Virus record (IMG/VR): IMGVR_UViG_3300017724_000031
Location: 1 to 33,721 of that record
Length of the DNA: 33,721 nt
Direction: 5' to 3' (one strand)
Source: a virus
Shown: positions 1-33,721 of the stretch, piece after piece
Layout: each line of letters opens with the position of its first letter
Numbering within the stretch: the stretch's first letter is position 1
Notes under the pieces: model-generated
Told to the model about the DNA's origin: nothing
Databases searched by the model: none
The model's input: only the letters and a program-made list of their open reading frames with translations
Translations under genes and position numbers: made by a program

Positions 1-123
1 ACCGAGGAAAATTTTGTGTGAGACCCCCCTACGTACACAGCGGGGGGCGGGGGGCAAGGGGTCGTTTTTTCTGCCCGGCCATGGTTTTGCGCGCTGTACA
101 TAAGCAAATCAACCTTTGTTTTC
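1..123. repeat. Direct terminal repeat, left copy
   Basis: Bases 1-123 are identical to 33599-33721, the last 123 bases of the window. The contig therefore closes into a circle of 33,598 bp, or the phage has short physical direct terminal repeats as T7 and SP6 do. The repeat lies between the end of the early replication operon and the start of the packaging operon, where T7-like phages have their genome ends. It covers the last codons of the initiator-like gene and a G/C-run hairpin region. An assembler overlap would look the same, so the physical meaning is open. Confidence 0.95.
24..61. other. Homopolymer G/C-run region at genome junction
   Basis: The plus strand has six C at 24-29, then six G at 42-47, six G at 49-54 and four G at 58-61. 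The C run can pair with any of the G runs, giving mutually exclusive hairpins with loops of about 12 or more bases. The three G runs could also form a G-quadruplex-like structure. It sits in the 116-base gene-free stretch (33591-33598 plus 1-108) between the early and packaging operons. Possible roles are a transcription attenuator, a packaging or terminase cleavage signal, or an assembly-prone homopolymer. I see no clear sigma70 promoter here. Confidence 0.5.
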
Positions 124-783
124 CTGTACGTCAAAATAACGCACTACGTCAGACAGTGCTGGCACACCAGCACGCCTCTCTATCGCTTGGTCGCACACCG
201 CAAGCGTAGCGGCACGCACATCGTCAGCCGATACGTCACGCAATGCCAGCCGCCGGGCGTGCGCTATCTCATTATCGTACAGCCTGACCTGTCCTGTCGC
301 CTGTTGGACGGCGCGCAAGTAGGCGTGGCAGAGTTCGCCAGCGTGCGTGTCTGTCTGTGGTTGTGCATCCCCCAGACCCCCTATCTCTTTACTGGTATCA
401 TCCTCTTGGTCTGCGCGTAGCTGTAGCGCTTTGGCGGTGTGTATATCTTCATAGGTTGGCAATGGTTCATCACCCTTCCACAACACTTGATATCTGTTTG
501 TTTTCCACCCGCTGGCTGTCTCTTGATAGTCCTTTGGGTTTAGCTGTCGCACATAGTTACCAGCCTTTAAGCGCTTCATAGCTTCCAGAATGCTCTTTCT
601 TTCCGCATAGCCGCTCACTGAGCATAGGGTATCGAGCGATGGCCAGCATACCCCAGCACGATTAACAAACGCACACAGCGCGCCCAGAACGCGAAACTCA
701 CGCTCTTTTAGCTTGCGGTCACCACACGCACGCATTGGCATGACACTGTACGGGCGCTTGTTTTCAGAAAGGGATTTCGTCAT
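109..783 (-). CDS. Helix-turn-helix replication initiator-like protein
   Basis: The protein has 224 residues. The N-terminal 100 or so residues form a winged helix-turn-helix domain of the kind seen in phage replisome organisers and initiators (the HTH_36 type, with the pattern KEREFRVLGAL then CWPSLDTLCSVSGYAERKSI). The C-terminal part, about residues 145-220, has no recognised domain. It is the last gene of the leftward replication operon, overlaps the preceding gene by 20 bases, and ends inside the terminal repeat. The lambda O-like role is inferred from the domain and from the nearby primase-helicase and repeat cluster. A transcriptional regulator remains possible. The ATG start is inside the upstream gene, as is common in this tightly packed operon. 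Confidence 0.75.
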   Translation of the reverse strand: MTKSLSENKRPYSVMPMRACGDRKLKEREFRVLGALCAFVNRAGVCWPSLDTLCSVSGYAERKSILEAMKRLKAGNYVRQLNPKDYQETASGWKTNRYQVLWKGDEPLPTYEDIHTAKALQLRADQEDDTSKEIGGLGDAQPQTDTHAGELCHAYLRAVQQATGQVRLYDNEIAHARRLALRDVSADDVRAATLAVCDQAIERRAGVPALSDVVRYFDVQENKG

Positions 784-1348
784 CGAGCTTGTCCTCTAAG
801 TCTGTTTTCTTCACAGCGCTCACCGTTGCACCGGGGAACGTATCCTTTACCTGCACGGCTAGCGTGTTTTGCTCTGACCACTTGGCCAGTATCACCGCCA
901 CCTCTTGCACACAATACACCAGCGCGTCTGGCATGTCCTCTTTGATAGGCTTCACAGCCTGTTCATCACGCGCTATCGCAACGACCTTGCCATCAGCATG
1001 CGCTGTCCACACATCCATGCCAATCTCTTTACCGCCAAGCGCGATGGCTTCCTTCTCCAGCGCACCATACGCACGCAGTGTCACAGCCACATGATGTTCT
1101 ACATCTACCGCCGCATCACGATGGATAGCATCGTTGAGTTTATCCATCTGTTGCCAGAACCTACCCCGCAATTCAGGTGACACAAGGTTGGGCAATCTCT
1201 CCACACCCCAGCGGCGTTCATAGTCAGACACAACCCGGTCATATTCCGTGAGGTAGTTTTGTATCTTCCGATACGTTGCCTCACTTGTCACCTTGGTTCC
1301 CATCATTCGCCGCAATGCTGTAGCATCAGGCTTCTTTACTCTTCTCAT
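764..1348 (-). CDS. Unknown replication-operon protein with SSB-like C-terminal tail
   Basis: The protein has 194 residues and I recognise no family for its body. The striking part is the C-terminus, residues 183-194, DLEDKLDDEIPF. This closely resembles the acidic tip of bacterial ssDNA-binding proteins (DDDIPF), which docks many replication and repair enzymes. The start ATG at 1348 has a purine-rich Shine-Dalgarno region (AAGGG, then AGAGG). The gene lies just downstream of the candidate origin repeats and before the initiator-like gene, which it overlaps. It may be a phage SSB-like or SSB-mimicking protein that recruits host replication enzymes. That is inference from the tail and context only. 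Confidence 0.7.
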   Translation of the reverse strand: MRRVKKPDATALRRMMGTKVTSEATYRKIQNYLTEYDRVVSDYERRWGVERLPNLVSPELRGRFWQQMDKLNDAIHRDAAVDVEHHVAVTLRAYGALEKEAIALGGKEIGMDVWTAHADGKVVAIARDEQAVKPIKEDMPDALVYCVQEVAVILAKWSEQNTLAVQVKDTFPGATVSAVKKTDLEDKLDDEIPF

Positions 1349-1370
1349 CCTCTTACCCTTTTCCGTGCTG

Positions 1371-1467
1371 TGCGTGCGTGCGTGCGATAACCATAGGGAT
1401 TATCGCACAACACCACGCGTGCGACTTCAGCGTGCGACCGTGCGATTTAAGGTTTTTACAGTCGCAC
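1371..1467. other. Candidate replication origin: GTGCGA iterons and hairpin
   Basis: This gene-free stretch of about 125 bases between the primase-helicase gene and the SSB-tail gene holds four direct copies of GTGCGA (1382, 1419, 1432, 1440) and two inverted copies (TCGCAC at 1403 and 1462). One pair forms a perfect 9-bp inverted repeat, GTGCGATAA at 1382-1390 and TTATCGCAC at 1400-1408, around a 9-base loop. A TGCG tetramer is repeated four times at 1371-1386, and an AT-rich patch follows at about 1445-1460. Iteron arrays beside initiator and helicase genes are typical of theta origins. An operator is the alternative. The hexamer also occurs in the neighbouring coding sequence (1518, 1584, 1692), which weakens specificity. 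Confidence 0.5.
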
Positions 1468-1473
1468 GTTTCC

Positions 1474-3276
1474 TTATAACTCTTTGTATTCCCACACATA
1501 GCTTCCCTCTATCACAATCGCACGCTTTGTCTGCAACGCATCCCGTGCATCTCTGCGCCTAGAACGCGTGCTATCAGGTGTTTTCGCACGGTGTTTGTCG
1601 TGCCATGCTGTCACCGGCACGCGCTCCTGACCCAGTTCGACAGACAGATTACGCAGTGCTTGCAGGGCTATCTTCTGCGGCTCTGTCAGCTTCGCACTAC
1701 GCGGTTTCTTCTCCGGCATATCAGCCTGTGTCATCACCACGCTGACATCGTCTATCAGCGCCACCGGGGTCATCGTAAACGCCACGTCCGGCATTGGCTC
1801 TGCGTCCTTCTGCTTCTCCGTCGCTAGCGTCACCGTCTCTTCTAGCTTGCTCACCTTGATGCTTGTATCCACAGCACCCAACAGCGCCGTAGACCCACGC
1901 ATGCCGCGTGCCGCGTCCTTGCCGCTGTGATGTATCGCCACCACCGCACATTCGCAGTGGCGCTTTACTATCTCACACGCATCCACAAACAGGCCCATAT
2001 CCGTTGCGCTGTTCTCATCACCGCCGAGCAGGGCGCGCGCTACAGTATCCACAAACACCGCGCTAAACTTTGTGTCGAGGTTGTCTATCGTGCGCAGTAG
2101 GCGCTCCACATCCTCTGGTTCGCGGAACCTCACCGCCGTGGGCAGAACATAAAACGGCACATCCGCTGTTAGCTTGTGATGCGCTTGCCATGCCTTGATA
2201 CGCTTGCCCAGACCGCCAACACCCTCGCCAGCTATGTACAGCACTGCGCCACGCTGCACAGGGTTATTGTGCCACGCCTTGCCATACGCCACTGACAGCG
2301 CCATGTCTATCGCTAGGAATGATTTACCAGCCCCCGGCTCACCGTACAGCACGCTAAACCCATGCTTGGTTAGTAACCCATCCACCAGCCATTCCACAGG
2401 CGGCATGTTACGCAGATAGTGTACATCATACACATCGAATACGTCTGGGCGTTCTGCCGGCGCTTCCACGACCTCTGGCGCCTGTTCAATCGGCTGCGCC
2501 GATGTGACCAGCGCCGCTAGCTCTTCCTTCGTACCACCAGCCTGTAGCCAATCGTAAACGTCTTGCTTATCGTCCAAGCCCGGCAAGTTAACGCAGTTGA
2601 TAGAGTTAACCACGGGCAACAGGTTTGCCGCCACTACGTCAGCATGTGCCTTGCCAGCCTCGTCAGCGTCAGGCAACACCACAACGTCACGCCCGGCAAA
2701 CCATTTATTGAGATCCGCGTGCCAGTTCTTCGCACCGCCATGACTGGTTGTTGCTACCGCACCCAGCTTCTTCATTGCGTCTGCGCACTTCTCGCCTTCC
2801 ACCACAAATATCTTTTTGTTCGGGTTGGCCATGATGTCAGGCAGATTATATGGCACTGGGGTAACGTCCTTGACGTTCCACACCCAGCCGCCCTTGCCGT
2901 CAGGTCTGCGCTGCCGAAATGTCTTTGGCTCGTATCGCACGACCTGATAGATGCACTCGCCATACTCATCTATGTAGTCGTATGCCTTACTCATGTACCG
3001 CGCTGGCTGGATGGTCTGTTGCACTTGCTTGGCTATGCCGAATTGCTTTTCCAGTATCTCCGGCAGACTGCGTAGCTGTGCGCCCTCATTGATGCGCACC
3101 ATGTCTATGACCCCGCCGCCTTCGTTGGCCTCGAAGTCAAACCATGTGCCTTTGCGCAAGTCCACACTGCGTGACCCATGCGTACCCCAGCGCAGTTCAT
3201 GGCCGCGCTTTTCCTTTGGTTCGCCCCAGTAATGTCTGGCTATCTGCTCTATATATGCTGCTATATTCTGTGTCAT
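1474..3276 (-). CDS. TOPRIM primase fused to RepA-like hexameric helicase
   Basis: The protein has 600 residues from ATG 3276, which follows the purine-rich GAAGAGGGAATAAG. An upstream TTG (3318) would add 14 residues but has no good ribosome site and falls inside a hairpin, so I rejected it. The N-terminal part (1-80) resembles the primase zinc-finger region but lacks the zinc cysteines. A TOPRIM domain follows, with FVVEGEKCADA at 157-167 and VVVLPDADEAG at 198-208. The C-terminal half is a RecA-fold helicase of the plasmid RepA or AAA_25 type, with Walker A GEPGAGKS at 312-319, Walker B VFVDT at about 407-411 and AIHHSGKD at 447-454. It should unwind the fork and prime DNA synthesis. No DNA polymerase is present, so a host enzyme is probably used. 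Confidence 0.9.
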   Translation of the reverse strand: MTQNIAAYIEQIARHYWGEPKEKRGHELRWGTHGSRSVDLRKGTWFDFEANEGGGVIDMVRINEGAQLRSLPEILEKQFGIAKQVQQTIQPARYMSKAYDYIDEYGECIYQVVRYEPKTFRQRRPDGKGGWVWNVKDVTPVPYNLPDIMANPNKKIFVVEGEKCADAMKKLGAVATTSHGGAKNWHADLNKWFAGRDVVVLPDADEAGKAHADVVAANLLPVVNSINCVNLPGLDDKQDVYDWLQAGGTKEELAALVTSAQPIEQAPEVVEAPAERPDVFDVYDVHYLRNMPPVEWLVDGLLTKHGFSVLYGEPGAGKSFLAIDMALSVAYGKAWHNNPVQRGAVLYIAGEGVGGLGKRIKAWQAHHKLTADVPFYVLPTAVRFREPEDVERLLRTIDNLDTKFSAVFVDTVARALLGGDENSATDMGLFVDACEIVKRHCECAVVAIHHSGKDAARGMRGSTALLGAVDTSIKVSKLEETVTLATEKQKDAEPMPDVAFTMTPVALIDDVSVVMTQADMPEKKPRSAKLTEPQKIALQALRNLSVELGQERVPVTAWHDKHRAKTPDSTRSRRRDARDALQTKRAIVIEGSYVWEYKEL

Positions 3277-3301
3277 CTTATTCCCTCTTCCCCTTTGGAA
3301 A

Positions 3302-3343
3302 TGGTAGGGCGCTGGCAAAGGGAGGAAACCCAGCGCCCTACCA
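3302..3343 (-). promoter_or_regulatory. Perfect 14-bp hairpin in the leader of the primase-helicase gene
   Basis: Bases 3302-3315 (TGGTAGGGCGCTGG) and 3330-3343 are perfect reverse complements with a 14-base loop. The hairpin lies between the stop of the SSB-like gene and the primase-helicase start at 3276, on the transcribed strand. No U-run follows, so it is not a classic terminator. Read on the minus strand, the loop is rich in CCTCCC and contains CCCTTTG. This is complementary to CAAAGGG just before the helicase ribosome site, so a loop-leader pairing could control translation. It may instead stabilise or process the mRNA. Confidence 0.75.
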
Positions 3344-3347
3344 ACTG

Positions 3348-3965
3348 CTAGAACAGGTCAGCGCCACTCGTTGCTGGCTGTTCAACAGGCGCATCCGGCG
3401 TTGGAGCCGGTGCGCTAGGTGCTTCCGCACCATCAAATGCCGATGGACGCTCTGTCCACTGGCTGATTTCCCACACCGGCACCTTGAAGCGCTGTTCGCC
3501 TTGCGGGGTGTTTACGGTTGTAGTCTTTGTGGCTGTCACCTTCATCACAGCACACAGGCCGGGGTTGTTCGCACGTTCAGCCTCGTATTGATTGTGTAGC
3601 TGGTCAAACGCAGACTGCACCATCTTCGACTGACTACTGAACTCACGCAAGCCTATCTCGCGGTTCACCAGCTTCACGCGAAACGCAGACTTGTGGTCTG
3701 GTGTCGGCTTGTCTGGCATGCGCTCACCCAGCTTGACCATGTGGAAGTCTGGGCGGTTGGCAACGAATGCCATATAGCCGACCTCGATGTTTTCCATGTC
3801 AATTGCTACCTCAAACGGCAACGCCATTTCGATGCTCTCACGCACCCATTCGCCGTTTACGTTCTCGCTTTCAACCCGGTAGAACTCACCCACCTTCGCA
3901 TCAAACTTTATTATTGGCGTGATGTTGCCACCGCCGCCGCTTTCATTTACTAAACCAAGTGCCAT
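3348..3965 (-). CDS. Probable phage ssDNA-binding protein
   Basis: The protein has 205 residues. A beta-rich N-terminal two-thirds (about 1-150) is followed by a Pro/Ala-rich flexible linker (about 165-195) and a short tail ending in SGADLF. This architecture of compact core, disordered linker and terminal hydrophobic tip is that of phage and bacterial ssDNA-binding proteins. The position between the cytosine methyltransferase and the primase-helicase in the replication operon supports this. The start ATG at 3965 follows AAGGAAAATAAA. I see no diagnostic OB-fold signature by eye, so the call rests on architecture and context. A general replication accessory factor is the alternative. Confidence 0.6.
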   Translation of the reverse strand: MALGLVNESGGGGNITPIIKFDAKVGEFYRVESENVNGEWVRESIEMALPFEVAIDMENIEVGYMAFVANRPDFHMVKLGERMPDKPTPDHKSAFRVKLVNREIGLREFSSQSKMVQSAFDQLHNQYEAERANNPGLCAVMKVTATKTTTVNTPQGEQRFKVPVWEISQWTERPSAFDGAEAPSAPAPTPDAPVEQPATSGADLF

Positions 3966-3983
3966 TTTATTTTCCTTTACACT

Positions 3984-4865
3984 TTACTGACCAGTTGCGC
4001 TGGCCTCGCATTGCCGTATGGCAATCCCTATTTGCATTGCAATTTTTGGCACGATCGCATTGCCTAATCCTTTAAGTCTGTCCACCCTTCTGGGTACCCC
4101 ATTAGCCACTCGACCCACTGGGGGTTCAGGCTTCCACGTTTCCACTCGTCCGGGGTAGTCCCCCTGACCTCTGGGTGATTTCCTAGCATACCCTGCATCT
4201 TCCCGGCTGGCGTTCCAGCCGCATCCTCGTTGGCTGTCGGTGTTGGCCACATTTTCACTGTATCGGCTAGATTGAGGCTGTGACTGCTCTTGCCGTCTTT
4301 TGCTAGCCGCCTGCCGTTCTGCGTCAGTGTCATGTTGCTGTGTTCTATTTCTTGGGTCGTTGGTGTCGGCCACATTTCTGGCAACGATCCAGACGCGATC
4401 GCGTCTGTGCGGGGCATCGACACCACAAGCCGGTACAATAAAGCACCGTGCGGCGAACAAATCGGTTTCCAAGTCAAGTAGCACTTGGTCGAGACCCATG
4501 GAGACATGACCATAAACATTTTCGAAAACGCACCAAGCGGGTCGTTTTTGTGCAACAATCTCGCGGATGTGCGGCCAGATGTGGCGGTCATCTTCCGCGC
4601 CGAGGCGCTTCCCGGCTTGTGAGAATGGTTGACATGGATACCCGGCAGTAAGAATTGTATCTCGTCCCCCGGCTGAGATTTTTTCTGGCTCATTTGCTAA
4701 CACCTTTACATCTTCTTCGATTGGCACATCAGGCCAATGCTTTGCTAATATCTTGCGCGACCACGGCTCAATGTCGCAGAACATGGCTGGACGCGACAGG
4801 CCAGCCCATTCAAACCCCAGCGCAAATCCACCGATGCCCGAACATAAATCTATATGACGCATCAT
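3984..4865 (-). CDS. C5-cytosine DNA methyltransferase
   Basis: The protein has 293 residues with the ordered motifs of the Dcm/HhaI family: motif I DLCSGIGGFALG at 6-17, motif IV GYPCQPFS at 75-82 with catalytic Cys78, motif VI ENV at 115-117, motif VIII HRRDRVW at 153-159, and motif X LKGLGNAIVP at 264-273. It would methylate carbon 5 of cytosine, probably to evade restriction or mark phage DNA. The region between motifs VIII and X (about 160-255) is repetitive, with NVADT at 164-168 and NVANT at 205-209. A different reading frame across this part encodes another recognisable protein (4064-4693). The start overlaps the stop of the upstream 66-residue gene by four bases. ATG 4862 is an equally possible start. 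Confidence 0.93.
   Translation of the reverse strand: MMRHIDLCSGIGGFALGFEWAGLSRPAMFCDIEPWSRKILAKHWPDVPIEEDVKVLANEPEKISAGGRDTILTAGYPCQPFSQAGKRLGAEDDRHIWPHIREIVAQKRPAWCVFENVYGHVSMGLDQVLLDLETDLFAARCFIVPACGVDAPHRRDRVWIVARNVADTNDPRNRTQQHDTDAERQAASKRRQEQSQPQSSRYSENVANTDSQRGCGWNASREDAGYARKSPRGQGDYPGRVETWKPEPPVGRVANGVPRRVDRLKGLGNAIVPKIAMQIGIAIRQCEASATGQ
4064..4693 (-). CDS. Out-of-frame gene inside the methyltransferase: WPTPT / LNPxWVEWLMGYP family-like protein
   Basis: This frame is shifted by one base from the methyltransferase and lies wholly inside that gene. The 209-residue translation is not random. It has MWPTPT twice (107-112 and 148-153), the pattern SKMFMV then YLTWK (57-75), PRTDA at 94-98, and a C-terminal LNPQWVEWLMGYPEGW at 189-204. 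I recognise this motif set from a family of phage and prophage proteins usually found beside or annotated with cytosine methyltransferases. The first MWPTPT is encoded by the bases of NVADT, and the second by those of NVANT. The start ATG 4693 has no strong Shine-Dalgarno, so expression could be by internal initiation or frameshift. The translation is seen directly. The family assignment is from memory and expression is inferred. Confidence 0.6.
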   Translation of the reverse strand: MSQKKSQPGDEIQFLLPGIHVNHSHKPGSASARKMTATSGRTSARLLHKNDPLGAFSKMFMVMSPWVSTKCYLTWKPICSPHGALLYRLVVSMPRTDAIASGSLPEMWPTPTTQEIEHSNMTLTQNGRRLAKDGKSSHSLNLADTVKMWPTPTANEDAAGTPAGKMQGMLGNHPEVRGTTPDEWKRGSLNPQWVEWLMGYPEGWTDLKD

Positions 4866-5062
4866 TTGTTTGGCCGCCTGTTTGAGCTACGCCGCTTCAT
4901 TGCGATGCGTGCTGTGTGCGCAGATATAACAGAGCTACGCCACTTTGGGTTGCGCCATCTGTTGTTTACATCATGCCTGTCGTTGGCGTCAAACAACGCC
5001 TCACGCTGTTTCTTTAAATACGCGGCAAACTCTTCTACACTCATATCACTCGCTAGTTTCAT
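4862..5062 (-). CDS. Small basic protein, unknown function
   Basis: The protein has 66 residues. A short N-terminal helix (SVEEFAAYLKKQREALFD, 8-25) is followed by a basic C-terminal half with many Arg and Lys. I recognise no family. Its stop overlaps the start of the methyltransferase gene by four bases (ATGA type), and its start overlaps the end of the junction nuclease gene by 17 bases, which points to translational coupling in the early operon. An alternative ATG at 5044 would remove six residues and start right after the nuclease stop. Confidence 0.65.
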   Translation of the reverse strand: MKLASDMSVEEFAAYLKKQREALFDANDRHDVNNRWRNPKWRSSVISAHTARIAMKRRSSNRRPNK

Positions 5063-5483
5063 TGCACATCAACTCCCTTGCTACCATGCAGAAATCGTCA
5101 AACGTCATTTCGACCGCATACTTCCAGTCGTATCCATCGCCGGGCTGTCGCTCAAACGTGGCCAACATTGCCAATGCCTCGATAGGCACGCGCCAACGTT
5201 CCGGCAATCTATCGAATTTATAGACAAGCGCTGGTATCTTGCCGGCCTTGGTTGCCGCCACGCAAACCTGATCCCAATGAGCCGGCGAGGCAAACGTGCT
5301 ACCCTGCCGGTATCGTTTGCATTCAATTACAAACGGGAACGCGTCATCTTCACAAGTCAGGTCAGGCAAGCCAGCCTCTGCCCACTGGTCTAGCACCCGG
5401 CGAAACTCCAGCCCAAGCGCATCGTGCAGCCTGTTCTTCACATCACGCTCAAACGATGCGCCCTTGTTGCGAGAGTTAACCAT
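5046..5483 (-). CDS. Holliday junction resolvase-like PD-(D/E)XK nuclease
   Basis: The protein has 145 residues. It shows the catalytic pattern of the Hjc/VRR-type nuclease fold: Glu12 in KGASFERDV, Asp41 in GLPDLT, and Glu54-x-Lys56 in VIECKR. It probably resolves branched replication or recombination intermediates before packaging, or acts as a related structure-specific nuclease. The start ATG overlaps the stop of the upstream ribbon-helix-helix gene (AATGGTTAA). It lies in the early leftward operon with the primase-helicase and ssDNA-binding-like genes, which fits a role in DNA metabolism. Confidence 0.8.
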   Translation of the reverse strand: MVNSRNKGASFERDVKNRLHDALGLEFRRVLDQWAEAGLPDLTCEDDAFPFVIECKRYRQGSTFASPAHWDQVCVAATKAGKIPALVYKFDRLPERWRVPIEALAMLATFERQPGDGYDWKYAVEMTFDDFCMVARELMCNETSE

Positions 5484-5670
5484 TGCGTGCCGCCGCTATC
5501 ACCCGGTCTAGGTCAGACCCGTCTTTGGTCAGGCGCTTTTCTAATTCTTGCGCCAGTATCTCGTCAGCCAGTGACGCCATCGAGCGATGCGCCGACTGTT
5601 CGACTGCTTCCTTCAGCATCAAAACCGTCTTGGTTCTGAGCCGTAATAGTGTTGGTTTTGTCTGTGCCAT
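5476..5670 (-). CDS. Ribbon-helix-helix (Arc/CopG-like) regulator
   Basis: The protein has 64 residues. A short strand KPTLLRLR (5-12) is followed by two helices (about 13-27 and 31-46), the layout of ribbon-helix-helix DNA-binding proteins that bind as dimers to short repeated operators. It is the first gene of the leftward early operon and starts about 60 bases from an 11-bp-phased repeat (5736-5763) that overlaps both divergent promoters. It is a good candidate for the repressor that binds those repeats and controls both operons. The fold call is by eye and the target is inferred. Confidence 0.7.
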   Translation of the reverse strand: MAQTKPTLLRLRTKTVLMLKEAVEQSAHRSMASLADEILAQELEKRLTKDGSDLDRVIAAARNG

Positions 5671-5703
5671 GATATCGCCCTGATATTTTTTTGCTATCTA
5701 CCC

Positions 5704-5734
5704 TTGAACTTATGATAGCAAGGTGATATATAAT
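5704..5734 (+). promoter_or_regulatory. Possible rightward sigma70 promoter
   Basis: A perfect TATAAT lies at 5729-5734 and a TTGAAC at 5704-5709, 19 bases apart, which is longer than the ideal 17. It would drive the rightward operon starting at 5775. The -10 box overlaps that of the leftward promoter on the other strand. Confidence 0.4.
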
Positions 5735-5758
5735 AGTTGACGGCACGTTGACCGTCAG
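5730..5758 (-). promoter_or_regulatory. Leftward early promoter
   Basis: On the minus strand a CTGACG (-35, plus-strand 5753-5758) and a TATTAT (-10, plus-strand 5730-5735) are 17 bases apart. They match 4 of 6 and 5 of 6 consensus sigma70 bases. It would start the operon from the ribbon-helix-helix gene to the initiator. Phased GTTGAC repeats cover the spacer and the -35 box, so a bound repressor would block it. Confidence 0.5.
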
Positions 5759-5763
5759 TTGAA
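5736..5763. repeat. Three 11-bp-phased GTTGA repeats, likely operator
   Basis: GTTGAC at 5736-5741, GTTGAC at 5747-5752 and GTTGAA at 5758-5763 recur at exactly 11 bp, about one helical turn. The same stretch has an inverted repeat, TGACGG (5738-5743) and CCGTCA (5752-5757). It lies between two divergent genes and overlaps the leftward promoter. Such phased half-sites are typical of ribbon-helix-helix repressors, one of which is encoded next to it. Confidence 0.65.
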
Positions 5764-5774
5764 AGGGAAAGAAA

Positions 5775-6233
5775 ATGTTAGACCGAATCAAAACCGCATT
5801 TACCGAAGTTGACCAGAAGATGCTGGAAACTCAGATGGCATGGGCTATGGAGCGCATGGATGCTCTGAAGGAATACACAGACAGCTACGACAGAAAGTCT
5901 GGCTCTTGTTACACCACAGGCGCTCACGAGGTTTGCGGTGGCAAGACTTGGTACAACGTCTTTTTTGGACGTAACAAAGATATGGTTGCTGAGTTAATCG
6001 TCAAAAATGTTGAGGCACTTATCGAAAAGCGTAACGCCCGTATCGTTGCCGCTTTGACCAAGAAGGGCGTAACAGAACTGCCTGAGTTCACAGTAAAGCA
6101 CGATGGCAACGGCTGGTCTGGCAAGTTCGATGTGGCTGGCAACACAGTGACAATCGAAACAATCCTTGCTGGTGGCTACCATATCCAGTGTCTGCACCAG
6201 CGAACCCTAGTAAAAGTAAAGGCGGCGGCTTAA
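5775..6233 (+). CDS. Conserved-looking protein of unknown function
   Basis: The protein has 152 residues, and the start follows a clear AAGGGAAAG ribosome site. An N-terminal helical segment (about 1-40) precedes a short Cys-containing stretch (CYTTGAHEVCGG, about 45-56), a helix around 70-95, and a beta-rich C-terminal region (about 105-150). I recognise no catalytic motif or family. It is the first gene of the rightward operon and the first product after the shared operator region, so it is probably an early protein. It could be an anti-host or regulatory factor, but nothing in the sequence proves that. Confidence 0.75.
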   Translation: MLDRIKTAFTEVDQKMLETQMAWAMERMDALKEYTDSYDRKSGSCYTTGAHEVCGGKTWYNVFFGRNKDMVAELIVKNVEALIEKRNARIVAALTKKGVTELPEFTVKHDGNGWSGKFDVAGNTVTIETILAGGYHIQCLHQRTLVKVKAAA

Positions 6234-6269
6234 CAGCCCCGCCCAGAAGATTTGTAAGGGAGCATAACA

Positions 6270-6911
6270 ATGAAATTTATCGTCTACTACCGCGTATCTA
6301 CTCAGCGTCAGGGCCAATCCGGCCTTGGCCTTGAGGCACAGAAGCACGCATGTGCGCACTATGACATTGTCGCTGAGTACACAGAAGTCGAAAGCGGCAA
6401 GAAGTCCAACCGCCCGGAGCTAGCCAAGGCATTGGCGCACGCCAAAGAGATAGGCGCGACCCTGCTCATTGCAAAGCTCGACCGTCTGGCGCGTGATGCA
6501 CGTTTCGCGCTTGAGCTAATGGACAGCGGCGTGCTGTTTAAGTTCGCCGATATGCCAGACATCGACAACAGCACACCGCAAGGCCGGTTCTTCATTACAC
6601 AGTTTGCGGCTATGGCAGAGCTAGAAGCCGCCATCATCAGCGAACGCACCAAGGCCGCGCTAGCCGCAGCCAAGCGCCGTGGCGTAAAGCTCGGCTCACC
6701 TGACCCAGCCAAGGGCGGCTCAGTGACCGGCAAGCAACGCGCTAGCGCCACCGCACAGGTAGCGCCGCAAGCCATGCCTATCATTAACGCATTGCGCAAG
6801 GCCGGTCAGAGCCTACGCGCCATCGCATCCGCTCTTAATGAAGAGCAGATACCAACCGCCATGGGCGGTCAGTGGCACGCATCCAGCGTGCGTAACTTAA
6901 TCAATGCATAA
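6270..6911 (+). CDS. Small serine recombinase (resolvase/invertase family)
   Basis: The protein has 213 residues. The N-terminal resolvase domain (about 1-140) has the catalytic serine in FIVYYRVSTQRQG (Ser10), the conserved AKLDRLARD, and the dimer helix region ISERTKAALAAAKRRGVKLG. A C-terminal helix-turn-helix (about 165-213, SLRAIASALNEEQIPTAMGG) should bind the crossover site. It recombines DNA through a phosphoserine intermediate. Phage integrases of this family are usually much larger, so integration, resolution of multimers and inversion of a segment are all possible. I cannot identify attachment or crossover sites. It lies in the rightward operon after a 36-base gap with a good ribosome site. 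Confidence 0.9.
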   Translation: MKFIVYYRVSTQRQGQSGLGLEAQKHACAHYDIVAEYTEVESGKKSNRPELAKALAHAKEIGATLLIAKLDRLARDARFALELMDSGVLFKFADMPDIDNSTPQGRFFITQFAAMAELEAAIISERTKAALAAAKRRGVKLGSPDPAKGGSVTGKQRASATAQVAPQAMPIINALRKAGQSLRAIASALNEEQIPTAMGGQWHASSVRNLINA

Positions 6912-6921
6912 GGGGATTATC

Positions 6922-7044
6922 ATGCAGAAAGTTGCGGGAATATTATTTACATATGCGCTTCTCAGCCTGTGGGTTATGGGCTGGGTGGACATCTTCGGGC
7001 CAGAATACACTTGGTGGAATTTTATTTATCTGATGGGGAATTGA
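6922..7044 (+). CDS. Tiny single-pass membrane protein
   Basis: This 40-residue reading frame starts at ATG 6922 after the ribosome site AAGGGGAT and ends at TGA 7042-7044, one base before the next gene. Residues about 4-19 ([16 protein letters not shown]) form a single transmembrane segment, followed by an aromatic tail with [15 protein letters not shown] recognise no family. Good spacing and tight packing support expression. It might modify the host membrane or exclude other phages, but this is speculation. Confidence 0.6.
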
Positions 7045-7045
7045 T

Positions 7046-7798
7046 ATGGAAATCATCACACGCAAAGAGGCACAGGAACAGGGGTTGCCTCGATACTTTA
7101 CTGGTAAGCCGTGCAAGCATGGTCACGTTTGTGAGTTCTATTGCCGGAGCGGCGCGTGCGTTGACTGTACGGCATCGCGTGTTAATGCAATCCGCATCAA
7201 GGCCAAATCTAAGCGTAAAAGCTCTGGCATATACAAGCTAAAAGAAGCTAAAGAGCTTGGGCTAGAGTATTACAATAACGGCAAGCCATGCATCAACGGC
7301 GTTTTTGGAATGAGAAAAACAAAGCAAAAAGGGAAGTGCTTCTGTTCAGCTTGCTACAACAAATTAAAAAACCGTGCAAAGAGGTGTTTGGAAAAGAAGC
7401 GCCGGGAAGCCGGTGTGCCACCGCGAACTTTTAGAACAGAACAGCAAAGAAATGACACATACAAAAAGTGGGTGGAAGAAAACAGGGCAAGGGTGAATGA
7501 GCAGCAAAGGAAATGGCGGCAAGCCAACAGGAAAAGACTGCGCCCTTACCAATCTGCTTACAATGCAATACGTTGGAAGAGAACTAGCATAGTGCTTGCA
7601 AGGATACATTTTGACAAGATTTTGTCGGTTTACAAGAAAAGGGATAAGGTAACAATGCAGACCGGCGTAGAACATCACGTTGATCATATCGTTCCGCTTT
7701 TAGGCAAAAATGTATGCGGCTTGCACGTTCCTTGGAATATGCAAATTTTACCAGCAAAACAAAACAGAATAAAATCCAACAAATGGGAGACAAACTAA
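7046..7798 (+). CDS. HNH endonuclease, homing-type
   Basis: The protein has 250 residues. Near the C-terminus (about 210-240) it has the HNH signature [12 protein letters not shown] then NMQILP. The N-terminal region carries two copies of a GKPC-containing, Cys/His-rich module (about 16-41 and 73-105), found as zinc-binding DNA-recognition units in phage HNH enzymes. The central part is very basic. From about 7200 on, the base composition is clearly AT-richer than the exonuclease and recombinase genes around it, which suggests recent arrival. It is likely a mobile homing-type nuclease that cuts related phage genomes lacking it. A packaging-associated HNH role is less likely, since the terminase is 23 kb away. 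Confidence 0.85.
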
Positions 7799-8766
7799 TG
7801 GTCGGAAAACTTACACCTGACAACATGCTATCAGCCTCGCGCATCGCGCAGTTGATGGGTCAATCACCATACGCAACGCAAAACGAATTGCTTGCTGAGT
7901 TCATAGACCGCGATGCTGGCAAGGAGCCGGAGCCGTGGGAAGGCAATGAGCTTACGCGCTGGGGCGACATCCATGAAGGCGCGGTTATTGCAGAAACATC
8001 CCGGCGCCTTGGCCTTGTTGATGTGCAAGCAGACTTCGAGCAAGCGTTTTTCCATGACAAGCTGCGCATGGCGGCATCGCTGGACGGCATGGCTACCGGC
8101 ACGCGCATGGTGAAAGAGGATCACGCGCAGGGCATTATAATCCCCGGCGTTGCAAACGCGTTCTCAACAGCCGACAAAAAATTGTTGCTGGAAATCAAGA
8201 CAACGCAGCAAGCGGCGGAAGATTTGCCGCCACCACATCGCGGTGTGCTACAGCTACAGGCGCAGATGATGTGCGCCGGTGCAGACATGGGCGCGGTGTG
8301 TGTACTCTATCGCGGCTCAACCCTGCGCATTTTCCTGTATCACGCTGACGCTGGCGTACAGGCACGCATTGCACAGGCTATTGAAGAGTTCGAGCAACGC
8401 CGCGCAGACATAGACTGGTATCCGCTAATGAACCCGGCTGATGGCAACGTGGCCTACAGCCGTGTCGATGATGTGGCACAGCCTTTGGACGTATCAGGCG
8501 GCGAGGTTCAGGACGCTATCGAGGCTTTGCTTGAGGCGAAGCGCGCTAAAAAAGAATGCGATGAGGTTATCGCTGACGCAGAAACGGTTATCAAGGACTA
8601 TATGGGCAACCATGAAGAGGCAAACACCGTTGTGGATGGTAAGCGTGTGATAGTTAAATGGGGCATGCGCAACATGAAAGCTACGCAAGAGAAGGTAGTG
8701 CCGGCAAAGCCAGCTATGCGCGTGCGTCAGAATGCTTTAACCGTGAAGGAATTGGGCGATGCGTAA
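7798..8766 (+). CDS. YqaJ / lambda exonuclease-like recombination nuclease
   Basis: The protein has 322 residues from ATG 7798, which overlaps the HNH stop (TAATG) and follows GGGAG at a suitable distance. An in-frame ATG at 7714 lies inside the HNH gene and was rejected. The PD-(D/E)XK core of the YqaJ family is visible: RWGDIHEG (about residue 57), ASLDG (about 91-95, metal-binding Asp), LLEIKT (about 128-133, Glu-x-Lys) and LQLQAQM (about 146-152). It should resect double-stranded ends 5' to 3' to prepare single-strand annealing. No separate RecT/Beta annealase is recognised; the SSB-like protein might fill that role. Confidence 0.9.
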   Translation: MVGKLTPDNMLSASRIAQLMGQSPYATQNELLAEFIDRDAGKEPEPWEGNELTRWGDIHEGAVIAETSRRLGLVDVQADFEQAFFHDKLRMAASLDGMATGTRMVKEDHAQGIIIPGVANAFSTADKKLLLEIKTTQQAAEDLPPPHRGVLQLQAQMMCAGADMGAVCVLYRGSTLRIFLYHADAGVQARIAQAIEEFEQRRADIDWYPLMNPADGNVAYSRVDDVAQPLDVSGGEVQDAIEALLEAKRAKKECDEVIADAETVIKDYMGNHEEANTVVDGKRVIVKWGMRNMKATQEKVVPAKPAMRVRQNALTVKELGDA

Positions 8767-9406
8767 AATGGTACATGGGGATTGCTTTGAGCAATTCAAA
8801 AACATACAGGACAACACTTTTGATGTTGTTTTAACATCGCCCCCATATAACAGAAAAAGAAACGACAAGTATGAGCATCACAAAGACGTTACAAATGACT
8901 ATTTTTCTTTTTTGCAAAAATCAATAAAGGAATGCTTGCGAGTTTGCAGTGGCAATGTTTTCTTTAACGTTCAAAAAAATAGTTACAACAGAAGTGATGT
9001 TCATAAAGTTATGGGCGCGTTTGCCAGTGAAATAATAGAGGTAATTGTTTGGCATAAGAGTAACCCAATGCCAAACCCTCATGTCATAAATGCTTATGAG
9101 TATATTTTGGTTTTGTCTGAAGCCAACAAATCCTTGAAGGCAAACAAAACATACACACTCAACCACTTTACAACCCCGGTATATTCATCAAACCCATATA
9201 AAAAAATACACCGGGCTGTTATGCACCCAGAGGCGTGCGCTTTTATCTTGCAAAATTTTTGCTCTAAAAACGACTATGTTTTTGACCCGTTTGCTGGCAC
9301 AGGAACAACTGGCGTTGAGGCAATAAAGCTAGGTATGAATTTTTACGGCGTTGAGTTAAGCGAAGAATATTTCGATATAGCAAGCAAAAGGATTAGCAAT
9401 GTATAG
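8759..9406 (+). CDS. Beta-class DNA methyltransferase (N4-cytosine or N6-adenine)
   Basis: The protein has 215 residues. Catalytic motif IV, TSPPYN, comes first (about 27-32) and the AdoMet-binding motif I, DPFAGTGTT, lies near the C-terminus (about 179-187). That order defines the beta class of amino-methyltransferases. It would methylate an exocyclic amino group at a short site, probably to protect the phage genome. No partner restriction gene is present. The gene is much AT-richer than the exonuclease and LexA-like neighbours, a sign of recent transfer. It overlaps the exonuclease gene by 8 bases. ATG 8768 is a possible alternative start. Confidence 0.9.
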   Translation: MRKMVHGDCFEQFKNIQDNTFDVVLTSPPYNRKRNDKYEHHKDVTNDYFSFLQKSIKECLRVCSGNVFFNVQKNSYNRSDVHKVMGAFASEIIEVIVWHKSNPMPNPHVINAYEYILVLSEANKSLKANKTYTLNHFTTPVYSSNPYKKIHRAVMHPEACAFILQNFCSKNDYVFDPFAGTGTTGVEAIKLGMNFYGVELSEEYFDIASKRISNV

Positions 9407-9617
9407 AATGACACCGGCCCAGCATCGCGTTCTGAGCGCTATACAGGCGCTATCTGAGGCGCAGGGGTATGTTCCTAGCTATACACAGCTAGCGGCCACC
9501 CTGAACATCTCTAAGCAAGCTATTGGCAAGCACGTTGAAATCATGTGCGACCGGGGCATATTGCGAAAAACCTACGGCCAGCGCCACACGCTGGAGATAG
9601 TACGGGGCGCGCAATAG
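9399..9617 (+). CDS. LexA-type winged-helix DNA-binding protein
   Basis: The protein has 72 residues and matches the N-terminal DNA-binding domain of LexA almost end to end: TPAQHRVLSAIQALSEAQGY, then PSYTQLAATLNISKQAIGKH as the recognition region, then a wing. There is no peptidase domain, so it cannot self-cleave as LexA does. It is probably a regulator of phage genes or an interferer with the host SOS response. The start overlaps the methyltransferase stop by 8 bases, and the gene ends in a hairpin shared with the opposing operon. ATG 9408 is an alternative start. Confidence 0.8.
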   Translation: MYRMTPAQHRVLSAIQALSEAQGYVPSYTQLAATLNISKQAIGKHVEIMCDRGILRKTYGQRHTLEIVRGAQ

Positions 9618-9623
9618 CGCCCC
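9604..9623. terminator. Hairpin between converging operons
   Basis: GGGGCGC (9604-9610) and GCGCCCC (9617-9623) form a perfect 7-bp stem with a 6-base loop. It overlaps the end of the LexA-like gene and abuts the holin stop, exactly where the rightward and leftward operons meet. On the plus strand it is followed by TTACTTTG, a weak U-tract, so it may act in both directions with limited strength. Confidence 0.6.
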
Positions 9624-10019
9624 TTACTTTGTTAGCTTCTTGTACTTTTCGAATGACCTCATTCCACCCAAGCCGAGCATACCCAACAATATAGTCATTA
9701 AGCTGTCCATATCAAATGCCGGGTATGAAACGGGGGGATACCCCATATAAGCGGTCACCACATCTGCGGTAGGAAACAAAATAAAATGAGCGAATAACGC
9801 AATCCCGCAAGACCAGCCAATAAAGGGCCGCCATCCCGCCACAAAAACATTTCTGGACTTCGCTTCTTCTGCGTTGATAGCTAGCTGCCCTTTTGCTAAT
9901 TCTTGGGCATGGCGCTCTGCCATCGTTGCCACCTGATGTGCCAACTCATTCTTCTTATCTTTATCCTCAACGAACTTGCCAATCAGCTCTGTGGCTGGGC
10001 CTATCAATGCTTGTAACAT
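9624..10019 (-). CDS. Holin, three-transmembrane GTA type
   Basis: The protein has 131 residues. The pattern SRNVFVAGWRPFIGWSCG followed by a hydrophobic stretch is characteristic of the 3TM holin family found in gene transfer agents and alphaproteobacterial phages. A charged amphipathic N-terminal helix (about 15-50) precedes hydrophobic segments at about 58-85 and 105-122. It should form lesions in the inner membrane to release the endolysin. It is the last gene of the late operon and overlaps the start of the gene before it by one base. The M15 peptidase is four genes upstream. Confidence 0.85.
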   Translation of the reverse strand: MLQALIGPATELIGKFVEDKDKKNELAHQVATMAERHAQELAKGQLAINAEEAKSRNVFVAGWRPFIGWSCGIALFAHFILFPTADVVTAYMGYPPVSYPAFDMDSLMTILLGMLGLGGMRSFEKYKKLTK

Positions 10020-10225
10020 CAGTCTATAAACTCCAATATGTTGCCGTCTTGCACTTTAACTTTTAGCTCTTTGCATGACCACTTCTGGTCAAAGTTATTA
10101 GTGTGACCTACGTTACGCTTAATCTTTCTGCGTACCGACAAGCACTCAGACAAAGATTGATAAGGCGTGTACTCTACCTTCTCGCCACCCATAACCAATA
10201 ATAATACAAAGGTTAGCTCAATCAC
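10019..10225 (-). CDS. Small secreted or membrane-anchored protein of the lysis region
   Basis: The protein has 68 residues. The N-terminus IELTFVLLLVMGG is a short hydrophobic segment, and a polar domain with two cysteines follows (YTPYQSLSECLSVRRKIKRN, then KWSCKEL). The rest may lie in the periplasm with a disulfide. Proteins with this N-terminus and the YQSLSECL pattern are, from memory, common in uncultured marine phages without known function. It overlaps both neighbours (1 and 8 bases) in the lysis cluster. A spanin-like part is possible, but I see no lipobox. Confidence 0.65.
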   Translation of the reverse strand: MIELTFVLLLVMGGEKVEYTPYQSLSECLSVRRKIKRNVGHTNNFDQKWSCKELKVKVQDGNILEFID

Positions 10226-10610
10226 CGTTCCGCAACTTCTCTATGTTTTCTTCTAGGCTCGTTATACGCTTCTCGTAAAATTCTAATGTAAGTTTTTGTT
10301 GCTGGTCATACGGCGCACGACCTTCTTCAATCTCTGTTTGCAACTTCTCTAACTCAGTGGCGATGTGTTCTATCAGCATGAATTGCTCACTGTCGGCTGG
10401 CAAGCTACCCATCTCACCACGCAGCCACTTGATACGAAACTCTGTGTTCTGTTCCAAATCTGCATTCATCATAGTAATGTTTGTTTCAATGGTGTTTAAC
10501 CTAGCTGTCAAACCAAAATACGCCCAAGTTGCTAACGAAACAGCGCCTAGCATTGATATGATGTTGCGAAGGGGTAGTGCAACCTCTGTATTTTCATTAA
10601 CTCTAGGCAT
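10218..10610 (-). CDS. Membrane-anchored coiled-coil protein
   Basis: The protein has 130 residues. One transmembrane segment at about 15-35 (IISMLGAVSLATWAYFGL) is followed by a long acidic helical region with heptad character (about 36-128). This resembles an inner-membrane spanin or a phage membrane scaffold. It lies between a small two-pass membrane protein and the small secreted protein in the lysis region, starting one base before the upstream stop ends. I cannot assign a specific family; a spanin-type function is an inference from topology and position. Confidence 0.65.
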   Translation of the reverse strand: MPRVNENTEVALPLRNIISMLGAVSLATWAYFGLTARLNTIETNITMMNADLEQNTEFRIKWLRGEMGSLPADSEQFMLIEHIATELEKLQTEIEEGRAPYDQQQKLTLEFYEKRITSLEENIEKLRNGD

Positions 10611-10819
10611 TAGTTTTTCTCAGAATTTAACCAGACTGCTAGGCTGCCTGTCATGGCACCAGTTACAACAGATATCAGGCTGGCCTGTTGTGTTGTTAAA
10701 TCAGGCTGAGATAACGCCCACTCGATGCAACGTATGTAAACGCCTGTCATGCACAGCATCATAAAACGTGGCAGTATCTTTAGCTCTAATAGTTTTCTTG
10801 CTACATCTTCTGCGCTCAT
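10610..10819 (-). CDS. Small two-pass membrane protein, holin-like
   Basis: The protein has 69 residues from ATG 10819, which overlaps the peptidase stop (TGATG) and follows GGAG at six bases. A GTG four codons upstream is less likely because it would overlap that ribosome site. Two hydrophobic segments are visible, about 18-35 (LPRFMMLCMTGVYIRCIEW) and 45-63 (ASLISVVTGAMTGSLAVWL). Its size, topology and place right after the endolysin gene suggest a second holin or antiholin. The family is not recognised. Confidence 0.65.
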   Translation of the reverse strand: MSAEDVARKLLELKILPRFMMLCMTGVYIRCIEWALSQPDLTTQQASLISVVTGAMTGSLAVWLNSEKN

Positions 10820-11190
10820 CAGTAACTCCACACGTTAGACCGAGGCGGCTTGGTGTATGTGTCCAAGTGCAAGAAACGATTGCGCCCGGACTGCGCCACG
10901 CCAATGCCGGTAAAGCCTAGCTCAAACGCTAGCCGCATAATGTTATACGCGTCAGACCCATTGCACGCGATATCCACAGCCAACCCCATGGTGTGTATGC
11001 CCGGCCTGTCTTTCTCAGCCTCGACCGGGTGCGTCTCATGGCGGTAGCCGCTGGTCACGGTCATGGCTTTGCCGTGCGCTGTGCGTAGCGCTTGCAACTT
11101 CTCCATGAAGCTGGCTTGCATGTCGCACTTGCCGGTGTGGCTGCATGTAAACTCAGCCTCGCTAAAGTTTGGATAGTTGTCCCAGTTCAT
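10819..11190 (-). CDS. Endolysin: M15 family zinc peptidase
   Basis: The protein has 123 residues and fits the Peptidase_M15_3 family. Zinc ligands are His66 and Asp73 in HTMGLAVD, and His108 in RFLHLD. The N-terminal FSEAEFTCSHTGKCDM is also typical. It should cut peptide cross-links in peptidoglycan (D-Ala-D-Ala or L-Ala-D-Glu type), lysing the cell once the holin opens the membrane. No signal peptide is seen, consistent with holin-dependent export. It overlaps its upstream neighbour by four bases and its downstream neighbour by three. Confidence 0.9.
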   Translation of the reverse strand: MNWDNYPNFSEAEFTCSHTGKCDMQASFMEKLQALRTAHGKAMTVTSGYRHETHPVEAEKDRPGIHTMGLAVDIACNGSDAYNIMRLAFELGFTGIGVAQSGRNRFLHLDTYTKPPRSNVWSY

Positions 11191-11606
11191 ATGTCACCTC
11201 TCACAACCGCTAGCGCATTGCGCCAGCTATCTATCTCTATATCAGGGTCATCAAAGTGCCGGGGGTTGATGCGCTTGCTTATTGCTTTTACGTCATCGAG
11301 CGCTGTGTACAATACCCGGCGCTGGTTGATAGCCACTGATGCTATTATATCATACGACCCGCGTGCCGCCTTCTTTTTCTTTAGCCCTGCCCCATAGTTA
11401 AAATGATAGGTCGGTGCGCGCTTGTCGCTCTCATGTCGGATGCGGCACGACTTTACTTGGATCCGCAGATAGCCAACATCATCCCACGCTATCATGTCCA
11501 CCATGTCCTGTTGACATAGGCTGGCGCCATTTACACCCGGCAGACACAGTGTGGCAGCGCACGCGATGTGTTCGCCTATCAGCCCCGTCCTTGTTTCCCC
11601 CGCCAG
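11187..11606 (-). CDS. PD-(D/E)XK nuclease-like protein with probable CTG start
   Basis: The first ATG in frame is 11504 (105 residues), but homology-like sequence runs further upstream without a stop to about 11606. The extended 139-residue form reads GLIGEHIACAA (Glu12), then MVDMIAW (Asp37) and IQVKS (Gln50-x-Lys52), the full E-D-QxK active site of Hjc-like nucleases. The ATG form would lose the first helix and Glu12. There is no ATG, GTG or TTG in that stretch, but CTG 11606 has AAAGGA seven bases upstream and sits one base after the preceding stop. Role unknown: structure-specific nuclease or anti-host nuclease. An undetected frame error is the alternative. Confidence 0.65.
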   Translation of the reverse strand: MAGETRTGLIGEHIACAATLCLPGVNGASLCQQDMVDMIAWDDVGYLRIQVKSCRIRHESDKRAPTYHFNYGAGLKKKKAARGSYDIIASVAINQRRVLYTALDDVKAISKRINPRHFDDPDIEIDSWRNALAVVRGDI

Positions 11607-11607
11607 C

Positions 11608-12048
11608 TTACAATCCTTTCAGATAAATTGCCCACCACACAAGCGCGGCAAGCCCTACAAACCCTGCCATTAACAAAACACTTATTATAATAATTTCTAT
11701 GATTTGTTTGTTGCGCTTGCGTTGGGCAGCGATAGCCGCCTGTCTATTCTTACGCGCTACCGCCTGATAGTTTAGCCAGTCTGTCCACAAGTTGGGCCTC
11801 CCGTGCCATATCATTAATTCCTTTAGCTCTTCTTCTTGCTTCTTAAACTTTTCAAGGTGCATAAATTCTTCGAGGTCGTTGGATGCAAATGGGCTACGCT
11901 TTTTCTTTTCCGCGCGCTTGCGTAAGTCCTCTGTCGCGTTAACGTATGTGGCAACTTTGTCTGCGCAATCCGCAATCTCGCGCCCATTCTGCACGAACTG
12001 CTTAACCACCTGAAATGCGGCGTTGGCGGCAGCAAGCTCGGCAAGCAT
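11608..12048 (-). CDS. Tail-anchored helical membrane protein, unknown function
   Basis: The protein has 146 residues. It is helical and charged over about 1-115, with coiled-coil-like Lys/Glu-rich segments. One C-terminal transmembrane segment (about 118-142, IIEIIIISVLLMAGFVGLAA) ends the chain, so it should be tail-anchored with its bulk in the cytoplasm. The N-terminus MLAELAAANAAFQVVKQFV is familiar to me from marine podovirus hypothetical proteins, without function. It lies between a 49-residue membrane protein and the PD-(D/E)XK gene, which seems to be translationally coupled to its stop codon. Confidence 0.75.
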   Translation of the reverse strand: MLAELAAANAAFQVVKQFVQNGREIADCADKVATYVNATEDLRKRAEKKKRSPFASNDLEEFMHLEKFKKQEEELKELMIWHGRPNLWTDWLNYQAVARKNRQAAIAAQRKRNKQIIEIIIISVLLMAGFVGLAALVWWAIYLKGL

Positions 12049-12051
12049 TGG

Positions 12052-12201
12052 CTATCTACCTTTGTACAAGTTCCAGAGTTTCCAACTTACATATGCAATG
12101 GATAGCACACCAAGCACCAGAGTGACCCACTGGTTTAGACCGGGCAACCATAGCGGTGCGCTAACACCGCCCGTTGCTATGATTAGGTCATCTGGTTTCA
12201 T
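12052..12201 (-). CDS. Small single-pass membrane protein
   Basis: This 49-residue frame runs from ATG 12201, with AGAGGT a few bases upstream, to TAG at 12052. The stop lies just before the start of the tail-anchored protein gene (12048). The N-terminal half is Gly/Pro-rich. A transmembrane segment covers about residues 25-42 (WVTLVLGVLSIAYVSW), ending in a basic KLWNLYKGR tail. It fills an otherwise empty gap in a tight operon, which supports it. The role is unknown and may be lysis-related by position. Confidence 0.65.
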   Translation of the reverse strand: MKPDDLIIATGGVSAPLWLPGLNQWVTLVLGVLSIAYVSWKLWNLYKGR

Positions 12202-12210
12202 GGCGACCTC

Positions 12211-12576
12211 TTATGCGTAAGGGCTATCGCCAAGAACAGATGTGTCCCATGCGGCTTTCAGCTTTGCAATCGTATCTGCATTAGTAATTGAAGATGCGGC
12301 TGGGGCATCACGCAGTGCATCTTTGGCGGTAGCAATAGCTGAAGTGTCAGCACTTGCTTCTAATGCTTTCATTAGCTCTACATCTTTAGCTTCAAGCAAA
12401 GGCTGACGCACTTCACGGATTTTATCTTTAAATATCTCTTTGGCTTTATCCATATCCTCAGAGATTACAGACCCACTCAGTGACCAAGCACCACGAAAGT
12501 CTCTGTTTGCTGGTACGGTAACTTCTGACGCATTAGCCTGATTACCGTCTTTATCGACAATATATGTATCAACCAC
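12211..12576 (-). CDS. Tail-fibre-associated protein, assembly chaperone-like
   Basis: The protein has 121 residues. After a short N-terminal strand region (TYIVDKDGNQAN) and the segment RDFRGAWSLSG, a helical domain (about 40-75) with EDMDKAKEIFKDKIREVR is followed by a flexible Ala-rich part and a final helix. This layout matches the XkdW/DUF4376-like small proteins encoded next to tail fibres, thought to help fibre folding or attach to the fibre. It follows the fibre-tip paralogues in the same operon. The family call is by pattern and not certain. Confidence 0.65.
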   Translation of the reverse strand: MVDTYIVDKDGNQANASEVTVPANRDFRGAWSLSGSVISEDMDKAKEIFKDKIREVRQPLLEAKDVELMKALEASADTSAIATAKDALRDAPAASSITNADTIAKLKAAWDTSVLGDSPYA

Positions 12577-12585
12577 GTTAAACTC

Positions 12586-13044
12586 CTATGCGGCTAGTTC
12601 ATCAGAGATACGCCAAGCGTTTCTCCATTCACGAGTAGACGGTAACTGCTCTTTCTTGCAGATAACCATCTTCGGGCGGTTGCCCTCATCCCAAGTCTGC
12701 CATACAGACTGAGGACAATCTTTCATAATTAAATACTCAATAGCTTCTTCTTCAGTCATAGCATCCACTGGCTCAGTCTCATGCAACAGGTAGCCGCGAG
12801 TATGCTTCTTGAAGTCTGGCTGAGCTTCATCCTTTGCCAGTTCGTGGTACACCCAGACAGGCGGTAAGATACCACCTTGTAGTGCTGCCGCCATCCAGTT
12901 AGGGTCTGGCACAAGTATCTTAGCGCACTCATCTACGCTATCCTCGTACACTACACGGTAGTCTGACTGATAGCCTTCAAGGTTTTCTTTCGCCCAGCAC
13001 AGTCTGTCCCATAGCTTTGTGCCTTTAAACTCAGGTGTTTTCAT
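12586..13044 (-). CDS. Unknown protein of the tail-fibre region
   Basis: The protein has 152 residues and is acidic and aromatic-rich, with no recognised motif. Segments such as KLWDRLCWAKENLEGYQSDY and DPNWMAAALQGGILPPVWVY suggest a compact globular fold. Its start overlaps the stop of the third fibre-tip paralogue (TAATG), and it uses the GGAGACCTAGC junction sequence as its ribosome site. It lies between the fibre-tip genes and a chaperone-like gene, so it is probably involved in tail fibre assembly or host recognition. Confidence 0.65.
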   Translation of the reverse strand: MKTPEFKGTKLWDRLCWAKENLEGYQSDYRVVYEDSVDECAKILVPDPNWMAAALQGGILPPVWVYHELAKDEAQPDFKKHTRGYLLHETEPVDAMTEEEAIEYLIMKDCPQSVWQTWDEGNRPKMVICKKEQLPSTREWRNAWRISDELAA

Positions 13045-13442
13045 TATGCTAGGTCTCCGTGTGCTAATAGCGATACAAATTGAAAATCATATGCCGTACC
13101 TGAACCTGAATCAGAACTACCGTTATGATAAGTTGTGTATAACCTAACACTTCCTACTAAAGGCGTGTAAAAATCCTGTTTGTTAAAATTTGAATTGCCA
13201 GCCCCTACATTACAATTTGCAAGGTTTGCGTAATTAATAGTACCAAAAGAACTAGACCAACTATTAGTAAAGTCACCTGTGCCATTATCTGTAATACTAG
13301 CCAGATTTAAGCTATCATCTATAGTGGCATCATCCATTCCATATTTAGCCCACGCCTTCGCACTACCATTAACAACATACTGCGTATCAACCGACCCTGC
13401 GGTGCTGTGTTCTATTTGGTCTGCTATAATTTTTCCAGCCAT
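13044..13442 (-). CDS. Tail-fibre tip-like protein, third tandem paralogue
   Basis: The protein has 132 residues from ATG 13442 (MAGKIIADQI), which overlaps the stop of the previous paralogue. An earlier in-frame start at 13463 would add seven residues from inside that gene. It shares with the two upstream genes the pattern GSAKAWAKYG, DDSLNLASITDNGTGDFTN, and the end HGDLA. The KAW...DS(F/L)N..S(I/L)TD..TG motif is familiar from marine phage tail-fibre and receptor-binding proteins. The central region differs strongly between copies, as expected for variable adhesion surfaces. It is probably a virion protein on the fibre or its tip. Confidence 0.75.
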   Translation of the reverse strand: MAGKIIADQIEHSTAGSVDTQYVVNGSAKAWAKYGMDDATIDDSLNLASITDNGTGDFTNSWSSSFGTINYANLANCNVGAGNSNFNKQDFYTPLVGSVRLYTTYHNGSSDSGSGTAYDFQFVSLLAHGDLA

Positions 13443-13822
13443 TATGCGAGGTCTCCTGAACACACGGTTCTCATTCGCTCATCCTGATAAGCAGAACCAG
13501 TGTAATTATTTGTTCTCCACATACTTGTTGCCAAAGATGTTGTCCATTGCTGGTTATAATTAGCCCCAATACTGAATGTAGGGACGATATTGGAAGAAAC
13601 GAAATTATTACTTACATTATGGTCTTGCCGTCCAGTATTAAAATCACCAAGTGAACTTATATTAAAACTGTCATATATAGTTGTGCCATCAGAACTTGTG
13701 GTGTTCCAAGCCTTAACCAACCCCTGTTGCAGTTGCATTGTAACCGCACCGCCCTCAGAGGTAATCGTCACATTGCCAGCCGCAGTCTTGCCAGTAAGGT
13801 TGTCTGTAATCACCGTACTCAT
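13442..13822 (-). CDS. Tail-fibre tip-like protein, second tandem paralogue
   Basis: The protein has 126 residues. It begins MSTVITDNLTGKTAAGN, has VKAWNTTSSDG, YDSFNISSLGDFNTGRQDHN, and ends SGDLA. The N-terminal strand pattern resembles the fibre-attachment segment of the first paralogue (MSTLKADTI). It overlaps the upstream copy by four bases (ATGA) and the downstream copy by one (TAATG). The end of each copy encodes GDLA with bases that also provide the ribosome site of the next gene. Compared with its sisters the middle and C-terminal halves are diverged. Confidence 0.75.
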   Translation of the reverse strand: MSTVITDNLTGKTAAGNVTITSEGGAVTMQLQQGLVKAWNTTSSDGTTIYDSFNISSLGDFNTGRQDHNVSNNFVSSNIVPTFSIGANYNQQWTTSLATSMWRTNNYTGSAYQDERMRTVCSGDLA

Positions 13823-14199
13823 GCTAGGTCTCCGTGTACAGCCCCTGAGACAGATGCTGCATCTGTAGCTAAATTATTAGAAATTATCATAGCGCACAGA
13901 TAATACTGTGAACTCGTAATGGCAGTACCTTGCGAAGCCCTGTTAGTATTTGTAGTTGAATTTGCGTTGTTACAAGCACTAGTTACTACAGCATAATCTG
14001 CATTTATTAGCGCAGAAGTAGTGTCTACAGTAAATTGACCAGTGGCAATATCTGTAATTGAAGATTCGTTAAAACTATCGTGAACGCTAGCCGCACTAAA
14101 ATCAAGGTGAGACCAAGCCTTTGCCGCACTCTGCTTCGTCAGCGTTACAGGGCTAGTGCCGTTTGATGCTACGATTGTATCTGCTTTTAATGTACTCAT
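13819..14199 (-). CDS. Tail-fibre tip-like protein, first tandem paralogue
   Basis: The protein has 126 residues. It begins MSTLKADTIVASNGTSPVTL, has AKAWSHLDFSAASVHDSFNE, then SSITDIATGQFTVD, and ends HGDLA. The beta-rich pattern and the KAW/DSFN/SSITD/TG motifs are typical of small receptor-binding or fibre-tip proteins in marine podoviruses. It starts immediately after the stop of the long tail fibre gene (TAGATG), suggesting translational coupling and joint assembly. An internal run of Asn/Thr (NNANSTTNTN) may be a flexible loop. Confidence 0.75.
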   Translation of the reverse strand: MSTLKADTIVASNGTSPVTLTKQSAAKAWSHLDFSAASVHDSFNESSITDIATGQFTVDTTSALINADYAVVTSACNNANSTTNTNRASQGTAITSSQYYLCAMIISNNLATDAASVSGAVHGDLA

Positions 14200-15720
14200 C
14201 TAAACCACCGTCCATGTTTCGCCAGTGCCAACCGTTACAGTAACACCGCTATTAATTGAAATAGGGCCAGCACTCATAGCGTTTTTGCCATTTGTGATTG
14301 TGTAGTTTGTTGTAACAGTCTGACCATTCTCGTAGAATATCTCATCACTGCCACCGCCTACTGCACCAGCACCGCCAGCCGCTGCTTCTAGCGATACATG
14401 ACCCGTGCTGTTGTCGTATGTTAGCACATAATCGTCTTGCCCCGCACCTACGCTTTGGTCTGCGTCAAACTCATAGTTGCCTATAAGAACATTGCCTGTG
14501 CCGTTGGGGTTTATAGTAATGTCACGATTGCTTGTGCTGACAATAGAATGCGTCACGACATCGAGATTGCCGCCAAGCTGTGGGGTGGTGTCCGATACAA
14601 TGTCGGATATACCCGGCACAACCGCAACCCAAGCACTGCCTGTGTAATACTTCAGCGCATTGCTGCTGGTGTTAAAATACAGGTCGCCAGCGTTTAATGG
14701 GTCACCGTCATTATCTACAGTTGGGTCGGATGACTTGCTTCCCAGATATGTATCATCGAAAGTATCAGCACTTGCCGCCGCCGCTGCCGCGCTTGCCGCT
14801 GCCGCTGTAGCAGATGACGCGCTATTTGTAGCCTGTGTTGATGCGGTTGTCGCAGATGTTGCCGCATTGCTAGCTTGGGTCGTAGCTAGCGCAACTTGCG
14901 CCGCCGCCAAGGTAACTTGCGCCGCGCCGTTTGTGGTCGCGGCGGTAGCAGACGTGGCCGCCGCTGTCGCGCTGGTCGCCGCCGCTGTGGCGCTAGCCGC
15001 AGCATTGGTCGCCTGTGTCGCCGCATAAGCCGCGTCAATTACCAGATCCCATTTAGCCACATCTGCGTTGCTGCTTATAGGTGTAGACCCGCTGGATGTG
15101 TGTGCTGTGTTACAGCGATATACGTTATAATTGCTAGCGTCTTTCACTAGGTCACGCACGCCATACGCAACAGATGCCGCCCAGTTGCCGCGCCAGTTGC
15201 CGATATCTTCGCCGACAACAGGGTTACCATTGCTATCAAATGCCAGCGTTTTGCCAGCGCGCGATGCTTTGGTTGGCAGGGTCATATCCACTACGCCGCC
15301 ATCTTCTACTAGCGCTGGGTCGAATACAGGCGCGCGCATGGCACGGCGCCCCTCTTCCGATACCTGTTGGTCAAATATTGTTAGGCTGTCTAGCTGTTCG
15401 TTTAGGGATGACGCAAGCAAGTCGCCGGCTGTCACAAAGTCTGTGGTGCGCTCGATGTCACGCGCGCCAACGATTACGATCTGGTCTGACCCCGTTGGCG
15501 TGGATGGCACGTTGGTGCCGGTCACAATAGTTACAGACCCGGTGCCGTTAGCGTTGATGGCCACGGTGTAGTCTGTGGTTATTGTTAACTTTGCGGCGTT
15601 GAAGTACACAGCTAGGTCACCGCTGTCGATGATCTCAAACGTGAACGCATACGGGCCTAGACCGGCTGACCCGGTAAAGACTGCGCGCCTTGTCACTGCG
15701 TTGATGTTATAGTCTGCCAT
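14200..15720 (-). CDS. Tail fibre protein, T7 gp17-like N-terminus
   Basis: The protein has 506 residues. The N-terminal 150 or so residues match the T7 gp17 tail-attachment domain (FTGSAGLGPYAFTFEI, then RDIERTTDFVTAGDLLASSL). A W/Y-rich segment with GNWRGNWAASVAYGVRDLV (about 173-191) resembles a small carbohydrate-binding module. Residues about 232-317 are an Ala/Ser/Thr-rich heptad-like rod (SATAAATSATAAATSAT), typical of trimeric fibre shafts. The C-terminus is beta-rich and may present the tip proteins encoded just downstream. It binds the host surface. The ATG follows AAGGAG at a good distance. Confidence 0.88.
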   Translation of the reverse strand: MADYNINAVTRRAVFTGSAGLGPYAFTFEIIDSGDLAVYFNAAKLTITTDYTVAINANGTGSVTIVTGTNVPSTPTGSDQIVIVGARDIERTTDFVTAGDLLASSLNEQLDSLTIFDQQVSEEGRRAMRAPVFDPALVEDGGVVDMTLPTKASRAGKTLAFDSNGNPVVGEDIGNWRGNWAASVAYGVRDLVKDASNYNVYRCNTAHTSSGSTPISSNADVAKWDLVIDAAYAATQATNAAASATAAATSATAAATSATAATTNGAAQVTLAAAQVALATTQASNAATSATTASTQATNSASSATAAAASAAAAAASADTFDDTYLGSKSSDPTVDNDGDPLNAGDLYFNTSSNALKYYTGSAWVAVVPGISDIVSDTTPQLGGNLDVVTHSIVSTSNRDITINPNGTGNVLIGNYEFDADQSVGAGQDDYVLTYDNSTGHVSLEAAAGGAGAVGGGSDEIFYENGQTVTTNYTITNGKNAMSAGPISINSGVTVTVGTGETWTVV

Positions 15721-15737
15721 GTCAACTCCTTGCGGGT

Positions 15738-15766
15738 ATTATACCTTATTTTTTACGATTACTGAA
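15738..15766 (-). promoter_or_regulatory. Possible promoter for the tail-fibre genes
   Basis: In the 38-base gap before the fibre gene the minus strand has a perfect TATAAT (plus-strand 15738-15743), with a weak TTCAGT 17 bases upstream (15761-15766). It lies 17 bases before the start codon, so the leader would be very short. The weak -35 box makes this tentative. Confidence 0.35.
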
Positions 15767-18701
15767 CCGCTATAATTTTCTGGTCTAAATGCGTGTCCTC
15801 GCGGCGCACTCTTTTTATAGCCGCGCTTTTAAACTGGCTGATGTAATCCATCAAGTCCTCGCGCTGCTCTTCTCTGGTTGGCAAGGCTTTATATTGGTCT
15901 GTAAGTATGCGCGCCTCTAATAAAGGCAAAAGCGTTAGACTGTAGTCAAAGCCATCCTCGCCCTCTTGTCTGCCGCGTGCATCTGTTTTGTTCATGTAAG
16001 TTAGGATTTTATTGTACTGGCTTGCGTTTAGTAACACGCCGTCTATCTTTTTGCTCGGCATTGGTATGCCTTGCCCAAGTCTCATTATCTCTTGGTCAAC
16101 CGCGCTAAACTTTGTTTCAGCGATGCGTATTGGCGAAATCATTTCCCAACCAGCGCCGGTGCCTTCCATCATCCTTTCGCCCCACAGGTTCAACCGTGGC
16201 TCAACAGTATCGCTAAAGAATGGGTTGCGCGCCTTTGCTTTTTGCAACGACATATAAAAGCCTCTTGCAAACGCGGGTAGCTCTGTGATGTCTGTGCCAA
16301 GCACTTGACCCTCTGGCAGCAAGTAAGAGCCAGCTACCGGGCCAGCGGCGCCCTCTCCCGGCTCCATAGTTCTTTCAAGAGACGCTGTGCCAGACGAGAC
16401 AGTTGGAAGCAAAGACAAACCGGCGTCAGTTAGCTTTTTGGCCGCTAGCTCGAAAGCGGCTTCGGTCATTTTTTCTTCGCTTCTAAATATTGACGATAGC
16501 TCTTGCACGCCCTGCAAGAATGGCAGCGACAGAGTGTAGTCGGCAATGCCCCCGGTAGCTGCCATAGCAAGATTGTCTAGCGTGCCACTGTCATCCTCGT
16601 ATTGTGCATAGTAAGCAAAGTCAGCAGACATAGCCAACAGCCCCGACATTGGGTCTAACCGGCTAAAGGTCATGGACTTATACTTGCCTGTCCATGTACC
16701 GTCATCATTGTATATTTTAAAATTTAGCGAATAAGGTTGTATTCCGATACGTTGCATGGCCTGACGGGACTTTGCGTTTTTCGGGCCTTTGCCAACTATA
16801 ATAACGCGCTCATCAGGGTCGTCTAAGCCCATAGATGCAAACGCAAACCCGCCCATAATTGTAGACCCAAGCGCCATTTTTGATAAAGCTATATCTGCGT
16901 CACGTCCGCCGGCTTTTATTTGCGCACGAATGTTTGGGCTTAGGGCCGCCAAGGGCGTGCGCGTAAGCGTTTGCTTTACGATGTTTGTTGGGGTGCGATA
17001 GAACGGCACAAACAGCTTTGCTATTGGATGTGATGCAATCCCCTGCAATCCGCCAAGCAAACCATCCACATCGTTTTGAAACGTCATCTCTCTGGCCGCT
17101 TGTTTGGCGGTTTTCATAACGCTAACAGGCGGCTCTGCCAAAATGCTTGCATGCTCTAGCGCCGCCATCTGCCTAGCTTCTTCTACGCTCTTACCCGCAT
17201 CTATTAGCTCATCATACAAGTTGCCAGCCGCTATCTCTGCTTGCTCATGCACTGTCATGCGGTAGGCTATGCCCTTGAAAAACTCATCTTCTGCCAACAA
17301 GAAACGACCCGGCATGCGCGCATACACGCCCAGCGTGCTAACAACCGCAGCGCCGGTGTTTTTGTTTCTGATCTCTTGCATTATCTCGCGCGGGTCGCCT
17401 GTTGTACCTATTGCGCGTCTGTTGCGAACATCAATTTTTGTCGCCGCCTCTGTGCCTTCCTCTGTTATAAATGACTTAGCGGCGACAAAAAACGCATCGC
17501 CCAAGCCCTTTCTAATACCATTAAGCTGGGCAATGGCTTGGCGCGCCTTTACTCTCTCTGGGTTGCTGCCCTTCCGCAAAGTGCGCAGTTTGCCAATGCC
17601 AGACGCAAGTGCTGTTTCCGCTGTTCGGGTAATCATAAACATACTGTTACCGGCTATGTTTACTGCGTGTGTGGTGCCAGCCGATAGTATAGAGTTAATC
17701 CAAACCTCTGTTATAACGTCCATAGTTTTTGCGCCTAGACTTTGCTCAACAAACTTGCCCTTTGCAAGCGCGTCAGGCAACGCCATGTAAGCCTCGCCAA
17801 TATGCTCAAAGTCCTCTATATTCTCAGCGCCAAACATTCTGGTAATGCCTTCCGCGCGCTCACCAATCTCGCCTAGTTCCAGCTTCTTGCCGACCACGCC
17901 AGCAACTTGCAACGTGCGACCGGCCTCAGATACAGCGCCGCTGACATTGGCCAACAGCACGCCCTGCGCTGACATTAACTGCATAAAGCGCGTCATAGCC
18001 GCTTCGCGGTCTGCGCCCTCTGGCAATTGCTTTGCCGCAATAAGAGCCGCGTCTGTTTCTTTAATTAGCTGGTACGACCCAATAATGCCGCCAAGCACTT
18101 CTTCCGCATTAGCCGCCATGCCGGGCTTACGCGTAAGCATATCGACAACAATGTTATTCACGCCCTTTTCTTTGACGCCCTCTAGCACAGCGTCAAATCC
18201 TACAGTGCCACGCCGTGCTTTTTCAAATAGTTCTTCGTTTGCGTCTTTTAGCCTAGCTGTGTAGTCGGCTAAGTCAAACTCACCCATTTGCTCTGATATC
18301 TGCGGGAAGTTTAGCCCCTTAACGTATTGGCCACCTAGCGCTTGGCTAATAGCGTCAACATCCTCTTGCGCGGCCTCTTTAATAACTAGCCTACCGCCAA
18401 CCTCTTGCACCGGCTCATCAGGCAGCTTTTTGCCTAGATTTACCTCGGCCTGACGGGTGCGCTTTTTAAGGTAGTTTATTATAGGCCCGGTGGCGGCGAC
18501 CTCGATGTTTTCAGGGTCATCGACAGACGGCGCTTGCTCCATGCCCTCTTGTATGACGCTCACCGTTTCTTCGGTGGTCATTTCTTGTGGCGTGTCAGGC
18601 TCATGCTCAAACAAATCCATAGTCTTTTGCTCTGCGGCAACATCCTTTGCCTCAGTGCTGGCTACCATTTCGTCTGTTTTTTCTTCAAGCAGATCGGCCA
18701 T
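15759..18701 (-). CDS. Large internal virion (DNA ejection) protein
   Basis: The protein has 980 residues, the largest in the genome. It lies where T7 encodes gp16, between another ejection protein and the tail fibre. The N-terminal 60 residues are acidic and probably disordered. The remainder is largely helical, with hydrophobic or amphipathic segments such as STIMGGFAFASMGL at about 605-625 that could insert in the host membrane during ejection. I see no lytic transglycosylase motif of T7 gp16. It probably forms part of the inner core and a channel for DNA entry. It overlaps the upstream gene by 17 bases. The role is from position and size, not a motif. Confidence 0.75.
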   Translation of the reverse strand: MADLLEEKTDEMVASTEAKDVAAEQKTMDLFEHEPDTPQEMTTEETVSVIQEGMEQAPSVDDPENIEVAATGPIINYLKKRTRQAEVNLGKKLPDEPVQEVGGRLVIKEAAQEDVDAISQALGGQYVKGLNFPQISEQMGEFDLADYTARLKDANEELFEKARRGTVGFDAVLEGVKEKGVNNIVVDMLTRKPGMAANAEEVLGGIIGSYQLIKETDAALIAAKQLPEGADREAAMTRFMQLMSAQGVLLANVSGAVSEAGRTLQVAGVVGKKLELGEIGERAEGITRMFGAENIEDFEHIGEAYMALPDALAKGKFVEQSLGAKTMDVITEVWINSILSAGTTHAVNIAGNSMFMITRTAETALASGIGKLRTLRKGSNPERVKARQAIAQLNGIRKGLGDAFFVAAKSFITEEGTEAATKIDVRNRRAIGTTGDPREIMQEIRNKNTGAAVVSTLGVYARMPGRFLLAEDEFFKGIAYRMTVHEQAEIAAGNLYDELIDAGKSVEEARQMAALEHASILAEPPVSVMKTAKQAAREMTFQNDVDGLLGGLQGIASHPIAKLFVPFYRTPTNIVKQTLTRTPLAALSPNIRAQIKAGGRDADIALSKMALGSTIMGGFAFASMGLDDPDERVIIVGKGPKNAKSRQAMQRIGIQPYSLNFKIYNDDGTWTGKYKSMTFSRLDPMSGLLAMSADFAYYAQYEDDSGTLDNLAMAATGGIADYTLSLPFLQGVQELSSIFRSEEKMTEAAFELAAKKLTDAGLSLLPTVSSGTASLERTMEPGEGAAGPVAGSYLLPEGQVLGTDITELPAFARGFYMSLQKAKARNPFFSDTVEPRLNLWGERMMEGTGAGWEMISPIRIAETKFSAVDQEIMRLGQGIPMPSKKIDGVLLNASQYNKILTYMNKTDARGRQEGEDGFDYSLTLLPLLEARILTDQYKALPTREEQREDLMDYISQFKSAAIKRVRREDTHLDQKIIAVQ

Positions 18702-20292
18702 CGCTCTCGCCTTCCTGTTGTGGCGCGGCTGCGCCTGTAATAGCTACCGGCCCAACAATACCATATTTTTCAAGTATCTTAACCATCTTATCGTCAAAGA
18801 TGACGTAATTCATTTCAGCATCAGCCGCGTCTACACTTGCAGCGCGTGAACCAGCGGCGCGGTATTTGATGCCCGGCACGCCTTGTTCGAGTAGTTTTTC
18901 AGACAATATTTTATCGGCACGACCGGGGTCTTGCTCGCCAGCCCTAATCTTTCCAGTAATACGCCCCTTGAGGCTATCAAGGATCACGGGCATTGGCCGC
19001 TTCATTGCAAGCTCGACCTGTGCTGTCGCGTTCTTCATGCCTGTTGCGTCTGTCTCTACATGATACCCAATTGCCTTTAGCGCGTCTTGCACATTCTTTG
19101 GTTGGTCGGCAAATGTTGTTTGATAATCCAGCATATCTTCTGGCTTTGGCTCAAGGCCAACTTTGTACATTTTGCCACGCCCAAACTTATCTGGGTCGAT
19201 GCTTTCGTAAATTTCTAATTCACGTTTAGATGAGGCAATAATTGCATCTTTAAGCTCTTGTGCCTCTGCGTCATCCCCATAAGCAGAAATATCTACTGGG
19301 TCATCAATTTCTTGTTTTAGATTTTTGATTTTTCTTGCAATCACATTTTCTGGCTTCTGGTCAAAAGACGCCATTTCACCTGCGATTGTGTCCAAAATCA
19401 TTTCGCGGTCTGTAAGGCCATCAGCCTGTCTTGCGCTTCTAACAGCATCGCCATCATAGACTATGCTACTTCTGCCCCTGCTAATGCTGTCCCGGTAGAA
19501 CTTCGCTATATCCTCGCTGTCAGTAAAATACAGCCCATAGCCATAGGCTTGCGCGCCTTCACCCGTGCCAATCTTCTCTAGCTTAAACTCATCAAAGTCT
19601 GCGCCAGACCCGTGAAACGCAATGACACCGGGTTGCTTTTCTGTGGGTGCGCGAAACTTGGCCACAGCATCACCAGCCGCAGCAATCAGCGGGTCTGGGT
19701 CTACGCCGCTGGTTAGCGTGGCGCCGCCCATTCGCGCCTTTGCGCCTTCCCCTGCACCCTCGATAAAATCACCAGCTTTAGACAGGATTTGTGGCCCTTT
19801 AGTCACCAGACCCTTAGCCAACCCACCAACGCCACCAAACTCGCCCAAAGCCATTGCTTCTTCAAGCACTTTTATCTGCGCATCAGATGCGCCCACTTTC
19901 TCCGCTTGGTCGCGCAAATATCCCTTAACTGCGCCAGACCCATATTTGTCTGATATGTCTGATAACGTATTTGTAAACGCCTCTAGCCTGCCCTCGCCCT
20001 CGTCTGGAAATAGCGCCTTGTACGCGCCAGCCGCAAGCCCGGCTATGTCTCCGGGCAGACCGACTGTTGCCGCCGTTGCGCCACCCGCAAGGCCACCAAC
20101 AGCCGCTGGCAGCTCTTCTACAGTTCGCTCTAGGCTGCTCTGCGGCTCTGCCTGACGCATTGGGCTACGCAAATAAGGCATTGGACTAGGGCGCATGGTC
20201 ACAGACCCATCCTCGCCTCTAAATAGCTCGATGTTGCCGCCGCTATCCATCAAGGAATAGCTGTTCATTAATTCAGCTTCTAGGTCTTTCAT
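18685..20292 (-). CDS. Internal virion protein with ADP-ribosyltransferase-like domain
   Basis: The protein has 535 residues. The N-terminal part (about 1-200) has Pro-rich and Gly/Ala-rich hydrophobic segments (AAVGGLAGGATAATVGLPGD). From about residue 220 it resembles the ADP-ribosyltransferase domain of phage polyvalent proteins: VIAFHGSGADFDEF (about 222-235), AYGYGLYFTDSEDIAKFY (about 247-264), then near the C-terminus YVIFDDKMVKIL (about 500-511). Such domains transfer ADP-ribose from NAD to host targets after injection with the DNA. It sits among ejection proteins, so delivery with the virion is likely. Activity and target are unknown, and a degenerate domain cannot be excluded. Confidence 0.75.
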   Translation of the reverse strand: MKDLEAELMNSYSLMDSGGNIELFRGEDGSVTMRPSPMPYLRSPMRQAEPQSSLERTVEELPAAVGGLAGGATAATVGLPGDIAGLAAGAYKALFPDEGEGRLEAFTNTLSDISDKYGSGAVKGYLRDQAEKVGASDAQIKVLEEAMALGEFGGVGGLAKGLVTKGPQILSKAGDFIEGAGEGAKARMGGATLTSGVDPDPLIAAAGDAVAKFRAPTEKQPGVIAFHGSGADFDEFKLEKIGTGEGAQAYGYGLYFTDSEDIAKFYRDSISRGRSSIVYDGDAVRSARQADGLTDREMILDTIAGEMASFDQKPENVIARKIKNLKQEIDDPVDISAYGDDAEAQELKDAIIASSKRELEIYESIDPDKFGRGKMYKVGLEPKPEDMLDYQTTFADQPKNVQDALKAIGYHVETDATGMKNATAQVELAMKRPMPVILDSLKGRITGKIRAGEQDPGRADKILSEKLLEQGVPGIKYRAAGSRAASVDAADAEMNYVIFDDKMVKILEKYGIVGPVAITGAAAPQQEGESDGRSA

Positions 20293-20293
20293 G

Positions 20294-22006
20294 TCAATCC
20301 ATCAACAATTTGTAGCCGTCATTAAGTGAGTCTTTTTGCGTTTGCGTATAGTCTTGGCTGTTAACAAAGTCTATTGCATCCTGTGGAGTTGCGTCTTTAG
20401 GTATAAGACCTTGAGTGACAAGGCTGTCAAAACGGCTTTGCGCGGAAGCAGTTTTCTTTGCCAAAACATCTTCCTCTGTTACTTGGAACGCTTTTACAAG
20501 GGGTTGCACAAAGTCAAACCTGTTTAAGTCTGGGTTTACTTTTACCGCCTGTATTAATCTGTTTTCAATGTCGGCAACCTGTCTAGCTAATCTTTTTGTG
20601 TCGCTGTCGTCAGACAGTATTGTAAGGTCTGCCACAGCTACATCAGGCAACAGTGAGTTTTTAACAAAGGTCATTGCCTCGCGGTGCGCCTCGTTTCTGC
20701 CAGACTTCACCTTATCTAACATGTTAGAAAAAGTAGGGTTGCTTAAATTCCCCCGACTATACGCGCCTCTGACCATGTCCATGGTTAGCATACCATCAAC
20801 AGACGCTAGATTTAAGTTTGCCACTGTAGAAGGGTCGTCAATTGCGCCATCGCTTCTAATCTGGCTAGATATGTCAATCCACGCAGAGCCGTCTATTGTT
20901 TTTAATTGCTGTAAATCTTCAGCGTAATCTTCGTTTTTTAAACGCTTGTCTGCAATTGTTACCAGCAAGCTTTCAGATGTTTTTGTTCTTTTTCTTTCAG
21001 CCGCTTGGCTCAAGGAAGTGTTTGTAGCCTCTATGTCTCGTAATTGTTGGCGCGCATATAATGACGATTTTTGTTGTTGGTCTGTTGTCATGTTAGACCA
21101 AATATCAGCAAACCGCGTGTCGGTTATTTTGCCTGTAGATAATTGATGCAAGCGTTCTGCTGGTGCTTGGTTAAGCCAGCCAGAAGTGCTGGTGCCATAA
21201 AGCTCGTCTACTTTTTCATCAAACGCCTTTAGCTTGCTAGACAAAAACGCAGGGTCGCCAATTTCAGTGGCCATATCAATAACAGACAGTCTCTGCATTT
21301 CTATTTTTTCAACCATAGAAACATAATCTTGTGTAGCGCTTTTTGCTGTAGACCCTTGCTCAAATATATCTGACAGGCTGCCAAAATACATATCATCTGG
21401 TCTGCCGTTGATAATTAAGTCTACATTGTCAGACGCTGTTACTTTGTCTTGGCGCCGTTGCTCTTCCAGCAATTTGTTGGAATGCGAAAGCAAGGCACTG
21501 TTGCCAACAGTCGCCATAGTGGCGCGAAAGTTTAACGCCGCTGCCGGGCTGATGTCCTGTAGCGTTGATGTATAGCCATCAATAATCGCATTCGACTGTT
21601 CGGTAAACGTGGCCGTGTCCATGTTTTCCTGTTGCGCTTGGATGCGCAAGTTTACCATTTGCTCACGCGCTGACATCTCAAAGTTTGTCGTCATGCTTTG
21701 CAGCGCAGCCTTGCGTGCGGCACGACCAAACACGGTAGTCTGGTCGCCCGGTACCAGATCCTCAATATCACCCTGCGCGTCCTGTAGCTGTTGCTTTGTA
21801 GGCGCGTTTTGGGCGCCGTACTCAGCACCCTCTATCAGCGCCTTTTCCTCAAACTTCTTTAGCGCAAAGTCTGTCATGCTATCCAAGCCACGCTGGATGG
21901 GCGCCATCGCTCTGGCTTGCGCCCGGCCCGTAGCCACATAGTCCACGGTTGGCACGGTGGGGATGCTAACGCCTAGTGGTCTGTATCTTTTTAAACGCTC
22001 TGCCAT
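20294..22006 (-). CDS. Internal virion protein, gp15-like
   Basis: The protein has 570 residues and is almost entirely helical, rich in Gln, Ala and Asp. It starts MAERLKRYRPLGVSIPTVP. The position between the gp14-like and ART-domain proteins matches T7 gp15, an inner-core protein that enters the host envelope during ejection. It is shorter than T7 gp15 (747). I see no enzymatic motif. It is separated from both neighbours by only one base on each side, so the ejection genes are likely co-translated. Confidence 0.75.
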   Translation of the reverse strand: MAERLKRYRPLGVSIPTVPTVDYVATGRAQARAMAPIQRGLDSMTDFALKKFEEKALIEGAEYGAQNAPTKQQLQDAQGDIEDLVPGDQTTVFGRAARKAALQSMTTNFEMSAREQMVNLRIQAQQENMDTATFTEQSNAIIDGYTSTLQDISPAAALNFRATMATVGNSALLSHSNKLLEEQRRQDKVTASDNVDLIINGRPDDMYFGSLSDIFEQGSTAKSATQDYVSMVEKIEMQRLSVIDMATEIGDPAFLSSKLKAFDEKVDELYGTSTSGWLNQAPAERLHQLSTGKITDTRFADIWSNMTTDQQQKSSLYARQQLRDIEATNTSLSQAAERKRTKTSESLLVTIADKRLKNEDYAEDLQQLKTIDGSAWIDISSQIRSDGAIDDPSTVANLNLASVDGMLTMDMVRGAYSRGNLSNPTFSNMLDKVKSGRNEAHREAMTFVKNSLLPDVAVADLTILSDDSDTKRLARQVADIENRLIQAVKVNPDLNRFDFVQPLVKAFQVTEEDVLAKKTASAQSRFDSLVTQGLIPKDATPQDAIDFVNSQDYTQTQKDSLNDGYKLLMD

Positions 22007-22007
22007 A

Positions 22008-22580
22008 TTAATCGCCCAGTAAGCTCATAAATTGCTGTGATGATGTTTGTTGCAGCGGGTTGTATGTAGTGGACATAGCTAGCGGCTGGTATGTTGCCGG
22101 TGCGCTCAATCCCAAACCACCTGTCGGGCTAGGCGCGCCGCCCATCATTGCGCCGGTAGCGCCAGCTTGCAACATGCCCACAATAGCCTGATTGCGCGCT
22201 GCCTTCACAACGGCGCTTGCTTGGCGCTCATATTCCATAGCTTGCAACTCACCTTGCCGAGTTACAATGGTTTGCCCCTCGCGTGTGGTGTAGTATTCAC
22301 CAGCACCCGCCTTTTGCGTCATCACACGCATAAACGCCGCGCTACCAGAATACGCATCAATATTGCCAGCCCCAGCGGCGGCTCTCTGTGTCGCCATAGT
22401 GCGTAGCATATTGTCCAACACGGCCACGCCTTGTTGCTTGTACTTTAGCGCCTCTGAGCGCGCTTGCATGCGGGTCTGCGTTGCTTGCGCACCTAGACCG
22501 CGCGCCTCTGCCTTGGCGCCCTGTATCCCCGCTGCGCCCGATATTGCGGCTATTCCAACTGGTACTGCAACCTGTGCCAT
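22008..22580 (-). CDS. Internal virion protein, gp14-like
   Basis: The protein has 190 residues, close to T7 gp14 (196). A hydrophobic N-terminal segment (VAVPVGIAAISGAAGIQG) is followed by long helices rich in Ala, Gln and Arg (about 25-150) and a Gly/Met/Pro-rich C-terminus. T7 gp14 forms the outer-membrane part of the ejection channel. The layout and position, directly downstream of the tail tubular protein B gene, support the same role here. There is no enzymatic motif. Confidence 0.75.
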   Translation of the reverse strand: MAQVAVPVGIAAISGAAGIQGAKAEARGLGAQATQTRMQARSEALKYKQQGVAVLDNMLRTMATQRAAAGAGNIDAYSGSAAFMRVMTQKAGAGEYYTTREGQTIVTRQGELQAMEYERQASAVVKAARNQAIVGMLQAGATGAMMGGAPSPTGGLGLSAPATYQPLAMSTTYNPLQQTSSQQFMSLLGD

Positions 22581-22581
22581 A

Positions 22582-24603
22582 CTATTGCCCTATGCTAACT
22601 TTGTACTCGATGCCTAACACTGACATTTTCAGCGGCACATCTTGGGTTACTGTTATCTGCCCATCATAGCTATAACCAAGCATACTGTTAATGGTCTTAA
22701 TGCCGGTAAAGTCTTGCACGGATGAGTTTAACACATTTGTGCCAAAACTGCGAAACGGTATCAGTGACCCGTTGATAGACAAAGACTGCGTTTCAAACAG
22801 TTCTGCGTTTACTTCAAAGATGCGTTTCTTAAATCCTTTTAACGACCCGCTAGGCAAGTTTGGCTCAACCGGCAATGTTTTCATAACAGGCGTAAAGTTT
22901 AGCCCCACTTGAAAAGTTGCTGTTGCCGCTGATACAAACGTGACGGTATGCGGTGATGCGCCAACTACCTGTGTTGGCTCTACAATGCCGTCACGAATGA
23001 TTTGCACTGTTTCCGCTTCTAGGTGCGCCATGTTAACTGACGGGCCTGTGGTGCCTGTTGTAGCGCTGTCTAGCAGGGTATCTGGGTCAAACACTTCTAC
23101 ATAGTAAACATCTGCGCTGTTTACGTTGCGCTTTACAATTACATAGATGTCATCAACATCCACGCCAATGTTTATAAACTCGCCCTCTGTTGTCCACTCG
23201 GATGGTGCAATCACGTTCTGGCTACGCAACAATGTATAGCAAGCAATAGACCCGTCATCACCGTTTACCAGCATCAGCCGGTCGCCCTCGTCTGTTGATG
23301 TGGCAACACGCACCGCCATCTCTTCTGGCGATTTTAACAAATGCGATGATAGCAGAGATATCTTGTCTGATGTGTATGCGTTAACGCTGTCGCTAAAGAT
23401 AAACTCTTGAATGGCCTTCCCTTGGCGTTGGATAAATAGCGTGGCTCCATCCACGTTCTGCACGCGTAGCCCCGGCTTCATGCCAAAAAACGTCTGCGCC
23501 TTTACAATAAGGTTAGCTGGGGTGATAGGGTCATCCAACGCTTGCGGCACATAAAACTCGCCGCCGGTAGTGAATATCTGTAGATTGCGCCCGGCATACA
23601 TATCGACAATAGCATTAAAAGTTCCTGTGTCTAAGCTAGCCTCAACAGACGCATCGTCTAGCGCTTCGCCGGGGTCGAAGTTAAAGAAGTCAGAAACACG
23701 GCTACCCCAAATGGTAGACGGGCGCTGCTTGGAACCGCCAAAGTATAAGCGCCCCTCATGGAATACTACACTGCGCGGCCAACCCCTAGAGCTAGACCAT
23801 GTTTCCTCATAACCCTCTTCGTATTCCCAGTCAGCGTCATCAACGTTGCCGGTGTCAAATAGCGGCACCTCTGCAAAACATTCTAGCTTTGCCGCGCTCA
23901 CTTTGCGGATTATACGCAAGCGGCCAAACGGTGTGACGTTTATGTACTGGCCAATATATGTAGCCGCACCAGCGCTAAATATGTTTGCATCCGACCCACT
24001 GTGCTTTGCTGTTATGGTGATGTTGCCAGATGTGCCTGACGGCTCTATGTGGTCATGCGACACGCCAGTGTTATAGCTTGACCCTGTTGTAACTGTCAGC
24101 GTAAACGCATGCTTTGGCACAAAGTCAAATGTAATGGTGCTGGCTGCCCAATCGCTGTCTGTCGCGCCACGCACAATCTTTACTGGCGCTAGATCCTCAT
24201 GCACCACAATCACAGTATCAGCGGATTGCACCCAGTTCATTTCTGGCAATATGCTAGCGGTCAGCGTTGCCACAGCTAGGAAGTCATTGCCTGACCCGTT
24301 GATGTTAGTAACCAGCGCACGGTTTTTGTAGACGTACATCTTGCCGGGCGTAAACACCAGCATGTAACTATCGCTAACGCTAAACTCAAAGCCAACCATG
24401 CGCACAGCGTTAGCCGCGCCAGCGTCTAGCTCATGCACAAACTTAGTGCCATCCCGCCGTACTGCGCCGCCTTGTGGCTGAATGGACACGTTCTGCGCTG
24501 TGGTTAGCGCTGACTTGTACTGGGTAATATCTGTGCGCGCGCGCAACTTCGGGTCTATCTCGCCAGACGTAAAATCGTTTTGTATCTGTATAATGCGGCT
24601 CAT
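22582..24603 (-). CDS. Tail tubular protein B (nozzle), T7 gp12-like
   Basis: The protein has 673 residues. It begins IIQIQNDFTSGEIDPKLRAR, a signature of the phage nozzle/stabilisation family, followed by TAQNVSIQPQGGAVRRDGTK. The body is beta-rich, with further family patterns such as VVFHEGRLYFGGSKQRPSTI at about 280. It forms the hexameric distal tube of the short tail through which DNA passes. It is shorter than T7 gp12 (794). It directly follows the gp11-like gene with one base between them, as in T7. Confidence 0.88.
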   Translation of the reverse strand: MSRIIQIQNDFTSGEIDPKLRARTDITQYKSALTTAQNVSIQPQGGAVRRDGTKFVHELDAGAANAVRMVGFEFSVSDSYMLVFTPGKMYVYKNRALVTNINGSGNDFLAVATLTASILPEMNWVQSADTVIVVHEDLAPVKIVRGATDSDWAASTITFDFVPKHAFTLTVTTGSSYNTGVSHDHIEPSGTSGNITITAKHSGSDANIFSAGAATYIGQYINVTPFGRLRIIRKVSAAKLECFAEVPLFDTGNVDDADWEYEEGYEETWSSSRGWPRSVVFHEGRLYFGGSKQRPSTIWGSRVSDFFNFDPGEALDDASVEASLDTGTFNAIVDMYAGRNLQIFTTGGEFYVPQALDDPITPANLIVKAQTFFGMKPGLRVQNVDGATLFIQRQGKAIQEFIFSDSVNAYTSDKISLLSSHLLKSPEEMAVRVATSTDEGDRLMLVNGDDGSIACYTLLRSQNVIAPSEWTTEGEFINIGVDVDDIYVIVKRNVNSADVYYVEVFDPDTLLDSATTGTTGPSVNMAHLEAETVQIIRDGIVEPTQVVGASPHTVTFVSAATATFQVGLNFTPVMKTLPVEPNLPSGSLKGFKKRIFEVNAELFETQSLSINGSLIPFRSFGTNVLNSSVQDFTGIKTINSMLGYSYDGQITVTQDVPLKMSVLGIEYKVSIGQ

Positions 24604-24604
24604 G

Positions 24605-25219
24605 TTAGAACCTTACGTCAGAGATAGGGAATTCCTGTATCGTTTGCGCTGGCCTGTCTGCGCCGTCAATGTTAATAGCTACACGCACCAAACCGCCGCG
24701 CATGTTCTCCGCTGGCGACCCATAGGCGCGGCTATGAAAATAGTCTGCCTTTGTAATCTGGTCTGTTACCGGCTCTGCAAACTCTGCCGCTAGCGCTGTC
24801 TTTAACAGGCGCACAAAGTAAGGCGGGAACTCAAACGGCTCTGGGCGATACTGGTAGTCGATCCAAACTTGCTCATAGTTTGTGTTTAGGCCATCGCCGT
24901 ATATCTCAAAGTCGCGGCGCGGTTGTGCGCCTACAGCGCCCACGTTAAACACGGCCTTTGGATTGCCAAGCAGATTGCCCGGCAACGCATAGATATATTT
25001 CCATTCGTTTATAGGGGTTTGCACTAGCTGCGCTAGCTTTACCTTTTTAATTGACCAGCTATAGGCGTACTGCATAAGCAGTGTATCACGCACATCATCA
25101 TATAGTCGGTCGGCCACTTGCGCATCATCTGTTCCAACAGTGAAGCTAGATAAAGGATTAGCGCCCAACATAATGAGCGCATCAGAACAGATAGATAGTT
25201 TGGTATCGCCAGCAGCCAT
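24605..25219 (-). CDS. Tail tubular protein A (gatekeeper), T7 gp11-like
   Basis: The protein has 204 residues, similar to T7 gp11 (196). The pattern KLSICSDALIMLGANPLSSF then YDDVRDTLLMQYAYSW is typical of the adaptor that joins portal and nozzle. The start follows GGAG at six bases, just beyond a strong terminator (25232-25265). Its expression should therefore depend on read-through and be lower than that of the capsid. It lies next to the gp12-like gene, as in other T7-like phages. Confidence 0.88.
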   Translation of the reverse strand: MAAGDTKLSICSDALIMLGANPLSSFTVGTDDAQVADRLYDDVRDTLLMQYAYSWSIKKVKLAQLVQTPINEWKYIYALPGNLLGNPKAVFNVGAVGAQPRRDFEIYGDGLNTNYEQVWIDYQYRPEPFEFPPYFVRLLKTALAAEFAEPVTDQITKADYFHSRAYGSPAENMRGGLVRVAINIDGADRPAQTIQEFPISDVRF

Positions 25220-25231
25220 CTAATACTCCAA

Positions 25232-25265
25232 AGAAAAAAGGCCGGGGCGGCATACACCGCCCCAG
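25232..25265 (-). terminator. Rho-independent terminator after the capsid unit
   Basis: On the minus strand a GC stem (GGGGCGG with CCGCCCC, extended to nine pairs with a G-U) has a six-base loop and is followed by GGCC and six T (plus-strand 25234-25239). It lies between the 90-residue gene and the tail tubular A gene. It should end much of the capsid transcript here. Confidence 0.85.
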
Positions 25266-25273
25266 CTATTGGA

Positions 25274-25546
25274 TTAGTCGCTATCAGTCATTGAGATAGC
25301 TGTGCCGTCTGTCACATCGACTACACCTGATGCATTAGATGCAACCATGACAATTGACATTGTAGGTGTTCCGCTGTCATGCACAAAGATGATGTCGCCG
25401 ACTGCCAGTGTGTCAGACAGGTCGTTGAAATAACCTGATGTGTTTACAGTAGCAATCGCGTCTGCTGATGTGTAGGTGTACATAGAAGGAGCGTTGCCCT
25501 TCTTTGCCGCGCCAATCACGTTCCAGCCTGTAGATGAATAAGCCAT
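25274..25546 (-). CDS. Head decoration or head-fibre-like protein
   Basis: The protein has 90 residues with an all-beta pattern, Ser/Thr/Ala-rich (SSTGWNVIGAAKKGNAPSMY, then GYFNDLSDTLAVGDIIFVHD). Small proteins with this pattern directly downstream of the capsid are common in marine podoviruses and are thought to decorate the head or form fibres. It has a strong AAGGAG ribosome site. It is the only other gene in the capsid transcription unit bracketed by terminators, which suggests it is needed in high copy number like the capsid. The decoration role is inferred. Confidence 0.7.
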   Translation of the reverse strand: MAYSSTGWNVIGAAKKGNAPSMYTYTSADAIATVNTSGYFNDLSDTLAVGDIIFVHDSGTPTMSIVMVASNASGVVDVTDGTAISMTDSD

Positions 25547-25559
25547 TGTTCAGTTCTCC

Positions 25560-26393
25560 TTACTCTGTCGCTGAGATTTTGACAATGCCTTCATCGTCAA
25601 TCGCAATGGCTCCAGCGGAGAACATTGAAGAGACAAGGAAAGAAGTCTTTTCAGGAACGTAGTTGATTTCTGAGCGCTGACCCATGCCAATGCCCATGCC
25701 AATTGCATCGCGGTGGAACGCGAAGCATGTGCGTGTTGATGGAAGCGGCAAGCCACCTTCATCACGGTCGCCAAGGGTAATGAACTTGAAGCCCAAGAAA
25801 GTGTCAATCTCGCCAGTAGAAAGAGCCTTGACTGTAGCGAAATCGCTGCTTGTCAATTCAGTTTCGTCTAGCAATGCTGCCAAACCGTTTGCGTGGATTA
25901 CCATGCAACGACCTTCGGCTGGCACGTTCTTTGTGTCAAGCGCCTTTTTAGCTGCAAGCAACTTCGCAAGGTTCATGTTTGTACCAGAGCCACCAACTGT
26001 TGTAGCAACTGTTGATGGTGAGGATGCTGCGTTTAGCGCGTCAATGACTAGCTGATCCATGCGGCGCCCGATAGCACCTGATACAACTTGCACCAATTCG
26101 CGGCGCTCATCAAAGTTCACTTTTTGCTGGTTGAAGATGTCGCTGTACTCAGCAGCAATGTAGTCGCTCATTGTTGCAGTTACTTGTGAGTAGCTGACAT
26201 TCAATGGGGTTACATCTGTCTGGGGAACTCGGATTGTTGCGGTGCCTTTCCCAATTTTCGGGAACTTCACTTGTGAGCCTTCTACATTTGTCCGTTCGCG
26301 GATAACGCCGGCCAAAGAGCGTGCGCCCTGATAAGCCTGCTTAACTTCCGCATCGAACATTTGTACGAAGGCGTTAGAAATAGCTACTGCCAT
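25560..26393 (-). CDS. Major capsid protein, T7-like
   Basis: The protein has 277 residues, shorter than T7 gp10A (345). It shows the HK97-fold capsid pattern of T7-like phages: FDAEVKQAYQGARSL at about 13-27, VKFPKIGKGTATIRVPQTDV at about 42-61, then DYIAAEYSDIFNQQKVNFDE at about 77-96. The last third is beta-rich. It has its own promoter and leader (26394-26570) and follows a strong terminator after the scaffold gene, so it can be made in excess over scaffold and portal. It builds the icosahedral head. Confidence 0.88.
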   Translation of the reverse strand: MAVAISNAFVQMFDAEVKQAYQGARSLAGVIRERTNVEGSQVKFPKIGKGTATIRVPQTDVTPLNVSYSQVTATMSDYIAAEYSDIFNQQKVNFDERRELVQVVSGAIGRRMDQLVIDALNAASSPSTVATTVGGSGTNMNLAKLLAAKKALDTKNVPAEGRCMVIHANGLAALLDETELTSSDFATVKALSTGEIDTFLGFKFITLGDRDEGGLPLPSTRTCFAFHRDAIGMGIGMGQRSEINYVPEKTSFLVSSMFSAGAIAIDDEGIVKISATE

Positions 26394-26462
26394 TTTTCTG
26401 TCCTCTCGGTTAAAAATGTTTTCAAAAAAGTCGCATCAGGTATCCGGGGTGCCGGGCTGACA

Positions 26463-26491
26463 GCTTGGGCATAAACGCTACGCCCCCAAGC
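26463..26491 (-). promoter_or_regulatory. Hairpin in the capsid mRNA leader
   Basis: GCTTGGG (26463-26469) and CCCAAGC (26485-26491) form a 7-bp stem with a 15-base loop right after the predicted capsid promoter. It would sit near the 5' end of a roughly 100-base leader. No U-run follows, so mRNA protection is more likely than termination. Confidence 0.5.
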
Positions 26492-26495
26492 GGGT

Positions 26496-26524
26496 CTAAC
26501 AGGCCACAGGTGGTTGTCTGTCAA
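26496..26524 (-). promoter_or_regulatory. Likely sigma70 promoter for the capsid gene
   Basis: The minus strand has a perfect TTGACA (plus-strand 26519-26524) and TGTTAG (26496-26501) 17 bases apart. The -10 box is weak (3 of 6). It lies just after the scaffold terminator and about 100 bases before the capsid start, where a capsid promoter is expected. Confidence 0.5.
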
Positions 26525-26536
26525 GTGGATTTTAAC

Positions 26537-26565
26537 AAAAAAAAGCGCGGCCCGCAAGCCGCGCT
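26537..26565 (-). terminator. Rho-independent terminator after the scaffold gene
   Basis: On the minus strand AGCGCGGC and GCCGCGCT (plus-strand 26558-26565 and 26544-26551) form a perfect 8-bp stem with a six-base loop, followed by a run of eight T (26537-26544, overlapping the stem end). It starts five bases after the scaffold stop. It separates scaffold and capsid expression. Confidence 0.9.
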
Positions 26566-26570
26566 ATTAT

Positions 26571-27374
26571 TTAGATAGCAGAATAGTCTTGCGTGCCATA
26601 GGCGCGCTCAAACATCTTCTCGACTTTTGCTCGGAAAGCTGGGTCAGTCTGGTACTCTGGCTTGCCTACCATTGCATTCAATTCCTCTTTAGATGGCGCA
26701 CCATCCACAGGGGTCATGTCTACAGGAATAGGTCGGTCACCATAATAGCTACGAACTTTTTGCAAAGCCTTTAGACCCTGCGCGGTGCCGCCCATAATCT
26801 TGAACTCTTCAAAGTCACCCTCTGACCAAACACCCTTGCGCACCAAACCCTGCGCCCAATCTGTCATCGACTTAATAGTCGCATCAGCATTCGGGCCAAG
26901 CTTTGTAAGCTCTTCTTGATAAGAGATTTCAGCAACCTCTTCTTCCTGTTGTGCCATAGAAATAAAGCTATTCGCCAACTCGTCAAACGCACTCTGGCTA
27001 ATACCATTCTCCTTCGCCCAATCTCGATATGTCGAGAGAAGCGGGTCATCATCAGGGATGCTTGCATCTTTAAATAAGCTATCATCATATTGCTCCGGGG
27101 CTTTGTGCTTGCCCTGCGAAAACTTCTTCTGCAATTCGCTGTAGGACTTGACCAAGTTTTCTAGGTCTGGCCCATCGTCATCATTCCAGAATTTATCTGG
27201 ATACCAGTCAGGTTTTGCAAACTCTACCTCTTCATCTTCATTAGCAACCGTCACATCGTCTAACGATGCTGGCCCTGCCTCTGGTTGGATGTGGGAGATT
27301 GTGCTTTCTTCCGGCTGCTGGTTATCCTCTGCCTCAACTTGCGCTTGGGCCATCAGTCCATCTGGTTCGTTCAT
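26571..27374 (-). CDS. Capsid assembly (scaffold) protein
   Basis: The protein has 267 residues and is strongly acidic. A disordered N-terminal third with many Glu, Asp and Gln is followed by the conserved PDWYPDKFWNDDDGPDLENL (about 54-73) and LVKSYSELQKKF, a pattern typical of podovirus scaffold proteins. Helices cover the C-terminal half, and the basic end probably contacts the capsid. It guides prohead assembly and then leaves. It is slightly shorter than T7 gp9 (307). It overlaps the upstream gene by four bases (ATGA). Confidence 0.85.
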   Translation of the reverse strand: MNEPDGLMAQAQVEAEDNQQPEESTISHIQPEAGPASLDDVTVANEDEEVEFAKPDWYPDKFWNDDDGPDLENLVKSYSELQKKFSQGKHKAPEQYDDSLFKDASIPDDDPLLSTYRDWAKENGISQSAFDELANSFISMAQQEEEVAEISYQEELTKLGPNADATIKSMTDWAQGLVRKGVWSEGDFEEFKIMGGTAQGLKALQKVRSYYGDRPIPVDMTPVDGAPSKEELNAMVGKPEYQTDPAFRAKVEKMFERAYGTQDYSAI

Positions 27375-27640
27375 AATTGCCTCGCTCTCAACATGCGCTT
27401 TTCTATTTCACGCACTAGTGAATTTTGACCCTCTCTGGCAAACCCGTGTGAGGCGTCCTCACCCGGATACCAAGTGGGCTGCTCAATCGTCAGTGAGCGA
27501 AGGTGTGTTAGTAATTGTTGCCCATCCTCACTGCCGTACACGCGCAAATATAACCTATCTATGTCGTCTTGGTTATCTTGCTGTGTCAAACGTGCTTGCG
27601 GCTCTACTGTCCGCAAGCTATCCCAACCCTCTTCAATCAT
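27371..27640 (-). CDS. Bbp19-like small phage head protein
   Basis: The protein has 89 residues. It has the pattern LYLRVYGSEDGQQLLTHLRS (about 30-49) followed by TWYPGEDASHGFAREGQNSL, as in Bbp19-type proteins found between portal and scaffold genes in many T7-like phages. Its role is not well established, but it is part of the head assembly cluster. It starts one base after the portal stop and overlaps the scaffold start. Confidence 0.65.
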   Translation of the reverse strand: MIEEGWDSLRTVEPQARLTQQDNQDDIDRLYLRVYGSEDGQQLLTHLRSLTIEQPTWYPGEDASHGFAREGQNSLVREIEKRMLRARQL

Positions 27641-27641
27641 G

Positions 27642-29183
27642 CTATTCCTCTATTGCTTGCCCAGCTTGCATCGCCATCTGCGCCGCTTGCATCTGCGCCA
27701 TTTGTTCTGCCATCTGTTGGCGCTCTTCTGGCGAAGTGCGTAGCTCTGCCGGTATGCCCATCTTGTCAGCCACATGGTCTGCGATAGCGCCAGTGCGCAC
27801 AGCCATTTGGCCATCTTGTCCAAGTGATGCGGATAACTGCACCCACTGCATTATCTTCTCAATGCCGCCCATGTTCTGCGCTTGCGCGATAGGTGACACC
27901 GGCTGCACCTTAACCTCTAGCCCGTTTACCTTTAGCGGCATTTCAATCATTCCGCGCTCATCCATTACCGCAAGAATGCGAGAGACAACCGGGATCATGG
28001 TTTCTGTGATTAGACGACCAAACGAACTACCCATATTGCTGGCTAGCTCAGATATCTTTGCCGACACCTCTGTAGCTGACCGGGCAGACATATTGTCTGG
28101 GGGTAGCGTGTCGTCCATCATGATTTTTTTAATATTCATGCGTAGGTCATTGATAATAATCTGCGACACGTTAAAGTCACCAGAACGCGGCAACATGCGC
28201 AAGCTCTCACCCTGTGGCCCACCGTTACGCGCAACCGGGATAATAGCACCCGGCGCAATGCGTATGGTCTGCGGGTTTAGCACGCCATCATCTGCCGCTG
28301 TATATACACCAGCAATAGACAGGCTAGCGTTTTTAAGCAATAGCTCTAGCGTTTTGTTCAGTGTCTTGATGTCAGCAATAGCTGTGACCAGTGGGCCACG
28401 CCCATACACCTCGCCAGCTACCTTCATATAGCGCGCCACAACCCAAGGGCTAGACTTCATAGTGCGCTCTACAATGGCTTCCTTACCTTCCTTCTCGATA
28501 ACATAATAATTGTATTCGCCCGTATCTAGGTCTAAGCAAGTAGCCTCAACTAGCTCTATCTCTTCGGTAGGCTTATCGTCAATCATACGCTGTAGCTTGG
28601 CTGATATCTCCGCGTCATCCCAGTGTTGCGTAATAGCTTCTGCTTTCATACGCATACGCCGATAGACGTTATCGACCTTGCCGTGCGCACCTTCCTCGAT
28701 GCACACCAGATATTGAGGCACGGCGGTGAACCGGATGGGAGTGATGTCATCACCGGGTTGGATAAGCATCACCGCCGTACCAACTGCTAAGTCCATGAGA
28801 AACTCACCCATAGACAAATCAAAATTAGTTTGACGCAACAGCGCAAACATCTTGTCGCTGTAAATATCTAGCGCAGCCTGTGCTTCAATACGGCGCTCAA
28901 TAGGAATGTCTGGCCCCGGCTCTAGGCGGCACCAGTTAGATTGTGGCGGGAATAAGCCAGACTGAATACGGTTAGCAAAGCGCTGCGTGGAATTGATAGC
29001 GGTGCTATCAAACACGCGCGCCATTTTGTTTTGGCCGGGTGACCCGCCGCCCTCATAATAGCCGTCATACAAGTTGCGCTGTGGTAGCGCAAACTCATAA
29101 CAATCTTCATATATCTGGCGCCAGTTGTCCTTGCGGCGTTGTGCCAAATCGTGGCGCTTCAATATTTGTGCTGGGGTCATCAT
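27642..29183 (-). CDS. Portal protein (head-tail connector), T7 gp8-like
   Basis: The protein has 513 residues, near T7 gp8 (536). It has the N-terminal pattern RKDNWRQIYEDCYEFALPQR, then RVFDSTAINSTQRFANRIQS followed by LFPPQSNWCRLEPG, all typical of podovirus portals. The C-terminus is Met/Gln/Ala-rich and helical. The dodecamer forms the packaging vertex and docks the terminase. It overlaps the upstream 88-residue gene by four bases. Two ATG codons in a row start the gene; either could be used. Confidence 0.9.
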   Translation of the reverse strand: MMTPAQILKRHDLAQRRKDNWRQIYEDCYEFALPQRNLYDGYYEGGGSPGQNKMARVFDSTAINSTQRFANRIQSGLFPPQSNWCRLEPGPDIPIERRIEAQAALDIYSDKMFALLRQTNFDLSMGEFLMDLAVGTAVMLIQPGDDITPIRFTAVPQYLVCIEEGAHGKVDNVYRRMRMKAEAITQHWDDAEISAKLQRMIDDKPTEEIELVEATCLDLDTGEYNYYVIEKEGKEAIVERTMKSSPWVVARYMKVAGEVYGRGPLVTAIADIKTLNKTLELLLKNASLSIAGVYTAADDGVLNPQTIRIAPGAIIPVARNGGPQGESLRMLPRSGDFNVSQIIINDLRMNIKKIMMDDTLPPDNMSARSATEVSAKISELASNMGSSFGRLITETMIPVVSRILAVMDERGMIEMPLKVNGLEVKVQPVSPIAQAQNMGGIEKIMQWVQLSASLGQDGQMAVRTGAIADHVADKMGIPAELRTSPEERQQMAEQMAQMQAAQMAMQAGQAIEE

Positions 29184-29446
29184 GATTTTTTGTGCCTATT
29201 CGCAAAGTTGCGCGCTGCTTCTTTAGAGCCAAAGCCCCATGCCCTCAAAGCAAGGCCAAGGCGTGTTGGCTTGCCGTCTTTTTTTTCCGCGCCTTTCATG
29301 CCAGCAAAGCGTGCGGCAAATGATACGCGGCGCGGGTTAGTGCCTTTCTTTACCGGGCGCTTTAGGTTGGCGCCTTCGGTTTTCTTAAAGTGTTCGCGTC
29401 CGGCCTCGCTCAAACCACCCTTGGGGTTCTTATGTACTTTTCGCAC
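29180..29446 (-). CDS. Small basic head-region protein, unknown function
   Basis: The protein has 88 residues and is strongly basic, starting at GTG 29446 because an in-frame stop lies just upstream. It carries HKNPKGGLSEAGREHFKKTE at about 5-24 and RRVSFAARFAGMKG at about 39-52. This pattern is known to me from phage proteins beside portals (DUF6321-like), of unknown role. It overlaps the 58-residue gene upstream by 17 bases and the portal gene by four. A nucleic-acid-binding head protein is plausible from its charge. Confidence 0.75.
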   Translation of the reverse strand: MRKVHKNPKGGLSEAGREHFKKTEGANLKRPVKKGTNPRRVSFAARFAGMKGAEKKDGKPTRLGLALRAWGFGSKEAARNFANRHKKS

Positions 29447-29606
29447 GGGCGGCTCTCATGTTGTCAATAAGGTTAGGATATGGACGGCCAGCCTTTGCAG
29501 CGGCACGCTGTGCGCTACGCTTTTGCGCTGGCGACAAACCCTTGGGCTTGCCTAGCCCCTTGGGGCGTTTCTTTTCCCATACGGCTTTTGGTTTCTTGTC
29601 AGCCAT
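29430..29606 (-). CDS. Small basic protein 58 residues, unknown function
   Basis: ATG 29606 to TAA 29430. The protein is rich in Lys, Arg and Ala, with segments WEKKRPKGLGKPKGLSPAQK and RSAQRAAAKAGRPYPNLIDN. It overlaps the 88-residue gene downstream by 17 bases and the 47-residue gene upstream by 8. The repeated pattern of short basic proteins in series and tight overlaps support translation. It may bind DNA or RNA in the head, but I recognise no family. Confidence 0.6.
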   Translation of the reverse strand: MADKKPKAVWEKKRPKGLGKPKGLSPAQKRSAQRAAAKAGRPYPNLIDNMRAARAKST

Positions 29607-29742
29607 TCTTATTATCCTCTGCCATTTTCGCTTTCATGCGCTGGTAAAACTTCCACATCTTCTGGCCAGTGGTTTCTGTTGGCGTGCCTTTCTGGCCCTT
29701 ATATTGTTTACCAAGGCCAATTTTATCAGCTATTTTTGCCAT
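29599..29742 (-). CDS. Small basic protein 47 residues, unknown function
   Basis: ATG 29742 to TGA 29599. The sequence includes DKIGLGKQYKGQKGTPTETT and GQKMWKFYQRMKAKMAEDN, so it is short, basic and probably helical at its end. It overlaps the 54-residue gene by 17 bases and the 58-residue gene by 8. No family is recognised. Its reality rests on the contiguous overlapping arrangement of this cluster. Confidence 0.6.
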   Translation of the reverse strand: MAKIADKIGLGKQYKGQKGTPTETTGQKMWKFYQRMKAKMAEDNKNG

Positions 29743-29890
29743 AAGATTTCTTCTTTGCCATTTTTGTTTTCATAGATGCGCCAGTTACACGACCGCCGGT
29801 TTGCTTGGCGTATTCTTTCGCCGCACTCATGCCAGCCTTTGTGTAAGCAAATGTGCGCGCCTTACCGTCTTTAGAAACTACCTTCGGCAT
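29726..29890 (-). CDS. Small basic protein 54 residues, unknown function
   Basis: ATG 29890 to TGA 29726. The start overlaps the stop of the gp7.3-like gene (TAATG). The sequence has KDGKARTFAYTKAGMSAAKE then YAKQTGGRVTGAS, and ends in a Lys-rich tail. The KTGG-like and Lys-rich parts suggest nucleic-acid contact. No family is recognised. It belongs to a run of four very small basic proteins between the head proteins and portal. Confidence 0.6.
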   Translation of the reverse strand: MPKVVSKDGKARTFAYTKAGMSAAKEYAKQTGGRVTGASMKTKMAKKKSYGKNS

Positions 29891-30117
29891 TACCCTGCTC
29901 CTAATGTTGTTTGTTCACCTTCACCACCGCCCAAGCGACCACCGCCAAGCAATGACCTACGCCCTGCACGGCGCGACCTAAGAGAAGCCGCTTGCGCACG
30001 CTGTTCGCGTGATGCGCCTTGTGGCGCGGCCTCTACCTCTGGCTCTGGCACAGCTACTGGTGCCGGTGCCGACTTCTTTTTGCGCGAACCCATGATTGCG
30101 CCTACTACGCCGCCCAT
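29890..30117 (-). CDS. Internal head protein, T7 gp7.3/gp6.7-like
   Basis: The protein has 75 residues: a basic start (GSRKKKSAPAP), a Pro/Val/Glu-rich middle and a basic, Gly-rich end RRAGRRSLLGGGRLGGGEGE. This end resembles T7 gp7.3 (from memory, RAGGKKSLSVARSSGGG), a virion protein ejected early that is needed for infectivity. It is a paralogue of the next upstream gene. Start and stop overlap both neighbours by one base. The assignment is by motif and size and is moderately sure. Confidence 0.65.
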   Translation of the reverse strand: MGGVVGAIMGSRKKKSAPAPVAVPEPEVEAAPQGASREQRAQAASLRSRRAGRRSLLGGGRLGGGEGEQTTLGAG

Positions 30118-30347
30118 TATACGCCCCCACCTAGTGTTGATTGAATGCCTGTCTCAGCGTTTTGACGCGCTGTGCTTAATAACATACGCTTGCCGCCTGT
30201 ACGGCGCGCACGTTGGCGCGCAGATATAGCACGCATCTTCTGTTGCTCATCTGCCTCTAGGCGCTCTTCTTGACGCTGTTGTGCCGCCGCAATTTCTGGA
30301 TCTGGCGGTGGTGGCGCCGGAGTTTTAGGGGATAGCAAACCGCCCAT
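30117..30347 (-). CDS. Internal head protein, T7 gp6.7/gp7.3-like paralogue
   Basis: The protein has 76 residues with a Pro-rich start (SPKTPAPPPPDPE), a Gln/Glu-rich helix (about 18-42) and the basic end RRTGGKRMLLSTARQNAETG. The RRTGGKR..LS..R part parallels T7 gp6.7 and gp7.3 and the following gene. It sits two genes after the terminase and overlaps the gp13-like gene and its sister by one base each (TAATG). Probably a small head protein ejected with the DNA. Confidence 0.65.
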   Translation of the reverse strand: MGGLLSPKTPAPPPPDPEIAAAQQRQEERLEADEQQKMRAISARQRARRTGGKRMLLSTARQNAETGIQSTLGGGV

Positions 30348-30808
30348 TAAAAATACCTCGCAAACATAAAATAATCTTGCCCAATAGGCCCATACTTTAG
30401 CATGCGGCCTTCGTTAGTGAATTTTACCGCAGATGCCCACCTAACTGCAAACGAATTATCAACTTCGACTGTCATCTGCAATCGGTGTAATTGCAAGTCG
30501 ATAGCAATGTGATTAAAGTAGCGCATGGCTGTGCGTGTAGCTGATATCGGTACGCGCTCAAATTGATATGATGTAAGCAACCAGACTTCCGCGTTGCCCG
30601 GCCACAGCTTGATAGCCCCGAATGAACAAATCATTTCACCCTGATGCAATACCGTATAGGCATGCTCCTGTTGCTGGTACATCTTTAGCAACGCTTCGTA
30701 ATTAGGCACATCGTCAAATGGCTTTTTGTCAAACTCTCGCAAGTCCATATTGTACGGGTGCGCCCAGTGGAACGGCACTATAGTTGCGTCTTTGTTGCTA
30801 GAAAACAT
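30347..30808 (-). CDS. T7 gp13-like protein with acetyltransferase (GNAT) fold
   Basis: The protein has 153 residues, close to T7 gp13 (138). Central strands and helices such as TVLHQGEMICSFGAIKLWPG then AEVWLLTSYQF and AMRYFNHIAIDLQLHRLQMT follow a GNAT fold. The last part, AVRWASAVKFTNEGRMLKYG, matches the end of the fold. In T7, gp13 is needed for virion assembly and it is unclear whether it is enzymatic. It overlaps the large terminase gene by 11 bases and starts the head protein cluster. Confidence 0.75.
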   Translation of the reverse strand: MFSSNKDATIVPFHWAHPYNMDLREFDKKPFDDVPNYEALLKMYQQQEHAYTVLHQGEMICSFGAIKLWPGNAEVWLLTSYQFERVPISATRTAMRYFNHIAIDLQLHRLQMTVEVDNSFAVRWASAVKFTNEGRMLKYGPIGQDYFMFARYF

Positions 30809-32348
30809 CGAAGTCCATCTTGGCTGTCATCTGCTTAAACTGGCCGCTTGCATGGCTGTTGCGCGTTAGCTTGCGATGCTCAGACCCCATCATCAGGTAG
30901 CCGTAAGCATCGCCAACGTGCGAATGTTCGTTCTTGTTCGGCGCATCCTTGAACCGTTCCTGACCGCCACCCATCGCAACGCGCTTAAAATGATAGCCAC
31001 CAGCTAGCGACTTGCGGGTGCGCGTGCAGCTACGGTCTACGATAATGCCGGGCTTGCCGTCTATAAGCCGGTTCATTGGCGCAGCACCAGCCTCACGGCG
31101 CACCATAAAGTCGTTTGACGCGGTAGGCTGTGCGCGCAAGCCAAGCGTGCGCATATGCTCAAACGCAGTTACCTCAAATATCTCATCACGCTTTGCGCCA
31201 GCCGGGTCACCCCAGATAAACACTTCCGACTTAGGAAAGCGCGTATTTATGTCAGCCATCAAATGGTGACAAAAGCGCTCTAGTCCCATGTCAAACGCGA
31301 CAAGCTCATGCACAACATGCCAACGCCCGTTGTTCATCTTCTGACCAAACACGGCGGCAGGGGTCAAACCAAAGTCAAGCCCAATATGCACAGGCCAACC
31401 CGGCTCTATCTCAACATCGCTGGACATAATGCTATCGCTAAACTCTGGCCACACGGCCTTGCCGTCCTGTACATAAACGTATTGGCCAGCCGCGTAGCAC
31501 TGTATCCAATCCAAGTGCTTGCCAGCTAACTGCTGTTCGTAGTAACCGCCGGGCAAGTTGTTTACGTTTTCGGCTTGCGGGTTGTTTATCCAATATTTGT
31601 TAGCCGCAAAGATATTGTGTTCGTGTTCCTTAGTAGCCTCGATAACGCCGCCGGGCTGTTTGTAAAACTTCCACGGGTACTTGCCCTTGATAGGCTCTTT
31701 CTCCGCTAGGCGATGCCACCAATGGTCGTCTGACATTGGGTTGGTAGACATCCACACACCACGCCAAGGGCAACCGCCGTGGCGCTTGGTCGGGTAACGA
31801 CCGACACGCGATGTCAGGCCATCGACTACCGCTTTTGGCAACTCTCGCGCCTCGTCAATAAAGCCGCCGGTCAATTCAAGTGACAACAGCTTGCGCACAT
31901 CCTTGGGCTGGTCGAGCGCTAAAAAGATAACCTCGCAATCAAGCCCCGGCGTGCCGTCACGCGGTGGCAACTTAATGTGGTGCGTGATAGGCGGCGACCA
32001 ACGCATCTGCCCTCAAGTATTCTCAGGGAATATCTCTTGCCATGTCTTAATGGTCGTTGTGCGCAGTTCGGGATAGCTGTTTCTGATTACGGCAAAACGC
32101 GTATATCTTACATTGTCCACTGGCGAAGGTGGTTGCTTTACAGCACGCAGCATCACCTCGGCCAGCGAGGCATAAGTCTTTCCAGAGCCTACTGGCCCAA
32201 GTAGACCCCGCACAAAAGAGTTGTCGTTTAAAAAATCCCATACGGTCGGACTTTCGCTAAAATCTAAGTTAAGGCCATTCAGCACCTCGGTGGTCGGCTG
32301 CTTGGTTCTGCGCCGCGACCTGTCAGTCGCTCTAGTCGCTCTCGCCAT
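30798..32348 (-). CDS. Large terminase (TerL), interrupted by an in-frame TGA
   Basis: From ATG 32348 (GGAG six bases upstream) the frame runs 516 codons except for one TGA at 32013-32015. Before it are Walker A GPVGSGKTY (about 52-60) and FAVIRNSYPELRTTTIKTW. After it come the Walker B region GGFIDEARELP and nuclease aspartates in HIGLDFGL, FIWGDPAG and HVGDAYGY. Together these make a complete T7-like ATPase-nuclease. Around the stop the reading is PENT-stop-GQMRWSPPITHH, and I expect Trp at that place, so TGG to TGA is the simplest change. A restart at ATG 32006, preceded by GAGGGCAG, could make two polypeptides. A sequencing error is also possible. Confidence 0.9.
32013..32015 (-). other. 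In-frame TGA stop codon inside TerL
   Basis: On the minus strand the codons are ACT TGA GGG CAG ATG. The reading frame is the same before and after, so this is a point stop and not a frameshift. Other genes here end in TGA, so the codon is a normal stop in this genome. Confidence 0.9.
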
Positions 32349-32571
32349 CAAAGTCTCCGGGAATATACGTTACTATCATCATGCCCTCTGTAACATCAGG
32401 GTCGGTCATGCGCTCATCAATATCTAACAGCACGCCCTTGCAACTAGAGCAAACAACTTGCTGTGTCTCAGCGTAACACCGGCCACGCGTATCCTCGCCG
32501 CAATGGTCGCAGATAACGTAGTCAGAAAAAAACCGCACAAAATTATTGTGCGTCATCTTCGTCACTGACAT
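32332..32571 (-). CDS. Small zinc-ribbon protein
   Basis: The protein has 79 residues. The pattern CDHCGED (21-27) and a second Cys pair CSSCK (about 41-45) form a four-cysteine zinc ribbon, followed by an acidic, beta-rich end. It starts inside the small terminase gene (29-base overlap) and overlaps the TerL start by 17 bases, so it is linked to packaging genes. The function is unknown; a role as a small DNA-binding or regulatory protein is possible. Confidence 0.7.
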   Translation of the reverse strand: MSVTKMTHNNFVRFFSDYVICDHCGEDTRGRCYAETQQVVCSSCKGVLLDIDERMTDPDVTEGMMIVTYIPGDFDGESD

Positions 32572-32956
32572 CCTTCACCTCATAGGTTGTGGTTTGCGGC
32601 CCAGTCACGTTAATGCCTATCATGGATGGGCGTTGGTCATCACTGTTCGGCTCTAACAAACCGCGATGCTTTGCCAGCAAGCGCAACGCGGACAGCTTGT
32701 CGTGCATTTCCACCTCGATGGTGTTGCCGTGCTGGTTCGGCGTTACCTTCACTTTCTTGATGCTACGCCGTGCGCGTTCTGGCAACTGGTGAGATGGCGT
32801 AAGCTGCACCTGACCCATAGCATCCCAGCTAATAACATCGGTAGCCTCGCCAGCCGCGATAGCCTCTAGCTCTTGCACCACCGCCTCGCGCCGGTCTGCG
32901 TCAGGGCTGGACAGCGCCGCACGCTGTTGCCTAGTTGTCAGGGGCTTCTTGGACAC
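32543..32956 (-). CDS. Small terminase subunit (TerS)
   Basis: The protein has 137 residues from GTG 32956, which has GGGAGG five bases upstream. A TTG at 32986 is weaker. The end MHDKLSALRLLAKHRGLLEP (about 81-100) is the typical small-terminase C-terminal helix, followed by an acidic tail with SDEDDAQ. The N-terminal part is helical, and a clear DNA-recognition helix-turn-helix is not visible. It recognises phage DNA and brings TerL to it. Position directly before TerL in the operon supports the call. Confidence 0.75.
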   Translation of the reverse strand: MSKKPLTTRQQRAALSSPDADRREAVVQELEAIAAGEATDVISWDAMGQVQLTPSHQLPERARRSIKKVKVTPNQHGNTIEVEMHDKLSALRLLAKHRGLLEPNSDDQRPSMIGINVTGPQTTTYEVKDVSDEDDAQ

Positions 32957-33194
32957 ACTTGCCTCCCGTCCACGCGTAACCCGCAATGTCTACCCAACTA
33001 TCCATGTGGTCGGGTGTCTCCATCAGCCGCGCTAGCTTCACCTGCACCATCATCATGGCCACCTGTTCGGCGGTGACCTCGGTGCCTAATGTAATCGACC
33101 ACTGCGCGGCTATGCGCTCATGGTTGATGTATACATTGCCGTAATTCTTGCCACGGTCGGCAACCGCGTTTTTCGCCTCGTCTAATATATCCAC
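32931..33194 (-). CDS. DUF6378-like phage protein
   Basis: The protein has 87 residues from GTG 33194, with AGGG eight bases upstream. Longer forms from GTG 33203 or from starts at 33233 and 33263 overlap the upstream gene more and lack good ribosome sites. The pattern DILDEAKNAVADRGKNYGNV at 2-21, with VQVKLARLMETPDHMDSWVD at about 49-68 and IAGYAWTGG, is typical of DUF6378 proteins in phages. The family may be related to MazG-like all-alpha nucleotide hydrolases. The function is unproven. The end overlaps the small terminase start by 26 bases. Confidence 0.75.
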   Translation of the reverse strand: MDILDEAKNAVADRGKNYGNVYINHERIAAQWSITLGTEVTAEQVAMMMVQVKLARLMETPDHMDSWVDIAGYAWTGGKCVQEAPDN

Positions 33195-33199
33195 AATTT

Positions 33200-33442
33200 T
33201 CACCCTGCTATCTCCAAGCCACACGCTTCGCATTTCATCTCGCCGCCCATTTCCGATTGGCACTTAGGACATTGCCCATTAGCCATGAGCTTTGCCATAG
33301 ACCCGTCACCCGTAGCATAAGCCACCGGCACATGTTCTGTGCAAGGGCAAGCGCAGTTTTTGCACCGGCAATGCTCCGCATCTTCCCACTTGAACTCCTC
33401 GCACCCACAATCGGCGCAACGCATTACCTCATCATATGTCAA
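33200..33442 (-). CDS. Cysteine-rich zinc-ribbon protein
   Basis: The protein has 80 residues and starts at TTG 33442, with GGGAG seven bases upstream. ATG 33424 is an alternative. Cysteines fall in pairs: CADCGC (9-14), CRCKNCACPC (25-34), CPKC (58-61) and CEACG (70-74), enough for two or three zinc sites. The start overlaps the 52-residue gene by 11 bases. It is among the first genes of the packaging operon and may be a small regulator or DNA-binding protein. No known family was recognised. Confidence 0.65.
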   Translation of the reverse strand: MTYDEVMRCADCGCEEFKWEDAEHCRCKNCACPCTEHVPVAYATGDGSMAKLMANGQCPKCQSEMGGEMKCEACGLEIAG

Positions 33443-33590
33443 TTCCTAACTCCCTCAATGTTGGTGTTTCTACATTATCATCGTCTTGCTCTTCTGCGCA
33501 ATAGCGGTGGCCGCACCAGTAGCATTCGCATAGTTCTGCGATTTCGTCATATAGCTGGTGATGGTCGGCTCCGCAGCTAGGGCAAGTCAT
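33432..33590 (-). CDS. Small zinc-finger protein, first gene of the packaging operon
   Basis: The protein has 52 residues from ATG 33590 to TGA 33432. It has MTCPSCGADHHQLYDEIAEL and then CECYWCGHRYC, giving two Cys pairs, probably one zinc ribbon, followed by an acidic tail. It sits eight bases from the end of the unit sequence and is the first gene leftward of the junction. No clear promoter is visible in front of it. Its stop overlaps the start of the next zinc-ribbon gene. Function unknown. Confidence 0.65.
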   Translation of the reverse strand: MTCPSCGADHHQLYDEIAELCECYWCGHRYCAEEQDDDNVETPTLRELGIDI

Positions 33591-33598
33591 ACGTCAGA

Positions 33599-33721
33599 AC
33601 CGAGGAAAATTTTGTGTGAGACCCCCCTACGTACACAGCGGGGGGCGGGGGGCAAGGGGTCGTTTTTTCTGCCCGGCCATGGTTTTGCGCGCTGTACATA
33701 AGCAAATCAACCTTTGTTTTC
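33599..33721. repeat. Direct terminal repeat, right copy
   Basis: Identical to bases 1-123 over all 123 positions. It duplicates the gene-free junction region and the last 15 bases of the initiator-like gene (109-123), which therefore appears truncated here. See the left copy for interpretation. Confidence 0.95.

Follow-up and report, generated by a model that had tools for sequence, protein, structure and literature searches.

What is encoded by a 209-codon reading frame that lies inside the gene for a C5-cytosine DNA methyltransferase (MTase), shifted from it by one base? The window, by which we mean the whole stretch of DNA analyzed, is a virus record of 33.7 kb. It is a tailed-phage genome, and contains an AAA_25 protein (window 1474–3318), a PDDEXK_15 endonuclease (5046–5483), a serine resolvase (6270–6911), a YqaJ-like recombinase (7714–8766) and a head-tail connector (27642–29183). 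No restriction enzyme was recognized among the scanned neighbors. A 980-aa ORF in the structural half (15759–18701) had no Pfam match.

The MTase, here called alpha, is 293 aa long, is encoded on the minus strand at 3984–4865, and matched PF00145 (E = 6e-31) and phrog_363. The nested protein, beta (209 aa; 4064–4693, minus strand), is read in the +1 frame relative to alpha. Its entire length matched phrog_1008, a family labelled ‘DNA methyltransferase’ (E = 2.5e-27); Pfam and NCBIfam gave no match for beta, and no sequence relative of it was found in the PDB. An earlier note on this DNA had described both ORFs and their offset, and our analysis confirmed them, as it did the observations that the bases of NVADT and NVANT in the MTase are those of two MWPTPT motifs in the nested frame, and that LNPQWVEWLMGYPEGW lies near the C terminus of the latter. 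The statement that the MTase has all motifs held only in part. The AdoMet-binding and catalytic motifs I, IV, VI, VIII and X were present in alpha (PF00145, invariant PCQP, EN and G-N, C5-MTase fold), and motifs I–VIII and X are in frame, but motif IX is absent from this chain and sits in the 209-aa frame, to which LNPQWVEWLMGYPEGW belongs. The earlier reading also missed the MTase’s own target-recognition region and motif IX inside the nested frame. Motif IV (PCQPFS) includes Cys78 (codon at 4632–4634, minus strand), which is the catalytic residue in C5-MTases; P77, C78, Q79 and P80 were invariant in 66 sequences. Motif X (GLGNAIVP; 4047–4070, minus strand) had invariant L267, G268 and N269.

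Each of the diverse nested members tested (74/74) matched phrog_1008. This family carries its ‘DNA methyltransferase’ label though Pfam finds no MTase domain there. Many beta members also matched phrog_26627, phrog_27243 and phrog_31772, which look like pieces of one family. A text match for phrog_1008 proved to be phrog_10089 and was discarded.

A gene within the methyltransferase gene

The open +1 run in the window is 210 codons, a length reached in none of 500 synonymous-codon shuffles of the MTase (shuffle mean 107). At 46 of 73 distinct loci in all, no shuffle among 500 reached the observed open length. The shuffles gave p ≤ 0.01 for the +1 frame in 68 of the 73 distinct relatives, and p ≤ 0.05 for the +2 frame, used as a control, in one of 73. 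In all of 80 viral loci chosen by beta, no stop interrupted the MTase frame within the beta span, and the beta frame itself was open nearly throughout, while the third frame contained 6–36 stops. Because the first loci had been picked with beta, relatives were picked again by the MTase alone; all 67 distinct MTases obtained in this way (67/67) matched beta, and their +1 frame was open for 150 codons or more. Third-base identity at four-fold sites of the MTase was 0.44 before beta, 0.66, 0.72 and 0.87 inside it, and 0.35 past the beta stop. Synonymous suppression in the MTase is confined to the overlap. We concluded that this +1 frame of 209 codons is a genuine gene nested in that of the MTase.

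The nesting is constant among relatives. Profile scans of genome and viral contigs gathered 319 related loci. They come from phages and from many phyla of bacteria, including Bacillota, Pseudomonadota, Bacteroidota, Acidobacteria, Chloroflexi and Verrucomicrobia; in every one of the loci (319/319) beta lay at +1, with the same offset, inside an MTase. These loci do not support the earlier suggestion that members of the second family occur on their own or next to MTases; neither the 319 loci nor the plasmid and E. coli records that we inspected contained a standalone beta. In 3 of the 319 loci, the MTase frame is interrupted by stops inside the beta span. Named phages with the locus are Paenibacillus Rani, Lacticaseibacillus R23.9, Escherichia Ivi, Pseudomonas 5399 and Microcystis Mwe-JY08, and relatives also occur on Paenibacillus, Leptospira and Rhodoplanes plasmids and within E. 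coli prophages.

Probable division of the enzyme between the two frames

We examined selection in 941 pairs among 162 sequences, with changes classed by their effect in each frame and a bootstrap over sequences. By this simplified site-class count devised here, in which pairs are non-independent and segment borders were set via regular expressions, the alpha-frame ratio was 0.16 in the N-terminal part, 0.20 in motifs V–VIII, 1.16 [1.08–1.23] in the target-recognition region, 0.67 [0.49–0.89] in motif IX and 0.29 in motif X. In the overlap the beta-frame ratio was 0.44 in motifs V–VIII, 0.44 [0.39–0.48] in the target-recognition region and 0.14 in motif IX, and in non-overlapping controls it was 0.72 (N-terminal part) and 1.01. 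Codon periodicity agreed, the target-recognition region being most variable at the third position of the beta frame. Both frames are constrained in motifs V–VIII; in the target-recognition region only the beta frame is, and alpha is neutral. Synonymous-site suppression and purifying selection in both frames, the signs that the earlier note had named, were both seen, and together with the nesting at 319/319 loci they support its proposal that the same DNA encodes two protein families.

The AF2 model of alpha (pTM 0.71) fell below pLDDT 50 at residues 196–229 and 245–253, and was confident again at motif X (pLDDT > 90). A fold search in the PDB with this model returned matches including HhaI, HaeIII and DNMT1 (C5-MTase catalytic fold), and HhaI aligned with alpha over motifs I–VIII only. 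In the target-recognition region, the alpha-frame sequence contains few hydrophobic residues (0.17) and many of the residues QSRGN (0.44). Because of the neutral ratio, the predicted disorder and this composition, alpha apparently has an unconstrained linker in place of the expected target-recognition domain (TRD). AF2 gave a poor model of beta alone (pLDDT 65.5, pTM 0.33), and a fold search in the PDB with that model returned nothing.

The putative motif IX in the beta frame (GSLNPQWVEWLMGYPEGWT; 4079–4135, minus strand) has the spacing LxPx5LMG[FY], which is also that of the in-frame motif IX of the monomeric MTase L333 (RRLTPRECARLMGF). Motifs IX and X are short, and beta showed no significant match to four monomeric MTases when profiles were compared; the assignment of motif IX to beta therefore rests on spacing, position and precedent. 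In ~700 genomes, sampled by taxon through three seed genomes and surveyed to address the bias of picking loci by beta peptides, the 11 MTases without beta all had an in-frame motif IX (11/11; several assignments were by eye, and L327 had a weak partial beta-profile match), and the remaining MTases carried beta. This partition is as expected if beta is the enzyme’s missing part.

Motif X is able to move into the beta frame. We found natural REARRANGEMENTS at six loci (L178, L343, L344, L345, L346 and L350), where a stop ends the alpha frame after motif VIII, and motifs IX and X both follow in the beta frame, as in that of L346 (LNPDWVECLMGLPIGWTDID...HRVARLKALGNGVVPAQIAPV). An MTase profile built in this analysis recognized motif X in the beta frame of all six, and a Pfam scan of these extended betas returned no family. 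Because several of the six are close relatives, they represent fewer than six independent events.

Alpha has no in-frame motif IX and no constrained TRD, and both appear to lie in beta; therefore, the locus is very probably one two-subunit C5-cytosine DNA methyltransferase of the M.EcoHK31I kind, made from overlapping frames, with alpha catalytic and beta targeting in trans. Alpha would bind AdoMet and carry catalysis through motifs I–VIII and X. We infer that beta is translated from its own ribosome-binding site within the alpha gene, and that its C-terminal half supplies in trans the target-recognition region (with two WPTP cassettes in the window) and motif IX. The N-terminal half of beta, which overlaps alpha motifs V–VIII, probably docks beta to alpha, and the resulting heterodimer would methylate phage DNA, most likely against host restriction. 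That the two proteins work as a pair, as the earlier note had supposed, is by computation the most likely reading. Such a locus could have evolved in three steps: a frameshift after motif VIII would have placed the TRD, motif IX and motif X in +1; the new frame would then have grown upstream, forming the docking region; and a second shift may have brought motif X back to alpha.

It is unlikely that the TRD resides in alpha and that beta gives motif IX only, as the published account says of M.EcoHK31I (PMC3404938). Besides this precedent, the alpha frame is open across the region in nearly all loci; that openness is explained, however, because alpha must reach motif X. Moreover, alpha is neutral in the region (1.16) where beta is constrained (0.44), the region is disordered in the AF2 model of alpha, and there are six loci in which alpha ends after motif VIII.

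Somewhat less probable still is that beta is a separate protein with its own function, such as anti-restriction, which overlaps the MTase gene by chance. Beta does have its own start and is under selection, and its binding to alpha is our proposal from the evidence above. But among the 319 loci it was never met without an MTase, it occurs just where alpha is without motif IX, and motif X has been able to move into it.

The start of beta bears on a third alternative, in which beta is made as a fusion to the N-terminal part of alpha through programmed frameshifting. In the window the beta start codon is an ATG (4691–4693, minus strand), and a Shine-Dalgarno-like AAAGGTG, read from the sequence, lies 7 nt 5' of it (4701–4707, minus strand). 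Relatives start mostly with ATG, GTG or TTG near MTase codon 55–60, and many of them have AAAGGAGTTAG (AAAGGAG) upstream. The mean anti-Shine-Dalgarno energy was −6.1 kcal/mol vs −3.5 kcal/mol for synonymous resampling; because the median per-locus p was 0.17, we treat the signal as support, not proof, of an own start for beta. The +1 offset would permit frameshifting, but many loci have a stop just before the beta start, followed by a Shine-Dalgarno-like site and a start codon, and we judge the fusion very improbable. The earlier note had allowed for overlap or frameshift: the overlap stands, and frameshifting is unnecessary, since the nested frame comes with a start codon and a Shine-Dalgarno-like sequence of its own. 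Finally, the idea that the frame is open by accident, or as a consequence of the codons that the MTase uses, can practically be dismissed: MTase conservation does force part of the +1 similarity, and the +1 ratio in the N-terminal control was 0.72, not 1, but the codon shuffles and synonymous-site identity led us to reject this explanation, the +2 control and selection ratios likewise refute it, and loci exist with only beta intact.

The WPTP cassettes of beta

Between motifs VIII and IX, beta carries 1–5 blocks of ~40 aa, each headed by a [WLF]PTP-like motif, and the number of these cassettes correlated with length (r = 0.71). The window’s beta has two, both also found in other loci. Cassette 1 (WPTPTTQEIEHSNMTLTQNGRRLAKDGKSSHSLNLADTVKM; 4250–4372, minus strand) is shared with other loci at 0.73–0.85 identity, with backbones 0.26–0.42 identical. 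Cassette 2 (WPTPTANEDAAGTPAGKMQGMLGNHPEVRGTTPDEWKR; 4136–4249, minus strand) is shared with L019, L255, L260 and L285, at other positions or in diverged backbones. In 876 similar block pairs from betas with backbone identity <60%, which were selected for block sharing and are non-independent, mean block identity was 0.78 vs 0.49 for the backbone. The blocks exceeded backbone identity by >0.15 in 771 of these pairs, and 432 of the 876 were at different ordinal positions. Identical blocks at different positions, in backbones ~35% identical, indicate that cassettes are exchanged. At L068 and L052, the beta frame stays open along the full MTase, and beta has several cassettes and a long extension at its N terminus.

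Multispecific C5-MTases of Bacillus phages (SPR type) have several tandem target-recognition units (PMC8936443). The WPTP cassettes are also tandem and ~40 aa long; unlike the SPR-type enzymes, which are single-chain, the window’s units lie in a second subunit that is read out of frame, and each cassette would be a putative recognition unit. We propose tentatively, as a possibility of nearly even weight, that beta is an exchangeable targeting subunit, that each ~40-aa WPTP cassette is a DNA-recognition unit, and that by swapping cassettes among distant MTases phages alter their methylation sites or gain further ones, all in the second frame while the first merely stays open. Arrays of this kind suggest that nature has an exchangeable code for the targets of cytosine methylation.

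Related systems and occurrence

To our knowledge, a two-frame MTase has been known from only one or two restriction-modification MTases. Lee, Kam and Shaw reportedly showed in 1995 that the small polypeptide of M.EcoHK31I is nested in the large gene in another frame, and that both are needed for activity. The +1 nesting of the window’s beta, as at all 319 loci, is like this arrangement. M.EcoHK31I (YGGCCR) consists of two polypeptides, with motifs I–VIII and X in the large one and motif IX in the small one (PMC3404938). Compared by described layout, the window is alike in having motifs I–VIII and X in alpha and, on short-motif evidence, motif IX in beta. The two differ in that the published account places the M.EcoHK31I TRD in the large subunit (PMC3404938), whereas the corresponding region in the window is constrained only in the small one, and in that the window’s MTase is a phage gene with no recognized restriction enzyme beside it. 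A TRD in the small subunit bears on targeted methylation, for which M.EcoHK31I has served as a naturally split scaffold (PMC3439449).

M.AquI is a split C5-MTase whose two subunits are divided around the variable region (PMC3404938). The six loci with motifs IX and X both in beta (L178, L343–L346 and L350) resemble it; the window differs from it in having motif X in alpha, and in that its genes overlap across most of beta. In the Paenibacillus larvae phage Rani, the same nested ORF in the same position is annotated as an ‘internal gene’ (RANI_51, ‘g50 Internal gene’). RANI_51 is listed as a hypothetical protein without function, unlike the targeting role proposed here for beta.

Within a partial open-access coverage of the literature, we found no paper on nested MTase genes in phages. 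Judged from that literature, what is apparently new is the breadth of the arrangement, the TRD in beta, and a beta targeting region composed of 1–5 exchanged ~40-aa WPTP cassettes. Across many bacterial phyla, the two-frame enzyme is common in phages and prophages. Annotations usually show its locus as a single gene, or as two entries with no stated relation, named ‘DNA methyltransferase’ or hypothetical. The locus offers an unusually clear case of dual coding, with the functional frame visible segment by segment.

Several individual loci depart from the usual layout. In L170 (Bacteroides finegoldii plasmid, ~2101–3420), the beta frame is open and the N-terminal part of the MTase frame contains two stops; a decayed copy, a sequencing error and recoding are options. 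In L168 (E. coli PCP07014 prophage, 2367–3128), the annotation makes the MTase a pseudogene because of a stop within it; a stop also interrupts the beta frame at about the same place, so that both frames are damaged together. In L172 (Paenibacillus polymyxa plasmid pAP1, 2296–3786), the +1 frame has two successive beta C-terminal ends within one long MTase frame; a stop comes after each of two LNPxWVECLMGFP motifs, which looks like a duplication of the TRD-IX segment.
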